From Coriobacteriia bacterium (lineage in GTDB: Bacteria > Actinomycetota > Coriobacteriia > Anaerosomatales > Anaerosomataceae): a stretch of DNA of 64,000 nt. The notes beneath the pieces were generated by a model. That model made no database searches. It had not been told where the DNA came from and worked only from the letters and a program-made list of their open reading frames with translations. Below are positions 1 to 64,000 of the stretch, in pieces. Every line of letters begins with the position of its first letter. Within the stretch, counting starts at the first letter, position 1. Location: the NCBI GenBank assembly GCA_030651765.1, contig JAUSBY010000002.1, forward strand, positions 1 through 64,000, in the 5' to 3' direction. The position numbers were made by a program, and so were the translations under genes.

Positions 1-680
1 CCGGCCTGACCGACATCGATGGCGAGCTGCTCTTCGGCGGACTCGAGCCCGGTGTGTACACCGTGACCGAGACGCTTGAAGACGGCTGGACGAACATCAC
101 GCCGCTGTCGCAGGACGTGACCGTGGTCGATGGACAGACCGCATCGCTGTGGTTTGGCAATGTCGAGGAGTTCCTGCCGTTCACCGAACTCGATCTGGCG
201 ATCACCAAGCTCGCCAACAAGGCCGAGGCCGATCCGGGTGAGCTCATCACCTACACGCTCACGTACTGGAACACCGGCGAACTCGCGGCCTACAACTTCA
301 CCATCACCGACGACTTCGACGAGCGGTACGTGACGGTGGTCGACGCGGCCGGCGGAACTGTCGTCGGCGGCAAGATCACCTGGACGATCGCCGGTCCGCT
401 GGCGATGGAGGACGGGAAGCAGACCATCACCTACACGGTCCGCGTGAAGTCGGCTATGCCTGACGGTGTCACCAACGTCGACAACGTGGTCGTCATCGAT
501 CACCCGCTCGACAGTGATCCGTCGAACAACACCGACGATGAGCGCGTGGTCGTCCGGGTCGTCGTGGAAGAGCCGTTCCTGCCCTTCACCGGCGGCGAGT
601 ATGCACTACTGATCGCGATTGCGGCCGGTGCGGCGACGCTCGGCACGGCGCTTCGGCTCCGGCGCGATCAGGCAGCATAA
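1..680 (+). CDS. C-terminal part of LPFTG-anchored surface protein with SpaA-like and DUF11 domains (5' truncated)
   Basis: The reading frame is open from base 3, so the gene starts before the window; 225 residues are visible. The first ~45 residues resemble the end of a SpaA/prealbumin-like beta domain (a GLEPGVYTVTET-type strand). A DUF11-type extracellular repeat domain follows, with the usual 'adpGelitYTltywNtG' pattern and a late 'DPSNNTDDE' motif. The C-terminus is a classic sortase signal: LPFTG at 579-593, a hydrophobic helix, then a basic RLRRDQ tail. I infer covalent attachment to the cell envelope by a sortase, and a sortase gene lies 1.1 kb downstream. A second 'LPFTE' string near base 174 lacks the glycine and is internal. 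The role could be adhesion or cell-envelope structure; the substrate is unknown. Confidence 0.85.
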   Translation, partial: GLTDIDGELLFGGLEPGVYTVTETLEDGWTNITPLSQDVTVVDGQTASLWFGNVEEFLPFTELDLAITKLANKAEADPGELITYTLTYWNTGELAAYNFTITDDFDERYVTVVDAAGGTVVGGKITWTIAGPLAMEDGKQTITYTVRVKSAMPDGVTNVDNVVVIDHPLDSDPSNNTDDERVVVRVVVEEPFLPFTGGEYALLIAIAAGAATLGTALRLRRDQAA

Positions 681-731
681 CGTGTGATCCCCACCCCGAG
701 TAAGGGGCGGGATCCAGGGGCACGTTCGCTG

Positions 732-768
732 CACGAGGCGCGTCCGTCACAGGCGGGCGCGCCTCGTG
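732..768 (+). terminator. Rho-independent-type hairpin after the surface-protein gene
   Basis: CACGAGGCGCG at 732-742 pairs perfectly with CGCGCCTCGTG at 758-768 (11 bp). It lies 52 bases after the surface-protein stop. No long T-run follows, as is common in high-GC Actinomycetota. Confidence 0.6.
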
Positions 769-780
769 TGTCCGGAACAT

Positions 781-815
781 GACGAGACCCCGGGGAGGGT
801 GTCCGGGGTCTCGTC
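781..815 (-). terminator. Hairpin terminator between convergent genes
   Basis: GACGAGACCCCGG (781-793) and CCGGGGTCTCGTC (803-815) form a perfect 13-bp stem 22 bases beyond the stop codon of the minus-strand metalloprotease gene. It probably ends that transcript and may act in both directions. Confidence 0.65.
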
Positions 816-837
816 GGAATCGTCTCGGTTTGCGGTC

Positions 838-1440
838 TTACTTCGGCGGGACGTTCTCGCCCCAGTCGATGACGCCGTTGTCGCGCCAGTCGATGATGTG
901 CCAGATCTCGTGGCCGATGATCGTCTCGAGGCTCCGCGTGTGGGTCGGGCTGATCACGATACGTCCCGACTTGTAGTAGCAGATGGCCTGGTAACCCTTG
1001 GCGTCGCCGTAGGAGACCGTGGTGCCCTTGAGGATCGGGTACCTGCCGATGTAGCGATTCAGGATCGCCTGGGCGTCAGCTTTGCTTGGTGCGGGGGCCG
1101 ACGTGCTGGCGGCCTGCGTCGTGTTGGCGGTGGAGGTCCCAGTGGCGCGGGTGCCCGAGGTCGAGCGGGTGCCCGAGGTCGTTCGCGGCGCTGCGACGGT
1201 CTGAATCACCGTGGCTGACCGAGTGTGTGCTGCCACCGCGAGCCCCGTGGGGGACTCGGTGCCAGCGACGACCTTGCGGGCCACCTCGGCAGATGCGAGC
1301 TTGCTCTCGAAGTTATCGACATACTGCGCAGCGGATGCCGCAGACGGTGACGACAGGAGTCCGGCGGCCAGGACAGCGACCAGGACCGCTGCCACACTGC
1401 CAAGTACCGCACTGACCTTCGTTCTCTTGCTGTTCTTCAT
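838..1440 (-). CDS. Secreted HExxH zinc-metalloprotease-like protein under a c-di-GMP riboswitch
   Basis: This 200-residue protein has a basic N-terminus and a hydrophobic signal peptide (about residues 10-37, ending SAASA-A). A Thr/Ser/Ala-rich low-complexity linker (about 70-118) follows. The compact C-terminal domain carries GHEIWH, that is H177-E178-x-x-H181, the zinc-binding and catalytic motif of gluzincin/metzincin-type proteases. No cell-wall anchor or lipobox is visible, so it is probably released or held loosely in the envelope. The third zinc ligand is not obvious; D184, D187, D192 and E195 are candidates. The mRNA leader contains a c-di-GMP-I aptamer and a 12-codon leader ORF whose stop overlaps this ATG. 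Its neighbours are a sortase substrate and a sortase, suggesting it acts on surface proteins. The motif is clear, but the family and substrate are not recognised. Confidence 0.8.
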   Translation of the reverse strand: MKNSKRTKVSAVLGSVAAVLVAVLAAGLLSSPSAASAAQYVDNFESKLASAEVARKVVAGTESPTGLAVAAHTRSATVIQTVAAPRTTSGTRSTSGTRATGTSTANTTQAASTSAPAPSKADAQAILNRYIGRYPILKGTTVSYGDAKGYQAICYYKSGRIVISPTHTRSLETIIGHEIWHIIDWRDNGVIDWGENVPPK

Positions 1441-1475
1441 TTTGGATCGCCCCTATCCAAGGTCCGCACGCACAT
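1437..1475 (-). CDS. 12-codon leader peptide ORF translationally coupled to the metalloprotease
   Basis: On the minus strand an ATG at 1475-1473 opens the ORF MCVRTLDRGDPK, whose TGA (1439-1437) overlaps the protease ATG (1440-1438) as ATGA. A strong Shine-Dalgarno, GGAGGA at 1490-1485, lies 9 bases upstream of the leader ATG. The protease's own Shine-Dalgarno (AGGGG) sits in the loop of a hairpin with stem TTGGAT/ATCCAA, which a ribosome translating the leader would melt. Translation of this peptide is inferred. Confidence 0.45.
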   Translation of the reverse strand: MCVRTLDRGDPK

Positions 1476-1516
1476 CGGCCCGACTCCTCCCTCTAGGCTT
1501 GGGTGGTGTCGGGCCG
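1476..1516 (-). promoter_or_regulatory. Hairpin between riboswitch aptamer and start codons (possible expression platform)
   Basis: CGGCCCGAC (1516-1508) pairs with GTCGGGCCG (1484-1476) in a perfect 9-bp stem. The loop contains the GGGAGGA Shine-Dalgarno of the leader ORF. No U-tract follows, so control of translation is more likely than transcription termination. How it switches with the aptamer cannot be settled by eye. Confidence 0.45.
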
Positions 1517-1535
1517 GCGTATCGCGTGGGCTCGA

Positions 1536-1632
1536 ACCTTCGGTAGTCCGGCTGTCGTGGGAGGGTGATCCTCCGGTAGACCCGTGACTTTGCGTGGTCG
1601 GTCTTTCGACCGTCCTTGCCTTTTCGGGAGCG
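1536..1632 (-). promoter_or_regulatory. Cyclic di-GMP-I (GEMM) riboswitch
   Basis: Read on the minus strand, the conserved GEMM-I blocks occur in order. GGCAAGG is at 1620-1614. A 5-bp stem CGGTC/GACCG is capped by a GAAA tetraloop (1607-1604). ACGCAAAGTCACGGG (1595-1581) contains the invariant ACGCAAAG. A second arm begins TCTACC and has a GGAGG/CCTCC apical stem. The tetraloop-receptor side GACAGCCGGACTACCG ends at 1541. This matches the class I c-di-GMP aptamer layout (P1b with GNRA loop, J1/2 'CGCAAAG', P2 with 'AGCCGG..UACCG'). It lies about 100 bases upstream of the secreted metalloprotease start on the same strand. Confidence is high for the aptamer; the on/off sense is unknown. Confidence 0.88.
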
Positions 1633-1704
1633 TTCCGATCTGCGCTTTTCAAGGTCTCTCACGTACACTGAGGTTATCGGCAGGGCAGCGCTGGGACTTA
1701 ACGT

Positions 1705-1728
1705 CTTCTGTGTGATTCGTCACAGAAG
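1705..1728. promoter_or_regulatory. Perfect inverted repeat in the metalloprotease/sortase divergent region
   Basis: CTTCTGTG (1705-1712) and CACAGAAG (1721-1728) form an 8-bp perfect dyad around an 8-base centre. It lies between the riboswitch transcript (leftward) and the sortase (rightward), a position that suits an operator for either. No cognate regulator is recognised. Confidence 0.4.
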
Positions 1729-1779
1729 AATGGTGAGACAGGTCACACCGCGTGCCCGATGACCGGGAGGTCGGTGGGT

Positions 1780-2448
1780 GTGAAGCGTTCAGTCAGGTGG
1801 CGCCATGCGGTGGGCAATCTGCTGCTGGGGATCTCGATCGGGCTTCTCGCCTACTACTCGCTGACGACGCTCATGGGCTGGCTCGCCCAGCGCGACCTGC
1901 GCGACCGCGCGGGGGACGTCGCCGCGTACGATTCGGGCGCACCCGAGGGCTTGCTGTCGGGCAGCGGCCCTGCGATGGACTTCAGCGGGTGGGCCGAGGA
2001 GGACCGCGTGTACTGGGATGCGCTTCCGGCGGGGGAGGCGTTTGGCCGCCTCGTGATCGTCGACATGAATATCGACGTCATGGTCATCAAGGGGGTCACT
2101 ACGGCCGACCTGCGGCAGGGGCCCGGCTGGATAGACTGGACCGATCTGCCGGGGCCGAGCGGCACATGCGGGATATCCGGTCACCGCACGACGTACGGCG
2201 CACCGTTTCGTCGGCTTGATGAGCTCACCGAGGGTGATACCATCGATCTGTACTCGCCGTATCGTCGCTATCGGTACACCGTGACGCGATCACTCGTGGT
2301 GCGACCGAGTCAGGTCGAAGTCGTGGCATCCACCGAGCGTCCATCACTTACGCTCACCGCGTGTCACCCGCCGTACAGCGCGACATACCGGCTTGCGGTG
2401 CAGGCGGATCTCGTGGAAGTGCGACGGGTGGACGAATCCACAGACTAA
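1780..2448 (+). CDS. Sortase (class E/D-like), membrane-anchored transpeptidase
   Basis: Sortases cleave the LPxTG-type signal and attach the protein to the envelope. This 222-residue protein has one N-terminal membrane segment (about residues 10-32) and a C-terminal sortase fold. The catalytic set is visible: H135 in ISGHRTTYGAPF, C195 in TLTACHPP and R204 in ATYRL. The TLxxCxP motif resembles actinobacterial class E enzymes. I chose GTG 1780 because GGGAGG (1765-1770) stands 9 bases ahead; an ATG at 1759 has no such site. The LPFTG protein at the left edge is a likely substrate. The next gene, an epimerase, begins 10 bases after the stop, so the two may be co-transcribed. Confidence 0.9.
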   Translation: MKRSVRWRHAVGNLLLGISIGLLAYYSLTTLMGWLAQRDLRDRAGDVAAYDSGAPEGLLSGSGPAMDFSGWAEEDRVYWDALPAGEAFGRLVIVDMNIDVMVIKGVTTADLRQGPGWIDWTDLPGPSGTCGISGHRTTYGAPFRRLDELTEGDTIDLYSPYRRYRYTVTRSLVVRPSQVEVVASTERPSLTLTACHPPYSATYRLAVQADLVEVRRVDESTD

Positions 2449-2458
2449 GGAGCGGCGC

Positions 2459-3400
2459 ATGCGTGTCGTAGTCACGGGCGGGGCGGGGTTCATCGGCGGA
2501 AGCCTGGTGCATGCGCTTATCGGCGGCGGGGCCGAGGTCACGATCCTCGACGATCTGTCTACCGGCTCTATGGACAACGTCCACCCCGCTGCGGCGTTTC
2601 GCTGCATCGACATCACCGACGATGCGAGCCGCGCTGTGATCGAGGCCGCCCGACCCGAGGTGATCGTTCACCTCGCCGCTCAGGTGAGCGTCGCGGTGTC
2701 GGTCGCGGACCCCGATCACGATTGGGCCGTCAACGTCGGGGGGACGCGCGCTGTCGCTGAGGCGGCTGTCTCCGCAGGTGCGCGCCGCGTGATCTTCGCC
2801 TCCTCGGCGGCGGTCTACGGCGAGCCGGTGAAGCTTCCACTCACTGAAGAATCGCCCACCGAACCCGCCGTCCCCTACGGGCACTCGAAGCTCGAGGCCG
2901 AGCGCGTGTTGGACGAGGTCCTGAGGCCCGCCGGCGTCGACTTCGCGTGCCTGCGGTTCGCCAACGTCTACGGGCCGCGTCAGCGCGCCGATGGCGAGGG
3001 CGGCGTCGTCGCCGAGTTCGCATCGCGTATGGCGTCGGGCACCGCGCCGGTCATCTTCGGGACCGGGACCCAGACGCGTGACTTCATCTTCGTGGCCGAC
3101 GTCGTCGGCGCGTGCGTCGCCGCCGCCGAGTACGAAGGGGTGCTCGCGGGGCCGGGACCCGCGGGGCCTGCGTACAACGTCTCGACCGGACGGGCCACGT
3201 CGGTGTCCATGCTTGCCGAGGGGCTGCGCGTCGCGATGCGGTATGCGGGCGAGATCGGACGCGAGCCCGCCCGCGACGGAGATGTGGAGGCGAGTGTGCT
3301 CTCACCCGAGAAGGCGGCCGGGACGTTCGGGTGGCGTGCGGCGGTCGACCTGCAGCATGGCCTCGGCGTCACCGCGGCGTGGTTCTCCCGATCGCGATGA
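2459..3400 (+). CDS. NAD-dependent sugar epimerase/dehydratase (UDP-glucose 4-epimerase-like)
   Basis: Extended short-chain dehydrogenase of 313 residues. The N-terminal Rossmann motif GGAGFIGG binds NAD. A central SSAAVYG supplies the serine/threonine, and YGHSKLEAE supplies the YxxxK catalytic pair. 'FANVYGPRQ' and 'TRDFIFVADVV' are typical of GalE/GalE-like enzymes acting on nucleotide sugars. The ATG at 2459 has AAGGAG (2447-2452), which overlaps the sortase stop, and the gene ends in an ATGA overlap with the next one. The sugar specificity (UDP-Glc, UDP-GlcNAc or other) cannot be told by eye. A role in cell-surface polysaccharide is plausible from the sortase context. Confidence 0.85.
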   Translation: MRVVVTGGAGFIGGSLVHALIGGGAEVTILDDLSTGSMDNVHPAAAFRCIDITDDASRAVIEAARPEVIVHLAAQVSVAVSVADPDHDWAVNVGGTRAVAEAAVSAGARRVIFASSAAVYGEPVKLPLTEESPTEPAVPYGHSKLEAERVLDEVLRPAGVDFACLRFANVYGPRQRADGEGGVVAEFASRMASGTAPVIFGTGTQTRDFIFVADVVGACVAAAEYEGVLAGPGPAGPAYNVSTGRATSVSMLAEGLRVAMRYAGEIGREPARDGDVEASVLSPEKAAGTFGWRAAVDLQHGLGVTAAWFSRSR

Positions 3401-3963
3401 GCGAGCCGGGCGACGACGCGGACCTCACAGGCCTGGATCAGGTGTTTCGCGACAAGGCGGCCGCGGAGATCGCATCGGCTGAGAATCTCATCCCCGGTGA
3501 CTCCATAGTGCGTGCGTCCGGAGACGAGCTCGCCGATGTCGTGCTCCTCAAGGGCGAGTCGGGTCCCGCCGATGTCGAGCATCTCCGGGCACTCGCGGGG
3601 GCCGATGGCGAGGCTGCTGACAAGGCGCTCGACGCACTCGGCATGCCACAGGGCCGGTTTCGCGTCTGCACGCGGGTCGGGGATGCGGACGTGGCCGCGC
3701 GGCTCGAACGGCTGCGGCTCATCATCGAGGCGGTCGATCCCCGGACCGTGGTGGCGCTCGATCCGGCCGCAGCTTCGGACATCGCGCAGGCGTACGGTGC
3801 TCCCGCCCTCACGCCCGGGGTGCCGACGACCGTGGGGGGGCGGCGCGTGCTTGCTCTCGACGGGCTGGAGGCCTCGCTGGCCGATGCTACTCTGAAGCGC
3901 CGTGTGTGGCGTCAGCTCCAGGCACTCGGCACCGGTGCCAGAACGCACGACGGGCGCCCCTGA
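3397..3963 (+). CDS. Uncharacterised protein, possibly a degenerate uracil-DNA-glycosylase-fold protein
   Basis: The 188-residue protein starts at ATG 3397 inside the epimerase stop (ATGA). Its order of elements loosely follows family 4 uracil-DNA glycosylases: an early 'VVLLKGESGP' where the family has GEAPG, an 'RLRLIIEAVDPRTVVALDPAAA' stretch matching the 'I.P..IV.LG..A' region, and a terminal 'RRVWRQLQAL' like the 'K.W.DL' end. The four [4Fe-4S] cysteines and the catalytic 'GEAPG' residues are missing (one Cys in total), so enzymatic activity is doubtful. It could be a structural relative or an unrelated protein. Resemblance is by eye only. Confidence 0.5.
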   Translation: MSEPGDDADLTGLDQVFRDKAAAEIASAENLIPGDSIVRASGDELADVVLLKGESGPADVEHLRALAGADGEAADKALDALGMPQGRFRVCTRVGDADVAARLERLRLIIEAVDPRTVVALDPAAASDIAQAYGAPALTPGVPTTVGGRRVLALDGLEASLADATLKRRVWRQLQALGTGARTHDGRP

Positions 3964-3972
3964 GGACGCCCG
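3951..3972. terminator. Short hairpin at convergent gene ends
   Basis: CGGGCG (3951-3956) and CGCCCG (3967-3972) form a 6-bp stem overlapping the stop of the preceding gene, between it and the convergent ferredoxin gene. Weak candidate. Confidence 0.3.
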
Positions 3973-4001
3973 CGTAGATGCCGATCCGATCTCCGGAGCG
4001 G

Positions 4002-4190
4002 CTACTCTTCCTCGATCTCCGTGATCGCGCCCATCGGGCACTCCTCCATGCACGTGCTGCATGCCGTGCAGTCGTCCTCGTTCACCGGCTCGGCAACTTC
4101 CTCCACGAGTTCGATGACTCCTTCGGGGCAGGCATCGACGCAGATGCCGCAGCCGGAGCAGTCGTCCGCGTTGATGATCGGTCGGGGCAT
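4002..4190 (-). CDS. 2[4Fe-4S] ferredoxin
   Basis: A 62-residue bacterial-type ferredoxin. Two cluster motifs are complete: CSGCGICVDACP and CTACSTCMEECP, each CxxCxxCxxxCP, so it should hold two [4Fe-4S] clusters and carry low-potential electrons in the cytoplasm. The C-terminus is acidic (EIEEE). The ATG at 4190 has AAAGGAG spaced normally; longer upstream frames have no ribosome site. It stands alone, convergent with the preceding gene and divergent from the heat-shock cluster, so its redox partner is not indicated by context. Confidence 0.93.
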   Translation of the reverse strand: MPRPIINADDCSGCGICVDACPEGVIELVEEVAEPVNEDDCTACSTCMEECPMGAITEIEEE

Positions 4191-4282
4191 GGGGGCTCTC
4201 CTTTGAAGTGCTACACCACACGCGTGCGGCGGCGGATATGTCGCAGGGATAGTACCGAAGGGCGGGTGCGCATGCAAGCGAC

Positions 4283-4300
4283 CCGAACCGTTCGGTTCGG
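4283..4300. promoter_or_regulatory. Perfect dyad CCGAACCG-TT-CGGTTCGG
   Basis: 8-bp arms around a 2-base centre, in the 334-base gap between the ferredoxin gene and dnaK, about 100 bases upstream of the dnaK promoter. A candidate operator for the ferredoxin or for dnaK; regulator unknown. The rest of this gap shows no ORF I would defend. Confidence 0.4.
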
Positions 4301-4402
4301 CACCTCGCGGCCCGCCGGGTCCGACATCCGCCATCTGCGGGCTCGGCGAGTCCGTTTCATCCCAGGGTGATGCGGGCATAGTGTACAGGCACAGTAAGAT
4401 AA

Positions 4403-4432
4403 CTTGACAATCAGACACTCAGATTTCACAAT
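4403..4432 (+). promoter_or_regulatory. dnaK promoter with HAIR (HspR) operator
   Basis: CTTGACA-N7-ACTCAGA (4403-4423) matches the HspR-associated inverted repeat consensus CTTGAGT-N7-ACTCAAG at 10 of 14 arm positions. The same bases hold a -35-like TTGACA (4404-4409), with CACAAT (4427-4432) 17 bases downstream as a poor -10. Overlap of operator and promoter fits repression by HspR, encoded 4th in the operon. Confidence 0.65.
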
Positions 4433-4524
4433 GGCACGCAGCGTCCTCACGGACGTTGTTCTCGCGTATAGGAAACCAGGCCGCTTCGGACCTACCGGAG
4501 GGGCTCTGAAAGGAGCATCACGAC

Positions 4525-6414
4525 ATGGGCAAGATAATCGGCATCGACCTGGGCACCACCAACTCGGCGGTCGCGGTCATGGAGGGCGGCGAGCCCACCA
4601 TCATCGTGAACGCCGAAGGCGACCGGACCACACCGTCGGTCGTCGCGTTCCGCAAGGACGGAGAGCGCATCGTCGGCAAGGCCGCCAAGAACCAGGCGAT
4701 CACCAACCCCGAGCACACCGTCACCTCCATCAAGCGTTTCGTCGGCCGCCGGTTCGAGGAGACGAAGTCGGAACGCGGCACCATCGCGTACACCGTGGAG
4801 AAGGGCAAGGACGGCCGCGCCGTCGTCGCCGTCGAGGACACGCATCTGACTCCCGAGGAGATCTCGGCGATGGTCATCGGCAAGCTGAAGGCCGATGCGG
4901 AGGCGTACCTCGGCCATCCGGTCACCGAGGCGGTCATCACCGTCCCGGCGTACTTCAACGATATGCAGCGCCAGGCCACGAAAGACGCGGGCAAGATCGC
5001 GGGCCTCGAGGTCAAGCGCATCATCAACGAGCCCACGGCGGCCGCGCTTGCGTACGGCCTCGACAAGGGCGCCCACGACCAGACGATTCTCGTGTTCGAC
5101 CTCGGCGGCGGCACGTTCGACGTCTCCGTACTCGAGATCGGTGACGGCGTGTTCGAGGTCAAGAGCACCTCGGGAGATAACCACCTCGGCGGCGACGATT
5201 GGGACCAGCGCGTCATCGACTGGCTCGCCGAGAAGTTCTCCGGCGACCACGGTATCGATCTCCGTGTCGACAAGATGGCACTCCAGCGCCTCAAGGACGC
5301 GGCTGAGAAGGCCAAGATCGAGCTCTCGACCACGCAGACGGCACAGATCAACCTGCCGTTCGTCACGGCCGACGCTTCGGGCCCGAAGCATCTGGATTAC
5401 ACGCTCACGCGCGCCGAGTTCCAGAAGATCACGAGCGACCTGCTCGAACGGTGTAAGAAGCCGGTGGAGACGGCGATCAAGGACGCGGGCATCAAGGCCG
5501 CCGACATCGACCACGTCATCCTCGTCGGTGGCTCGACCCGCATGCCGGCGGTGCAGGAGCTCGTCAAGGGCATCACCGGTAAGGACCCGCACAAGGGCGT
5601 CAACCCGGACGAGGTCGTGGCGGTCGGCGCCGCGATCCAGGGCGGCGTGCTCGGCGGGGACGTCAAGGACATCCTTCTGCTCGACGTGACACCGCTTGCG
5701 CTGGGCGTCGAGACCCTTGGTGGCGTGATGACCAAGCTCATCGAGCGCAACACCACCATCCCGACCCGCAAGAGCGAGACCTTCACGACCGCAGCCGACG
5801 GACAGAGCAGCGTGGAGATCCACGTGCTCCAGGGCGAGCGCGAGATGGCTGCGTACAACAAGACGCTCGGCAAGTTCCACCTCATGAACATCCCGCCAGC
5901 GCCTCGCGGCGTGCCGCAGATCGAGGTGACGTTCGATATCGACGCCAACGGTATCGTCAACGTCTCGGCCAAGGACCGCGGCACCGGCCAGGAGCAGAAG
6001 ATCACCATCACCGGTACGACGGCGCTCTCCGACGAAGAGGTCGAGCGCATGGTCACCGACGCCGAGTCGCACGCCGACGAGGACAAGAAGAAGAAGGAAG
6101 AGGCCGAGGTGCGCAACACTGCCGACAGCCTCGTTTACGGTACCGAGAAGACGCTTGTCGACCTCGGCGACAAGGTCCCGGAAGAGACGCGTACCGATGT
6201 CGAGGCTGCGGTAGCCGAGCTCAAGACCGCCCTTGAAGGCGACGACACCGAGACCATCGCAACTGCGATGGCCGCGCTCCAGGAGAAGAGCTACAAGCTG
6301 GCGGAGATCGTGTACCAGGAGGCATCCGACGAGCAGGCAGCCGAGGGCGACGCCGGCGAGAACGGCGCCGACGAGGAAGTGGCGGACTACGAAGTCGTCG
6401 ATGAGGACGAGTAG
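4525..6414 (+). CDS. dnaK: Chaperone DnaK (Hsp70)
   Basis: ATP-dependent chaperone of 629 residues, full length. The nucleotide-binding domain starts GIDLGTTNS and has the Hsp70 signatures '[10 protein letters not shown]' and '[14 protein letters not shown]'. The substrate-binding domain begins near residue 385 and the tail is acidic. The N-terminus lacks the insertion found in Gram-negative DnaK, as expected for Gram-positives. AAAGGAG (4509-4515) precedes the ATG. First gene of the dnaK-grpE-dnaJ-hspR operon; the HAIR element upstream suggests repression by HspR, with DnaK as probable co-repressor as known in Streptomyces. Confidence 0.98.
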
Positions 6415-6416
6415 CC

Positions 6417-6968
6417 ATGACCGATCCCAAGGACACCACCCCGCTCGACCCTGAGCTCGAGGGCGACCTGGGCGCAGAGTACGAGTTCAGGGGCGATGTG
6501 CTGGAAGGTGAACTCGAGCGTGCGCGCGCCGAAGCGGCCGCGCACCTCGAGACCGCCCAGCGCGTGCAGGCGGAGTTCGACAACTATCGGCGTCGTGTAG
6601 CCCGCGACGCCGAAGACGCCGCCAAGCGCGCCGGGCAACGCGTCATCGCCGAGATGTTGCCCGCGATCGACAACCTGGAGCGGGCGCTCATCCACGCCGA
6701 GGCGGGCGACAACGTCGCCGAGCTCGCCGACGGCGTGCGCATGGTGCTCGATCAGGTGCTGGACGTTCTCGGCAAGGAGGGCGTCGAGCGCATCGACCCC
6801 GTTGGCGAGCCGTTCGATCCGAACGAGCACCAGGCAGTCGGCCAGGCACGGCGTGTGGATCTGCCGGACGGCACGGTGGTCGAGGTCTACGAGCGCGGTT
6901 ACCGCATGCACGGTCGTATCCTGCGGCCGGCGATGGTCGTGGTGAGCACCGGAGGCCCGCACGCCTAA
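6417..6968 (+). CDS. grpE: Nucleotide exchange factor GrpE
   Basis: 183-residue co-chaperone that releases ADP from DnaK. The N-terminal half is a long charged helix (about residues 25-75, '[18 protein letters not shown]'), followed by '[12 protein letters not shown]', the conserved dimer helix. The C-terminal beta domain contains '[14 protein letters not shown]' and '[17 protein letters not shown]', both diagnostic. It starts 2 bases after the dnaK stop, so translation is probably coupled. Confidence 0.97.
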
Positions 6969-6978
6969 GGAGCCGACG

Positions 6979-8112
6979 ATGGCCGACAAGGACTACTACG
7001 ACATACTCGGCGTGCCGAAGACGGCGACCGCGGATGAGATCAAGAAGGCGTTCCGCAAGCAGGCGCGCAAGCACCATCCCGACGCAGGTGGCTCCGAGGC
7101 GAAGTTCAAGGAGCTCAACGAGGCGTACGAGGTGCTCTCCGACGTGGAGAAGCGCACGCAGTACGACACGTACGGTCGCTACTTCGGCGGGAACATGCCG
7201 CCGGGCGGTGGTGCGCCGGGTGGTTCGGGCGCCGGTTGGCCCGGCGGGGGCTTCCCCGGTGGCGCCGGCGGGTACCAGACCGTCGACGCGGGCGATCTCG
7301 GCGACCTGTTCGGGAACCTCTTCGGCGGTGCGGGTGGTGGCGTAGGCGGGCCACGGCGCAGGAGTGCGCACCGCGGCGCGGACCTGCAGTACGACCTGAC
7401 CCTGAGCTTCGATGAGGCACTAGCTGGTACGTCGACCAAGGCGGACGTCAGGCGGACCGAGGCGTGCGCCACCTGCAAAGGCACGGGTGCCCGGCCCGGG
7501 ACGAGTCCCACGGCCTGCCCGACGTGCTCGGGCAGCGGGCACGTCACGCAGGGCCAGGGCGTGTTTGGCTTCTCCCGGCCATGCCCGCGGTGCGGCGGCA
7601 CCGGGAAGATCGTCGAGCACCCGTGCAGCACGTGCAAGGGCAAGGCCAAGGTCGTGCGTGTCAAACCGCTCACCGTGAACATCCCGCCAGGGGTGACCGA
7701 CGGCGGCAAGCTTCGTTTCGCCGGCAAGGGCGAGCCTGGCGAGGGTGGTGGTCCGGCGGGCGACCTGTACGTCGTGACGCGCATCGAGCCGCACGCGTAC
7801 TTCACCCGCGACGGCGCCGACGTACTGCTGGACCTGCCGGTGACGATCGCCGAGGTCGCACTTGGTGCTGAGGTCACCGTGCCCACGCCCGACGGCGGCA
7901 AGGTGAAACTCAAAGTCGCGCCCGGTACGGCCGACGGCAAGGTGCTGCGCGTGCCGGGAAAGGGCGCACCCAGGCTCAAGGGCAAGGGCACCGGCGACCT
8001 CAAGGTGCGGGTGCGAATCGCGGTCCCGCAGAAGCTCAGCGCCGAACAGAAGGAACTGCTGAAGCGTTTCGAGTCCTCTCGTGACGAGGACGTACGCGCG
8101 CATATCGTGTGA
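6979..8112 (+). CDS. dnaJ: Chaperone DnaJ (Hsp40)
   Basis: 377 residues with the full type I layout. The J-domain has the HPD motif (KHHPDAGG) that triggers DnaK ATP hydrolysis. A Gly/Phe/Pro-rich linker spans about residues 70-120. The zinc domain has four CxxCxG repeats ([32 protein letters not shown]). Substrate-binding beta domains follow. AAGGAG overlaps the grpE stop. Fits the actinobacterial dnaK-grpE-dnaJ-hspR order. Confidence 0.98.
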
Positions 8113-8128
8113 GGAAGGAGGTCCGGCC

Positions 8129-8542
8129 GTGGTCAAACAGCAACGAGGCAGTGGCAAGGATCGGCCGGTCTACATGATCAGTGTGGCGGCCGAGTTGGCC
8201 GGTGTGCATCCGCAGACGCTCCGCATCTACGAGCGCAAGATGCTCGTCCAGCCCACTCGTTCGCCAGGCGGCACGAGACTCTACTCGGAGGCCGACATCG
8301 AGCGGCTGCGGCTCATCCAGCGCCTGACGCAAGACGAGGGCGTCAATCTGGCGGGCGTGATGCGGATCATCGAGCTCGAGATGGAGAGAGAGCGGCTCGA
8401 GGCCAGGCTTGCCGAGGCCGAAGCGGCAGCCTCGCAGGCCGAGGTGCGGCTCGCCCAGGAGATCAACGAGTTCCGCCGTTCGATGCGTGCCGACATCGTG
8501 CACGTACCCCGCGGCGGGATCGTACGGAGGAACGAGCGATGA
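8129..8542 (+). CDS. hspR: MerR-family heat-shock repressor HspR
   Basis: 137 residues. The MerR-type winged helix (about residues 11-80) contains '[23 protein letters not shown]' motifs in pieces typical of HspR ('HPQTLRIYE', '[14 protein letters not shown]'). A coiled coil (about 80-115) is followed by a basic tail. HspR binds HAIR sites to repress chaperone genes; a HAIR-like site overlaps the dnaK promoter. GTG at 8129 was chosen because AGGAAGGAGG (8112-8120) stands 8 bases upstream; the longer frame overlaps dnaJ. Position directly after dnaJ matches Streptomyces and Mycobacterium. Confidence 0.93.
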
Positions 8543-8616
8543 GCGATTCGCGCAGCGCCCTCGTGCGGTGGCTCGAGGCCGTGCGTGCGGGTGAGATTTC
8601 CGGAGGCCCGCTGTGA
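8539..8616 (+). CDS. Small 25-residue ORF overlapping the hspR stop
   Basis: ATG at 8539 overlaps the hspR TGA (ATGA), with CGGAGG (8525-8530) eight bases upstream. The product would be [20 protein letters not shown] plus SGGPL. Start context and codon use look coding, and the composition resembles a short amphipathic helix. No family recognised; it could be a translated tail with no function. Confidence 0.35.
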
Positions 8617-8674
8617 ATGCTCGTCGCGTGGGTGTACTCACGCGTCATGAAGAACAGAACGGCGCCGGCCTGAA

Positions 8675-8708
8675 CGGTCAGGCGGTAGCCCGTGAGGCTG
8701 CCTGACCG
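8675..8708 (+). terminator. Bulged hairpin between hspR and clpB
   Basis: CGGTCAGGC (8675-8683) pairs with GCCTGACCG (8700-8708), and AGCC/GGCT extends the stem after a 3-base bulge, giving about 13 bp with a 5-base loop. Probably ends or attenuates the dnaK operon before clpB; no T-run follows. Confidence 0.5.
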
Positions 8709-8744
8709 TGAGCCGGGCTGTGAGGCTCATTGGAGTTGGTACCG

Positions 8745-11348
8745 ATGCGGTTGGACAAGCTGACAGTCAAGGCGCAGGAGGCGCTGCAGGCGGCATCCGG
8801 CATCGCCGATGATGCATCCTCTCAGGTCATTGAGCCCGAGCACCTGCTGAAGGCGCTTCTGGATGCCGCCGAGGGCATCGTGCGTCCCATCGTGCAGAAA
8901 GTCGGCGCTGACGCCGATCTTATCGAGGCCGAGGTGACCTCGGCCATCGCCGCGATGCCGAAGGTGAGCGGCAGCGGCGTGAGCGGGCCCGCGGGCATCG
9001 GTCCGCGGACCAACACGGTTCTCGGCGACGCGTTCAAGCACGCCGAGAAACTGAAAGACGCGTACGTGTCCACCGAGCACCTGCTTGTGGCGATCGCCGA
9101 CGACAAGGGCGAGGCGGGGCGGATCCTCGCACGTGCGGGCGTCACGGCCAAGCGCCTGCTCGAGGCGCTCGAGGAGCTACGCGCGGGCGCGAGGGTGACC
9201 GACCAGAATCCCGAAGCGCAGTTCCAGGCGCTCGAGCGGTTCAGCCGCAACCTCACGGCTGCCGCGCGTGACGGCAAGCTCGATCCGGTCATCGGCCGAA
9301 CCGAGGAGATCCGCCGCGTCATCCAGGTGCTGTCGCGCCGCACGAAGAACAACCCGGTGCTCATCGGCGAGCCGGGCACCGGCAAGACCGCCATCGTCGA
9401 GGGGCTCGCGCAGCGCATCGTGGCCGGTGACGTGCCCTCGACCCTCCGCGACAAGGACGTGGTGTCGCTCGATCTCGGCGCGATGGTCGCCGGCGCCAAG
9501 TACCGCGGCGAGTTCGAGGACCGCCTGAAGGCCGTGCTCCGCGAGATCGAGCAGGCCGAGGGTCGGCTCGTTCTCTTCATCGACGAGCTTCACACGCTGG
9601 TGGGCGCGGGCGCCGCCGAGGGATCGATGGACGCCTCCAATATGCTCAAGCCCGCGCTCGCACGGGGCGAGCTCCACGCTATCGGTGCGACAACACTCGA
9701 CGAGTACCGCGAGCACATCGAGAAGGACGCGGCGCTCGAGCGGCGCTTCCAGCCGGTGTTCGTCGGCGAGCCGAGCCTGGAGGACACCATCGCGATCCTG
9801 CGCGGCCTCAAGGAGCGCTACGAGGTACACCACGGCGTGCGCATCGCCGACGGCGCCATCGTAGCGGCCGCCACACTGTCTGACCGCTACATCGCCGATC
9901 GCTTCCTGCCCGACAAGGCGATCGACCTCATCGATGAGGCGGCCTCGCGGCTGCGCATAGAGATCGACTCGATGCCCGAGGAGATCGACCGGCTCGACCG
10001 CCAGGTTCGGCAACTGCAGATCGAAGAGCAGGCGCTGCAGAAGGAGACCGACGCCGTCTCGGCGGAGCGGCTCGACGCGCTGCGAGCAGAGATGGCCGAG
10101 CTCAACGAGGAGCTCTCCGGTCTCAAGGCCCGCTGGGAGAGCGAGCGCGGGGTCATCACCGAGGTTCAGCGCCTGAAGGCCGAGCTCGACGAGGCGCGCC
10201 TCGATGGCGAACGTGCCGAGCGCGAGGGCGACCTCTCGCGCGCGGCCGAGATCCGCTACGGGCGCATCCCCGGGCTTGAGGGCGAACTGACCGAGGCCGA
10301 CGCTCGTCTGCGCGAGCTGCAGGCAGGCTCGGCGATGCTGCGCGAGGAGGTCACCGAGACCGAGATCGCCGAGGTCGTCGGCGCATGGACCGGAATCCCG
10401 GTGTCGCGCCTCATGCAGGGCGAGTTGCAGAAGCTCGCGACTCTCGAGGAGCATCTACACGAGCGTGTGATCGGTCAGGACGAGGCTGTCTCTGCCGTCG
10501 CGGGCGCCGTCCGGCGCTCGCGCGCGGGCCTCTCGGACCCCGATCGGCCCATCGGCAGCTTCCTGTTCCTCGGCCCCACCGGCGTGGGCAAGACCGAGCT
10601 CGCCCGGACGCTCGCGGCGTTCCTGTTCGACGACGAGCGTTCGATGGTACGCATCGACATGAGCGAGTACATGGAGAAGTTCAGCGTGCAGCGCCTGATC
10701 GGCGCGCCTCCGGGTTACGTCGGCTACGAGGAAGGTGGCCAGCTCACCGAGTCGGTACGGCGGCGCCCGTACAGCGTGATCCTGCTCGACGAGATCGAGA
10801 AGGCGCATCCGGACGTGTTCAACGTGCTGCTCCAGGTGCTCGACGACGGCCGTCTCACCGATGGACAGGGCCGCGTGGTGAGCTTCAAGAACGCCATCGT
10901 GGTCATGACGAGCAACGTCGGCAGCCAGTACATCACCGAGTTCGCTAAGAGCGGCGACGAGGCCGCCATGCGCGCGATGCTCGAGGAGGCGCTCCGCGCG
11001 ACGTTCCGGCCGGAGTTCTTGAACCGCGTGGACGATGTGGTGGTGTTCCACTCGCTGTCGATGGAGCAACTCGCGAAGATCGTGGACCTGCAGCTGGCGC
11101 TGGTGCGCGAGCGGCTTGCTGACCGCAAGATCTCACTCGAGGTCACGCCGGCGGCTGCCGAGCGGCTCGCGCTCGACGGGTTTGATCCCGTGTACGGCGC
11201 ACGTCCGCTCAAGCGACTCATCCAGCGTGAGGTCGTCGATCGTGTGGCTCGTGAGCTGATAGAGGGCCGCGTGGTCGACGGCGACACCGTCACGATCGAC
11301 GTGGTCGACGATGAGATCGGCGTGCGTGGAATAGGGCACGTTGACTAG
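8745..11348 (+). CDS. clpB: ATP-dependent disaggregase ClpB
   Basis: 867-residue Hsp100 protein that works with DnaK-DnaJ-GrpE to dissolve aggregates. Clp N-domain repeats occupy about residues 1-145. NBD1 Walker A GEPGTGKT is near 208 and Walker B 'LFIDELHT' near 280. The coiled-coil middle domain spans about 410-530. NBD2 Walker A GPTGVGKT is near 610, with '[10 protein letters not shown]' downstream. The C-terminal D2-small domain is present. The middle domain separates it from ClpA/ClpC. I prefer ATG 8745, with GGAG nine bases upstream, over a TTG 15 bases earlier. No clear HAIR site is seen just upstream. Confidence 0.97.
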
Positions 11349-11414
11349 AGGAGTGGAGCCGCTCGGCGGTACGTCATGCCGCCGTGCGGCGACGGATACG
11401 TGGAGGTGATGATC

Positions 11415-11864
11415 ATGGCGATCGTACGGTGGGACCCGTTCGGCGAGGCGCTGCGTATGCAGCGCGACATGGATCGTATCTTCTCCCGTCTCGGTGCGGC
11501 CGAGGTCGGGCCGGAAGGCGCGGTCGCGTGGATGCCCAAGATCGATGTGAAGCGCAAAGGCGATGACATCATCGTGCGCGCCGAACTGCCGGGCATCGAT
11601 CCGGAGGGAGTCGAGGTCGAGGTGACCGACGGCGTGCTCACGATCCGCGGCGAGCGTCTCCAGGAGGAGCGGCAGGAGGGCGAGGACTGGCTCGTGTGCG
11701 AGAGTTGCTACGGCAGCTTCGAGCGCTCGCTCACCATCCCCGAGAGCGTGGATGCCTCGGCGATCACAGCCGAGTACACCGACGGCATCCTCGAGGTGCA
11801 GGTTCCCAAGGCGCTTGAGGCGGTGCGTCCGAAGACGACGAAGATCGAGGTCGGGAAGAAGTAG
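11415..11864 (+). CDS. Small heat-shock protein, Hsp20/alpha-crystallin family
   Basis: 149 residues. Begins 'MAIVRWDPFGEALRMQRDMD', typical of bacterial Hsp20. The alpha-crystallin domain runs from about residue 45 to 135, with 'PKIDVKRKGDDIIVRAELPG' and the strand 'TDGILEVQVPK' (variant of the A-x-x-x-n-GvL motif). The C-terminal extension is short and basic. It holds unfolding proteins for ClpB/DnaK. GGAGG (11402-11406) selects ATG 11415. It follows clpB by 66 bases and may share its transcript. Confidence 0.95.
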   Translation: MAIVRWDPFGEALRMQRDMDRIFSRLGAAEVGPEGAVAWMPKIDVKRKGDDIIVRAELPGIDPEGVEVEVTDGVLTIRGERLQEERQEGEDWLVCESCYGSFERSLTIPESVDASAITAEYTDGILEVQVPKALEAVRPKTTKIEVGKK

Positions 11865-11907
11865 CTGATTCGGCCGTGCAGGGATCGCCAGCGGCGAGTG
11901 AGACGGA

Positions 11908-11936
11908 GGGGGCCTCGGCCTTGATGCCAGGCCCCC
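11908..11936 (+). terminator. Hairpin terminator after hsp20
   Basis: GGGGGCCT (11908-11915) pairs with AGGCCCCC (11929-11936), 8 bp, 44 bases after the hsp20 stop, followed by CCCCTTCC and later TTTTCT. Confidence 0.6.
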
Positions 11937-11975
11937 GGCGCCCCTTCCAGACTTTTCTGTGAACGGTGTTACTGA

Positions 11976-12007
11976 ACCCACGCAAAGGCGATAAGGTTAC
12001 CGTGGGT
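11976..12007 (+). promoter_or_regulatory. Inverted repeat upstream of the YbjN-like gene
   Basis: ACCCACG (11976-11982) and CGTGGGT (12001-12007) form a 7-bp dyad with an 18-base centre that contains GCGATAAGG. It is 31 bases before the next start codon; operator or leader hairpin. Confidence 0.3.
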
Positions 12008-12037
12008 GCACGTTACACGCGATGTGAGGGGGAGACC

Positions 12038-12457
12038 ATGGTGGATAAGGATTCAGTCGGCAGGCGCATCGGATCTGTGCTCGATGAGGCCGGACTCAAG
12101 TACCAGCTCGACAAGGATGGCGACTACTGGGTGCCCTTCGAGGACGCCATCGTCTTCGTCGGTCCCGCCGTCATGGGCGAGATCTCGGTCGCGAAGGTCT
12201 GGGCCTACGTCGCCGTCGATGTCACCGGTGACACGGCCTCACTGCTCAGCTATCTCAACGAGCAGAACTGCAAGATGATCTTCGGCAAGCTGTGCTGGTA
12301 TCCGGAGACCAAGAAGGTCATCTTCGAGTCTCCCGTCGTGGCCGACGCGCTCGACAAGCCCGAACTGCAGATCGCGGTGCTCATCGCTGCCAAGTCCACC
12401 GACGATTTCAACGACGTCATCGTGGAGCGCTGGGGCGGCAAGAAGTTCACCGTCTAG
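12038..12457 (+). CDS. YbjN-like domain protein
   Basis: 139 residues, cytoplasmic, acidic, no signal or membrane segment. It has the YbjN/type III chaperone-like fold pattern: an N-terminal helix 'VGRRIGSVLDEAGLKYQ', strands around 'VFVGPAVMG', and a C-terminal helix. Members are small peptide-binding or sensory proteins, often stress-linked in Actinomycetota, but the biochemical role is not established. ATG 12038 has GAGGGGGAG just upstream. It sits alone between two hairpins, so it is likely monocistronic. Confidence 0.6.
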   Translation: MVDKDSVGRRIGSVLDEAGLKYQLDKDGDYWVPFEDAIVFVGPAVMGEISVAKVWAYVAVDVTGDTASLLSYLNEQNCKMIFGKLCWYPETKKVIFESPVVADALDKPELQIAVLIAAKSTDDFNDVIVERWGGKKFTV

Positions 12458-12509
12458 CCACTCGCCGTTGGCGTACCACGGCGTATGCCGACGTGTCGGG
12501 TATATGGTA

Positions 12510-12535
12510 GGAAGGCCCCGGGTCCGGGGCCTTCC
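12510..12535 (+). terminator. Strong hairpin terminator after the YbjN-like gene
   Basis: GGAAGGCCCCG (12510-12520) and CGGGGCCTTCC (12525-12535), a perfect 11-bp stem with a 4-base loop, 52 bases past the stop; followed by GTCTG rather than T-run. Confidence 0.7.
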
Positions 12536-12554
12536 GTCTGCAGGGGGAGAGTAC

Positions 12555-13667
12555 GTGGACGTGGAAGCGAAGTTCGCACTGGCGGGCGTGACAGCCCGGA
12601 CCCCGCTTGCCGAGGCCGCGCCTGCGATGCTGCGCGCCAAGGCGGAGCCGCTGTTCGAGCTCGAGGCGGCCGCGCGTGGCGGCGCAGACGCCGATGCGGT
12701 ACACGATATGCGCGTCGCGTCTCGCAGGCTCCGTGAGGTCATGCGGCTGCTCGCGCCGCTCTACCCGTCCCGCGACTTCCGCCGCTGGTACCGCCGCGCT
12801 CGCAGCATCACGCGTGCCCTCGGTCCGGTGCGCGACTCCGACGTCTTCATCGAAGAGTTCGGTGCGCTCGGCCGGCGTCTCGGCGAGGGCGGCAAGCGTG
12901 CGGTCACCTTCATGCTCGGCTACCGGATGGGCCAGCGCGAGGCCGAGCTCGAGGCCCTGAACGACGCGCTCTCCCGGCTCGATCTGGCCGAACGCCGGGC
13001 ATCGTTCACGAAGATGGCGGGTTCGATCGCCGAGTCGTCCGATGCGGGCCGTTCGCTCGCGGAGTTCGCCCACGCGGCAGTGGCCGAGCGCGCGACGGTC
13101 GTCTTTGACGCGCAGCCGGCCGCGCTCGCGGAGGCCGACATCGAGGCGCAGCATGCACTGCGCATCGATTACAAGCGCCTGCGCTACGCGGTCGAGGCGT
13201 TCGCGCCCTGCTATGGGGATGAGTTTGGGCAGTTGCACGGCACGCTCACGGCATTCCAGGACACGCTCGGAGAGCTTCATGACCTGCATGTGTTCGCCGA
13301 CATGGTGCGCTCGCCCGAGCGCGTCGAGGCCGCCTTGCGTGCCGGCGTCAGCGAGAACGATCTGGCCGAAGTGGCCGCGCTACTGGACGCACTCGCGCGG
13401 GAGCGGTTCGCCGCGTTCACCGCGTTGGTGTCTGAGCACCCCGCTGCGTCGCTGTTCACGATGCTTCTGCGACCGCTGGAGCCGCCGAGGAGCGCCGCGC
13501 CGGGTTCGGCGGATGACGTCGCCATGTACGAGGAGCTGCCTATCGCCTCGCCTGTGATCGTCGGCGATGAGCCGTGGGCGGTCAGTTGGGATGGCACCGG
13601 CGAGATCTTGGGAAGTGAATCGGCGGCGGTGTGGGATCGTGAGGGTGCGTCCGATCCTGACCGGTGA
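12555..13667 (+). CDS. CHAD domain protein
   Basis: 370 residues. CHAD domains are helical bundles with conserved histidines that bind polyphosphate. Typical marks are 'DAVHDMRVASRRLREVMRLL' in the first bundle, 'GPVRDSDVFIEE' and, in the second bundle, 'HALRIDYKRLRYAVEAF' and 'LGELHDLHVF'. The C-terminal ~60 residues are unlike CHAD and acidic. GTG 12555 was chosen with GGGGGAG 5-6 bases upstream. A CYTH protein lies 0.7 kb downstream; CHAD and CYTH are often linked to polyphosphate metabolism, and a Ppx/GppA protein is also encoded in this window. Confidence 0.9.
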   Translation: MDVEAKFALAGVTARTPLAEAAPAMLRAKAEPLFELEAAARGGADADAVHDMRVASRRLREVMRLLAPLYPSRDFRRWYRRARSITRALGPVRDSDVFIEEFGALGRRLGEGGKRAVTFMLGYRMGQREAELEALNDALSRLDLAERRASFTKMAGSIAESSDAGRSLAEFAHAAVAERATVVFDAQPAALAEADIEAQHALRIDYKRLRYAVEAFAPCYGDEFGQLHGTLTAFQDTLGELHDLHVFADMVRSPERVEAALRAGVSENDLAEVAALLDALARERFAAFTALVSEHPAASLFTMLLRPLEPPRSAAPGSADDVAMYEELPIASPVIVGDEPWAVSWDGTGEILGSESAAVWDREGASDPDR

Positions 13668-13714
13668 CCCGTTACCCGTCGGCGTAGGCGCTGCGACTCA
13701 CCGCAGGGCGCGTA

Positions 13715-14143
13715 CTAGATGCTCTTGTGCCGCCCGAGCAGGCGGTCGATCGCGCCCAACGCCTTGAGCTGTTCGACCCGCGCACGCTGCACCTCGAGTT
13801 CGGCGGCCATGGTCCCGGTCCGCTCGCGCTCGAACTCGAGCGCCTTCTGCTGTTCCTGGGCCACCGCGCGCGCCCATGCGACCTGCGCGAGCAAGTTCGC
13901 CCGGTCGGCCTCAAGGCGCTCGATACGGGCGAGGGCGGTCGTGTCGTCGCTGCCGCCGGAGGCATTGTCCTTGAGCGCACGCAGCGTCTCGACCTCCGCA
14001 TCGCCGAGCAGGAACCGGCCGTTGCGCTTGCTGCCCGTGCGAGCGGGCGTGATGACCGATGCAGCGATCTGCCGGCGCACCCACTTGGGCGTGGCGCCCA
14101 ATGCCTCGGCGGCCTGCTTCACGCTCATGCCCTGCTTGGCCAT
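13715..14143 (-). CDS. Small helix-turn-helix DNA-binding protein with coiled coil
   Basis: 142 residues. An N-terminal helix-turn-helix ('MSVKQAAEALGATPKWVRRQI', excisionase/MerR-like) is followed by a beta-wing 'GSKRNGRFLLGDAEVETLRAL' and a long coiled coil (about residues 70-130). It lacks a visible ligand-binding domain, so it may dimerise through the coil and act as a local regulator. ATG 14143 has GAGGGGGC upstream. It is convergent with the CHAD gene and divergent from CYTH, so the 248-base gap to CYTH may contain its operator; that gap shows a CGTGT-AGC-ACACG dyad and little else. Confidence 0.7.
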   Translation of the reverse strand: MAKQGMSVKQAAEALGATPKWVRRQIAASVITPARTGSKRNGRFLLGDAEVETLRALKDNASGGSDDTTALARIERLEADRANLLAQVAWARAVAQEQQKALEFERERTGTMAAELEVQRARVEQLKALGAIDRLLGRHKSI

Positions 14144-14391
14144 ATGGCCTGCCCCCTCGGTCGTCGCGCACCGCCTGGTCCGATTGTAGCGGAGCCGGAG
14201 GTGGTGTTGGAGATACGTGTGTCGGGAGCGCGAAGTGTGGGTTCGTGTAGCACACGGGGGGGTGCGGAGCATGCGCGGCACGCATATGTAACACTTGAGG
14301 TGCGTGAACGTCTCCCGAGTGTGGAACAAACAGGCATGATGACCGGAGGCCGCACCGGTCCCGAGCACCCGCATCTCGATGGAGGACCACC

Positions 14392-14868
14392 ATGGAGATC
14401 GAGCGCAAGTTCCTGGTAGGATCCGCGGCGCCGGACCTGTCGCGGTACCCCTCGGCGTTCCTGCGCCAGGGGTATCTTGCTGTCGGGCCGAGTGGCGAGG
14501 TGCGCATCCGCGACTCGGACGGGCACTTCATGATCGCCGTGAAGTCTCACGGAGGCATCGCGCGCGAAGAACACGAGGTCGCCATCACGCGAGAGCAGTT
14601 CGACGTACTGTGGCCCGCGACCCATGGCCGTCGCGTCGAGAAGCGCCGTTTCATCATCAAAGACAGGAAGCACGCGTTCCAATTCGACCTCTATGCGGGG
14701 AAGCTCGCCGGGCTCGCGGTCGTCGAGGTCGAGTTCGAGACCATCGACGAGGCGCTTGCATTCGATCGGCCCGCGTGGTTCGGGCGCGAGGTCACCAAGG
14801 ACGCGTGCTACCGCAACTCGGCGCTTGCGCTGCAAGGGTTGCCGGAGGATGCAGACGTCGCGAGCTAA
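14392..14868 (+). CDS. CYTH domain protein (triphosphate tunnel metalloenzyme family)
   Basis: 158 residues beginning 'MEIERKFLV', the ExExK motif of the CYTH/TTM family. Further tunnel residues occur in 'EVRIRDSDG' and 'IAVKSHGG', 'EEHEVAI', 'RRVEKRRFII' and 'VVEVEFET'. The family hydrolyses triphosphorylated substrates (PPPi, ThTP, nucleotide triphosphates) with Mg/Mn; the substrate here is unknown. GGAGG stands before the ATG. Its nearness to CHAD suggests inorganic polyphosphate or PPPi metabolism. Confidence 0.9.
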   Translation: MEIERKFLVGSAAPDLSRYPSAFLRQGYLAVGPSGEVRIRDSDGHFMIAVKSHGGIAREEHEVAITREQFDVLWPATHGRRVEKRRFIIKDRKHAFQFDLYAGKLAGLAVVEVEFETIDEALAFDRPAWFGREVTKDACYRNSALALQGLPEDADVAS

Positions 14869-14987
14869 GCGCTCTCGCGACCCGTGCCGCCGTGGGTCTG
14901 TCACGGTTTCGCGCAAGACACATCGCCCGGCTTCCGGCATACTGGCCTGCGACCGTCTCGTACTCGTGCTGTCTGGGGGCACTGGGC

Positions 14988-16265
14988 ATGGAGGCTGCTT
15001 CCGCCACGCGCGGCTGGATCGTTACGCTCGCAGGTCTGGGTATCAACCTCGCACTCGGCGTCCTGTACGCCTGGAGCGTCGTGGCCAAGGTCCTCAAGAC
15101 CTCTGTGGCCGATGGAGGGTGGGGCTGGAGCGCCGGTGAGGCGAACATGCCCTACGCCGTCGCCGTCGGCGTGTTCGCGCTCTCGATGGTCTTTGCCGGT
15201 CGCGCGCAGGACCGTCTCGGGCCGCGGATCGTGGCCACCTTCGGCGGCGCGCTCACCGGTATTGGGATGATCGTGGCGAGTCTCGCCACGGCTGAGCGCG
15301 CGTGGCCGGTGCTCGTGGGCTTCGGGTTGATGGCGGGCGCCGGCATCGGGCTCGGCTACGCCGCGGCCACACCTGCGGCGGTCAAGTGGTTCCCGCCCGA
15401 GCGCAAGGGGCTCATCACGGGGCTCGTCGTCTCCGGCTTCGGGCTCGCGAGCGTGTACATCGCGCCGCTGACGCAGTGGCTGCTCGGTGGCTACGGCATC
15501 GCTGCGACGTTCCGAATCCTGGGCGTGGCGTTTCTCGTGGGTACGGTCGGCCTCGCGCAGCTGCTTGTTAACCCTCCCGAGGGGTACGTCGCGGCCGGTG
15601 CCGCGTCGGGCGCCGGCGTCTCGGCGCGCGACGCGGTCGAGTACGACTGGCGGGACATGGTGCGCACGAAGCAGTTCGCGTTGCTGTGGCTCATGTATGC
15701 GTTCTCGGCGTTCGCCGGGCTGATGATCATCGGGCACATGGCGACGATCGCGGCACTCCAGATGCCGGAGCTCACGCTCGGCTTCGCGCTCGTGGCGGTG
15801 CTCGCCGTGGGCAATGCCGCCGGCCGTGTGGTGGCCGGGATCGCGTCTGATCGCATCGGTGAGGTGAAGACGATGTTCGCGGTGTTCGTGCTGCAGGCGG
15901 TCATGATGGGCCTGCTCTTCGTGGCGGGCACCCCTGCGCTGCTCGTACCCGTGGCCGCTCTCGTCGGCTTCGGCTACGGGGCCAACCTCTCCCTGTTCCC
16001 GTCGACGACCGCCGGCTACTTCGGCACGCGGCACCTCGGGGTGAACTACGGGCTCGTGTTCACCGCCTGGGGGGTCGGTGGCGTCTTCGGCTCGATGACG
16101 GCGGGCTCGATCCTCGATTCGACCGGGAGCTATGCGCTTGCCTACGGTGTGGCTGCCACGCTGTGCCTGGCCGCCGCGGGCCTGACGTTCGTGACGAAAC
16201 CGCCGACGCCCGGCGAGGTCATCGGCTCCGGAGCGCAGCGGGCCGAGCGGCGCCGCGCAGCCTGA
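14988..16265 (+). CDS. MFS transporter, oxalate/formate antiporter (OFA) family
   Basis: 425 residues with about 12 membrane helices in two halves joined by a cytoplasmic loop near residue 210 ('SARDAVEYDWRDMVRT'). 'LGINLALGVLYAWSVV' in helix 1 and 'GLGYAAATPAAVKWFPPERKGLITG' features are typical of OFA-type monocarboxylate (oxalate, formate, lactate) transporters. The frame is open far upstream, but ATG 14988 starts at helix 1 with GGGGGC before it. The substrate is not determinable from sequence. It stands alone after CYTH. Confidence 0.85.
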   Translation: MEAASATRGWIVTLAGLGINLALGVLYAWSVVAKVLKTSVADGGWGWSAGEANMPYAVAVGVFALSMVFAGRAQDRLGPRIVATFGGALTGIGMIVASLATAERAWPVLVGFGLMAGAGIGLGYAAATPAAVKWFPPERKGLITGLVVSGFGLASVYIAPLTQWLLGGYGIAATFRILGVAFLVGTVGLAQLLVNPPEGYVAAGAASGAGVSARDAVEYDWRDMVRTKQFALLWLMYAFSAFAGLMIIGHMATIAALQMPELTLGFALVAVLAVGNAAGRVVAGIASDRIGEVKTMFAVFVLQAVMMGLLFVAGTPALLVPVAALVGFGYGANLSLFPSTTAGYFGTRHLGVNYGLVFTAWGVGGVFGSMTAGSILDSTGSYALAYGVAATLCLAAAGLTFVTKPPTPGEVIGSGAQRAERRRAA

Positions 16266-16397
16266 CCGCTCGTCGCCGTTCGTCCGTCGACGCGTGGTTG
16301 TCGTCACGCCGATGCCGTCTGTCACGCGGTGCCTGTAGCCTGCGGGTACGTATGCCGATAGCGTCAACAGTGGCGTACGACCACAGGTGAGCCGGGG

Positions 16398-18098
16398 GTG
16401 AGGGCGTCGGAAGCATCACGCGGTGACATCGCAGGCACGGTTGCGCGCGCGCTGAACGACCCGGCGCGTGTCTCGACGCTGCTCGAGGGTGCGTCGTTCC
16501 CGGCGGCGCTGTGGTCCGGTTCCGAGTTGCGTTTCATCTGGACCAACAATGTCTTCCGTGACCTGCTTGAGGACGTTCGTCCGCAGTGGGACCTCCTCGG
16601 CATGCCGGTTCGCGGGTTCCTGTCCGATTCGAACTCGGCATCCCGCTTCATCGACGTCGCCTACACCGGGCACCCGGTCACAGAGCAGGCCTACGAGTTC
16701 CGCGCGTCGTGGGGCGAAGTGTCGTACTGGCAGCTCTCCTACCTACCGGTTCCCGGCCGGATCGGCGACCCGTACGACGTGCTCCTGCTCGCGGTGGATG
16801 TGAGTTCGGCGGTCGCCGAACTGCGGGAGCGCACCGAGCAGGCGGCAGACTTACGGCGGGCGCTCGACCTCATCGACGTGACCGTGCTGTCCTCTCTCGA
16901 TGCCGAGGACATCCTTCAGCGGGTACTCATCGAGGCCACCGAGGCGCTCGGCGCCGATTGGGGCTGGATCGCCGAGCGCGAGGGCCGCGGTTGGACCTTC
17001 CGCAACGTGCATGGCTGGCCTGCGGAGATGACCGGCTTGCGATTCGCTGAAGACGACCTGTCACTGCCCGGTCTCGTGGCCAAGAGCGGGCGGGCGCTTG
17101 CGGTGTCGCAGTCCGACGCGACGCGGCGTGAGCACTTCGAGCTGATGCTGAAGCACGACATCGGGGCGTTCGCCCTGGTGCCGGTCAAGAATCGCGGCGA
17201 GGTCGCCGACGTGATGGGCTTCTGCTGGGACGCGGACCTCACGTTTGGCGATGCCCACCGGGAGTTGCTGAGGAAGCTCGAACTCTCGCTGTCGCTCGCG
17301 CTTGAGAACGCCCGGCAGTACGCAGACCAGCGGCAACTGAACCGCACGTTGAGGGGCGCGTTCTTCAGCGCCCCGGCGGCCGTGCCCGGCTTCGAGATGG
17401 GTCACCTCTATCATGCGGCGTCCGGAACCGGCTCTGTCGGCGGTGACTTCTACGACGTGATGTCCCTCCCGGGCGGTCACGTGGGCGTGCTCATCGGTGA
17501 TGTCGCGGGGCACAACGCGGAGTCCGCGGGGCTGACCGCGCTCGTGAAGAGCGCCATGCGCGCCGAGGCGCTGCGACTGCCATCCCCCGAGGCGATCATG
17601 GGCCGCGCCAACGAACTCGTTCTCCATGGCGCAGCCTCACACGAGTTCGTCTCGGCGTTCTTCGGCCTGGTAGACGGCGTATCGGGCCACATGGCCTACA
17701 GCATGGCGGGGCACCCGCCGCCCGTGCTCCTGCGCGCCGGTGCCGAGCCGGTCCTCCTGCAGGCCGATGGCTGCGTCCTTGGAGCCGACAAGGCGGTGCG
17801 GTACGAGAACCATGCCGCCACCCTCGACGTCGGCGACCTGCTCGTGCTGTACACGGACGGACTCACGGAGGCGCGCTCGGCATCCGGGGAGGAGTTCGGC
17901 GTCGGGCGGTTGCTGGAGGCTGTGGTCGCGGCCGCAGAAGAGTCCGCCGAGCGGATGCCCGAGTCACTGTTCCTCTCGGCGTTCGGCCACGCGCAGGGCC
18001 ACCTGACCGATGACGTCGCGATCGTGGCGCTGCGTCGCTGCGGGACTCCGGGAGACCCGGAGCAGGGCCGGCTCGAACTCGAGGCCTCGGTCGCCTGA
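16398..18098 (+). CDS. PAS-GAF-SpoIIE (PP2C-type) serine/threonine phosphatase
   Basis: 566 residues, no membrane segment. A PAS-like sensor (about residues 20-135, 'LLEGASFPAALWSGSELRF') is followed by a GAF domain (about 150-305). The C-terminal SpoIIE/PP2C domain (about 330-555) has metal ligands in 'GSVGGDFYDVM', 'IGDVAGHNAES' and 'TDDVAIVALR'. Such proteins dephosphorylate anti-sigma-factor antagonists in partner-switching pathways. No anti-sigma or antagonist gene is adjacent, so the target lies elsewhere. GTG start at 16398. Confidence 0.88.
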   Translation: MRASEASRGDIAGTVARALNDPARVSTLLEGASFPAALWSGSELRFIWTNNVFRDLLEDVRPQWDLLGMPVRGFLSDSNSASRFIDVAYTGHPVTEQAYEFRASWGEVSYWQLSYLPVPGRIGDPYDVLLLAVDVSSAVAELRERTEQAADLRRALDLIDVTVLSSLDAEDILQRVLIEATEALGADWGWIAEREGRGWTFRNVHGWPAEMTGLRFAEDDLSLPGLVAKSGRALAVSQSDATRREHFELMLKHDIGAFALVPVKNRGEVADVMGFCWDADLTFGDAHRELLRKLELSLSLALENARQYADQRQLNRTLRGAFFSAPAAVPGFEMGHLYHAASGTGSVGGDFYDVMSLPGGHVGVLIGDVAGHNAESAGLTALVKSAMRAEALRLPSPEAIMGRANELVLHGAASHEFVSAFFGLVDGVSGHMAYSMAGHPPPVLLRAGAEPVLLQADGCVLGADKAVRYENHAATLDVGDLLVLYTDGLTEARSASGEEFGVGRLLEAVVAAAEESAERMPESLFLSAFGHAQGHLTDDVAIVALRRCGTPGDPEQGRLELEASVA

Positions 18099-18118
18099 GC
18101 ACCGTCTTCGTCGCGTCG

Positions 18119-18145
18119 ACGCTTCGGCCGAAGCGCCTCCCTTTA
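18119..18145 (+). terminator. Palindromic hairpin after the phosphatase gene
   Basis: GCTTCGG/CCGAAGC at 18121-18134 is a perfect palindrome followed by GCCTCCCTTT; 23 bases after the stop. Confidence 0.5.
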
Positions 18146-18203
18146 CACGTCCGTGGCCGACCCATACAGTCAGGGTGCCGTTGACGAGTGAAGGAGGACT
18201 CCC

Positions 18204-19190
18204 ATGCTGTGCCCGAACTGCCAGGCCGAGCTACGTGACGGGTCGGCGTTCTGTGGCACCTGCGGTGCCGCGCTGGGTCAGCCATCGGACGTGGCGGCCG
18301 AACTCCCCGCACCCGACGCTGACGCCCCGGCATCTCCAGCGCCGCCCGTGGCGCCGACTGCCCCGCTGCCTCCGTCTGCTGTGTCGCCGCCCGCGTACGC
18401 AGCTCCGGCGGCCGTTCAACCAGGTGCGCCGGCGGCGTACGATCCGGCGGCGGCATACGCGCAGTCGGCCCAGCAGCCGCCTGCCAAGCGCAAGACGGGA
18501 CTCATCATCGCAATCGTCGCCGTCATCCTGCTCGTGCTGTGCGGCTGCACGATCGGCGGGCTGTTCGCGTTCACCCCGCTGTTCCGCAGCGAGGTTTCGA
18601 CGCCCGAGCCGGACATCGGCGTGATTGAGCCCGAGCCGGAAGCCGAGCCTGGCACGGCCGAGCCGATCGGGTACGCGAGCGCGGATGAAGCTGTGTATGC
18701 CGCACTCGATGGCGAGGGGCTGAGCGACTGGGTCTATCAGGTCTACGACGACACGGGCGATACCGTCGTGTTCTGGGCGGGCCCGCCCGCGAGCGAATGG
18801 GCACTCGAGATCACCGTCTCCAGAGCGTCAGACGGGACGTGGGAGGTCGTTGAACTCTTGGGCCTCGACTTCGGCAGCGATGTGGGGGGCGACCTGAGCC
18901 CGACAGACCAGGCGATCGATGTGGTCGGCCAGCATCTGTACGCGGTGAAGGAGGATCGCGGGCTCGACGCTCAGTCGTTCACCGTCGATCCGTTCCGCTC
19001 GGATCCCGCCTCGGCGCAGGAGGCCGCGGGCGCGCTCTCATCCTTCGAGGTGAGCGAAGCCCGGGAGCAGTCGGACGGGAGCTTCTGGGTGCGCACGGTC
19101 CAGAACTGGGCCGGGGGCCAGGAGAAGTGGGAGTACTGGGTCGTTCCGACCGAGATGGGTTATGCCATCGCCGACATGAGACCCTGGTGA
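18204..19190 (+). CDS. Zinc-ribbon membrane protein with extracellular domain
   Basis: 328 residues. An N-terminal zinc ribbon, CPNC-x12-CGTC, faces the cytoplasm. A Pro/Ala-rich linker (about 25-95) leads to one membrane helix (about 97-120, 'LIIAIVAVILLVLCGCTIGG'). A Pro/Glu-rich stalk and an extracytoplasmic domain (about 155-328) follow, with no recognised family. The layout is common in Actinomycetota for poorly known sensors or envelope proteins. GAAGGAGG before the ATG. Confidence 0.75.
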   Translation: MLCPNCQAELRDGSAFCGTCGAALGQPSDVAAELPAPDADAPASPAPPVAPTAPLPPSAVSPPAYAAPAAVQPGAPAAYDPAAAYAQSAQQPPAKRKTGLIIAIVAVILLVLCGCTIGGLFAFTPLFRSEVSTPEPDIGVIEPEPEAEPGTAEPIGYASADEAVYAALDGEGLSDWVYQVYDDTGDTVVFWAGPPASEWALEITVSRASDGTWEVVELLGLDFGSDVGGDLSPTDQAIDVVGQHLYAVKEDRGLDAQSFTVDPFRSDPASAQEAAGALSSFEVSEAREQSDGSFWVRTVQNWAGGQEKWEYWVVPTEMGYAIADMRPW

Positions 19191-19271
19191 TCCACCGCGC
19201 GCGAGGTGTATGTGGCACAATGGCGCGGGCCACAGTTCATGGCCGGTACCGGGGGTCGGGAGGGTGGACCA

Positions 19272-19397
19272 GTGGAGTTGCGGTTCCATAATCCGTACCG
19301 TGGCTGGCTTGCGGGCCTGCTGATCGAGATCGCGGTCTTCGCCGCGTTCATCATCGTCGTTGTGGCGCTCGCACTCGCGGCCGCCCGGATCTCCTGA
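19272..19397 (+). CDS. 41-residue single-pass membrane protein upstream of trkH
   Basis: GTG at 19272 follows GGGAGGG (19258-19264) by 7 bases. The product starts VELRFHNPYRGW and then has a 25-residue hydrophobic helix ending AAARIS. The stop lies 10 bases before the trkH start, so the two are probably co-translated. It may be a small subunit or stabiliser of TrkH; no named family recognised. Confidence 0.5.
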   Translation: MELRFHNPYRGWLAGLLIEIAVFAAFIIVVVALALAAARIS

Positions 19398-19407
19398 GGG
19401 CGACGCG

Positions 19408-20925
19408 ATGTGGGTCGGATTCGAGCGGCGTGACCTGGGCGCCATCGCGCACTACACCGGCATGCTCGTCGCGAGTATGGCGCTCCTCATGCTCATACCG
19501 CTCCTCACCGCGTTTGCCGCCGGCGAGTGGGGTCCCGCGCTCGACTACGCGTGCGGCATCGGGGTTGCCGCAGCTTTCGGCATGCTCCTCGCGCAGTCGG
19601 CGCCGCGCGGGACGCACCTGACGCGACGGAACGCGCTTATCGTGACGGCACTTGCATGGCTTGCGGCGTCGCTCGTGGCGGCGGTTCCGCTGTCACTGTC
19701 GGGGCACTACGGAGGGTTCGTTGACGCGTTTTTCGACGCGATCTCCGGACTCACCACCTCGGGACTCACGCTCGTGCAGGACCTCGATCATCTGGCGCTC
19801 GCGCACAACATGTGGCGGCATCTGCTTCACCTGATCGGTGGCCAGGGCATCGTCGTGGCCGCGCTTTCGGTGTCTCTCGGTCTGCGCGGCGGCGGCGCGG
19901 TGTCGCTGTACATGGCAGAGGGCCGCGATGAGCGAATTCTGCCGAACGTCATGCACACCGCTCGGTTCATATGGTTCGTGACCGCGATCTATGTGACGCT
20001 CGGGACAGTCGTGCTGAGCGTTTCGAACCTGATTCAGGGTATGGAGGCGGGGCGGAGCGTTCTGCACGCGTTCTGGGCGACCGTGGCCTGCTACGACACC
20101 GGCGGGTTCGGTCCCCAGTCGCAGAACGCGATGTACTACCACAGCCCGATCTTTGAGGGTGTGACGGTCATCCTCATGCTTGCCGGAACCCTCAACTTCA
20201 ATCTCCATGCGGACATCTGGCGCGGTGACCGGAAGGAGATCTTCAAGAACCTGGAAGCGCGAGCGCTTGCCACCAACATCGCCGTCCTGAGCGTTGTCAT
20301 CGGCATCGGTCTGGCGGCCACCAGGCTCTTCTCCACTCCGGGCGAGGTCGTGCGCAAGGGGCTCTATCACCTCATCTCGGCCAATAGCGGCACCGGTCAC
20401 CAGACCCTCTACAACGCCGGTTGGGCGAATGGCTACGGCGGGCTCGCGTTCGCGGCGATCGTGCTCGCGATGGCGTTCGGCGGCATGGCGTCGTCGACCG
20501 CTGGCGGCATCAAGGCGCTCCGCCTCGGCCTGATCGCCAAGGGTGTCGTGCTTCGCGTGCGGGAGTCCATCGCGCCGACGAGTGCGGTGGTGCGCAGCAC
20601 GTATCACCACCTGCTCGACGTGCCGCTGTCGGTCGACGTCCTCGCCAACGCTCTCATGCTGTTCGTCCTGTACCTGGTGACGTACATCAGCGGCGGAATG
20701 ATCGGAGCGGCGTACGGCTATCCGATCGGTGAGGCGTTGTTCGAGTCCGTTTCGGCGACCGCCAACGTGGGTCTATCGACGGGGATCACCAGTCCGGCCA
20801 TGCCACTCGGGCTGAAGGTCGTGTACATGCTGCAGATGTGGGCAGGCAGACTCGAGTTCATCGCGCTGTTCGTGCTCGTGGCCAGCGCGATCGCAGCCTT
20901 ACGGGCGAAGAGAGGGCGCGCATGA
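19408..20925 (+). CDS. trkH: TrkH/KtrB-family potassium transporter membrane subunit
   Basis: 505 residues with four M1-P-M2 repeats. The selectivity-filter glycines appear in 'GLTTSGLTL', 'CYDTGGFG', 'SANSGTGH' and 'ATANVGLST'. It forms the K+ pathway and normally needs a cytoplasmic RCK (TrkA/KtrA) partner, which is not encoded beside it. ATG 19408 precedes the first helix; the longer frame overlaps the small upstream ORF. The next gene overlaps its stop (ATGA). Confidence 0.93.
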   Translation: MWVGFERRDLGAIAHYTGMLVASMALLMLIPLLTAFAAGEWGPALDYACGIGVAAAFGMLLAQSAPRGTHLTRRNALIVTALAWLAASLVAAVPLSLSGHYGGFVDAFFDAISGLTTSGLTLVQDLDHLALAHNMWRHLLHLIGGQGIVVAALSVSLGLRGGGAVSLYMAEGRDERILPNVMHTARFIWFVTAIYVTLGTVVLSVSNLIQGMEAGRSVLHAFWATVACYDTGGFGPQSQNAMYYHSPIFEGVTVILMLAGTLNFNLHADIWRGDRKEIFKNLEARALATNIAVLSVVIGIGLAATRLFSTPGEVVRKGLYHLISANSGTGHQTLYNAGWANGYGGLAFAAIVLAMAFGGMASSTAGGIKALRLGLIAKGVVLRVRESIAPTSAVVRSTYHHLLDVPLSVDVLANALMLFVLYLVTYISGGMIGAAYGYPIGEALFESVSATANVGLSTGITSPAMPLGLKVVYMLQMWAGRLEFIALFVLVASAIAALRAKRGRA

Positions 20926-21437
20926 GACGGTACGCGGCCGCACTCCTGGCAGTGGTCGTTCTCGGATTCGTCTCCTTGCCGGTCCGCGGGTTCGCGATCG
21001 AGCCGGTGACCGAGACGACGGGCGCCGAGCTCGCGTCGATGACGAGCGGGCTCGACGGCCAGCTCGTGCGCTTCGAGGGCGAGGTCATCAGCGAGACGCT
21101 TGACGGAGGTCAGGGCCACGTGTGGGTGAACGTCCTGTCGGAAGGCGTGGCCATCGGCGTATGGATGCCTGCCGAGATGGCCGGTGAGCTTGAGGTGTTC
21201 GGCCGGTACAGCCACACCGGAGACACCGTCGTGGTCACCGGCACGCTGAGCGAGGGCTGTGACCTGCACGGTGGTGACCTCGACGTCCATGCCGAGCGGC
21301 TCGAGCTGCTCACCCGTGGTGAGTCGCGTGAGCGGCCGGGTGACCTCTGGAAGCTGGGCGTCGGCCTTGCGGGCCTGACCGTGGCGTACGCCGGTTGGCG
21401 TCGGATGCGCCGTTTGGCTGATGGGGGGCAGGTGTGA
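20922..21437 (+). CDS. Exported membrane-anchored protein with OB-like domain
   Basis: 171 residues: signal peptide (about 1-26), a beta-rich extracytoplasmic domain with the OB-fold pattern 'GQLVRFEGEVISETL...HVWVNVLSEGVAIGVWM...GDTVVVTGTL', then a C-terminal membrane helix (about 142-160) and basic RRMRR tail inside. It is translationally coupled to trkH (ATGA overlap) and to ltaE (GTGA overlap). Function unknown; similar OB-fold proteins occur as exported nucleic-acid- or ligand-binding modules. Confidence 0.65.
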   Translation: MRRYAAALLAVVVLGFVSLPVRGFAIEPVTETTGAELASMTSGLDGQLVRFEGEVISETLDGGQGHVWVNVLSEGVAIGVWMPAEMAGELEVFGRYSHTGDTVVVTGTLSEGCDLHGGDLDVHAERLELLTRGESRERPGDLWKLGVGLAGLTVAYAGWRRMRRLADGGQV

Positions 21438-22465
21438 CCTCAGATACCCGAGGATTCGCGAGTGATAACGCATCGGGTGTGCAGCCGGACGTGATGGCCG
21501 CGATCGTGGCGGCCAATGCCGGCCACGCGCACGCGTATGGCGACGATCCCTGGACGCAGCGGGCACACGAACTGTTCAAGCGACACTTCGGCGAGCACGC
21601 CGAGGCGTTCTGCGTCTTCAACGGTACCGGCGCCAACGTGACGGCGCTTCAGGCGCTCATGCGACCGTTCGAGTCGGTCATCTGCGCGACGACGGCCCAC
21701 ATCAACGTGGACGAATGCGGCGCCCCGGAGCGCTTCACGGGCGGCAAGCTCGTGGACCTCGAGACGCTGGACGGCAAGCTCACGCCACCGCTCATCGAGG
21801 GCGCCATCGATGGCGTCGGGTTCGAGCATCACTCGCAGCCCCGCGTGGTCTCGGTCACACAGTCCACCGAGTACGGCACCGTATACTCGCCGGCCGAGCT
21901 CTCCGCGGTGGTCGGGACGGCTCACGCGCACGGACTCCGTGTGCACGTGGACGGCGCCCGGCTTGCCAATGCGGCAGCATCCCTCGGCTGTTCGCTTGCC
22001 GAGGCGTGCGCAGGCGCGGACGTCGTGAGCTTCGGGGGGACCAAGAATGGCGCGCTGCTGGCCGAGGCCGTCGTTTTCCTCGATCCGGCGCTTGCGGCCG
22101 ACTTCCGCTATATCCGCAAGCAAAGTGCGCAGCTCTCCTCGAAGATGCGCTTCTCATCGGCGCAGTTCGTCGCGCTGCTGGAAGGCGACCTATGGCGTGT
22201 GAACGCCGAGAGGGCCAACACGATGGCGGCGCTGCTTGCCGAGCGTGTGGGCGGTATCGGCGGCGTGCGGATCACCCAACCGGTGCAGGCCAACGAGGTC
22301 TTCGCGGTGCTGCCGGTCGACGTCATCGGGCCACTGCAGTCCGAGTTCGACTTCTACACCTGGGACGAGCGGACCGGTGAGGTGAGGTGGGTCACGAGTT
22401 GGGACACCACCGAGGCCGACGTGGTGCGCTTTGCCGAGGCGGTCGCCCGCTCGCTTCGCGCCTGA
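21434..22465 (+). CDS. ltaE: Low-specificity L-threonine aldolase
   Basis: 343 residues, PLP fold type I. The PLP lysine is in 'VVSFGGTKNGALLAEA'. 'FASDNASGVQPDVMAAI' at the start and 'VDGARLANAAASLG' in the middle match threonine/beta-hydroxyaspartate aldolases, which split L-threonine to glycine and acetaldehyde. GTG start overlaps the previous stop. Its link with trkH is positional only. Confidence 0.92.
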   Translation: MTSDTRGFASDNASGVQPDVMAAIVAANAGHAHAYGDDPWTQRAHELFKRHFGEHAEAFCVFNGTGANVTALQALMRPFESVICATTAHINVDECGAPERFTGGKLVDLETLDGKLTPPLIEGAIDGVGFEHHSQPRVVSVTQSTEYGTVYSPAELSAVVGTAHAHGLRVHVDGARLANAAASLGCSLAEACAGADVVSFGGTKNGALLAEAVVFLDPALAADFRYIRKQSAQLSSKMRFSSAQFVALLEGDLWRVNAERANTMAALLAERVGGIGGVRITQPVQANEVFAVLPVDVIGPLQSEFDFYTWDERTGEVRWVTSWDTTEADVVRFAEAVARSLRA

Positions 22466-22550
22466 CGCGTACTCCCTTCGGGCGCTGTCATGAAGGCGCG
22501 CTCCTCGTGCGGTAGGATACGCCCCAATGCGTACCGTCCGGAGGTGCCGA

Positions 22551-23027
22551 GTGTTGCAGTTCCCCGCCATCAGCGCGACCGACCTCGACGGTCGGCATTA
22601 CGATGTCCCGGGCGGCCTCCCGGTCGGTCCGCGCGTGGTGATAGTCGCGTCCAAGCGGTGGCAGCAGGTTCTCGTCGAGATGTGGAAGGCACGGCTACGG
22701 CGCCTCGAGCATGAGTTTCCGAATCTCGGCGTGTGGAGTGTAGCGGTGCTGCCGAAGCTGCTCGTGCCGGTGCGCCCGCTCATCGATGGGGGGATGCGTG
22801 CCGAGCTCGACGACCCGCGGATCCGTCGGCGCACCCTCACCGCCTACGTCGACATCGAGGCGCTCGCCTCGGCGCTCGGCGTAGCGGATCTCGAGACCGT
22901 GCACGCGTTCCTGCTCGGTCCGGACGGCGAGATCATGTGGAGCGGGAGCGGCAAGCCGGCCGCCGAGGACGTCACGTCGCTCGGCGAGATGCTCGCGTGG
23001 TGGAATCCGGGGCCGGAGCGCGGCTAG
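22551..23027 (+). CDS. Hypothetical thioredoxin-fold-like protein
   Basis: 158 residues. The pattern 'FPAISATDLDGRHYDVPGGLPVGPRVVIVAS' and 'FLLGPDGEIMWSGSG' near the end recalls peroxiredoxin/thioredoxin-like folds, but no CxxC or peroxidatic cysteine is present. GTG 22551 has GGAGG six bases upstream; an ATG at 22527 lacks a site. No partner indicated. Confidence 0.5.
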   Translation: MLQFPAISATDLDGRHYDVPGGLPVGPRVVIVASKRWQQVLVEMWKARLRRLEHEFPNLGVWSVAVLPKLLVPVRPLIDGGMRAELDDPRIRRRTLTAYVDIEALASALGVADLETVHAFLLGPDGEIMWSGSGKPAAEDVTSLGEMLAWWNPGPERG

Positions 23028-23054
23028 CGTGCCGGGCCGGTGTAGCATGATCGC

Positions 23055-23519
23055 ATGAGGTACATCATCGACGGCTACAACGTGACACGCCGTGACCCGG
23101 CAACGGGGCAGGCGGATCTTGCGACGCAGCGGGAGGCGCTCGTCGCGCGGCTCGCGGTCAGGGGTCGGGATCTGCTCGGGTCCGGGCCGATCGTCGTCGT
23201 GTTCGACGGGCGGCGCGGCGGGGGAGCCGACGGACGGCGCGGTAACGTGGAGGTTCGCTTCTCGCGCGACGAGACCGCCGACGACCTGATCGCCCGGCTG
23301 GTGACGGGGGGCGGGGACACGGTGGCGACGTCGGACGCGGGGCTGGCCGGTCGCGTGCGAGGTGTCGGGGCGGCGGTGATCGGCGCCGAGGCGTGCTTCG
23401 AAGGGCGCCGGACGCGGCGCCTCGGCGGGCGGTATCCTGCCTCGACAGCGGGGCTGCCGCCGGGTGCGAACAAAGTGACCGAGGAACTCAAGAAGATCTG
23501 GCTGACCGACGAGGAGTGA
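23055..23519 (+). CDS. YacP-like NYN domain protein (predicted RNase)
   Basis: 154 residues. 'YIIDGYNVTR' at the N-terminus and 'VVFDGRRGG', 'DDLIARLV', 'VATSDAGLAGRV' give the acidic residues of the NYN/PIN-like fold. YacP/Rae1 cleaves ribosome-bound mRNA in Bacillus; the same activity here is an inference. Ends one base before the next ATG. Confidence 0.85.
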   Translation: MRYIIDGYNVTRRDPATGQADLATQREALVARLAVRGRDLLGSGPIVVVFDGRRGGGADGRRGNVEVRFSRDETADDLIARLVTGGGDTVATSDAGLAGRVRGVGAAVIGAEACFEGRRTRRLGGRYPASTAGLPPGANKVTEELKKIWLTDEE

Positions 23520-23520
23520 C

Positions 23521-24276
23521 ATGCCCGGCATCGGGGTGATCGTGAACGTCGTCGCGGTGCTTGCGGGCACTGTCGTGGGACTTGTGTTCGGCAAGCTCAT
23601 CAGCGAGCGCTTTCGCACGATAGCGTTTGCCGCGATCGGCCTCGCCGTCATGGTGATCGGCATCGCTATGGCGCTCGGCGGCCTGTCTGCGCTCGGTGAG
23701 ACACACCTGGGTGATTACGCGGCACTCGTGCTGGTCGGAGCGCTCGTGGTGGGATCGCTCGTTGGCGAGGCGCTGAGGATCGAGTACTGGCTCGAGCGGT
23801 TCGGCCAGTGGCTTCAGGACAAGGCGTACAGGATGCCGATGCTCGCTCCGGGCAGGGCCGATCAGCCGGGCGAGAAGGGGCATACCCTGGTCGAGGGGTT
23901 CGTGACGGCGAGCCTGCTGTACTGCACCGGCGCCATGACCGTCCTCGGCTCGCTGCAAGACGGTCTCGGCGATCCGTCGCTGCTCTACCTCAAAGCGCTC
24001 CTCGACGGCATCGCATCGATCGCGCTCGCCACGACACTCGGCGTCGGCGTGGGACTGTCCGTCATCCCGATCCTCCTGCTGCAGGGCGGCATCGCTCTCG
24101 GGGCGAGCGCCGTCGAGTCGCTCATCACACCGGCCGTGGTCTCGTCGATCGAGGCTGTGGGGGGCGCGCTGATCCTGGCGATCGGGCTCGACCTCACGCA
24201 GATCAAGCGCCTGCCGGTGGGCAACATGCTGCCGGCGGTGTTCATCGCTGCCGCGCTCGCGCTCTTCCTCGGCTAG
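23521..24276 (+). CDS. DUF554 family membrane protein
   Basis: 251 residues with about 7 hydrophobic helices. 'GVIVNVVAVLAGTVVGLVFGK' at the N-terminus and 'EGFVTASLLYCTGAMTVLGSLQDG' centrally are signatures of DUF554 (YdfK/YqgA). Function unknown; transporter suspected. GAGGAG is four bases before the ATG; follows the NYN gene with one base between, so probably co-transcribed. Confidence 0.88.
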   Translation: MPGIGVIVNVVAVLAGTVVGLVFGKLISERFRTIAFAAIGLAVMVIGIAMALGGLSALGETHLGDYAALVLVGALVVGSLVGEALRIEYWLERFGQWLQDKAYRMPMLAPGRADQPGEKGHTLVEGFVTASLLYCTGAMTVLGSLQDGLGDPSLLYLKALLDGIASIALATTLGVGVGLSVIPILLLQGGIALGASAVESLITPAVVSSIEAVGGALILAIGLDLTQIKRLPVGNMLPAVFIAAALALFLG

Positions 24277-24297
24277 TGCCGTGGCTGCCCGCAGTGC

Positions 24298-24954
24298 TCA
24301 GGCCTGCTCGCGCCAGCCTGTGGCCTGGTAGGCGCTCGGGCAGAGGTCCGCCACGACGCACTGCCCACAGATGGGGCGTTTGGCGTCGCAGATCGCCCGG
24401 CCGTGCTCGATGAGGCGGTAGGTGAGAGCGCCCCACTCTTCGCGCGGGAACAGCGTCATGAGGTCACGTTCGACCTTGCCGGTGTCCTCGTGGGCCGAGA
24501 AGCCGAGGCGGCGCGCCAGGCGGAAGACGTGGGTGTCGACCGCAACGCCCTCGGCCTTCCCGAACGCGTTGTAGAGCACGATGTTGGCGGTCTTGCGCGC
24601 GACCCCCGGAAGCGTGAGCAGATCCTCCATCGTGTCGGGCACGCGCCCGCTGTACTCGGCGACGATGCGCTGAGCAGCTCCCATGATGTTCTTCGTCTTG
24701 TTCCGGAAGAAGCCGGTAGGGTGCACGATCTTCTCGACCTCGGCGGGGTCGGCCGCTGCGAGCGCTTCGGGGGTGGGGAACCGCTCGAACAGGATCGGCG
24801 TCACCTTGTTGACCCCGACGTCGGTGGTCTGCGCTGAGAGGATCACAGCCACGAGCAGCTGGAACTCACTCTCGTAGCCGAGTGCGATGCGTGCCGCCGG
24901 GTAGAGCTTCTTGAGCCGGGCGTCGATCTCCGCGACTCGTTCGGGTGTCGACAT
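24298..24954 (-). CDS. nth: Endonuclease III (DNA glycosylase/AP lyase)
   Basis: 218 residues. The helix-hairpin-helix is 'LPGVARKTANIV', with the catalytic lysine near 'ILSAQTTD...' and the aspartate in 'VDTHVFRL'. The [4Fe-4S] cluster ligands are C-x6-C-x2-C-x5-C ('CDAKRPICGQCVVADLC'). It removes oxidised pyrimidines in base excision repair. GAGGAGGCGCC precedes the ATG. Confidence 0.96.
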   Translation of the reverse strand: MSTPERVAEIDARLKKLYPAARIALGYESEFQLLVAVILSAQTTDVGVNKVTPILFERFPTPEALAAADPAEVEKIVHPTGFFRNKTKNIMGAAQRIVAEYSGRVPDTMEDLLTLPGVARKTANIVLYNAFGKAEGVAVDTHVFRLARRLGFSAHEDTGKVERDLMTLFPREEWGALTYRLIEHGRAICDAKRPICGQCVVADLCPSAYQATGWREQA

Positions 24955-24986
24955 GGCGCCTCCTCATGGGTCGATTCACATGGTAC

Positions 24987-25042
24987 CCGAGCTGCATGCC
25001 GTTGCGAGTCACTTCCGGTTAAGACGCCTGCGGCATACTCGG
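24987..25042 (+). promoter_or_regulatory. Structured leader upstream of the L,D-transpeptidase (unclassified)
   Basis: CCGAG (24987-24991) pairs with CTCGG (25038-25042), and ATGCCG (24996-25001) with CGGCAT (25031-25036) inside it, enclosing a 29-base loop. The next element is a 13-bp hairpin. No same-strand gene precedes it. It matches no riboswitch class I know; it may be an attenuator or a chance fold. Confidence 0.3.
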
Positions 25043-25080
25043 CTCCGGCCGCGCCCGAGGGGGGAGCGCGCGGCCGGAGC
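25042..25080 (+). terminator. Perfect 13-bp hairpin, possible attenuator
   Basis: GCTCCGGCCGCGC (25042-25054) and GCGCGGCCGGAGC (25068-25080), followed by GGCGGGCTTCCCTCTT. It stands between divergent nth and the L,D-transpeptidase, so a rightward role would be attenuation of the latter. Confidence 0.45.
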
Positions 25081-25155
25081 GGCGGGCTTCCCTCTTGGCG
25101 CATGCGTCAATCCGCCGCACGGAAGATGAGCGCATACATGAGGGGGAGACCATAC

Positions 25156-26091
25156 ATGAGCACGTCACTACGGCGGCTGAACCGCCTGCTGGTAACGTTC
25201 GTCTTGATGGCTGCCATCGTTGCGGGTAGCGGCATCGGCGTATCGGCCGCAGCGGCGCCCGCCGCGCCAAAGGGCAGCCCGAAGTCGGCCATGCCGGAAC
25301 CCGGCTGGCCTGAGAGCCACCTGCCGGAGAGCGACCCAAAGCCCGGAGAGCCCGGCTATCTCGAGTCACGCCCGACCGTCGTCCCGCCGTCAGACGGCTG
25401 GAGCGACGCTGAGTTTCAAGCCCACGATTCGCGCGGCTACGCGGCGATGCTGCCCGAGCGCCGCAGGGTCGAGCGGGACCTCCTGACGAAGGTGCGCGCG
25501 GAGCTCAAGCGACAGGGCATCGTACGCACGACCGGCGGCAGGCTCTCGTCGGCCGACGCCGATCGCGCGGCATCGGTCATCGCGGCCACCACGTACTCGC
25601 CGTACGGCTACCTGAGGTTCACGCTCGTACCCAATACGACGAGCTCGTACGCCCGCAACGGGTACCTGGGCACGCTCTACTTCACGTACGGCATCTACAG
25701 TGCCGTGGTGGACGCCTACAAGTGGTACACGGTGTCGTGGCCGGCTCGGTCGGGCAACAATCGTCCTGCGGACCAGAGCAAGGTCAACCTCGGCCCCATT
25801 CCTGCGTACACCTGGGACTTTGGCTTCATGTACGGCGCCTGGCGTGGCTATGAGGCCGACGGGCGTGTGGAGTTCTACCCTGGCAAGTGGCGGCTCGACC
25901 CGTGGACCGGCGGACCGTACGGTCGAAGCTACCTGGAGGTCCATGGCGGTACCGGAGCGCACACGTTCGCCGCTACGAGCGGCTGCATTCGGGTCTACCC
26001 GGCGGCGATCAGCGCGCTGAAGTCCTACTACGACACGAAGATGGCCAACAAGAAGGACCCGGGGAGTGCACACCTGATCGTTCGGTACTGA
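25156..26091 (+). CDS. Secreted L,D-transpeptidase (YkuD domain)
   Basis: 311 residues. A signal peptide (about 1-33) is followed by a Pro-rich segment. The C-terminal YkuD domain has the family motif in variant form: 'VHGGTGAHTFAATSGCIRVYP', with catalytic Cys in SGCIR and an upstream His. L,D-transpeptidases make 3-3 peptidoglycan crosslinks or attach proteins to the wall. ATG 25156 follows GAGGGGGAG; an in-frame ATG 54 bases earlier has no site. Confidence 0.88.
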   Translation: MSTSLRRLNRLLVTFVLMAAIVAGSGIGVSAAAAPAAPKGSPKSAMPEPGWPESHLPESDPKPGEPGYLESRPTVVPPSDGWSDAEFQAHDSRGYAAMLPERRRVERDLLTKVRAELKRQGIVRTTGGRLSSADADRAASVIAATTYSPYGYLRFTLVPNTTSSYARNGYLGTLYFTYGIYSAVVDAYKWYTVSWPARSGNNRPADQSKVNLGPIPAYTWDFGFMYGAWRGYEADGRVEFYPGKWRLDPWTGGPYGRSYLEVHGGTGAHTFAATSGCIRVYPAAISALKSYYDTKMANKKDPGSAHLIVRY

Positions 26092-26118
26092 TGGAGGGCG
26101 TTCGGAAAAGGGGGAGCC

Positions 26119-27246
26119 ATGTGCGGGAGCGATACCTGGAGACGTTGCAGGCAGGTTCGATCGGTGGTTGTCGTGATGGCCGTGCTCGTGGGGGTAGCCG
26201 GGATCGGTGGCTGCAGCGGGCCGGTGGCAGATGGCGAGGCCGGGCCGCCCGCGGAGGTGTCGGATGGCTTCGATGTGTCGTCGCTCACCTGGGATCCTGA
26301 CCTGGTCGCGGCGAACACGCCGGGGCTCGTCGGATGGCAGTGGTCGGGGCCCGCCGACCCGGGCACGCTCGTGGCGCTGTCACCGGAAGGGGGCGCGGTC
26401 ACGCCGCTGTGGGGTGCGCCGGATGTCGAAGGAGTGTCGTGCGTGCCGCACGCCGTGGACGGGAGAAGTCGTCAGATGCTCCTTGAGGTGCTTCGCGCCG
26501 ACGGCGTCGATCCGGCCGGAACGTCACTGGTCATGCTCGGAGCCGACGGGGCAGGTACGGTCCTGGTACCTCCGGAAGGCTACGAGGGTATCTCTTCGGC
26601 AACCTTCGCAGGCGGCCGCGCACTCGTTGTCGTCGATCACGCGACTCCCTCGACCTTCGACACGCTGATAGGCATGTACTCAGACGAAGGCGTGTGGCAG
26701 GAGGTGCCGCTTCGTGGCACCGTTCCCGACCACCAGTTCGTAGAGTGGGTGGTCGCCGTTCCGGGAACCGATGTGTTTGCGGTGCTTCTCAAGACACCGG
26801 GTGGTACCGGTGACCGTGATGACGACGCACTCGTGCTCGCTCGCCTGACCGACGACGGACTGCTGGTGCACACGGATGGCTACCCGGACGATTCGCTTCC
26901 AGGTGCCTCACCGCTCCACGGCGTCGAGGGCGTCGTGTATCCGAGGACATGGCGCGTGGTGGACGGGTCACCCGTGGTCGACCTCGTGCGCGCCCGATGG
27001 ACAGGCACTGACTGGGAGGAGCAGGTCGTACTTGAGGCGGGTGCGATCGCATCCGGTATTGAGACCGGTCAGGTATCGGCACAGGACTCCGATGGGGTCC
27101 TTTGGATCCGATCGGCGGCCGAAGGTACCGACAGCCCGTTGCTCCTGAGCCTCGACCCGGCGATCGCGGGTGCCGAGCCGATGCCGACCGCTCTGGCGAT
27201 GGATTCGATCGACTGGTTCACGTGGGTCGATGCCGACGATCGGTGA
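26119..27246 (+). CDS. Uncharacterised lipoprotein
   Basis: 375 residues. A signal peptide ends in lipobox VAGIGGC (Cys near residue 32), so it is probably lipidated and exported. The body is rich in Gly, Val, Asp and beta-strand patterns ('GTLVALSPEGGAVTPLWG'), suggesting a beta-propeller-like fold, but no family is recognised. GGGGGAG precedes the ATG. It follows the L,D-transpeptidase by 27 bases. Confidence 0.65.
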   Translation: MCGSDTWRRCRQVRSVVVVMAVLVGVAGIGGCSGPVADGEAGPPAEVSDGFDVSSLTWDPDLVAANTPGLVGWQWSGPADPGTLVALSPEGGAVTPLWGAPDVEGVSCVPHAVDGRSRQMLLEVLRADGVDPAGTSLVMLGADGAGTVLVPPEGYEGISSATFAGGRALVVVDHATPSTFDTLIGMYSDEGVWQEVPLRGTVPDHQFVEWVVAVPGTDVFAVLLKTPGGTGDRDDDALVLARLTDDGLLVHTDGYPDDSLPGASPLHGVEGVVYPRTWRVVDGSPVVDLVRARWTGTDWEEQVVLEAGAIASGIETGQVSAQDSDGVLWIRSAAEGTDSPLLLSLDPAIAGAEPMPTALAMDSIDWFTWVDADDR

Positions 27247-27260
27247 TCGCTGGCCAGCAG

Positions 27261-27290
27261 CGAGGGCTCCGGCGCGTGCCGGGGCCCTCG
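27261..27290 (+). terminator. Hairpin after the lipoprotein gene
   Basis: CGAGGGC-T-CCGGC and GCCGG-G-GCCCTCG form a near-perfect 12-bp stem with one mismatch and a 4-base loop, 15 bases after the stop. Confidence 0.55.
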
Positions 27291-27421
27291 CGTGGTGGGA
27301 TCGTTCGCAGCGTTCGGGCGCGTTTGACCGCTCGCTGTATCAGGTCCTACACTCGCACGGCCGCCCGCCCCGCATCCCGGGACCCGGGCCCTTCGTGCTG
27401 TCTGGACCTTGGAGTCTGCCC

Positions 27422-30400
27422 GTGACGACCTTCTTCGAAGCCCTTTCACCGGCGCTCACCGCCGATCCGGTGCTCGCTCGTGCGCTTGGCAGGATAGAGG
27501 CAGGAGACGACGTCACGCTGGCGACCCCCGGGCTGGTCCGTCCTCTCCTCGCGGCAGCGATCGCAGCGCCGCGGAGCAGGCCGGTACTCGTGGTCCTGTC
27601 CGGCGCCGACGCCGCCGAGCGGTTCGCACGCCAGCTGGGAGCCTACCTGTCTCCGGGGCGCGTGCTGCACTTCCCGGAGCGCACCGACCTCCCATGGGAT
27701 CGGACGGCGCCCGATCTCGAGGCTGTGGGCGCCCGCGCGAAGGCGCTCTACGCGCTCGCGAGGGCGCGCCCCGTGGTAGTCGTCGCAAGCGGTCGTTCAC
27801 TCCTGCGTGTGCTTCCGCCGAACGGCTCCCACGTGTTCGACCCCCTCGTGCTCGCGCAGGGGGCCGCTCTGGATCTGGCCGGGGCGGCGCAACGGCTCGT
27901 GCGGATGGGATACGAGCGCGTTGACACCGCCGGGGAACGCGGGCAGTTCGCACTCAGAGGCGGCACGCTCGACGTCTTCGGCGCCGACGCGATGTACCCG
28001 GTGAGAGCCGAGTTGTTCGGCGACGAGATCGAGACGCTCAGGCGCTACATCCCGTCGACGCAACAGCACATCGCCGACGTCGGTCCGACGGAGATCTACG
28101 CGTGCCGTGAGGTTGCACCGGGCACGCGCGCGGGCCAGGGTGCCCGTCGTGCGCTCGGGAAGGCCGCGCTCGCCAACGACGACCTCGCGCGTGATCTCGA
28201 GATGATCGAGAACGGTGTGACCTTCAACGGCATCGAGCAGTACCTGCCGTACTTCTACCGGGCGCCCGCGTCGGTGCTCGACTACGTGCCGCCCGGAGCG
28301 CTGATCGTGGTCGCCGAGCCGCGCGCGGTCTTCGACGACCTTGTCAGGGCGCGCTCCGAGATCGAGGCGCGGGCGGAGAGCGTCGCCCGCACGCCCGACG
28401 GACTGTACTTCACACCTGCCGAGGTGGATCTCGGCGGGAGGCAGCGTGTCACGTTCGTCTCGCTGCTGCGCGCCGGCGGCGCCACCGATGGCGAGATCGT
28501 CGCGCGGCGTCCCGAGGTGAGCGGCCGGGAAGAGGCGTTCGCTGCCGGTCTGCGCGCGTTGCTCGACACAGGCTACCGCGTCGTGGCTGCGGTGCGCGAC
28601 CGGAGCGGACGGGACCGGCTCTCCCGCGCGCTGGTGAACGCGGGACTGTCCGTTGCTCCGCTTGAGTCCTCGGAAGATGCGCTCCCGCCCGGGCTGGTCA
28701 CGCTCGCGGTCACCGATGTCCCGGCCGGCTACGTGCTGCCCGGATCGCGCCTGGCCGTGGTCTCGATCGATGACGTCTTCCCGCGTGCAGCCGAGCGTCG
28801 GCGTCAGGCAGCCGATCCCACAAAGCTCACGTTCGCCTTCGCGCCGGGCGACTACGTCGTGCATGAGGTCCACGGCATCGCGATGCTCAAGGACATCGTG
28901 CGGCAGTCGGTGCTTGGCGCCGAGCGCGACTATCTGCTGCTCGAGTACGCACGAGGCGACAAGCTCTACGTTCCGGTCGAGCAGCTGGACCGTGTGACCC
29001 GTTACGTCGGCCCCGAGGGGAGTGCGCCGCGCGTCACCCGGCTGAACACGGCGGACTGGTCCAAGGCGACCGGCCGCGCGCGCAAGGCTGCCCGAACGCT
29101 CGCGTTCGACCTCGTCGATCTGTACGCACGGCGCGCAGCCGTCACCGGGTTCGCGTTCGGCGCCGACACGCCGTGGCAGCGGGAGATGGAGGCCGCCTTC
29201 CCGTTCGAGGAGACGCCGGACCAACGTGCCGCGATCGAGGACGTCAAGGCTGACATGGAGTCGGAGCGGCCGATGGACCGGCTGGTCTGCGGTGACGTCG
29301 GCTATGGCAAGACCGAGGTCGCCATCCGCGCGGCGTTCAAGGCCACGCAGAGCGCGAAGCAGGTCATGGTGCTCTGCCCGACGACCATCCTTGCCCAGCA
29401 GCACTTCACCACGTTCAGCGAGCGCTTCGAGTCGTATCCCGTGCGGGTGGAGGTGCTCTCGCGCTTCCGCAGTCGCGCCGAGCAGGCCGAGGCCCTCGAA
29501 GGCTTCGCCGCCGGCACGGTCGATATCCTCATCGGGACGCACCGACTGCTGTCGCGCGACGTGGTGCCGAGAGATCTCGGCCTCGTCGTCGTCGATGAGG
29601 AGCAGCGCTTCGGCGTGGAACACAAGGAACACCTGAAGAACCTTCGCGAGCAGGTCGACGTCCTGACGCTCACCGCGACGCCGATCCCGCGCACGCTGCA
29701 GATGTCGCTGTCCGGCGTGCGCGACTTCTCGGTCATCGATACGCCGCCTGCCGATCGTTTTCCGGTCACGGTGCATGTTGGAGAGTACGACGCCGATGTG
29801 GTCTCCGGCGCCATCCGGCGCGAACTGGAACGCGGCGGCCAGGTCTACTACATCTCCAACCGCGTGCGCGGCATCGACCGGGTGGTCGAGCGTGTGCAGG
29901 CCGCCGTTCCCGAGGCACGCGTCGGGGTCGGCCACGGTCAGATGTCCGAGCACCAGCTGGAGCGCGTGATGGAGAGCTTCTCGGCCGGTCGGATCGACGT
30001 GCTCGTGGCGACGACCATCGTCGAGTCGGGCATCGACAACCCGCACACGAACACCCTTGTCATCGATGACTCGCACCGGCTCGGCCTTGCGCAGCTGTAC
30101 CAGCTCAAGGGCCGTGTCGGGCGTAGCCACGTCAAGGCGTACGCGTACTTCCTCTTCCCGCGGGGACAGGCGCTTACCGACCAGGCGTACGAGCGGCTCA
30201 CCGCCATTCAGGAGCACGCGGCCCTCGGCAGCGGCATCAGCGTGGCCATGCGGGATCTGGAGATCCGGGGCGCGGGCTCGCTGCTCGGCGCAGCGCAGTC
30301 GGGAAGCGTGAGCGCGGTCGGCTTCGATCTGTACGCGCAGATGCTTCGCGAAGCGGTCTCGGAGGTACGTGGCGAGCCCATGCCGGCGCACCTCGAGGTG

Positions 30401-30823
30401 CGCGTCGACCTCCCCGTTGCAGCGTTCCTTCCCGAGGAGTACGTGCCGGCGGTCGACGAGCGAGTGCTGTTGTACCGCCGGATAGCCGCTGCAGGCAGCC
30501 CCGAGGCCGTCGAGGCGATCGCCGCCGAGATCGAGGACCGTTTTGGCCCCGCCCCGGCGCCTGCCCGCGAACTGCTTGGAATCGCGCGCGTCAAGGTCAG
30601 GGCCGGCGAGCTGGGGATCACGAACGTTTCGCTCGCGCGTCACCGCCTGGCGCTCAGCCCGGTCGTGCTCACCGCCGAGGAACGGGGAGTCCTCGCCCCG
30701 GAGAGCGCCGTTTACATAGAACGGTCCAAGAAGGCACAGTTCGTGCAAGCAACGGGCGAGACCCCGGGTGCCACGGCACTCCGCGCGCTCGATGCTATAC
30801 TCTCCGCAGTCCGCGGCCGGTAG
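27422..30823 (+). CDS. mfd: Transcription-repair coupling factor Mfd
   Basis: 1133 residues, full length. An UvrB-like N-terminal module is followed by the RNA-polymerase-interacting CarD-like domain (about 470-525, 'FAPGDYVVHEVHGIAML'). The translocase motor has Walker A GDVGYGKT near 624 and DEEQ box 'VVVDEEQRFG'. RecG-like motifs and the TRCF C-terminal domain close it. Mfd removes stalled RNA polymerase and recruits UvrA. I chose GTG 27422 (VTTFFEAL), with GGAG seven bases upstream; the frame is open to 27170 but that part reads as non-coding. Confidence 0.97.
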   Translation: MTTFFEALSPALTADPVLARALGRIEAGDDVTLATPGLVRPLLAAAIAAPRSRPVLVVLSGADAAERFARQLGAYLSPGRVLHFPERTDLPWDRTAPDLEAVGARAKALYALARARPVVVVASGRSLLRVLPPNGSHVFDPLVLAQGAALDLAGAAQRLVRMGYERVDTAGERGQFALRGGTLDVFGADAMYPVRAELFGDEIETLRRYIPSTQQHIADVGPTEIYACREVAPGTRAGQGARRALGKAALANDDLARDLEMIENGVTFNGIEQYLPYFYRAPASVLDYVPPGALIVVAEPRAVFDDLVRARSEIEARAESVARTPDGLYFTPAEVDLGGRQRVTFVSLLRAGGATDGEIVARRPEVSGREEAFAAGLRALLDTGYRVVAAVRDRSGRDRLSRALVNAGLSVAPLESSEDALPPGLVTLAVTDVPAGYVLPGSRLAVVSIDDVFPRAAERRRQAADPTKLTFAFAPGDYVVHEVHGIAMLKDIVRQSVLGAERDYLLLEYARGDKLYVPVEQLDRVTRYVGPEGSAPRVTRLNTADWSKATGRARKAARTLAFDLVDLYARRAAVTGFAFGADTPWQREMEAAFPFEETPDQRAAIEDVKADMESERPMDRLVCGDVGYGKTEVAIRAAFKATQSAKQVMVLCPTTILAQQHFTTFSERFESYPVRVEVLSRFRSRAEQAEALEGFAAGTVDILIGTHRLLSRDVVPRDLGLVVVDEEQRFGVEHKEHLKNLREQVDVLTLTATPIPRTLQMSLSGVRDFSVIDTPPADRFPVTVHVGEYDADVVSGAIRRELERGGQVYYISNRVRGIDRVVERVQAAVPEARVGVGHGQMSEHQLERVMESFSAGRIDVLVATTIVESGIDNPHTNTLVIDDSHRLGLAQLYQLKGRVGRSHVKAYAYFLFPRGQALTDQAYERLTAIQEHAALGSGISVAMRDLEIRGAGSLLGAAQSGSVSAVGFDLYAQMLREAVSEVRGEPMPAHLEVRVDLPVAAFLPEEYVPAVDERVLLYRRIAAAGSPEAVEAIAAEIEDRFGPAPAPARELLGIARVKVRAGELGITNVSLARHRLALSPVVLTAEERGVLAPESAVYIERSKKAQFVQATGETPGATALRALDAILSAVRGR

Positions 30824-30859
30824 GCGGCCGGGATCAGACCCCAAGAGAAAGGTACGTCC

Positions 30860-31747
30860 GTGCGCAGACTCCGCGGCATCGCCGCTCTCGTGCTCGTGGT
30901 CGCACTGGTTGGTGCGCTCGCGGGTTGTTCATCTTCGGCCGGCGTCATCGCCCGCGTCAACGGCGAGGACATCACCCAGGCCGAGTTCGACCGCCTCTAC
31001 GAGCAGGTCACCGCGCAGTTCGGCGGAGAGCTCCCTGAGGATCAGGTTGCCGAGTATCGAAAGCTGCTCCTCGACATGATGATCGAGTCCGAGCTCATGC
31101 AGCAGGAGGCCGAGCGTCTCGGCGCGGACCTCTCCGAGGAGGCAGTCGAGGCCGGCATCACCTCCATGATGGGCGCCGACACCGACATGGCCGCGTTCGA
31201 GGCGCGGGTGACCGAGGCGGGTCTCACCATGGATGACCTGCGCTCGAGCGTCCGTGACCAGCTCGCGCGTGACTTCCTGTCCGAGTACGCGGCGAGCCAG
31301 GGCGAGGTGACCGAGCTCGCAGAGACGTACTCGCTGCTCGAGCACATCCTGGTCTCGGACGAGACGACCGCGACGGCGCTCGTCGACCGCATCGAAGCGG
31401 GCGAAGACTTCAACGCACTCGCTGCTGAGCACTCGACCGATCCCGGCTCGGGTGCCGAGGGCGGCAACCTCGGCTGGGCGCCCACCAGCGCGTACGTTGC
31501 CGAATTCGCCGACGCCGCCAATGCGCTCGCGATCGGCGATGTGAGCGCTCCCGTGCAGTCCGAGTTCGGCTGGCACATCATCCGGAAGGTCGACGAGCGC
31601 GCCGAGGGCTCGAGCCTGGCCGAAGCTCCCGACGAGCTGAAGCAGGCGATCGAGGCCAACGGTGGCGACCTCGCGCTCCAGGAGTACGTCGCCGGCCTGC
31701 GTGAGACCGCCGAGATCGAGTACATCGACGAGACACTCGCGCCGTAG
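30860..31747 (+). CDS. Parvulin-type peptidyl-prolyl isomerase lipoprotein (PrsA/SurA-like)
   Basis: 295 residues. Signal peptide with lipobox LAGC (Cys near 23). A SurA_N-like helical domain (about 30-150, 'VNGEDITQAEFDRLYEQV') leads to a parvulin domain (about 160-255: 'EHILVSDE', 'FNALAAEHSTDPGSG', 'GWHIIRKVDE'). It should fold exported proteins at the outer membrane face. GTG start with AGAAAGG upstream. It follows mfd by 36 bases, as often seen in Gram-positives, and precedes mazG. Confidence 0.92.
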   Translation: MRRLRGIAALVLVVALVGALAGCSSSAGVIARVNGEDITQAEFDRLYEQVTAQFGGELPEDQVAEYRKLLLDMMIESELMQQEAERLGADLSEEAVEAGITSMMGADTDMAAFEARVTEAGLTMDDLRSSVRDQLARDFLSEYAASQGEVTELAETYSLLEHILVSDETTATALVDRIEAGEDFNALAAEHSTDPGSGAEGGNLGWAPTSAYVAEFADAANALAIGDVSAPVQSEFGWHIIRKVDERAEGSSLAEAPDELKQAIEANGGDLALQEYVAGLRETAEIEYIDETLAP

Positions 31748-31772
31748 GCTCGGCGCGCCCGGAGGGGGAGCC

Positions 31773-34521
<2,749 letters not shown>

Positions 34522-34532
34522 CTCGCCGCGCC

Positions 34533-34549
34533 GGACGCGCGATGCGTCC
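34533..34549 (+). terminator. Small hairpin between eno and pyk
   Basis: GGACGC (34533-34538) and GCGTCC (34544-34549), 6 bp with a 5-base loop, 12 bases after the eno stop. Weak terminator candidate. Confidence 0.35.
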
Positions 34550-34581
34550 CGGTGCGACCAGCTGCCAGCAAGCAGGTGCGT

Positions 34582-35979
34582 ATGCGCCACACGAAGCTCA
34601 TAGCGACACTGGGACCGGCAACCGAGGTGCCCGGCGTTCTCGGAGGTCTCATCTCCGCCGGGCTCGACGTCGCGCGGCTCAACACGTCGCACGCAACGCG
34701 TGATGTGCTCGAGCGGCAGCTGACGGCGGTGCGCGCCGCCGCCGCGGTCGACGGCCGGCATGTCGCCGTCATGCTCGACCTTGGCGGAGCGAAGATCCGC
34801 ATCGGCCAGGTAGCCGAGGGCACGATCCTCATGGCCGGGGAGCGGTTCGAGCTGAGGACCGAGACAGGACCCGGCGATGCGTCGGGAGCGTCGATCAACC
34901 ACGTGGGCCTGCCCGATGACCTCTCGCCCGGCGACCGTGTGCTCGTCGACGACGGCCGGATCGAACTCGCGGTCGTAGCGGTGGAGCCTGGCCTCGTGCA
35001 CACGGTGGTCGAGGCCGGGGGCGCCCTTTCCAGTCGTAGGGGAGTGAACGTTCCCGGCGTGCGGCTGAGCGTGGACAGCATCACGGACGCGGACCGCGAC
35101 AACCTCGCATGGGCGCTCGATCACGGGGTGGACCTCGTGGCACAGTCCTTCGTTCGTTCGGCTGAGGACGTCATCGCCCTCCGGGCCGCGATGGGCACTC
35201 GCGTCGTTCCGATCGTCGCGAAGATCGAGAAGCACGAGGCCGTGACGGACCTTCAGGCGATCGTGGCGGCTGCCGACGCGGTGATGGTGGCGCGGGGAGA
35301 CCTTGGCGTGGAGATCGCTCCCGAGCAGGTCCCCGTCGTGCAGCGCCGCATCGTCGCCGCCGCACGGGCGGCCGGCAAGCCGGTGGTGGTGGCGACCCAG
35401 ATGCTCGAGTCCATGACCGAGGCGCATCGGCCCACCCGTGCCGAGGCCTCGGACGTGGCCAACGCGATCTTCGACACCGTAGACGCCGTGATGCTCTCCG
35501 GTGAGACGGCCATCGGCAGGAACCCCGTTCACGTTCTCGCCACGATGGATCGCATCGTGCGGGCTGCCGAGGCCGAGGTCGTCGACCACCCGACGGTACT
35601 CACGCCCGGCGCCACCGATGATGTAGCGGCTGCTGTCAGCCGTGCCGTGTGCGAGCTTGCCGCGACACTCGATCTCGCCGCGATCGTGACCCCCACGCAG
35701 TCGGGCGCGACCGCTCGAGCGGTGGCAGCTCACCGGCCGAGGGCGCCAGTGCTGGCGGCCACGCCAGACGAGGCCGTGGCGCGATCGCTCGCCATCGTGT
35801 GGGGTGTGCGCGCGGCGGTCATCGGGTCGTATTCGACGATCGATGAGATGATCGCAGCCGCCGCCGAAGCCGCTCGGGATGCGGGCGTCGCCAAGCCCGG
35901 CGACCTTATCGCCGTGACCGGCGGCGTCGCGGTACACGTGTCGGGCTCGACCAACCTGATCCAGGTACACAGGGTCTGA
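34582..35979 (+). CDS. pyk: Pyruvate kinase
   Basis: 465 residues. It makes pyruvate and ATP from phosphoenolpyruvate and ADP. 'MRHTKLIATLGPA' is the family start. Active-site motifs are 'ARLNTSHA', 'AKIEKHEAV' (catalytic Lys), 'MVARGDLGVE' and 'ATQMLESM'. The C-terminal allosteric domain is complete ('ALDLAAIVTPTQSGATARAVA'-like region), and no extra PEP-utiliser domain is fused. The frame is open to a GTG 30 bases earlier; ATG 34582 fits the family. Confidence 0.95.
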   Translation: MRHTKLIATLGPATEVPGVLGGLISAGLDVARLNTSHATRDVLERQLTAVRAAAAVDGRHVAVMLDLGGAKIRIGQVAEGTILMAGERFELRTETGPGDASGASINHVGLPDDLSPGDRVLVDDGRIELAVVAVEPGLVHTVVEAGGALSSRRGVNVPGVRLSVDSITDADRDNLAWALDHGVDLVAQSFVRSAEDVIALRAAMGTRVVPIVAKIEKHEAVTDLQAIVAAADAVMVARGDLGVEIAPEQVPVVQRRIVAAARAAGKPVVVATQMLESMTEAHRPTRAEASDVANAIFDTVDAVMLSGETAIGRNPVHVLATMDRIVRAAEAEVVDHPTVLTPGATDDVAAAVSRAVCELAATLDLAAIVTPTQSGATARAVAAHRPRAPVLAATPDEAVARSLAIVWGVRAAVIGSYSTIDEMIAAAAEAARDAGVAKPGDLIAVTGGVAVHVSGSTNLIQVHRV

Positions 35980-36040
35980 GCAGCGCGTTCTCCCGTCCCA
36001 TCGTGACTGCTAGGGAATGCCGCCCGGGCGTCTCTCTATC

Positions 36041-36070
36041 AATCTCAACCTGAGATTAAGGGTTCTCAGG
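36041..36070. promoter_or_regulatory. Overlapping inverted repeats built of TCTCA/TGAGA
   Basis: AATCTCA-ACC-TGAGATT (36041-36057) is a perfect 7-bp dyad. Its right half with the next repeat gives CCTGAGA-N8-TCTCAGG (36049-36070). Three half sites in 30 bases, 90 bases before the divIC-like start, look like an operator. MerR-type regulators bind similar dyads; no regulator is assigned. Confidence 0.45.
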
Positions 36071-36159
36071 AGTCGAGCGCGGTGCTATCATCAGCGGCAG
36101 GAGGACATGTCCTCTCACAACGGACCGTCGAATGGCCTTGTCACACCACGGAACACACT

Positions 36160-36687
36160 ATGGCTGCACGACGAACGCACAAGAAGAAGGCTCCAGCGAA
36201 CGCGAGACGGGCCCCGGGAAAGCGGGGGTCAGGTGCTCGCGCTTCCTCGCACTCCCGCTCCGCTACCTCGGGCCGACCTCCGGGATCGCGCAGACCTCAC
36301 GTCGCCAAGAAGAAGACCCGCAAGCCGGGAAGCGGCCGAGCGGCGACGATCGCGATCGTCGCCGCCATCATCGTCGCGGCGTGGACCGTCTATCCCGTGC
36401 TCAGGATCCAGTATCAGCAGCAGCGTGAGGTCCAGTCGCTGGAGACCGAACTCATCAGCCTCGAGGACCGCAACGCCGAGCTGAGGCAGCAAGTCGACGA
36501 GCTCAAGACGCCCGAGGGGGTCGAGCGGGTCGCCCGTGAGAGCCTCGGCATGGTCAAGCCAGGCGAGCAGGCCTACGTCGTGACCGGCGGCATGTCCGGT
36601 GAGACGTCGGTGACGGTGCCCGGCTCGGCGGATGACACACGGTCGCTCGCGCGGCGTATCCTCGACGCCGTGTTCGGCTTCGAGTGA
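36160..36687 (+). CDS. Septum formation initiator (FtsB/DivIC-like) cell-division protein
   Basis: 175 residues. A basic, low-complexity cytoplasmic N-terminus (residues 1-60, many Arg/Lys/Ser) precedes one membrane helix (about 63-85) and an extracytoplasmic leucine-zipper-like coiled coil ('QQQREVQSLETELISLEDRNAELRQ'). It then has the conserved 'ARESLGMVKPGEQAYVV' end of the DivIC family. It should join FtsL and FtsQ/DivIB in the divisome. ATG 36160 has no strong Shine-Dalgarno; ATGs upstream are no better. DUF501 follows directly, as is common in Actinomycetota. Confidence 0.85.
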   Translation: MAARRTHKKKAPANARRAPGKRGSGARASSHSRSATSGRPPGSRRPHVAKKKTRKPGSGRAATIAIVAAIIVAAWTVYPVLRIQYQQQREVQSLETELISLEDRNAELRQQVDELKTPEGVERVARESLGMVKPGEQAYVVTGGMSGETSVTVPGSADDTRSLARRILDAVFGFE

Positions 36688-37166
36688 TGGATGACGAACG
36701 GATCGTCGCTCGGCAACTCGGCCGGGCACCCCGCGGACGATGGCGCGTGGCGGTCCGCTGCTCGTATGGTCGGCCGTGTGTCATCGCAACTGCGCCGACG
36801 CTGCCCGACGGCACCCCGTTTCCCACGCTCTTCTACCTGACCTGTCCCCACCTCGTCCGCCTTGTGGGCGATCTCGAGTCGGACGGGGCGCTCGCCATGT
36901 GGCGTGCCGCACTCGTCGCCGAGCCCGATCTGGCCCGTCGACTTGACGCCGCAGATGAGGCGTACCGGGCCGCCCGCGTGGCCGAGGCCGAAGGCATCGA
37001 CCCCGTGCCGGGCGTCGGCATCGGCGGGCAGAGCGACCCGACGGCGACCAAGTGCCTGCACGCTCACGTCGCGGCCTACCTAGCCGGCGTTGACGACCCG
37101 CTTGGCGAGCGAACGGTCGCCTCGCTCGTGCAAGAATGTGATGACGATCGATGCGAGGAGGCGTGA
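36687..37166 (+). CDS. DUF501 family protein
   Basis: 159 residues. 'GRWRVAVRCSYGRPCVIATAPTLPDGTPFPTLFYLTCPHLVR' features are the DUF501 hallmark, with a cysteine pair that may bind metal. Function unknown; conserved in Actinomycetota between divIC and ppx, exactly as here. ATG 36687 overlaps the previous stop; its stop overlaps the ppx start. Confidence 0.9.
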   Translation: MDDERIVARQLGRAPRGRWRVAVRCSYGRPCVIATAPTLPDGTPFPTLFYLTCPHLVRLVGDLESDGALAMWRAALVAEPDLARRLDAADEAYRAARVAEAEGIDPVPGVGIGGQSDPTATKCLHAHVAAYLAGVDDPLGERTVASLVQECDDDRCEEA

Positions 37167-38119
37167 TGGACACGGAGCGCAGGGCCGCGATCGACATCGG
37201 CACGGTGACGACCCGCCTGCTCGTCGCCGATGTCGATGACCACGGCGTGCGCGAGGTCGTGCGGCGCTCGGTCATCACGCACCTCGGCGAAGGGTGGACC
37301 GAGACCGGCGTTCTGTCCGAAGACGGCATAGCACGCGTCGAGCAGGCGGTTGCGTCGTTCGCGCGCGAGATCGAGACGCTCGGCGTGGCTCGTGTCGTCG
37401 CCGTGGCCACGTCCGCGGCACGCGATGCCGCCAACGGGGCCGAGTTCCTCGACCGGCTCGAGGCGGCGGGCATCCGCCCCGACATCATCTCGGGCGAGCG
37501 CGAGGCGTACCTGACGTTCGCAGGCGCCACGCACGGCGGCTGCGGCGAGAACACGCTCGTCGTCGATATCGGCGGCGGTTCTACCGAACTCATCCTGGGG
37601 GCCGAGTGCGAATCGGCCGACAGCCGTGCGGTCGAGATTCGAACAGCGCGCTCCTTCGACGTGGGTGCACGCCGGGTGACCGAGATGTTCTTGCTCTCGG
37701 ACCCGCCGACTGCACGGGAGATGGATCTCGCCGCGGGATGGGTGGCCGAGGAGCTGCGGCTCTTCTTCGCCGGCCTGAAGAGACGACCGGACGACATGGT
37801 CGCGGTGGCCGGCACGGCCACGAGCCTTGCCGCGATCGATCTCGAGCTCGACCCGTACGACCCGGATCGCGTGCACGGGTACCGGATCGGCGGGCATGCG
37901 CTGCTCGACGTCCTGGAGCAGCTCTCGGAGCTCACGCTCGAGCAGCGTCGGCACGTGATCGGCCTCGAGCCCGGTCGGGCGACTGTGATAGTCGGCGGCG
38001 CGATCATCCTCCAGGCGGTGCTCGCGTATGCCGGTCTTTCTTCGACGCTGGTGAGCGAACACGATATCCTCTACGGCATGGTCCTCGACCCCGGCGAGTC
38101 GGGCGTCGCAGGACGGTGA
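37166..38119 (+). CDS. ppx: Exopolyphosphatase/guanosine pentaphosphatase family (Ppx/GppA)
   Basis: 317 residues. ASKHA-type ATPase fold: 'AIDIGTVTTRLLVADV' (phosphate 1), 'ATSAARDAANG', 'GEREAYLTF' (catalytic Glu), and 'VVDIGGGSTELIL' (phosphate 2). It cleaves terminal phosphate from polyphosphate and/or converts pppGpp to ppGpp. It lacks the long C-terminal HD extension of E. coli Ppx, as in short actinobacterial forms. GAGGAGGCG precedes the ATG; tRNA-Leu begins directly after the stop. Confidence 0.92.
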   Translation: MDTERRAAIDIGTVTTRLLVADVDDHGVREVVRRSVITHLGEGWTETGVLSEDGIARVEQAVASFAREIETLGVARVVAVATSAARDAANGAEFLDRLEAAGIRPDIISGEREAYLTFAGATHGGCGENTLVVDIGGGSTELILGAECESADSRAVEIRTARSFDVGARRVTEMFLLSDPPTAREMDLAAGWVAEELRLFFAGLKRRPDDMVAVAGTATSLAAIDLELDPYDPDRVHGYRIGGHALLDVLEQLSELTLEQRRHVIGLEPGRATVIVGGAIILQAVLAYAGLSSTLVSEHDILYGMVLDPGESGVAGR

Positions 38120-38206
38120 GGCGGTGTATCCGAACTGGTACAGGAGGGGGCCTTAAAAGCCTCTGGCCGCAAGGCCGTGTGGGTTCGAATCCCACCACCG
38201 CTACCA
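38120..38206 (+). tRNA. tRNA-Leu (anticodon TAA)
   Basis: 87 bases. Acceptor GGCGGTG pairs with CACCGCT (the outer pair G-U). The anticodon loop CTTAAAA gives TAA. A long class II variable arm (GCCTCTGGCCGCAAGGCCGT region) and the T-arm GTGGG-TTCGAAT-CCCAC follow, with discriminator A and encoded CCA. It starts one base after the ppx stop. Confidence 0.9.
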
Positions 38207-38292
38207 TGACCGATCATCCGCGGGGCATACCTGCGGAGTAGTGACCAAAGCGCGCGGCCGGCAGGCGGCGTGCAACGAGCGGGAGGGCGCGC

Positions 38293-38958
38293 GTGGCCGC
38301 CGACGAAGCGGCGAGTCTCTATCAGGCGTTCGTGGACCAGGATCCGGCCTCGGCCATCCAGGTCGTCGAGCGCGCGCGCGCGTCCGGTGTCGCACAGGAC
38401 GCGCTGTTCGACACGCTCTACGCGCCCGCGATGGCGCTCCTCGGCGGGGCATGGGCATCGGGCGCGATCGACGAGATCGCGTTCGCGCAGGCGGCGGTCG
38501 TCGCCGAGCAGGTCGGCTCGTTCGTCATGCCCTCGGCCGCGCGACGGGACACCGGCGTCACGGTGATCGTGGGGACGATGCACCGCGATCATCACTCGAT
38601 CGGGCACACGATCGTGGCGGCCACGCTCAAGGAGGCCGGGTTCCGCGTCAACGATCTCGGCGTCGACGTGCGTCCCTCGGACTTCCTGGAGCGCGTGGAG
38701 GAGACCGGGGCGCGCATCGTGATCGTGTTCGCCGAGATGATGCAGACCGCGCGCGCCGCGTTGCGCGTCCGCGAGATGCTGCTGGCCTCCGGGCGAGAGG
38801 GCGTGGTCATCCTCGTGGGCGGCGGTCCCTTCTCGGCCGATGCCGCACTTGCGCGCGAGGTGGGCGCCAACGGCGTGATCCCCGGAGCCGAGTCGGCCGT
38901 GAAGCTCGTGAGCCGGGTTGCTGCCGACCTCGCGGCGCGCGAAGCGGGTGAGAGCTGA
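38293..38958 (+). CDS. Cobalamin (B12)-binding protein
   Basis: 221 residues. A helical cap-like domain (about 1-85) is followed by a B12-binding Rossmann domain. The base-off motif DxHxxG is present as D99-H-H101-S-I-G104, and later 'VGGGPFSADAALAREVGANGVIPGA' has the GG near the corrin tail. Such stand-alone proteins serve as corrinoid methyl carriers or as sensors. No methyltransferase is adjacent. GTG start with GAGGG. Its stop overlaps the TPR gene start (TGATG). Confidence 0.88.
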   Translation: MAADEAASLYQAFVDQDPASAIQVVERARASGVAQDALFDTLYAPAMALLGGAWASGAIDEIAFAQAAVVAEQVGSFVMPSAARRDTGVTVIVGTMHRDHHSIGHTIVAATLKEAGFRVNDLGVDVRPSDFLERVEETGARIVIVFAEMMQTARAALRVREMLLASGREGVVILVGGGPFSADAALAREVGANGVIPGAESAVKLVSRVAADLAAREAGES

Positions 38959-40124
38959 TGCGCGAGCGGTCCACGACGCTTGCGGCGGCCGAGTCGCTGG
39001 CCCGCCAGGGTGCCATCGGCGCGGCGGTGGCCGCGTGCTACGAGGCGCTCGCCATCGACCACCGCGACCCGCTGGTCCGCGCGCTGCTCGCGCACCTCAT
39101 GCTCGAGGGCGACTTCTACGATGAGGCGATCACCGAGGCCACGGCCGCGATCGAGCTCGACCCGGACTGCTCGCCGGCGTACCTTGTGCTCGGATTGGCC
39201 TACGACCGGCGTGGTGGGATGTCCGACCAGTCGGTGCTCGTGTGGCACGAGCTTGCCGAGGTCGAGCCGGACCTCGTGACCGCGCACGTGCAGCTCGGCG
39301 AGGCCTTCGCGGCCGCCGCGTTCGAGGACGAGGCGCTCGACAGTTGGAAGCGCGCGCTCGAACTCGATCCGAAGGAGGCCCGCGCTACCTACAACCTGGC
39401 GATCGCGAGCCTCAAGCGGGAGGGCATGGCCCTCGCACTGCCGCTCTTCCGCAAGGCCGGCGAGCTCGACCCGAGCCAGGACGAGCTCTTCTTCGTGCTG
39501 CTCGGCGTCCGTGAGCGGCCTCCCGAGCCGGTCGATCCCGCAGCTGTCGAGCCGAACCGCGAGGCGCGTCTTGCCGCCGCTGCCCTCGCGCTCCGCGACG
39601 AGGACCTCTTCACCGCGGCCGAGCTGGTGCGCCTCACGCTCGACGAGATGGCCGACGACCCGCAGGCGCTCGCGCTGTCCGCCTACGTGTACCTCAAGCA
39701 GGAGGCCACCAACGAGGCGATGGCCTGCGCTCTCCGGGCGCTCTCGATCGAGCCGACGCTCGATACCGCGCTGTACTCGCTCGGCGTGGTCTACGCGCGG
39801 CGCACCGGCCTCAACCGCCACGCTGCGCGCGTGTTCATCGCGCTCGCCAAACAGGCCGGTGGCCAGGCGCTCGTCCACGTGCTGCTCGCCGAGTCACTTC
39901 TCGGCTTGCAGCGCTACCAGCAGGCGGGACGGGCGTACCGGCTCGCGGTGCGGCTCGATCCCGCGTGTGTCCGGGCGCGCTTCGGTCTGGCCGCCGCGTA
40001 CCTCACCGAGGGGCGGTATGCCGAGGCACAGTGGGAGATCCGGCGCGCCGCCTACTACGACACCAAGCGGCAGGGGCTGTTCTGGCGACTGTACGACCGG
40101 TACACGTCGGGAGGTGACGTGTGA
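38958..40124 (+). CDS. Tetratricopeptide repeat protein
   Basis: 388 residues made of about ten TPR-like helical pairs, for example 'DEAITEATAAIELDPDCSPAYLVLGLAYDRRG' and 'QQAGRAYRLAVRLDPACVRARFGLAAAY'. No signal peptide, so a cytoplasmic scaffold is likely. Overlaps its neighbours on both sides, which indicates tight co-translation with the B12 protein and the glycosidase-like protein. Partner unknown. Confidence 0.85.
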   Translation: MRERSTTLAAAESLARQGAIGAAVAACYEALAIDHRDPLVRALLAHLMLEGDFYDEAITEATAAIELDPDCSPAYLVLGLAYDRRGGMSDQSVLVWHELAEVEPDLVTAHVQLGEAFAAAAFEDEALDSWKRALELDPKEARATYNLAIASLKREGMALALPLFRKAGELDPSQDELFFVLLGVRERPPEPVDPAAVEPNREARLAAAALALRDEDLFTAAELVRLTLDEMADDPQALALSAYVYLKQEATNEAMACALRALSIEPTLDTALYSLGVVYARRTGLNRHAARVFIALAKQAGGQALVHVLLAESLLGLQRYQQAGRAYRLAVRLDPACVRARFGLAAAYLTEGRYAEAQWEIRRAAYYDTKRQGLFWRLYDRYTSGGDV

Positions 40125-42061
40125 TGTCCGAGGACCTGTCGGCACCGGCAACCGCCGACGACGCGCGCGAGGACGTCGCTCCGCGTCGCGTGACGCAGTT
40201 CCCGGTGGGCGTGGACTACTACCCGATCGACGCCGAGCGTGCCTCGTACTCGGAGTGGTACGACACCGACATCGCCGCCGACTTCGCCGCGATGGCGGCC
40301 GCGCGCATCTCGCTCGTGCGCGTGTTCGTCTCCTGGAAGGTGCTTGAGCCGCAGGTCGGCCAGTACGACGACGCGGTGGCCGACCGGCTCGATGCCGTGA
40401 TGGGGGCGGCGCGCGCTCACGACATGCGCACCATCGTCTGCTTCTTCGCCGACGATCGCATGGCCGAGATGAACGACGTGACCTGGGCGAGGAAGCGCGA
40501 CCCGCGCACCGACGACTACCTGCTCGAGCGGGAGATCTCGCTCGTGCAGCGTGTGGTGAACCACTTCCGCACCGAACCGGCCATATGGGCGTGGGAGATC
40601 GGCAACGAGGCGTTCTTCGCCGGGTTTGCGAGCGAGGACGCGTTGCACGCCTGGGCGCTCGCGATGCGCGATGCCATCCGCGAAGTAGACACCGCGCGCG
40701 TGATCGTCTTCGGCGCAGGCGCAGAGACGCTGGTGCGGGAGAGCGGCCTCGACGTGCGACCCACGCGTGACGCATTCGAGTACGGCGTCTCCCGCGTGAC
40801 GGCGCCGTACCGGGCCTATGCCGCCGAAGGCCCGCTCACGTATGGTCCCGCGACGTACGTGGACTCGTTCGTCCTGCGTGCCGGCGGGATAGCGCACCAG
40901 GTGCTTGCCGACGGCATCGGCGTGCACGCGCTCGACGTCTCGGTGGCCGAGGAAGCCGCCTACACGCGGACCGCGATGTACTCGGCGCTCATGAACCGCG
41001 CCTCGGGCGTGATGCTGCGCCGCTGGCGCGATGTGGTGACCGAGCGCCGCGAGCCCTACTACCAGGACCCGTTCGAGGTGCTCGTCGGCGTCAACGACGT
41101 GACCGGGCGCGCGAAGCCGGTGCTCGCCGAGGTGTCGCGGTTCGCGCGCGTCGCGGCGCACATCGATCTCAGGCGCTACACGCCGGTTCCCGAGCGAGCG
41201 GCGATCCTCGTTCCCGCCGAGCGATACGAGCCGCTGCCGTCGCTCGCGGGGTTGTACGACCCGCGCTCGTGTCTCCAGGCCTACATCGCCGCCAAGGAGG
41301 CCCATCTGCCCGTGCGGCTCGTGAGCGAGGGCGAAGACCTCGACGGGCTGATGGCGCTGTTCGTGCCCTCGGCCGCGAAGCTCACCATGGCCATGTGGAC
41401 ATCGCTCGCCGCTTTCGTCCAGTCGGGCGGCTCGGTCGTGCTTTCCTACGGCGGTGGCGACGCCGATCCGGCGGTGCGCGAGCTGTTCGGTGTCGAGTTC
41501 CTCGGCGACCACGGGGTGCGGCCGGTAGTGAGTTGCCGGATCGCGCAACCGGGGCTCGTCGGCGATCTCACGTCGTTCGACGTGCGCCTCGATGTGCCGC
41601 ACTACGCACTGCTCGGCAGCGGCGGAGCGACCGTCGTGGCTACCGATGCCACCGGCAGCCCGCTGCTGACCGCCCATCAGTACGGGCAAGGGCGGGCGAT
41701 CTTCCTGGCCGCGCCGCTCGAGCGCGCGATCGCGCAAAGTGACCCGTGGGCCGCGCCGGACGCGATCCGCGATCTGCTCCGGACGGTGTATGGCTCGGTG
41801 GCACGCGCCGCCGGTGCCGGGCCGATCATCGACTGCGACGAGCCATCGGCCGAGGTGGCGCTGTTCCAGGGTGAGTCGGAGGACATCGTCGTCGTGCTCA
41901 GTCACAGTCCGGTTCCGACAACCGTGACACTGACGGCTGAGCGTGTGGTAGCCTCGGTCACGGATGTCCGCGGGGGGACTGCCGCGGACGTGGGATCCAA
42001 GGCCTTCGGGGTGCCGCTCGAATCGAATGGCGCGGTCGCCCTGCGCCTTACGTACGCGTAG
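40121..42061 (+). CDS. Glycoside-hydrolase-like (GH5/GH42-type TIM barrel) protein
   Basis: 646 residues, no signal peptide. The N-terminal barrel (about 25-345) contains 'LVRVFVSWKVLEPQVGQYDD' and 'AIWAWEIGNEAFF', where N-E is the usual acid/base of clan A glycosidases; the second catalytic Glu may be in 'SVAEEAAYT'. Residues about 360-540 resemble the GH42 trimerisation (glutamine amidotransferase-like) domain ('MWTSLAAFVQSGGSVVLSYGG'), and a small beta domain ends it. Substrate unknown. GGGAGGTGA precedes GTG 40121/ATG 40124; the stop of the TPR gene overlaps. Confidence 0.75.
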   Translation: MMSEDLSAPATADDAREDVAPRRVTQFPVGVDYYPIDAERASYSEWYDTDIAADFAAMAAARISLVRVFVSWKVLEPQVGQYDDAVADRLDAVMGAARAHDMRTIVCFFADDRMAEMNDVTWARKRDPRTDDYLLEREISLVQRVVNHFRTEPAIWAWEIGNEAFFAGFASEDALHAWALAMRDAIREVDTARVIVFGAGAETLVRESGLDVRPTRDAFEYGVSRVTAPYRAYAAEGPLTYGPATYVDSFVLRAGGIAHQVLADGIGVHALDVSVAEEAAYTRTAMYSALMNRASGVMLRRWRDVVTERREPYYQDPFEVLVGVNDVTGRAKPVLAEVSRFARVAAHIDLRRYTPVPERAAILVPAERYEPLPSLAGLYDPRSCLQAYIAAKEAHLPVRLVSEGEDLDGLMALFVPSAAKLTMAMWTSLAAFVQSGGSVVLSYGGGDADPAVRELFGVEFLGDHGVRPVVSCRIAQPGLVGDLTSFDVRLDVPHYALLGSGGATVVATDATGSPLLTAHQYGQGRAIFLAAPLERAIAQSDPWAAPDAIRDLLRTVYGSVARAAGAGPIIDCDEPSAEVALFQGESEDIVVVLSHSPVPTTVTLTAERVVASVTDVRGGTAADVGSKAFGVPLESNGAVALRLTYA

Positions 42062-42075
42062 AGAGTGAGGATCGA

Positions 42076-43431
42076 ATGGCCGAGAGTCAGGACCAGCGCT
42101 CGTTCCTGCTCGAGTCGTGGCTCGAGTTCCACGACATCATCGCCGCGCACCCGGAGGTGCGGCGGCTGCTGTTCGACCCGGTCACCGGACTGCCCACGAC
42201 GCCACTGCTGTTCCCGCGAATAGAGTCCCTCCTCGAGGAGCGCGGCGAGATCTCGCTGCTGTGTCTGAACGTCGTCAAGTACTCGAAGATCGAGGAGATC
42301 TACGGCTGGGAGATCTTCGACGGCGTGATGCGCGAGGCGGCGAGCGCGCTCGAGCGCATCACCGGCATGGAGCTCAGGGACAGCGACATCGTCGCGGAAC
42401 TCATGATCTCGGGCAACGCGTTCGTCGTGCTACTGTCGCCCCCGCGCACGACCGACAACATGGACGAGGACAGCCTCGAGCGGCTTGCCCGCCGGGTCGA
42501 GGACCGCGTGCGCGAGGACCTTGCCGTCGTGCTCGATCCCGCGGTCTACCCCAAGTTCGGGTGCTACGTGGGTCACACCATCGCCCGCAGTGACGACCGC
42601 GTCCGTCTGGAGCGGCTCGTGCACCTGGCGCTCGAGCGCGCGCTGGCCGACTCGGACTCGCGCGAATCACGCGATGCCGCTGCTCGCACGCAGCGGCTCG
42701 AGGAGATCATCGCAAGCGAGTCCATCCGGACGCTCGTGCACCCCATCTACCGGCTCTCCGACCTCGGCATCATCGGCTACGAGGCGCTCTCGCGCGGGCC
42801 TGCCGATAGCGAGTTCGAGCGCCCGGACAAGTTGTTCAAGGTGGCCTACGATGCCGACCTCGTGCTCAAGCTCGAGCGTATCTGCCGCAAGCGCGCATTC
42901 GAGACCGCGCGGGATCTGCCCAAGGGCCGACTTCTGTTCATCAACATCGAGCCCGAGGCGGTCGCCGATCCCGAGCTCCGCGACATCATGTTCACGACGC
43001 TACTCTCCGATGCGGCCCTCGCGCCGTCCGACGTGGTGCTCGAGATCACGGAGCGCACCGCGATCACCGATTTCTGCAGCTTCCGGGCGACGCTCGAATA
43101 CCTGCGCACGCTCGGCTTTCGGGTTGCGGTCGATGACGGTGGCGCCGGCTACGGCTCGCTGCAGTGTCTCGCCGAGGTCCACCCGGAGTGGCTCAAGATC
43201 GACATCTCGCTCGTGCGCGACATCGACACCGACGAGGTGCGCCGCAGCCTCGTCGCGAGCATGGTGACGTTCGCCGATCGGGTAGACGTGAAACTCATCG
43301 CCGAGGGTATCGAGCGCGTCGAACAGCTCACGGTGCTCCGTGCGCTCGGCGTCGAGTTCGGCCAGGGCTTCTTGTTCTGCACCCCGCAGGAGCCGTTCCC
43401 GGCCGACGAGGACGTCACACCGGTCCTGTAG
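42076..43431 (+). CDS. Degenerate GGDEF plus EAL domain protein (probable c-di-GMP phosphodiesterase)
   Basis: 451 residues, cytoplasmic. The first half is a GGDEF fold whose active site reads ISGNAF instead of GGDEF, so it is probably not a cyclase. The EAL domain (about 210-445) keeps the catalytic signature: 'GYEALSRGP', 'INIEPEA', 'LEITERT', 'DDGGAGYGSL', 'LKIDISLVRDI', 'IAEGIE' and 'GQGFLF'. It should hydrolyse c-di-GMP to pGpG. It lies 14 bases after the glycosidase-like gene. It is relevant to the c-di-GMP riboswitch at the left edge. Confidence 0.9.
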   Translation: MAESQDQRSFLLESWLEFHDIIAAHPEVRRLLFDPVTGLPTTPLLFPRIESLLEERGEISLLCLNVVKYSKIEEIYGWEIFDGVMREAASALERITGMELRDSDIVAELMISGNAFVVLLSPPRTTDNMDEDSLERLARRVEDRVREDLAVVLDPAVYPKFGCYVGHTIARSDDRVRLERLVHLALERALADSDSRESRDAAARTQRLEEIIASESIRTLVHPIYRLSDLGIIGYEALSRGPADSEFERPDKLFKVAYDADLVLKLERICRKRAFETARDLPKGRLLFINIEPEAVADPELRDIMFTTLLSDAALAPSDVVLEITERTAITDFCSFRATLEYLRTLGFRVAVDDGGAGYGSLQCLAEVHPEWLKIDISLVRDIDTDEVRRSLVASMVTFADRVDVKLIAEGIERVEQLTVLRALGVEFGQGFLFCTPQEPFPADEDVTPVL

Positions 43432-43461
43432 GTCGGGAGTTGCCGACGCCGCGGGTGCGCG

Positions 43462-43749
43462 TCACCTGCCGAGCGCGGTGACGATCTCCTCGTACTGCTC
43501 GTGAGTTATCTCTCCGCTGGCCAGGCGTCTGCGTGCGATCGCGATCGCGTCGTCATGTTCTGCCGAAGTCGGGGGTGACGATCCCGTGCCCGTACCGCCA
43601 TGTTTCGTGCCCGAGCGCACGGCCCATATCACGAGCACGACGATACCGGCGATCACAAGTGCGCCGAAAAGCAGCGTGAGCAGGCCGCTCCACGCGCCGC
43701 CTCCCATCATGTCGTAGCCCCAGTCCAGTCCTCTGTTACCGCGCATCAT
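43462..43749 (-). CDS. SHOCT domain membrane protein
   Basis: 95 residues. A Gly/Met-rich N-terminus, one membrane helix (about 20-45) and a C-terminal SHOCT motif ('AIAIARRRLASGEITHEQYEEIVTAL'). SHOCT modules are short oligomerisation elements. AGAAGGAG lies 11 bases before the first ATG. It follows the DUF305 gene by 43 bases on the same strand; this pair is common near metal-resistance genes. Confidence 0.85.
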   Translation of the reverse strand: MMRGNRGLDWGYDMMGGGAWSGLLTLLFGALVIAGIVVLVIWAVRSGTKHGGTGTGSSPPTSAEHDDAIAIARRRLASGEITHEQYEEIVTALGR

Positions 43750-43792
43750 GATCGGTTCAACTCCTTCTGCCAGTCGGTGCAGGAGGGTGGCC

Positions 43793-44407
43793 TCATCGGC
43801 CGTACCACTCCCGATACCAGGTCTGCATCTTCTCGATCTCCTCGGACTGTGTCCGGATGATGGAGCGCGTGAGTTCGCGCATCTCAGGCCGACCTGAGTT
43901 GGCGCCAGCCATCCGGGACATCATCACCGCCATCTCGTGGTGCGGGATCATCTCTTCGATGAAGGTCCGATCGAAGTCCGCTGCGTCCTCGAGTCTGGTG
44001 ATGTCGGTCATGCCGCCCATCATTCCGCGGCCCATCATTCCCGGGCGACCGGAGTACTCCGGCGCGTCGGTGCCGATCCAGTCGCGATACCAACCGCGCA
44101 TGAGCGCGTTTTCGGCTGTCTGCGTCCTGATGATGTCGCGTGCCAGCTCTCGTATCTCCTCGTGCTCCGCGCGCTCGAGGGCGAGTTCGGCCATGGCGAT
44201 CGCATCATCGTGGTGCGGGATCATCCCTTCGATGAACATCGCATCGATGCCGCTGGCCTTCGCTCCGACACGGTCGTCAGTACAGGCGCCTCCGCCAGGG
44301 CAGATCGATAGCGCCCCAGGGAGCGCGAACAGGAACGTGAGCAAGAGCCCCGCCGCTCCGCCGATCAGGAGCGAGAGACCGAGTGCGAGCATCCACGGCT
44401 TACGCAT
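43793..44407 (-). CDS. DUF305 family exported protein, two repeats
   Basis: 204 residues. An N-terminal signal/anchor helix (about 8-35), then two DUF305 ferritin-like repeats each with the 'MIPHHDDAIAMA'/'MIPHHEMAVMM' motif. 'MMGRGMMGGMTD' between them is Met-rich, suggesting copper binding in the envelope. ATG 44407 has GGTTGGAG upstream. It is divergent from selD with 161 bases between. Confidence 0.88.
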   Translation of the reverse strand: MRKPWMLALGLSLLIGGAAGLLLTFLFALPGALSICPGGGACTDDRVGAKASGIDAMFIEGMIPHHDDAIAMAELALERAEHEEIRELARDIIRTQTAENALMRGWYRDWIGTDAPEYSGRPGMMGRGMMGGMTDITRLEDAADFDRTFIEEMIPHHEMAVMMSRMAGANSGRPEMRELTRSIIRTQSEEIEKMQTWYREWYGR

Positions 44408-44518
44408 TGCTCCAACCCTCCGGTGCACAGGTAGATTTCTGACCGTAGTAGTAGGAATACCCGCTTTCCGGATCTTCTAGACGCCCGCCTCCGGCCCGTT
44501 GCGCATACACAGATGCAT

Positions 44519-44535
44519 CAGCATGGTTTATGCTG
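44519..44535. promoter_or_regulatory. Inverted repeat upstream of selD
   Basis: CAGCAT-GGTTT-ATGCTG, 6-bp arms, 34 bases before the selD start, in the divergent DUF305/selD region. Operator or promoter element; weak. Confidence 0.3.
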
Positions 44536-44568
44536 CGTATCGTTGGAACTGCAGCGTTCGGAGGCCGC

Positions 44569-45597
44569 GTGGAGCCGATCCGTCTCACACAGATGTCGAG
44601 CAAGGCCGGTTGAGCCGCCAAGTGGGGTCCGGGCGACCTCGCCGCCGTACTCGAGAAGATGAACCCGGGCGAGTCCGACGACCTGCTCGTGGGCTTCGAG
44701 ACCTCCGATGATGCCGCCGTCTACATGATGGGCGACCAGGCCGTGCTGCTCACCGTGGACTTCTTCACGCCGATGGTGGACGACCCGTACGACTTCGGGC
44801 GCATCACCGCCGCCAACGCGCTCTCGGACATCTACGCGATGGGCGGGCGTCCGCTGACCGCGATGAACCTGCTGGCGATGCCGTGCTCGCTGCCGCCTGA
44901 GATCACCGCCGCAGTGCTCCGCGGCGGTGCCGACAAGGTGCGCGAGGCCGGTGCGGTGATCGTCGGCGGTCACACCATCGACGACAAGGAGCCGAAGTAC
45001 GGGCTCTCGGTCATGGGCGTGGCGCGGCCCGAGGACGTCGTGCGTAACGTGGGCGCGCGGCCGGGTGACGTGCTCGTGCTCACCAAGCGTATCGGCGTGG
45101 GCATCCTCAACACGGCCATCAAGCAGGGTCTGGAGACCGAGGAGAGCCAGCGAGACGTCATCGAGAGCATGGCGCATCTCAACCGCGCTGCCGCCGAGGC
45201 GATGCTCGAGGTCGGCGTGCATGCGGGTACCGACATCACCGGTTTCGGCTTGGCCGGTCATGCCCGAGAGATGGCGCTCGGCAGCGGTTGCGCCTGCGAG
45301 ATCGAACTCGCCGTCGTGCCGGTGTGGCCGGGAGTCGTGGAGTATGCCGAGGCGATGGTGCGTCCCGGCCGGACCGCCGACGTGATCGCGTTCCTCGACC
45401 CGTTCGTGGACTGGGGGCCGGCGGGCTTCACGTGGAAGGGCATACTCGCCGACCCGCAGACGAGCGGCGGACTGATGATGGCGGTCGCGCCGGAGAAGGC
45501 CGCTGCACTGGTGGCGGCGCTTGAGGCGCGCGGCGAAGAGGCCGCAGTAGTGGGGCGGATGGTGAAAGGCGCGCCCGGCACGATCAGAGTCATCTAG
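44569..45597 (+). CDS. selD: Selenophosphate synthetase SelD containing selenocysteine (in-frame UGA)
   Basis: 342 residues if the TGA at 44611-44613 is read as selenocysteine (residue 15). It makes selenophosphate from selenide and ATP. The N-terminus reads VEPIRLTQMSSKAG-Sec-AAKWGPGDL, the known SelD active site (Sec/Cys then Lys). The rest includes 'VDFFTPMVDDPYDFGRITAANALSDIYAMGG' elements and 'ITGFGLAGHAREMA', typical of SelD. GTG 44569 has GGAGG close upstream; starting after the TGA would remove the active site. A compact stem GGGGTC-CGGGC-GACCTC (44624-44640) follows the TGA and fits a bacterial SECIS. selA, selB and selC in this window support readthrough. Confidence 0.92.
44624..44640 (+). 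promoter_or_regulatory. Candidate bacterial SECIS stem-loop in selD
   Basis: GGGGTC (44624-44629) pairs with GACCTC (44635-44640) through one G-U pair, loop CGGGC. The loop begins 16 bases after the TGA, within the range known for SelB-bound bacterial SECIS, and has G residues in the loop. Confidence 0.55.
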
Positions 45598-45651
45598 CGG
45601 TCGGCGTTCGCGGCATGTGGGTGTCGGCTTCCTGAAGAGGGGGGATGCGGC

Positions 45652-45987
45652 ATGAAGGTCGTATTCATCAACTCGGAGTGCATCGGCGAGGGCGACGACG
45701 AACTCGGACGCAAGCTGATGGGGAGCTTCCTGTACTCACTTGCGCGCACCGAGCCGAAGCCCGACGTGATCGGGCTCATGAACGGCGCCGTGCGCCTGGC
45801 GTGTGAGGGTTCGCCCGCGCTCGACGACCTGCGGTTGCTCGCTGACGATGGCGTGCGGCTCTTCTCCTGCGGCACGTGCCTGGACTGGTTCGGCCTGAAA
45901 GAGCGGTTCGTGGTGGGCGAGATCGGCGCGATGAACGACGCCGCGGCGCTGTTCATGGAGGCCGACAGTGTCGTGAGTGTGGGGTGA
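45652..45987 (+). CDS. yedF: DsrE-like selenium metabolism protein YedF (short form)
   Basis: 111 residues. 'VVFINSECIGEGDDELGRKLMGSFLYSLA' elements (GxGDxELGxxLM) and 'LLADDGVRLFSCGTCLDWFGL' (CxxC) mark the C-terminal domain of YedF. The usual N-terminal TusA/SirA domain is missing. YedF genes typically sit next to selD and are thought to deliver selenium, possibly from persulfide-like carriers. Begins 54 bases after selD, likely in the same operon. Confidence 0.88.
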   Translation: MKVVFINSECIGEGDDELGRKLMGSFLYSLARTEPKPDVIGLMNGAVRLACEGSPALDDLRLLADDGVRLFSCGTCLDWFGLKERFVVGEIGAMNDAAALFMEADSVVSVG

Positions 45988-46085
45988 GCCGTGCTGCCCG
46001 TGGCCTCGGGCCTCTGAGTGTGTATAGTGGTGTGTAACTTACGCCTCGGATCTGGTTCGGCTCCGGGTAAGACGGGCGGTTCATC

Positions 46086-46355
46086 ATGGCGCGCATGGTA
46101 CGCAAGCAGATCGTCATCGATCCCGAGCAGGAGCGCGCGCTCGAAGCGCGCGCCAAGGCGCTCGGCGTATCGCAGTCCGCGCTCGTCCGGCAGGCGATCG
46201 ACTCGCTGCTGCAAGATGCCGAGGAGCAGGAGCGCAGACTGCAAGCGTGGGAGCGGCTCAGGGCGGGCAGCGAAAGGGCGGCTCGGGATGGTATCGGTAG
46301 CGGGGGGCTCGGATGGAACCGAGAGGAGCTTCATGAGCGCGGTGGCTCTCGTTGA
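46086..46355 (+). CDS. Ribbon-helix-helix antitoxin (VapB-like)
   Basis: 89 residues. The N-terminal half is a ribbon-helix-helix: strand 'VRKQIVIDPEQ', helices 'ERALEARAKALGVSQSALVRQAI' segments. The C-terminus is flexible and charged, as in antitoxins that wrap their toxin. It overlaps the PIN toxin start. Its promoter region has TATAGT near 46024 and a GTAAcTTAC dyad (46034-46042) that could be an operator. Confidence 0.82.
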   Translation: MARMVRKQIVIDPEQERALEARAKALGVSQSALVRQAIDSLLQDAEEQERRLQAWERLRAGSERAARDGIGSGGLGWNREELHERGGSR

Positions 46356-46788
46356 CACGAACGTCTTGATCTACGCGTTCGACGATGACGAGCAGGACAA
46401 GCGGCTCCGGGCTCTGCGAGTGTTGGATTCGCTTGTCCGGGATGCGCGTGGTGCCGTGAGCGCCCAGGTGCTGGCGGAGTTCTACTCGGTTCTATCGCGC
46501 CGGTTCAGGCACCGCCTGACTTCCGAGGTGGCAGCCGGCCATGTGAGGGACTGGGCCGACGCCCTGACCACGCACGACACGTCTGTCGGCGTCGTGCTCG
46601 AGGCACTTCGCGGCGCGATCCGCTATCAGATGCCCTACTACGACGCGCAGATCTGGGCGGTGGCGCGCGTGAACCGGATCCCCCTCGTGCTCTCGGAGGA
46701 CTTCGCCGACGGCACGGTCATCGAGGGCGTGCGCTTTGCGAACCCCTTCGCCGAGGGGTTCGATCTGGATGCTCTCCTCACGGCGTAG
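46333..46788 (+). CDS. vapC: PIN-domain RNase toxin (VapC-like)
   Basis: 151 residues. The acidic metal-binding residues of PIN RNases are present: 'LVDTNVLIYAF', 'QVLAEFYSVL', 'YYDAQIWAVA' and 'LSEDFADG'. It likely cleaves specific RNAs when free of antitoxin. ATG 46333 follows GAGAGGAG and lies inside the antitoxin gene (23-base overlap). The stop directly abuts the stop of the convergent giant gene. Confidence 0.88.
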   Translation: MSAVALVDTNVLIYAFDDDEQDKRLRALRVLDSLVRDARGAVSAQVLAEFYSVLSRRFRHRLTSEVAAGHVRDWADALTTHDTSVGVVLEALRGAIRYQMPYYDAQIWAVARVNRIPLVLSEDFADGTVIEGVRFANPFAEGFDLDALLTA

Positions 46789-49700
46789 CTACCGCCTGCG
46801 CGCCCACTTGAAGCCGGCGAACTGCCCGGAGACCTTCTCCATGAAGTCCGGCAGCCCGCCGCTGTAGCCGGCAGTCTTCAGGCGCGCTTCTGCCTCGGCT
46901 GGCGTGATTCGCCCGGAGTTCACATCATCGACCGCCACCATGCCCTCTTGGATATGGGGCGGTAGGTCCTTCACCTCGTAGCCCTGCATATCGTAGCCGT
47001 GACGCACGCCCTCGAGAGAGTGGGTCGCTTTGCTGGCCTGCTTGTAGGCGTCGAGGATGTTGCCCTCGTGGTATGCCTCGGCCACCTTGGTCTCGTACGT
47101 CTTGCCGTAGCCCTCGGGGTCGAGCAGCGTCGAGCAGCCCTCCTTAACCAGGTCGATGTTGGGCCTGACCTGCGTCTTCTCCCACGTCTGCGTCTGCTCG
47201 TTCCAGACGGTGCGCTGGTCGGCCATGTCGATGCTCGCCTCGGCGTGGTACTGGTCGGTGCCGAGTTGCTGGTGGTCCTTCGCCCACTTTGCGGCCCCCT
47301 TGGGATCGGCGGGCCCGCCGGTCTCCCCGGCGAAGATCCTCTGCGACTCCGGCACCCACGTCTCCTTCTTGAGTTCGATGAAGCTCCTCTGGCCGGTGAC
47401 GGGGTCGGTGACCACGTAGCCCGCGCGGTAGTCGCGGTCCACGCCGTCGGGGGTGCCGACGTTGCGGATCTCGACCTCGCGGCCCTGGGCATCCGGGACG
47501 TTCTGTTCGATCCAGCTCTTGAGCTTTGCGTCGTGGCCCGCATAGATCTTCGCGCGGGTGGTGGCGACCTTCTTCCAGAGGTCGGGATGGTTCTTTCGCA
47601 GCTCGCGCATGGCGTCCGGATCCCGCATGATGCGCTCGACGGTGGGCGGGTCGACTTCGCCGAAGGTGCCGGTCCGTCGCTTGAGGTCGCTCGCGATACC
47701 TTCGGCTCGGACCTTCGGGTCGGCGTGGCTTGTTCGCGGGTCAGTGTCCGGCGCCTTTTCGACGACCGGCTCGGCGGGCTTCTGCTCGGGCTTCTGCTCG
47801 GGTTTGGCGTCGGCATCGGTTTCGGCCGGTTTCTTCTTGGGTTCGGCCGCATCTGCATCGCGCCGCGAGGCGTCGGCGTCCCCGGTGCGCGTCTCGGCAT
47901 CGGGTGTGCGGTCCCGGGGCGTCGTGTCGGCGTCCGGAGTGTCGGTCCTCGGACGGGTGGCGGCATCCGCATCGCTGCCCGGGGTCCGGGTGCGCGGGGC
48001 ATCGGGTGTCACGCCGTCAGGTCCGGCGGCCGGGGTACGTGGAGGCGGCGCGTCTCCTGCGGCGGGAACCCTCGTGCGCGGCGCGTCAGGAGTGGCCGCA
48101 GGGGTCTTCGCGCGTGGCCCGTCGGGTGTCGCGGGGGTCTTCGCCCGTGGCGTATCGGGCGTTGCCGTCTTCGGCGTGCCGGCATCGGCCCCGGCCGCGC
48201 CCTTGCCGCGCAGCGACGCGAGCGTGATGCCGCGCTTGCTGGCGGCCCACTTGAGGAATGCGATGAGGCCCTCATCGCGGAGCTGTCGGCCGACGTTCTT
48301 CATGGCGTTGGTGACCGAGAGGTTCGGATCGTTGTAGAGCTCCTTGGCGAAGAAGTAGGCGATGAACAGCGCGTAGCCGATGGCCTTGTTCTTGCCGGAG
48401 AGCTTGGCGAGGAAGTCGGGGTCGGTGACGGCGCCTTCGAGCACGCCGGTGATCGTGGAGGTCTGCGCCATGAGCCAGTCATCCAGGCCGCCGCCTGCGA
48501 GCCATACTTCCATCGCCGAGACGAGCAGCGGCTTGAGCATGCCGATGGCCATGGAGCCGACGACGCCGACGTAGGATCCGCTGGCCACGCCGAACGCGAT
48601 GTCGCCACACCAGGACACCCAGTCGAGCGTGTCCTCGATCTGCTGGTTCCACCAGGCGGCGTCGAGGTGCTCGTGCTTCTCCTTCATGATCTGGTCGTGC
48701 GCGAAGTTCCAAATCTGCTTGCGCATGTAGAAGAGGCCCTCGGCGCCCATCGTGCGCGAGCGCTCGGCCACGAGCGCGTAGAGGCGATCCTGGTGCTCGG
48801 CCGGGACGTAGTAGCGGATGATGTCGAGGCAGTTGTCGCGCTCGGTCTCCCACGCATCCGAGTACGGCTCCATGTTCACGCCGAGCAGACGCAGCGGCAC
48901 GAGCGCCGAGAAGTGGTCGGCGTCGTATCCCGGGATGCTCGCGAGGAGCGCCGCGGGGACGGGCTCGCCCGCGGTGGGGAGCTTCCGCTCCAGCGAGGCG
49001 TTGAAGGTGGCGCTCGGGATGTTGAGCGCACGCACGCCCGCCGGCTCGACGGTGAGCCCGCCAGCCTTGAGCCCGGCGTGCCCGCTCGTGCCCTCCTGCC
49101 CGCCGATCTCGAGCAGGGCCCGCTCGGCCAGGCCGATGTCGGGAGCGATCTCGCCGGTGGCGGGGTCGCTGACGAAGACGCGCAGGTCGATCGCGGTCGT
49201 GCGTGCGCTCCCGTCTGCGGCGAGTGGGAAGGCTCCGGTCGACGGGTCCACGTTCGTGCGGTCGATGAAGAGGCCTTCTTGGGTGACGATGACCTCGACG
49301 CGGCGCCGGAGTTCGTCGTAGCCGTCGGCGGTCGCCACGACTATGAGTGTGGATGCGGTCTGCGGGCGCGTGGGATCGAGGTTGTCGCCGCCGTCTTCGG
49401 TGAGCGTGAGCGTGGCGGCCGCAGGGCCGGTCGGCTCGATCGAGGGCGTCGCGATCGCGCGGGAGCCCTCGCGCCACAGCGTGTCGAACTGCCACGGCGT
49501 GTCACCCGCGTTGGTGATGGTGATCGCGACCTCGGCAACGGAGCCCGACTCAGCGGCGAACGACACCTCGTCGGGCTTGGCATCCATCTCCGGCAGCCCC
49601 GCAAGCGGGATCGCCACGAGTTCGGTGAGCGGCCTCGCCCCGAGCTGCGCGGTCACGCGCACGATCGCGCTCTCGGGCGGCTGCACGGGGCTCGTCGGGT

Positions 49701-51039
49701 CGGGCTGCGAGGCCATCACGCTGATGGCGCGGCCCTCCTCGTAGTCGATCGCTTCGGAGATCTCGAGCCACTCCGAGTCCTCGGCAAAGGCGATCGTCGC
49801 GCGCAGGGAGGCGGCATCTAGAGCGGGATCGGTGGCATCGGCGCCGAGGAGCTCGACTGCCGCGATGAGCGTGATCGAGTGCTCGCCCTGCGTGCGGAGC
49901 GCGATCGTCCCGGCGGGCTCGATCCGCGTGACGATGCGGCTCTCACCTGCGGCGGCAACGCCCACAGACGCGGTGGTCATGCCGAGTGCGGACTGTGCCT
50001 CGACGGTGATGGCCGAGCCTGCGGTGATCGCGCCGGTCTGCCACACGACGGTCGAGAGCGTGCCGTACGCGGTCTGCGGTTGCGCGCTCACCCCGGCCGG
50101 CGGATGCAGCACGACGGCGGCGTCGCTGGCGGGTTGGTAGGTTCCGTTGGGCAAGACCTTGAATACCTGGACGGTGAAGGATGCCGAGTGCTCGGCGCTC
50201 ACCTGGATCGAGCGGCTCGAGAGCTGGAGGATGTAGCCTACCGGCTGGTCGGGCGGGGGCTCCTCGGCTCCGGTCTTCGCGCGCGCACTTGCCGCAGCGC
50301 CGGCGAGCGCGACTGCGGCCGCAGCGACTGCGCCGATGCCGCCGGCCACGGTACGCCAGGGCGAGCTGTCGCCGCCGGTGGTGCCAGCGCTCGACGGCGT
50401 GCCCGACGAGCCGGCGAAGCGCAGGGAGGCCAGAACCTTCTCCACGTCGGCAGTGATCGGGCCGAGCTCGCCGCTGTGGTCGCCTCCACTCCACTCGGGC
50501 CACCACACGCTCGAAAGAGCTCCGACCGTGATGCCGCCACTACCGGTGGGAATCCAGTACCACGAGTAGTTGCTGTAGAACGAGTCGATGTCGCCGTCGG
50601 TCGGCTGCATCGTAGTGGATCTGATGACATACGCTTCCAGGCCGCCGAGAGATGTCAGTTCGGCGTCTTCCCACACTGGTTTGACGGTCTGGCCGTCTAT
50701 GCCCGGGGCCCCGCGCTCGAGTGAACGTGTTTCGAAGTCCTCGAACGAGGAGTAGGGCGCATACTCGTCACCCTCGTTCACGACAGCCACAAAGATCTTT
50801 CCGAGGCCGGTCCACTCCAGGCCGTTGGTCGCGCTGGCACCGTACTGGCCCTGGATCCACAAGAAGGTGCCGTCCCCGCCTTCGAGTATCCAGTTGGACG
50901 GCATCTCGTAGTCGGTCACGAGGTCGGCGGCGAAGGCCACGGCTGGCACCAGGAGCAGCGAGGCGAGCACGACGAGCATGCCAGCCGCTGCGATGCGGCG
51001 CGCCAGTGCATGGCGGTGCGGGCGTGGGTTCGTGCTCAT
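46789..51039 (-). CDS. Giant secreted multi-domain protein with toxin-like C-terminal domain
   Basis: 1416 residues; no family recognised overall. Signal peptide (about 1-37), an exported globular domain to about 215, a hydrophobic segment (about 230-258), and several Ig-like/beta-sandwich segments (about 275-670, e.g. 'SVAEVAITITNAGDTPWQF'). A helical region follows (about 725-945), partly hydrophobic ('IGMLKPLLVSAMEVWLAGG', 'YALFIAYFFAKELY'), then a Pro/Thr/Ala/Asp linker of repeated 'TPDxPRxxTP' units (about 950-1105). The C-terminal ~300 residues carry 'VDRDYRAGYVV...FIELKKE', a D...ExK arrangement like PD-(D/E)xK nucleases. This modular order resembles polymorphic toxins. It follows the zinc-ribbon gene with no gap. 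No immunity gene lies downstream (VapC is convergent). Confidence 0.7.
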   Translation of the reverse strand: MSTNPRPHRHALARRIAAAGMLVVLASLLLVPAVAFAADLVTDYEMPSNWILEGGDGTFLWIQGQYGASATNGLEWTGLGKIFVAVVNEGDEYAPYSSFEDFETRSLERGAPGIDGQTVKPVWEDAELTSLGGLEAYVIRSTTMQPTDGDIDSFYSNYSWYWIPTGSGGITVGALSSVWWPEWSGGDHSGELGPITADVEKVLASLRFAGSSGTPSSAGTTGGDSSPWRTVAGGIGAVAAAAVALAGAAASARAKTGAEEPPPDQPVGYILQLSSRSIQVSAEHSASFTVQVFKVLPNGTYQPASDAAVVLHPPAGVSAQPQTAYGTLSTVVWQTGAITAGSAITVEAQSALGMTTASVGVAAAGESRIVTRIEPAGTIALRTQGEHSITLIAAVELLGADATDPALDAASLRATIAFAEDSEWLEISEAIDYEEGRAISVMASQPDPTSPVQPPESAIVRVTAQLGARPLTELVAIPLAGLPEMDAKPDEVSFAAESGSVAEVAITITNAGDTPWQFDTLWREGSRAIATPSIEPTGPAAATLTLTEDGGDNLDPTRPQTASTLIVVATADGYDELRRRVEVIVTQEGLFIDRTNVDPSTGAFPLAADGSARTTAIDLRVFVSDPATGEIAPDIGLAERALLEIGGQEGTSGHAGLKAGGLTVEPAGVRALNIPSATFNASLERKLPTAGEPVPAALLASIPGYDADHFSALVPLRLLGVNMEPYSDAWETERDNCLDIIRYYVPAEHQDRLYALVAERSRTMGAEGLFYMRKQIWNFAHDQIMKEKHEHLDAAWWNQQIEDTLDWVSWCGDIAFGVASGSYVGVVGSMAIGMLKPLLVSAMEVWLAGGGLDDWLMAQTSTITGVLEGAVTDPDFLAKLSGKNKAIGYALFIAYFFAKELYNDPNLSVTNAMKNVGRQLRDEGLIAFLKWAASKRGITLASLRGKGAAGADAGTPKTATPDTPRAKTPATPDGPRAKTPAATPDAPRTRVPAAGDAPPPRTPAAGPDGVTPDAPRTRTPGSDADAATRPRTDTPDADTTPRDRTPDAETRTGDADASRRDADAAEPKKKPAETDADAKPEQKPEQKPAEPVVEKAPDTDPRTSHADPKVRAEGIASDLKRRTGTFGEVDPPTVERIMRDPDAMRELRKNHPDLWKKVATTRAKIYAGHDAKLKSWIEQNVPDAQGREVEIRNVGTPDGVDRDYRAGYVVTDPVTGQRSFIELKKETWVPESQRIFAGETGGPADPKGAAKWAKDHQQLGTDQYHAEASIDMADQRTVWNEQTQTWEKTQVRPNIDLVKEGCSTLLDPEGYGKTYETKVAEAYHEGNILDAYKQASKATHSLEGVRHGYDMQGYEVKDLPPHIQEGMVAVDDVNSGRITPAEAEARLKTAGYSGGLPDFMEKVSGQFAGFKWARRR

Positions 51040-51723
51040 CTAGGACCGCCTCCTCAAGGCCACCGAGGCCGTCTTGAGCGCCATCACAAGCGCCGAAGCC
51101 ATGGCGACGACCATCGGAAGCGTCGAGAGAAGCGGCATCCCGCTGCGAACGCCGCCGATGAGCGTTACGCCGAGCGAGATTACCTGCACGAGTGCGGTCC
51201 CGAGCGACACGACGCCCGTGAGACCGCGCAGCGCGCCGCCCTTGGAGCCCGTGATGAGCGAGAGGAGCGCGGTCGTGCCGCCGGCGAGCGCGCGGGGCAG
51301 AGCGCCTACGAGCGCGCTGCCACCGCCGGAGAGGCCAGCGACGATGAGGTCGAGCGCGGTGGTGACGGCCATCGCGAGGCCAGGCTTCTTGAGCGAGCGT
51401 TGTGCGAGTGTGCGTGCACCCGGCATCGCGACGCGGGAGAGCATCCCGCGCAGGTCGGGAGTCTCACCGGCGACGATCGTCTGCCAGGGGAGCGAGGCTG
51501 CCATGCCGCCGACGGCAGCGACCTGGGCGACCGCGCCATACGCCTGGCGTGCGGTCCCGGTCACTTGACCGGCTTGCTGGATGAGGGTGGGTGCCGAAGC
51601 CGGAGCGGCGGCCGGAGCGGTCAGCGACCCACTCCGTGATGTACCACATCGCGTGCAGAAGGTCTCATCTCCCGTGAACTGCGCGCCGCACGCCGTGCAG
51701 AAGGCCATGTCCCGATCACCCAT
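51040..51723 (-). CDS. Zinc-ribbon multi-pass membrane protein paired with the giant protein
   Basis: 227 residues. N-terminal zinc ribbon 'CTACG...CTRCG' (CxxC-x12-CxxC), an Ala-rich linker, then Gly/Ala/Leu-rich hydrophobic helices through the C-terminus. GGAGGATC precedes ATG 51723. The giant secreted protein's ATG directly follows this stop, so the two are surely co-transcribed and perhaps functionally linked (membrane partner or immunity). Function unknown. Confidence 0.65.
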   Translation of the reverse strand: MGDRDMAFCTACGAQFTGDETFCTRCGTSRSGSLTAPAAAPASAPTLIQQAGQVTGTARQAYGAVAQVAAVGGMAASLPWQTIVAGETPDLRGMLSRVAMPGARTLAQRSLKKPGLAMAVTTALDLIVAGLSGGGSALVGALPRALAGGTTALLSLITGSKGGALRGLTGVVSLGTALVQVISLGVTLIGGVRSGMPLLSTLPMVVAMASALVMALKTASVALRRRS

Positions 51724-51828
51724 ATTGATCCTCCGACGTCTGAGGTCTGCATCATGAGTGTAAGTCTGGGGGTGTGAACGCACCACACGAATGTTGCCGG
51801 GCAGCGCCCCGCGATGACACGCGGCGCC

Positions 51829-51893
51829 TTGACAGCGCGTTCGAGATGTACTAAATAATGAGTCGAACGACTAACAACGTGAGTCAAACGACT
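51829..51893 (+). promoter_or_regulatory. Promoter with two operator copies AGTCG-AA-CGACT ahead of the HEPN/MNT system
   Basis: A -35 TTGACA (51829-51834) is followed 17 bases later by AT-rich TAAATAAT. Site 1, AGTCGAACGACT (51861-51872), is a perfect dyad. Site 2, AGTCAAACGACT (51882-51893), differs by one base. Centres are 21 bp apart, two helical turns, so dimers would sit on the same face. Fits autoregulation by the Phd-like domain of the gene behind it. Confidence 0.7.
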
Positions 51894-51905
51894 AAGGATA
51901 ATGCC

Positions 51906-52754
51906 GTGAATATGATCTCCGTGGCAGAGTTGCGGAGAAGCCTGTCCGGGGCGCTTGATGCCGCGGAGGCGGGCAGCAGGGTCGTCGTGACACGCCATGG
52001 CCGGCCGGTCGCGATACTCTCTCCGATCGAAGGCTCGGAAGTGGCGTCCACCGCGTCGGCCGCCGGGGATGCGCACCTCAGCGACGGGTCGCTCGCGCAT
52101 GAAAGTCGTGCCACGTATGCCGCAGGCGTCACTCGAGCCGACGAGCCGATCAGCGCACCGGTGCGGTCCGACCAGTGGAGCGATCGTCTCTTCGCGAGTG
52201 TGGGCGTGCGGCGGGTGCTCTCGCTGTTCGTGCTGCAGCCCGAGCGGGTGTTCTACCAACGTGAGGTCGCCCGTACGGCTGGCGTTCCGCTCCGCTCGGC
52301 GCAGTTGGCGCTCGATCGGCTTGTGGGGCTCGGCCTGGTCGACGCCGAGCGCTCGGGCAATCGCATGCACTACTCGGCGGTCCGCTCACCGGCATTCGAT
52401 GCCTTCCGGCAGTGGGCGATCCCCGAGGTATCGCTCGTTCCGATACTTCGGGAGGCGCTCGAGCCGCTTGGTGACGCGATCGAGATGGCGTTCGTGTATG
52501 GCTCGACGGCGGCCGGAGAGGACACCGCCACGAGTGACATCGACCTGATGATCGTGGGCGAGGCGGACACGTACGAGGTCATCCAGGCGCTTGATCCGGT
52601 CCGCGAGCGTGTGGGACGGGAGATCAACATCTCCCGATACGCGCCTGCTGAGTTTCACGCCAGGCTAGCCGAGCGTTCGCACTTTGTGACGACCGTGATG
52701 CGCAGCCCGATTCTGCGGGTGATCGGTGCGGAGGGGCCGCGACATGACCACTGA
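51906..52754 (+). CDS. Phd/YefM-like domain fused to winged helix and MNT nucleotidyltransferase (antitoxin candidate)
   Basis: 282 residues, three modules. The N-terminus 'MISVAELRRSLSGALDAAEAGSRVVVTRHGRPVAILSP' pattern is a Phd/YefM antitoxin DNA-binding domain. A winged helix follows (about 85-165, 'FYQREVARTAGVPLRSAQLALDRL'). The C-terminal MNT nucleotidyltransferase has GSTAAG...DIDLMIVG (GS-x10-DxD). In HEPN/MNT systems, MNT proteins AMPylate and silence the HEPN RNase. GTG 51906 has AAGGA seven bases upstream; ATG 51858 would lie inside the operator. The HEPN gene overlaps its end. Confidence 0.8.
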   Translation: MNMISVAELRRSLSGALDAAEAGSRVVVTRHGRPVAILSPIEGSEVASTASAAGDAHLSDGSLAHESRATYAAGVTRADEPISAPVRSDQWSDRLFASVGVRRVLSLFVLQPERVFYQREVARTAGVPLRSAQLALDRLVGLGLVDAERSGNRMHYSAVRSPAFDAFRQWAIPEVSLVPILREALEPLGDAIEMAFVYGSTAAGEDTATSDIDLMIVGEADTYEVIQALDPVRERVGREINISRYAPAEFHARLAERSHFVTTVMRSPILRVIGAEGPRHDH

Positions 52755-53190
52755 GGGCGTCAAGCGACTACCGGCATCACCGGACGAGATAGCCAAGCTC
52801 CTTGTTCGCTACCGGCGCCACCTTCGTGACGCCGGAATTCCAAACCGAGACGCCGATTCACGGTACTGCAGCTACTTCGATGCGGGTCTCGCCCTTACCA
52901 AGATCGCAGCTCGGGCACACGCATTGCGGGTCACCAGTTCGAACATGAACCACTTCGTGCAAATCCAGCTCGCGAAGTCCATCCTGGGCAAGGATGCTGC
53001 TCCGCCACTCTCACTCCTTGAGAATGCGCGAACCAAGCGTAACCACGCGACGTACGATGAGGCCGGTACGATCTCGGAGGCCGAGGTCGATGAGCTTGAA
53101 CGGACCGTTGTGCGACTCGAGCGGCTCGTCTGCGAATGGCTCGCCCGTCACCATCCCGACCTGCTGCCCCCGGAGCTGCCACTCGGCTAG
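52744..53190 (+). CDS. HEPN-domain protein (RNase toxin candidate)
   Basis: 148 residues, all-alpha. The Rx4-6H motif of HEPN RNases appears as R-TKRN-H in 'ENARTKRNHATYDEAG'. The ATG overlaps the MNT gene stop by 11 bases, as typical of these pairs. Expected to be a metal-independent RNase controlled by the MNT partner; the target RNA is unknown. Confidence 0.78.
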   Translation: MTTEGVKRLPASPDEIAKLLVRYRRHLRDAGIPNRDADSRYCSYFDAGLALTKIAARAHALRVTSSNMNHFVQIQLAKSILGKDAAPPLSLLENARTKRNHATYDEAGTISEAEVDELERTVVRLERLVCEWLARHHPDLLPPELPLG

Positions 53191-53199
53191 AATGGGCCC

Positions 53200-54606
53200 A
53201 TGGACACCAACGCCCTGCTGCGCACACTCCCCAAAGTCGACGAGCTCCTGAAGCGCGAGGACGTCGCCGCTCTCGGCGACACACACGGCCATGCGCTCAC
53301 GCTCGAGGCACTCCGGGAAGCGCTCGACGCCACGCGAGACGCGATCCGCGCAGGCGAGGTCGTCGAGGTCTCCGCAGACGCGATCGCCGCCGACGCGGCC
53401 ACGCGGATCGCCGCGAAAGCCCGCCGTTCGCTCCGTCGCGTCATCAACGCAACCGGCATCGTGGTGCACACCAACCTCGGCAGGTCACCGCTGGCGGTAG
53501 CCGCGGTCGAAGCGGTGGGCGAGGTCGCCCGCGGCTACTCCACGCTCGAGTACGACGTGGATAGCGGCGAACGGGGCAGCCGCCACGTGCACGTCGAGGA
53601 GCTCATCTGCCGGCTGACCGGGGCCGAGGCCGCGATGGCCGTCAACAACAACGCCTCGGCCGTGCTGCTGGGTCTCGCCGCGCTCGCGCGCCGCAAGGAA
53701 GCGATCGTCTCCCGCGGGCAGCTCGTGGAGATCGGCGGCAGCTTCCGCATACCCGACATCATGCGCGAGAGCGGCGCGAAGATGATCGAGGTGGGCACCA
53801 CCAACAAGACGCATCTGCGCGACTATGAGAACGCCATCACCGCGCGCACCGGGCTCATCCTCAAGGTGCACTCCAGCAACTACCGCGTGGTGGGCTTCAC
53901 CGAGGAAGTGCCAGTGGCCGATCTCGTGGCTCTCGGGGCGAAGCACGGCGTCCCGGTGTTCGAGGACCAGGGCTCGGGCGTGCTGATCGATCTTGCGCGC
54001 TTCGGCCTGCCGGGAGAGCCCACCGTGGGCGCCTCGATCGCGGCCGGGGCCGATCTCGTGAGTGCCAGCGGCGACAAGCTCCTCGGCGGACCGCAGGCAG
54101 GCATCCTCGCCGGCACGGCCGAGGTCATCGCCCGCCTCAAGAAGCACCCGCTCGCGCGCTGCGTGCGTCTCGACAAGATGACGCTTGCGGCGCTCGAGGT
54201 CACGCTGCGACTGTATCTGCACGAAGAGCGGCTCTTCGCCCAGGTTCCGACGCTTCGCATGCTCACCATGACCGCCGATGAGGCTGCCCGGCGTGCCGGG
54301 GACCTCGCATCCGCGATCCTCGCCGCCTGCGACGACGCCTACGAAGTGGCGACCGCCGCCGATGTATCGCGCGCCGGGGGTGGCGCGCTGCCGATGGAGG
54401 ACATCCCGACGACGGTGGTGACGGTGACGCCTCGGGAGGGGAGCGCGAACGCGCTCGAGGAGCGACTGCGCCTCGGCGAGCCGGCGGTCATCGCGCGTCT
54501 CAAGGACGGCCGCCTGTTGCTCGATCCGCGCACGCTCGATTCGGATGAGGAGCCCGAGGTCGTTGCGGCGCTTGCCCGGGCAGGGCGCCTCGGTACCACG
54601 GGCTAG
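53200..54606 (+). CDS. selA: L-seryl-tRNA(Sec) selenium transferase SelA
   Basis: 468 residues. PLP enzyme converting Ser-tRNA(Sec) to Sec-tRNA(Sec) with selenophosphate. The PLP lysine is in 'VSASGDKLLGGPQAG'. 'VINATGIVVHTNLGRSPL' and 'YDVDSGERGSRH' are family signatures. It begins 10 bases after the HEPN gene but belongs functionally with selB and selD. Confidence 0.97.
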   Translation: MDTNALLRTLPKVDELLKREDVAALGDTHGHALTLEALREALDATRDAIRAGEVVEVSADAIAADAATRIAAKARRSLRRVINATGIVVHTNLGRSPLAVAAVEAVGEVARGYSTLEYDVDSGERGSRHVHVEELICRLTGAEAAMAVNNNASAVLLGLAALARRKEAIVSRGQLVEIGGSFRIPDIMRESGAKMIEVGTTNKTHLRDYENAITARTGLILKVHSSNYRVVGFTEEVPVADLVALGAKHGVPVFEDQGSGVLIDLARFGLPGEPTVGASIAAGADLVSASGDKLLGGPQAGILAGTAEVIARLKKHPLARCVRLDKMTLAALEVTLRLYLHEERLFAQVPTLRMLTMTADEAARRAGDLASAILAACDDAYEVATAADVSRAGGGALPMEDIPTTVVTVTPREGSANALEERLRLGEPAVIARLKDGRLLLDPRTLDSDEEPEVVAALARAGRLGTTG

Positions 54607-54617
54607 GTGGTGCCGCC

Positions 54618-54992
54618 GTGGGTCTCGACAACTACGCGTCCCGCTCGCTTGACGAAGTCGAGCTCACTCCCGACGATGCGCGCGCCTTCGAAGAGGCCGG
54701 GCTGCACCTGTGCGGTGGCATCTTCTCCGGCGCGGAGTCCTCGTTCAGAGGCAAGATGTACTGGGACCTCGTCTTCCAGGCCACGGGCATCAACATCGGC
54801 GAGGATCTCACGCCGAACGAGGTGCGTGAGCTCTCGGCGCTGCTCGACGTGTTCACGCCCGACGAACTCGCTGCGTTCTCGGTGGAGCGCGATGTGGTGA
54901 AAGGTCCCCACGACGCGGTGGTCTGCGCAGACCTCCAGCACTTCTTCCGCATCTGCGCGCGACGTGGATTGGGGCTGATCGCGTGGAGCTGA
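54618..54992 (+). CDS. Conserved-looking unknown gene between selA and selB
   Basis: 124 residues, soluble, acidic. 'DNYASRSLDEVELTPDDARAFEEAGLHLCGGIFSGAESSF' elements and a C-terminal 'VCADLQHFFRICARRGLG' contain three cysteines. No family recognised. GTG 54618 lies 12 bases after the selA stop and the end is 43 bases before selB. The context suggests a selenium-related or translation-related role, but that is guilt by association. Confidence 0.6.
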   Translation: MGLDNYASRSLDEVELTPDDARAFEEAGLHLCGGIFSGAESSFRGKMYWDLVFQATGINIGEDLTPNEVRELSALLDVFTPDELAAFSVERDVVKGPHDAVVCADLQHFFRICARRGLGLIAWS

Positions 54993-55035
54993 TGATGGTC
55001 CGGGGCCCGCACGAAGACGCACAGGAGCCGCCGCG

Positions 55036-56943
55036 ATGACCACACCCTCTCTCGTGCTTGGCACCGCCGGGCACATCGATCACGGCAAGTCCACGCTGGT
55101 GAAGGCGCTTACGGGCACCGATCCGGACCGCCTGGCCGAGGAAAAGGAACGCGGCATCACCATCGAGCTCGGCTTCGCGCAGCTCGCGCTGTCGGGCGGA
55201 CGCACGATGGGGGTCGTCGACGTGCCGGGGCACGAGCGGTTCGTCCGCCAGATGGTGGCCGGCGCCACCGGCATCGACGTCGTGCTGCTCGTGGTGGCTG
55301 CCGACGACGGCATCATGCCCCAGACGCGCGAGCACCTCGCCATCATCGACCTGCTCGGCATCCCGCGCGGCGTGGTGGCCATCACCAAGGCCGATCTCGC
55401 CGATGCCGAGTGGCTCGAACTCGTGGCCGAGGAGGTCCGCGCGCTGCTCGTCGGCACGTCGATCGACGGCGCGCCTGTGGTCTCCGTGAGCGCCAAGAGC
55501 GGCGCGGGTCTGCCTGAGCTGCTCGACACGATCGATGAGGTCGCCGCCGAGGCCGAGGCGCGCCACTCCAATCTGCCGCTCCGTCTGCCGGTGGACCGCG
55601 TGTTCACCATCGCGGGCGCGGGCACGGTGGTGACCGGTACGCTGTGGAGCGGCGTGGCCAGGCGCGACGACCAGGTGGAGCTCATGCCCAGCGGTAAGCG
55701 CGGGCGTGTCCGCTCGGTGCAGATGCACGGTGCCGCCGCCGAGAAAGCCGTCGCCGGCAACCGGGTGGCGCTCAACATCGCGGGACTCGACACCGACGAC
55801 ATCGCCCGTGGCGACATCGTGGCCGAGCCGGGAACGCTCACCGTGACCGACCGCTTCGACGCACGGGTCACGTACCTGGCGAGCGAGTCCAAGCTGCTGG
55901 AGAGCGGCACTCGCGTGCACGTGCACCACGGCACGCGCGAGGTGCTCGGCCGCGTGCTGTTCATGGACGCCGAGGCGCTACGGCCCGGCGAGAGCGGCCT
56001 GGCGCAACTCCGCCTCGAGGAGCCGCTGTCGCCCCGCTACGACGACCGCTTCATCATCCGCTCGTACTCGCCGATGTGGACGATCGGCGGCGGTGTCGTG
56101 CTCGACGTGCTGCCGCCGCGCCGGACCACGCTCAGACCCCACGAGCGCGAGCTTCTCGACGCGCTCGTTGTCCACGACCTCTCCGGCGCCGCGGTCGGCC
56201 TGCTTGCCAGCCGCGCGCTGCCGATGACCTCGGCTCAGGTGGCGGTCGCGATCGGGGTCCCGCGTGCGACCGTGGCCGACGACCTGAACAAAGCGACGCT
56301 CGAGCGCCTGAAGGTGGGCGGCGAGACGTACTACGTGACCGCCGAGGCCCAGGGCGCGCTGCTGGAGTCCGCCGAGCGCGAGCTGCTCGCGTTTCACGAC
56401 GCCAACCCCAACACCACCGGTCTTGGCATCGCCGCACTGCGCGACCGCGTCGACCGTCGTCTCGAGCCGAAGGTCTTCGACGCGCTGCTCGCGCTTGCCG
56501 CCGGGCAGGGCAGGGTCGTGCTCGCCGGAGCCGAGGTCCGGCACCCGAAGGCCGCCTCGACCGCGCTTGCCGCCGAGAGCGAGGCCACAGACAAGCTGCT
56601 CGCCCTGCTGCGCGAGCAGGCCCTCGCGCCCGCGACCGCCGCCGAACTCGCAGCGCAGGCGGGAGTGGACCCCGGCGTCGCGCGCAAGGTGCTCGGCAGG
56701 CTGGCGACAGACGGCGCCGTCGTGCGACTCGGCCCTGACCTGCACTTCGATGCCGCAGCCGTGGAGCGCGCGCGCGGCCAGATCGTCGGCTACCTCACCG
56801 AGCATGGGACGATGCTCGCCAAAGACGCACGCGATGTGACCGGCTCGAGCCGCAAGTACGTCGTGCCGCTGCTCGAGTACTTCGACGCACAGGGCGTCAC
56901 CAGGCGTGACGGCGACACGCGCACGCTCGGCAAGCGCGGCTAA
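55036..56943 (+). CDS. selB: Selenocysteine-specific elongation factor SelB
   Basis: 635 residues. GTPase motifs: 'GHIDHGKST' (G1), 'DVPGHERFV' (G3), 'ITKADLAD' (G4). EF-Tu-like domains 2-3 are followed by domain 4 (about 400-635) of winged helices, '[14 protein letters not shown]' and '[14 protein letters not shown]', that bind the SECIS mRNA hairpin. AGGAG is eight bases before the ATG. The C-terminus overlaps the convergent kinase gene by four bases. Confidence 0.97.
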
Positions 56944-58349
56944 CCGGGCTCGGCCCGCGACAGGGTGATGGTGAAGACCGCTCCGCCGTCGGCGCTGTTG
57001 GCGGCCCGGACGTCGCCCCCGTGGAGTTCCACGAGCCGCCGCACGATCGCAAGCCCCAGTCCGCTCCCGCCGCCGCCATCATCCCGGCGCGTCTTGCTGC
57101 GGTAGAAGCGATCGAAGATGCGCTCGAGTTCCGCAGGCGGGATTCCCGGTCCGTCGTCGGCTACCGAGAGCGCCACCGAGTGGCCCTCAGGCGTGGCCGA
57201 GAGCGTGATGCGACCTCCCGGGCCGGTGTGGTACCACGAGTTGCGCACGAGGTTGCCGAGCGCGGCGTCGAGAAGGTCGGGATCGCCGTTGACCCACAGC
57301 CGTCCGGACGCGTCGACGACAAGCGTCCGTTCGCCTGCGAGCGTCCGTCCGCGAGCAGCCGCTTCTTCGAGCAGGACAGCGACGTCGAGCGGCTGGAATG
57401 GCCGCAGGCCGCTCCCCGACTCGAGCCGGGCGAGGGCGAGGAGGTCCTCCACGAGGCGCTCCATCCGCGCGAGTTCGTCGCGGACCGCTGTCAGGGCCTC
57501 GCTCCGGTCCTCGGCAGGCGAGTCATCGGCACAGAGGGTCTCGAGGTTCCCGCGCACGACCGCGAGCGGCGTGCGGAGCTCGTGCGACGCGTCGGCCACG
57601 AACCGCCGCTGCTCGCCGAAGGCGGCTTCGAGCCGGTCGAGCATCGCGTTCAAGGAGCGCACGACCGAGCCCACCTCGTCGTCGGGACCGTCGTAGTCCA
57701 CCCGCTCGGTCAGCGCCGAGTGTGAGATCCGTCCCGCGGTGGCTGCCACCCGGGTCAGCGGTTTGAGCGCAGCGCGCGCGACCCAGTACGAGAGCAGTCC
57801 GCCGATGGCGGCCACGGCCAGACCGATCGTGGCAATCGAGCTCCCGAGTTCGTCTCGCAGCGTGAAGACGGGGTCGAGTGCGAGCGCGGCGTGGAAGACG
57901 CCGAGAACGGTGCCGTCACCGGCGAGTACAGGTGCGGTGGAGGTCCGGTAGGTGAGTCCTTCGTAGACCACCGTGGTGAAACCGGACGCCACCGGAGCGT
58001 CAGGCGCCAGCCAGACTTCTTCGAGCGGCAGGTCGGAGTTGGAGATCACCGTGCCGTTGGTGAGGCGAACGAGCAGGATGGGGGCGAGCACCGAGCCCGG
58101 TTGACGAGCGCTCAGGTATCGTCGGGACGTCTCGATGAGCCCGGCGCCGGTCTCGGGCGGGTCCTGCGAGAGCGCCGCCGCGTACGCGCGCGACTCTTCG
58201 AGCAGGTCGCGGTCGATGCCGGACTCGAGGTTGCGGGTGACCGCCGCGTAGGAGACCACGGCCACGAGCGCCACGCCCACGGCCAGCGTGCCGGTGGTTG
58301 CGAGCGCGACCCGCGCGACCGCCGAGAAGCGTCGTCTACGCCCGGACAC
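56940..58349 (-). CDS. Sensor histidine kinase (HAMP-HisKA-HATPase)
   Basis: 469 residues. TM1 (about 10-32), an extracytoplasmic sensor (about 33-165), TM2 (about 170-190) and a HAMP linker. The H-box is 'FVADASHELRTPLAVVRGN' (His near 253). N box 'LVRNSWYH', G1 'VADDGPGIPPAEL' and G2 'GSGLGLAIVRRL' are complete. GTG 58349 overlaps the regulator's end. Signal unknown; the pairing with the cytochrome operon suggests a redox or envelope cue. Confidence 0.95.
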   Translation of the reverse strand: MSGRRRRFSAVARVALATTGTLAVGVALVAVVSYAAVTRNLESGIDRDLLEESRAYAAALSQDPPETGAGLIETSRRYLSARQPGSVLAPILLVRLTNGTVISNSDLPLEEVWLAPDAPVASGFTTVVYEGLTYRTSTAPVLAGDGTVLGVFHAALALDPVFTLRDELGSSIATIGLAVAAIGGLLSYWVARAALKPLTRVAATAGRISHSALTERVDYDGPDDEVGSVVRSLNAMLDRLEAAFGEQRRFVADASHELRTPLAVVRGNLETLCADDSPAEDRSEALTAVRDELARMERLVEDLLALARLESGSGLRPFQPLDVAVLLEEAAARGRTLAGERTLVVDASGRLWVNGDPDLLDAALGNLVRNSWYHTGPGGRITLSATPEGHSVALSVADDGPGIPPAELERIFDRFYRSKTRRDDGGGGSGLGLAIVRRLVELHGGDVRAANSADGGAVFTITLSRAEPG

Positions 58350-59001
58350 GGTAGCCGGCTCCCCGCACGGTCTCGACCACGGATGGTCGGCCCGGTGTGT
58401 CGAGCTTGCGGCGCAGGTAGCCGACGTAGACGTCCACGACGTTCGACGCACTCTCGAAGCCGAACCCCCAGACGGCATCGAGGATCTGCTGGCGTGTGAG
58501 CACCTGACCCTCGTGGCGCAGGAGGTACTCGAGCAGCGCGTATTCGCGGCTCGGAAGATCGGCCGCAAGGTCCCCTCGCCGTGCGACGCGTGTGCGCGTG
58601 TCGAGTGTGAGATCGCCCGCCTCGAGTACGTGGGACGTGCGGTTCCCGTGACGCGAGGCGGCCCGCACGCGGGCGGCCAGCTCGGCGAACTCGAACGGTT
58701 TCACCAGGTAGTCGTCGGCGCCGAGGTCGAGCAGCTCCACCTTGTCGTCGATCTCGCCCAGAGCGCTCACGACGATGACGGGCACGTCGGTGTCTGCCTC
58801 TCGGATCGCGCAGAGCACCTCGCGCCCGTGGCCGTCGGGGAGCACGAGGTCCAGGACGATGAGGTCGTAGGTGTGGGCGCTCGCCAGAGCGCTGCCCTCG
58901 GCGACCGTCGCGGCGTGCTCGATCGTGTGGCCCTCGGCGGACAGGCCGCGTGTGACGAACGATGCGATGCGTGCTTCGTCTTCGACGAGAAGGATCCTCA
59001 T
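58336..59001 (-). CDS. OmpR/PhoB-family response regulator
   Basis: 221 residues. Receiver domain with acidic pair 'VEDEAR', phospho-acceptor D51 ('LIVLDLVLPDG'), and 'VKPF' lysine. The C-terminal winged helix ('REYALLEYLLRHEGQVLTRQQIL', 'VVDVYVGYLRRKLD') binds tandem direct repeats in this family. The kinase overlaps its end by 14 bases. Direct 11-bp-spaced ATGAG repeats upstream of the cytochrome gene are a likely target. Confidence 0.96.
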   Translation of the reverse strand: MRILLVEDEARIASFVTRGLSAEGHTIEHAATVAEGSALASAHTYDLIVLDLVLPDGHGREVLCAIREADTDVPVIVVSALGEIDDKVELLDLGADDYLVKPFEFAELAARVRAASRHGNRTSHVLEAGDLTLDTRTRVARRGDLAADLPSREYALLEYLLRHEGQVLTRQQILDAVWGFGFESASNVVDVYVGYLRRKLDTPGRPSVVETVRGAGYRVRA

Positions 59002-59084
59002 GCGGCGCGGCTCCTCGGACGCTCACCGGCGGACGTCGTGCTGTGAGTCAGAGGATTCCCCGTCAGCGGGATGTGTGGACGCGG

Positions 59085-59465
59085 CTAGTCGTCATCATCC
59101 TCGTCATCGTCCTGGTCGTCGTCCTCGTCGTCATCGTCGTCGTCGCCGGGCGCATCATCGGCATCGTCATCGGGACCCTCGACGCGCACGGGACGAGTCA
59201 CCGTCTCGCGGTAATCGTCGCCATCATCGTCGCCATCATCGTCATCGTCGTCGTCGGTGATCATCGGGGCGTCGGGTACGATCGGATCTGTGGCTACCGG
59301 GGTATCCGAGGGCGTGGCCGAGGGGTCGACGGCGGTCGCGATCGTCGGCAGATCGCCGTCGTCGGGTATTCCTCCCCCGGAGCTCAATGCGAAGCCCGCC
59401 ACCGTCACCAAGACGGCTGCTACCGTTGCGATTGCGATTGTCGCGATCCTGTCAGGGGTCTTCAT
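59085..59465 (-). CDS. Exported Asp-rich protein
   Basis: 126 residues. Signal/anchor helix at 8-30, a Pro/Thr linker, then stretches of consecutive aspartates ('ITDDDDDDDGDDDGDD' and a D/E tail). AGGAGCAG precedes the ATG. The pI is very low; the segment may bind Ca2+, other cations or the cytochrome. It follows the cytochrome by 9 bases and the regulator follows it by 83 bases. Confidence 0.7.
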   Translation of the reverse strand: MKTPDRIATIAIATVAAVLVTVAGFALSSGGGIPDDGDLPTIATAVDPSATPSDTPVATDPIVPDAPMITDDDDDDDGDDDGDDYRETVTRPVRVEGPDDDADDAPGDDDDDDEDDDQDDDEDDDD

Positions 59466-59474
59466 CGTCTGCTC

Positions 59475-61202
59475 CTAGTCATCGTCGTCGTCATCGTCAT
59501 CATCCCCACCGTTGTTGTCCGAGTGACACTGCAGGCACGAGTAGGAGCCATAGCCGCTCGGGTGGCAGGTGGCGCAGGAGAAGCTGCGGTACGTGTGCTC
59601 TCCACCCGTGATGCGGGCGTGACTGAAGCTGGCGCTACCCCACGACTGGCCGACGGTGTGACACGAGACGCATGAGGAACCGTAGTGGTTCGAGGGCGCG
59701 CGATGGCATGAGGCGCAGTCGGTCGACCTCGGGTGGGTGAACCTCCACGACGACGCGGGCTGGTGACACGTGGTGCAGGCCCCGCCAGCGTGACCCGAAG
59801 GTCGGTTGTGGCAGTTCGTGCAGGTGGCCGATGCGCCCGGATGCGTGAAGACGGCGCTTGAGAAGGGTTTGCCGACCGTGTGGCACGTGGCACACGTCCC
59901 GGCGTAGTGGCTGCCCGGCGCGCGATGGCATGAGGCGCAGTCGGCCGACTTCGGGTGCGTGAACTTCCACGACGACGCTGGCTGGTGACACGTGGTGCAG
60001 GCCCCGCCAGCGTGACCCGAAGGTCGGTTGTGGCAGTTCGTGCAGGTGGCCGATGCGCCCGGATGAGTGAAGACGGCCTTTGCAAACGGCGTTCCCGGCT
60101 TGTGGCATGAGCTGCACGTGCCCGCGTAGTGCTTGGCCGGCTTCGTGTGACAGGTCGCGCAGTTCGCTGACGCGCCGGGGTGCTTGAACGCGGTCCGGGC
60201 GAACGTCGTCCCGGGCGTGTGGCACGCGGAGCACGAGCCGGTGTAGTGATTCGCCGGACGCGTGTGGCAGGAGACGCAGTCGCTGGTCGCCGCAGGGTGC
60301 TCGAACGTCCACTCGGGCCCCGGATCGTGGCAGCTCGTGCACGCGCCGGTACGGTGCTCGGCAGGTGTCTCGTGGCATGTCGTGCAGTCGGCCTCGTCGC
60401 CCGGGTGCCCGAACTCGAAGTTGCCGGCGGTGTGGCACGTGTCGCAGGTCGGCGTGTAGTGCTCCTCGGGAGTCTCGTGGCACGTGGCGCAGTCGGTCCT
60501 CTCGGGATGGGTGAACGCCCAGGCTGTGTCGGCCGAGTGGCAGTCGGTGCAGGTGGTGGAGACATCCCGGGGCTCGTGGCCGGGCTCGTGGCACGAGAGG
60601 CAGCCGGTGGCCGCCATGTCGTGGCAGGTGGAGCACGTCACGGGCTTGTGAGCAGGGATGTTGGCGTCTCCGGCGCCTACCTCGGCGACGCGAGCGGCCT
60701 CCCTGGCAGCCTGCGCGTCGGGGTCGAGTATGCCCGCTTCGGAGAGCGCGGACGCAGTGACGTCGTGTCCGACGTCGGCGTGACAGCTGATGCACGGCTT
60801 GCCCGCGCGGTGGGTGTCGTGATCGAAGTCGGGTAGGTCGGAGGCGATCGTACCCTCGTGACAGGTGAGACAGCGCTCGTCGGGTACCTCGGTGGCGTTC
60901 ATCGGGAAGCGCGGCTCGTCGGTGAAGTGCGCGTAGACCTCACCGAGCGCGGTGACCTTGTGCGCCAGGCGTGCGGTGGTCCCGGCGTCCACGTGGCACT
61001 CGATGCACGAGACCTCGCCGTGCGGGCCGTCTTGCCACGCCTCGTAGTACGGGGTCATCTCGTGACACGTCGTGCAGAACGATGCCTGGTTGGTGGCCTG
61101 CGCCGATGCGACGAACGCGACCGTCAGGACGGTTACGATAACGACGGCCCACAGGGCGGCGACACGCTTGTTTCTGAGCGCCGAGGCGATGAGGCTTCGC
61201 AT
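59475..61202 (-). CDS. 25-heme c-type cytochrome with NapC-like start and poly-Asp tail
   Basis: 575 residues with 25 CxxCH motifs by my count. A signal-anchor helix (about 12-35) is followed by 'FCTTCHEMTPYYEAWQDGPH', a NapC/NirT-type first heme region. The C-terminal half is a run of tandem ~37-residue heme repeats ('CTNCHNRPSGHAGGACTTCH'), and the protein ends in nine aspartates. It should sit outside the cytoplasmic membrane and move electrons over distance, as in extracellular or metal respiration. The DNA of two neighbouring repeats is nearly identical. AAGGAC lies before the ATG. Confidence 0.92.
   Translation of the reverse strand: MRSLIASALRNKRVAALWAVVIVTVLTVAFVASAQATNQASFCTTCHEMTPYYEAWQDGPHGEVSCIECHVDAGTTARLAHKVTALGEVYAHFTDEPRFPMNATEVPDERCLTCHEGTIASDLPDFDHDTHRAGKPCISCHADVGHDVTASALSEAGILDPDAQAAREAARVAEVGAGDANIPAHKPVTCSTCHDMAATGCLSCHEPGHEPRDVSTTCTDCHSADTAWAFTHPERTDCATCHETPEEHYTPTCDTCHTAGNFEFGHPGDEADCTTCHETPAEHRTGACTSCHDPGPEWTFEHPAATSDCVSCHTRPANHYTGSCSACHTPGTTFARTAFKHPGASANCATCHTKPAKHYAGTCSSCHKPGTPFAKAVFTHPGASATCTNCHNRPSGHAGGACTTCHQPASSWKFTHPKSADCASCHRAPGSHYAGTCATCHTVGKPFSSAVFTHPGASATCTNCHNRPSGHAGGACTTCHQPASSWRFTHPRSTDCASCHRAPSNHYGSSCVSCHTVGQSWGSASFSHARITGGEHTYRSFSCATCHPSGYGSYSCLQCHSDNNGGDDDDDDDDD
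59690..60132 (-). repeat. Two near-identical 222-bp tandem units inside the cytochrome gene
   Basis: The sequence around 59699-59860 recurs at 59921-60082, offset exactly 222 bases (74 codons), with only a few substitutions. The units encode five-to-six-heme modules. Recent tandem duplication or gene conversion explains this. Confidence 0.8.
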
Positions 61203-61255
61203 AGGTGTCCTTGTCCGCGGGATACGTGCCGATTGCCCACATCATCGGCCGCGCG

Positions 61256-61298
61256 GATGAGGAGCGCATGAGACTGAGATGAGGATTCTCTCATCATC
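61256..61298 (-). promoter_or_regulatory. 11-bp-spaced ATGAG direct repeats, predicted OmpR-type binding site
   Basis: ATGAG occurs at 61257, 61268 and 61279, exactly 11 bp apart, and its complement CTCAT at 61290. They lie 55-95 bases upstream of the cytochrome ATG. Spacing of one helical turn is the rule for OmpR/PhoB dimers; the regulator encoded in the same gene row is the obvious candidate. The other 160 bases of this gap show no ORF. Confidence 0.6.
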
Positions 61299-61407
61299 AG
61301 GCGCCGGAGCACCGGCCCGGTGGCAGACCGCACTTGCGTCAACTTCGCCTTTTGCGGCTCAATAGGAGGGACGTCGCACGAGCTGCCGCGGTGATCGGGA
61401 CTCGACC

Positions 61408-63573
61408 ATGTCAGCGAAACAGTCATCCAACGAGTTGGTCGCTCAGGCACTCGCCGAGGAGCGGGACTTGCTCGTGACGGTCATGGAGAACTCGCCCGAG
61501 GCGAGCCTCGTGTATCTCGACCGCGACTTCAACTTCGTCGTCGTCAACTCCACGTATGCGGCGGCCTGCGGCATGACGCGAGAGCAGCTCATCGGCCGGA
61601 ACCATTTCGAGGTGTTTCCCAATGCGGAGAATGAGGAGATCTTCAGGCACGCGCGGGACGCGAAACAGCCGATAGAGTTCCGCGCCAAACCGTTCGTCTT
61701 CGAGGGTCAGCCCTGGCGTGGCGTGACGTACTGGGACTGGACGCTCACGCCGCATGTCGACGCCGATGACGAGGTGCGCGGCTTCGTGTTCTCGCTCGTC
61801 GACGTGACCGAGCGGGAGCGGCGCCAGCAGCTTTCCGACTCGCTCAGCGCGCTCGACGTGATCATCCACTCCACGCTCGACATCGAAGAGACGCTCGAGC
61901 GGGTGACCGCCGAGGCAGCGCGGGCGGTCGGATGTGAGTCGGCCGGTATCGTGTTTCGCGACGGGGACCGGTGGAGGGCGGAGTATCTGGGTCCGATCCT
62001 GCAGGAGACTGCCGGTGGTCGCTGGTTCTCCGCCGAGGAGGTCCCGGTCGCCGAGGCTGCGGCCGCCACGCGCGCGATCGTGGCGATCGACGACGTGGCC
62101 GCCACCGAGCCGCACGTACGCGCGTCGCTCGAGCCGTTCGGCGTGAAGAGCATCCTGAACGTGCCGCTGTTCGTGGGTGGCGACGTCGTCGGGGCGCTCG
62201 GGCTCCACTACCACACAGAGCCGATCGGCTTCACGACGCCGGTGGTGGAGTTCGCGGCGCGGGTCGGCACCTCGCTGTCGCTGGCGCTCTCCAATGCACG
62301 GCTTTACGAGCAGCAGCGGGACGCGGGCTTCTACTCCGATGCGCTCAACCGAACGCTCACGGCGTTCATCTCCACCCTCGATCCGGACGAGATCCTCGAG
62401 CGTGTCGTGGAGGAGTCGGCGGCAGCGGTGGGGGCTGACTACTCGGTCATATCGGTGGTCGAGGATGGCGAGTGGGTGGTCAAGAACCACTACGGCAGCG
62501 GAGGTGAGGCGCGGGTCGGGGTGCGGGACCCGTATCATGAGCGGCCCGTCATCGTGAGTGCGGCCGAAAGCTGTGAGATCCAGCTCGTCACAGACGCGTT
62601 GGCCGATCCGCGCACCAACAAGGCGATCATGCGCGCGTTCGACGTGGGCGCGTTCGCGGCGGTCCCGCTCCTGCTGCGCGGTGCCGCGATCGGCGTGCTC
62701 GAACTCGTCTACGACGAGCGGACGACGTTTGATGAGGTGCGCGTCGTGTTTCTCGGCAAGCTCATGGTCACCGCTTCGCTCGCGCTCGAGCAGGCGCGGG
62801 CCTTCGAGCACGAGCACCGGGTCGCCGACACCTTGCAGGAGGCGCTCATCGTGCTCCCCGAGCGTGTGCCCGGCATCGAGTTCGCGCACTCGTACCAGTC
62901 CGCGAGCGACATGAGCCGCGTCGGCGGCGACTTCTACGACCTGTTCGAGCTCGACTACGGTCTTATCGGCATCACCGTCGGCGACATCTCCGGCAAGGGG
63001 CTGGACGCGGCGGTACTCACGTCGCTTGTCAAGAACACCATCCGGGCCAAGGCTACCGAGAAGGGCACGACGCCTGCAGATGCGTTGCGCCTGGCCAACA
63101 CCGTCCTGTACCGCGGTTCGGACCCCGCCACGTTCGTGACCGTGTTCTTCGGCATCCTCGATTCGAGGGACGGGCGGATGGTGTACTGCAACGCGGGACA
63201 CACGGCGGCTGCGGTGGTTCGAGGTAGTGGGGAGGTTGGTGTCCTACCCTCGAACTCGGCGCTGGCGGGGGCGTTCCTCGACGTGGAGTTCACCGATTCC
63301 GTGGTGGTGCTCAGCCCCGACGACCAGCTGTTCCTCTATACCGACGGGCTCATCGAGGCCCGATCGGACGGTGTGCAGTACGGCGAGGAGCGACTGCTCG
63401 GCCTGCTTGCCGAGCTGGCGGGCGCCACGTCCGCCGATACGGTGCGGCGCGCGGTCGAGGCCGCGGTCGCGTTTGCCGGTGCGCGCCTCACCGACGACGT
63501 CGCGGTCCTCGCGCTTCGGTGGACCGGGGCTCAGTCGGCGGTCTCGGGGCAACAGAAGCTCCACCTCGGCTAG
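61408..63573 (+). CDS. PAS-GAF-GAF-SpoIIE phosphatase
   Basis: 721 residues, soluble. PAS (about 20-135, 'NSPEASLVYLDRDFNFVVVNSTYAAACG'), GAF1 (about 150-300), GAF2 (about 315-465), then a SpoIIE/PP2C domain (about 475-705) with 'RVGGDFYDLFEL', 'VGDISGKGLDAA' and 'LTDDVAVLALRW'. It should dephosphorylate an STAS-type antagonist in response to cytoplasmic ligands or redox state. It is divergent from the cytochrome gene, sharing the 205-base gap. No strong Shine-Dalgarno. Confidence 0.9.
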   Translation: MSAKQSSNELVAQALAEERDLLVTVMENSPEASLVYLDRDFNFVVVNSTYAAACGMTREQLIGRNHFEVFPNAENEEIFRHARDAKQPIEFRAKPFVFEGQPWRGVTYWDWTLTPHVDADDEVRGFVFSLVDVTERERRQQLSDSLSALDVIIHSTLDIEETLERVTAEAARAVGCESAGIVFRDGDRWRAEYLGPILQETAGGRWFSAEEVPVAEAAAATRAIVAIDDVAATEPHVRASLEPFGVKSILNVPLFVGGDVVGALGLHYHTEPIGFTTPVVEFAARVGTSLSLALSNARLYEQQRDAGFYSDALNRTLTAFISTLDPDEILERVVEESAAAVGADYSVISVVEDGEWVVKNHYGSGGEARVGVRDPYHERPVIVSAAESCEIQLVTDALADPRTNKAIMRAFDVGAFAAVPLLLRGAAIGVLELVYDERTTFDEVRVVFLGKLMVTASLALEQARAFEHEHRVADTLQEALIVLPERVPGIEFAHSYQSASDMSRVGGDFYDLFELDYGLIGITVGDISGKGLDAAVLTSLVKNTIRAKATEKGTTPADALRLANTVLYRGSDPATFVTVFFGILDSRDGRMVYCNAGHTAAAVVRGSGEVGVLPSNSALAGAFLDVEFTDSVVVLSPDDQLFLYTDGLIEARSDGVQYGEERLLGLLAELAGATSADTVRRAVEAAVAFAGARLTDDVAVLALRWTGAQSAVSGQQKLHLG

Positions 63574-63626
63574 GCTCCCGGTCCAAGGATTTGCCATTCT
63601 GCGCCCGCACCAGGACAATCCCCCGT

Positions 63627-63723
63627 GGAGGCGGATGGGTCCTGGTGGGCTCCGCGGTCTTCAAAACCGACGTGGGGCGTGAAGAGCGTCCTGGGTGTGT
63701 TCGATTCGCACACGCCTCCGCCA
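63627..63723 (+). tRNA. selC: tRNA-Sec (selC), anticodon TCA
   Basis: 97 bases. The acceptor GGAGGCG pairs with CGCCTCC, discriminator G, encoded CCA. A 6-bp D stem GGGTCC/GGGCTC has the short TGGT loop peculiar to bacterial tRNA-Sec. The anticodon loop CTTCAAA gives TCA (63661-63663). The long variable arm GGGCGT/GCGTCC and T-arm GTGTG-TTCGATT-CGCAC complete it. The eighth acceptor pair and the outer anticodon-stem pair read G-A. Confidence 0.93.
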
Positions 63724-63737
63724 TAGCGGGATCCAGT

Positions 63738-63757
63738 GGGCGCCCCTTGGGGCGCTC
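63738..63757. terminator. Hairpin between selC and the photolyase gene
   Basis: GGGCGCCCC (63738-63746) and GGGGCGCTC (63749-63757) pair over 9 positions with one G-U. It lies between tRNA-Sec and the convergent photolyase, so may serve both strands. Confidence 0.5.
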
Positions 63758-63761
63758 GCTG

Positions 63762-64000
63762 TCATTTCACGATGTCGCGCAGGCTCCCGTATACGGCCAG
63801 CGCCCGCAACCGGGCCGACGCATGATCGACGATCGGCTGCGGATATTCTCGGCCAAGCGTGATACCCGCCGAGGCAAGCACGCCGGAGGGCGCGCCCCAC
63901 GGGCGGTGCACCCAGGCTGCAGGGAGCGCTTCGAGCTCTGGGACCCACCTTTTGACGTACGCGCCATCCGGGTCGAACCGCTCACCCTGGAGAACCGGGT
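63762..64000 (-). CDS. Deoxyribodipyrimidine photolyase, C-terminal fragment (gene continues beyond window)
   Basis: 79 codons are visible on the minus strand up to the window edge. The end of the FAD-binding domain is recognisable: 'QGERFDPDGAYVKRWVPEL', 'HRPWGAP', 'YPQPIVDHASARLRALAVY'. These match class I photolyases, which repair UV dimers with light and FAD. The stop is at 63764-63762. The catalytic part lies outside. Confidence 0.85.
   Translation of the reverse strand, partial: PVLQGERFDPDGAYVKRWVPELEALPAAWVHRPWGAPSGVLASAGITLGREYPQPIVDHASARLRALAVYGSLRDIVK

Follow-up and report, generated by a model that had tools for sequence, protein, structure and literature searches.

A class I c-di-GMP riboswitch upstream of a predicted exported mini-zincin gene belongs to a conserved dual-riboswitch surface-protein locus in Anaerosomatales

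The 64,000 nt sequence analysed here, referred to below as the window (Coriobacteriia bacterium, order Anaerosomatales, assembly GCA_030651765.1, contig JAUSBY010000002.1, positions 1 to 64,000), carries the class I part of a conserved surface-protein circuit that is built on two riboswitches. The circuit is like that of PPEP-1 in C. difficile, with a protease that has no detectable similarity, and the two switches are predicted to respond oppositely to c-di-GMP. The initial annotation covered only half of the system, which also includes a sortase-anchored surface protein controlled by a class II switch. The riboswitches, their conservation and synteny across the order, covarying helices in the leader and a promoter motif were all found by computation. 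The genes and the aptamer are placed as follows.

3..680 (+), convergent surface protein, C-terminal 225 aa with DUF11 and an LPFTG sorting signal, truncated at the contig start
838..1440 (-), exported HEIWH protein of 200 aa, predicted small zincin protease, ATG at 1440, identified as an ORF with homologs in 50 genomes
1539..1630 (-), c-di-GMP-I (GEMM-I, RF01051) aptamer, cmscan 60.7 bits, E=2.1e-9
1759..2448 (+), sortase gene, divergent from the riboswitch-protease unit, Pfam Sortase E=3.5e-28

Class I aptamer and exported HEIWH protein

When the complete window was compared with the full Rfam collection by cmscan, RF01051 matched over its full length (model 1-87, zero non-standard pairs) on the minus strand at 1630-1539, above the gathering score of 35, which is the outcome that the initial annotation had named as support. 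The GNRA loop and the CGCAAAG, GACAGCC and CUACCGAA blocks are all found in the expected order, as had been read from the letters, and the coordinates first given (1536-1632) were correct to within 3 nt. The spacing of about 100 bases to a zinc-protease-like gene also held, the distance from the aptamer end to the ATG at 1440 being 98 nt. In a search of the whole 2.26 Mb assembly this RF01051 copy is single (E=1.8e-11). The class I c-di-GMP riboswitch is confirmed, and its binding of the ligand is predicted. That the match is due to chance or is non-functional is exceedingly improbable, given an E-value of 2e-9 in the window and, throughout the order, an unchanged position and stems that covary.

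G20 (AAAAGGCAA) and C92 (UACCGAA) are retained, and G is found at position 20 in 43/43 relatives listed. We assigned both positions by counting along the Vc2 numbering and take them to be those that select c-di-GMP. Because both are kept, the aptamer is, judged by these bases, c-di-GMP-selective and not of the cGAMP type (A20). Like other RF01051 riboswitches, the window copy is a full covariance-model match with the selectivity positions kept, but it differs from them in its target family, which is new, and in a long insert (a:a'/H, described below) predicted to bring the Shine-Dalgarno sequence to the aptamer. No published case of such a class I target family or insert, and no report of class I switches in Coriobacteriia, was found in a literature search outside which most subscription papers fell.

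Homologs of the HEIWH protein were found with strong E-values in 50/149 related genomes, the matching loci belonging to Anaerosomatales and to other Coriobacteriia/Actinobacteria MAGs. Among the 48 genomes in which the upstream DNA could be read, 44 have RF01051 directly upstream of the protease gene. A profile search of 296 genomes of the phylum added 9 homologs outside the class, 5 of which, in other classes of the phylum, also have a class I switch upstream. Since the pairing is conserved across the order and recurs in other classes of the phylum, the riboswitch and the exported HExxH gene are not chance neighbours. At one distant homolog (L208, 6234-6400) the promoter and both aptamer flanks, as read from the sequence, seem to be kept and the core is missing. 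Further class I switches of relatives (L101, L106, L107, L109, L110, L114, L115) are located upstream of other exported proteins, and in several of these the Shine-Dalgarno sequence (GAAGGTGA) is right at the aptamer 3' end, or is matched there by GCCCC.

The 200 aa protein begins with a segment that is signal-peptide-like by inspection (MKNSKRTKV..LAAGLLSSPSAASA), followed by a linker rich in Ser, Thr and Ala and then by a domain of roughly 85 aa, with HEIWH near the C-terminus and the end HEIWHIIDWRDNGVIDWGENVPPK. It has no credible sequence match in Pfam, NCBIfam or the PDB, and no homolog on viral contigs. Positions that do not vary among 42 aligned domains include H177, E178, H181, D184, W193 and E195; in the distant homologs outside the class HExxH is kept, D184 not always. 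An AlphaFold2 model of the domain, built on the same alignment (pLDDT 85), shows one helix and three strands besides the helix that carries HExxH, and the latter (model residues 62-79) has pLDDT above 90. In the model HExxH falls within the putative active-site helix, as in zincins. E195, the candidate third zinc ligand, falls in the low-confidence tail of the model.

In Foldseek the protein matches small zincins best (selecase, jannalysin, abylysin, SprT-type and MATCAP), with TM 0.5-0.6, weak E-values of 0.03-0.1 (top E 0.029) and 16-21% identity. The minigluzincins (selecase, jannalysin, abylysin) and the SprT and MATCAP zincins share the helix-sheet-helix layout with HExxH in the last helix, but the window protein differs from them in having a signal peptide, being exported, and in lacking a clear glutamate helix for the third ligand. 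No similarity to PPEP was found in the PDB sequence searches, and no PPEP is among the best 50 Foldseek matches. The HEIWH protein is predicted to be a mini-zincin, the protease assignment coming from its HExxH motif together with fold matches that are weak. The initial annotation had linked the second messenger to extracellular proteolysis; the link between riboswitch and gene is conserved, and the identity of the protease is a prediction from the same motif and fold.

Surface protein, class II switch and sortase

The surface-protein gene of the window's genome is split over two contigs, as the end of contig C4 shares 137 identical bases with the start of the window. A class II c-di-GMP switch is located on C4 (C4:256896-256983), about 60 nt upstream of the start codon of this gene. 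In a sister genome the gene is intact (L061:7265-9481) and predicts a 738 aa protein with SdrD_B, SpaA and DUF11 domains. Rfam scans of the loci of relatives detected c-di-GMP-II-GAG (RF03169) on the strand opposite the protease gene. In all 26 genomes having a linked class II switch (within about 9 kb, opposite strand), the switch precedes an LPFTG surface protein; where a locus has two class II switches, the nearer, ORF-proximal one was counted. All 26 ORFs end in LPFTG, a transmembrane or hydrophobic stretch and Arg/Lys, and converge on the protease gene. RF03169 is matched in full ahead of the partner gene, both in the window's own genome and in 26 relatives. The aptamer itself does not differ from other members of that family, and what goes beyond known RF03169 systems is that class II is paired with a protease gene under class I control, encoded on the other strand.

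An LPFTG tail is present in 12 more loci without a linked class II match, nearly all of which are cut by contig ends. EPF precedes LPFTG in almost all of the surface proteins, and no conserved cleavage site beyond EPFLPFTG was identified in them. Three loci that carry the class I switch (G030, G047, G051) have no adjacent surface protein. The four genomes with the protease but no class I switch (G032, G042, G045, G058) are also without an adjacent surface protein (Fisher p=2.6e-4, uncorrected for relatedness).

In nearly all class II leaders the terminator stem takes the 3' segment of the aptamer (GAGACCGGCCC with GGGCCGGTCTC-TTTG). Because the terminator uses the aptamer's own 3' segment, the ligand should prevent termination, and the class II switch is predicted to be an ON switch. 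No sigma28 boxes were found at the right place upstream of the class II switches.

The sortase gene adjoins the protease gene in nearly every locus. Its best NCBIfam match is class E, under the cut-off of the model, and two further sortase-domain matches occur in the window's genome. A second c-di-GMP-II switch in this genome (G000:C15:18241-18323, L167) precedes a multihaem c-type cytochrome-like gene with CxxCH repeats, and the same arrangement is seen in two other genomes (G001 and G009; L168, L174); c-di-GMP control of extracellular electron transfer via this second switch is possible. In L095 and L099 a second c-di-GMP-II match without a long ORF of its own is located about 0.5 kb upstream of the first, and these may be tandem class II switches.

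Leader folding and promoter

The promoter and the elements recognised between it and the start codon of the protease gene, all on the minus strand, are as follows.

1674..1701 (-), sigma28/WhiG-type promoter TTAAG-N15-GCCGATAA, the same element being near all aptamers examined
1635..1645 (-), element d, pairs with d' beyond hairpin H (covariation and strand swaps)
1626..1632 (-), CGCUCCC, the aptamer 5' flank and predicted anti-Shine-Dalgarno (window MFE and consensus fold)
1531..1540 (-), element a, immediately 3' of the aptamer, partner of a' (strand swaps)
1476..1516 (-), hairpin H, GGCCCGAC..GUCGGGCC (column counts)
1469..1478 (-), element d' (covariation and strand swaps)
1457..1465 (-), element a', just upstream of the Shine-Dalgarno sequence (strand swaps)
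1448..1454 (-), Shine-Dalgarno AGGGGCG of the protease gene (sequence), predicted to pair with the aptamer 5' flank

Pairings were examined in 43 leaders of class I switches by comparing cognate with strand-swapped partners among genomes; neither shuffles nor strand swaps remove the relatedness of the sequences. With that kinship retained, cognate a:a' pairs reach -15.3 kcal/mol against -12.6 when swapped and cognate d:d' pairs -18.9 against -15.6, and in neither case were any of 200 swaps as good. The d:d' columns are 83% paired, with 21 cells changed on both sides (0/500 shuffles, kinship again not removed). Hairpin H is 86% paired, and 8 of its pairs show changes on both sides, amounting to 35 such cells. 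RNAalifold, unprompted, pairs the GGG of the Shine-Dalgarno sequence with three C residues from the 5' flank of the aptamer in about 40/41 sequences, and single-sequence ensembles agree in most leaders.

The Shine-Dalgarno sequence is unpaired with probability 0.38 when a:a' is forced and 0.65 when d:d' is forced; it is less open in the a:a' state in 33 of the 43 leaders and more open in 4. The a:a' state is the more stable by a median of about 11 kcal/mol in calculations that leave out the ligand, so that dependence on the ligand would need co-transcriptional folding and its kinetics, or a pseudoknot, which the energies omit.

Three other candidates were rejected. A hairpin a':b around the Shine-Dalgarno sequence is neat in the window, but swapped strands form it as well as cognate strands do (73/200), and a P1 built from local flanks has no cognate advantage (99/300). 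A 12-codon ATG..TGA frame (1475-1437, -) overlapping the protease start was considered as a leader peptide; it is treated as part of d' because the ATGTGC is in other frames or absent in relatives.

A promoter with a -35 of T[AC]A[AG]G type and a -10 of GCCGATA type lies 43-55 nt upstream of 43/43 aptamers. It agrees with the published WhiG/flagellar promoter consensus (-35 TAAA, -10 GCCGATAA; PMC8325347). Models for FliA/WhiG score over their cut-off in 66/71 genomes, and flagellin was found in none of the 71. Both marks of a WhiG/sigma28 regulon, the -35 TAAA, -10 GCCGATAA promoter and a FliA/WhiG sigma factor, are therefore present. An exact search for TAAAG-N14-16-GCCGATA in the window's own genome found one other site. 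The WhiG-type sigma gene is located near an rpsB/tsf-like region (G000:C14:72827-73504, L189) in genomes without flagellin.

A WhiG-type sigma gene and such promoters are common to this system and to the RsiG-WhiG c-di-GMP switch. The two differ in that no RsiG was found in the window's genome with the strict motif E(X)3S(X)2R(X)3Q(X)3D ([Q/H] variants excluded), the one pattern match having Ser at the required Arg, and in that the output would be a surface-protein protease and not pili or sporulation. No RsiG was found beside the WhiG gene. Between the sortase gene and the promoter, a CRP/FNR-like inverted repeat (TGTGACGAATCACACA, window 1709-1724, -) is kept in most relatives.

Proposed circuit, alternatives and comparison with C. 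difficile

In the circuit that we propose, high c-di-GMP would turn on the LPFTG surface protein via the class II switch, the product being anchorable by the adjacent sortase, and would lower the small secreted zinc protease via the class I switch. At low c-di-GMP, production of the surface protein would stop and the protease would be made, cutting the surface protein near its anchor and freeing cells or surface material. The class I switch, transcribed from the sigma28/WhiG-type promoter, would act by translational repression. Its closing helix would be formed by the aptamer 5' flank (CUCCC) and the protease Shine-Dalgarno sequence, brought together by the hairpin a:a'/H. The ligand would steady this helix and hide the ribosome site, and the competing helix d:d' would free it. 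An OFF response is predicted for class I because the Shine-Dalgarno sequence sits in the aptamer closing helix, where the ligand should repress. We infer protease activity, class I OFF, class II ON and cleavage of the surface protein. As the protease gene is paired throughout the order with a surface protein under the opposite type of c-di-GMP switch, production and cutting of the surface anchors probably fall in opposite phases in these cells, as in C. difficile, where the enzyme is an unrelated one. We hold the two-riboswitch attachment circuit with translational repression of the protease, as proposed, to be moderately likely. The genome encodes 11 GGDEF domains for c-di-GMP signalling; one of these matches (30 bits) is in a 496 aa ORF of the window (42172-42630, +).

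Hairpin H is GC-rich, conserved and covarying, and could instead be a terminator, with the ligand choosing between H and an alternative pairing and the pairing of the Shine-Dalgarno sequence being secondary. U runs (UUUU/UUUUU) follow H in G008, G015, G019, G023 and G026, and in the distant homologs L200 and L207 a terminator is plainly recognisable after the aptamer and before the gene; the switch may therefore act on transcription. However, GAUGUGCG and not a U run comes after H in the window and in most of the order, both alternative states are predicted to contain H, and the consensus fold finds the Shine-Dalgarno sequence paired with the flank; control mainly by termination is accordingly judged unlikely, at roughly one chance in four. 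Given the clear terminators of L200 and L207, the mode of control probably differs between lineages. An ON response of class I, by which c-di-GMP would raise the protease alongside the surface protein, with the enzyme serving in maturation or turnover, has precedent in the class I switch of the B. thuringiensis cap gene (cited in PMC6366702), and the two genes are neighbours that could serve the same phase. We regard it as quite improbable, as the helix predicted on the ligand side sequesters the Shine-Dalgarno sequence and two switch classes on neighbouring genes make most sense with opposite responses.

The substrate is a separate question. The HExxH protein may cut other wall or extracellular proteins, or may not be a protease, and the three class I loci without an adjacent surface protein, the weak fold matches and the absence of an identified cleavage site beyond EPFLPFTG favour this. 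Set against it are the conservation of HExxH, the tight convergent pairing with LPFTG proteins and the joint absence of class I switch and surface protein from four genomes, which leave it with an appreciable but minor chance.

In C. difficile the secreted zinc protease ZmpI/PPEP-1 is under a class I switch, its sortase-anchored substrates are under class II switches, and the functional class I switches are OFF and the class II switches ON (PMC6366702). The same review warns against extrapolating the direction of a switch to other species (PMC6366702). The initial annotation knew of no described target of this type in an actinobacterium-like genome; ZmpI/PPEP-1 is a precedent for the target type that it did not name (PMC6366702). 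Both the window's system and that of ZmpI/PPEP-1 with CD630_28310 and CD630_32460 pair a class I HExxH protease with class II sortase-anchored proteins, and the dual arrangement at one locus was found in relatives and in the window's own genome. The protease gene neighbours one substrate gene in C. difficile and the surface-protein gene here. The window protease resembles no solved structure in sequence, and its best 50 fold matches do not include PPEP-1. The present system is further distinguished by belonging to a different phylum, by a sortase gene within the locus, by control in Anaerosomatales that is likely translational and not by a terminator, and by a sigma28-type promoter without flagella. 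It is conserved across an order, that of C. difficile in one species group, and its surface-protein cleavage is predicted.

A broader reading is that Actinomycetota evolved, independently of clostridia, an unrelated mini-zincin sheddase repressed through class I together with a class II-induced sortase-anchored substrate. Both would be held in one divergent/convergent sortase locus with a flagella-less sigma28/WhiG promoter and the Shine-Dalgarno sequence as aptamer closing helix, and would set particle attachment and release in non-motile, mineral-associated bacteria. We give this somewhat less than an even chance. Both isolates described from the order lack motility and bear pili-like appendages, and one of them forms dense clusters on ferrihydrite (PMC9686372). 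If the reading is true, a regulatory design known from a single gut pathogen has at least two origins, each with its own enzyme, and c-di-GMP riboswitches of opposite class on a sheddase and on the anchored protein that it cuts would be a general solution for controlled detachment. The circuit, if true, would also give a role to a protease family that has no name and to the LPFTG proteins conserved in Anaerosomatales, which are little-studied subsurface bacteria, and would offer a testable case in which two riboswitch classes and a WhiG-type sigma factor converge on one trait.

The far end of the window contains a tRNA-Sec gene (63627-63719, +; 68.3 bits), and the organism therefore probably uses selenocysteine.
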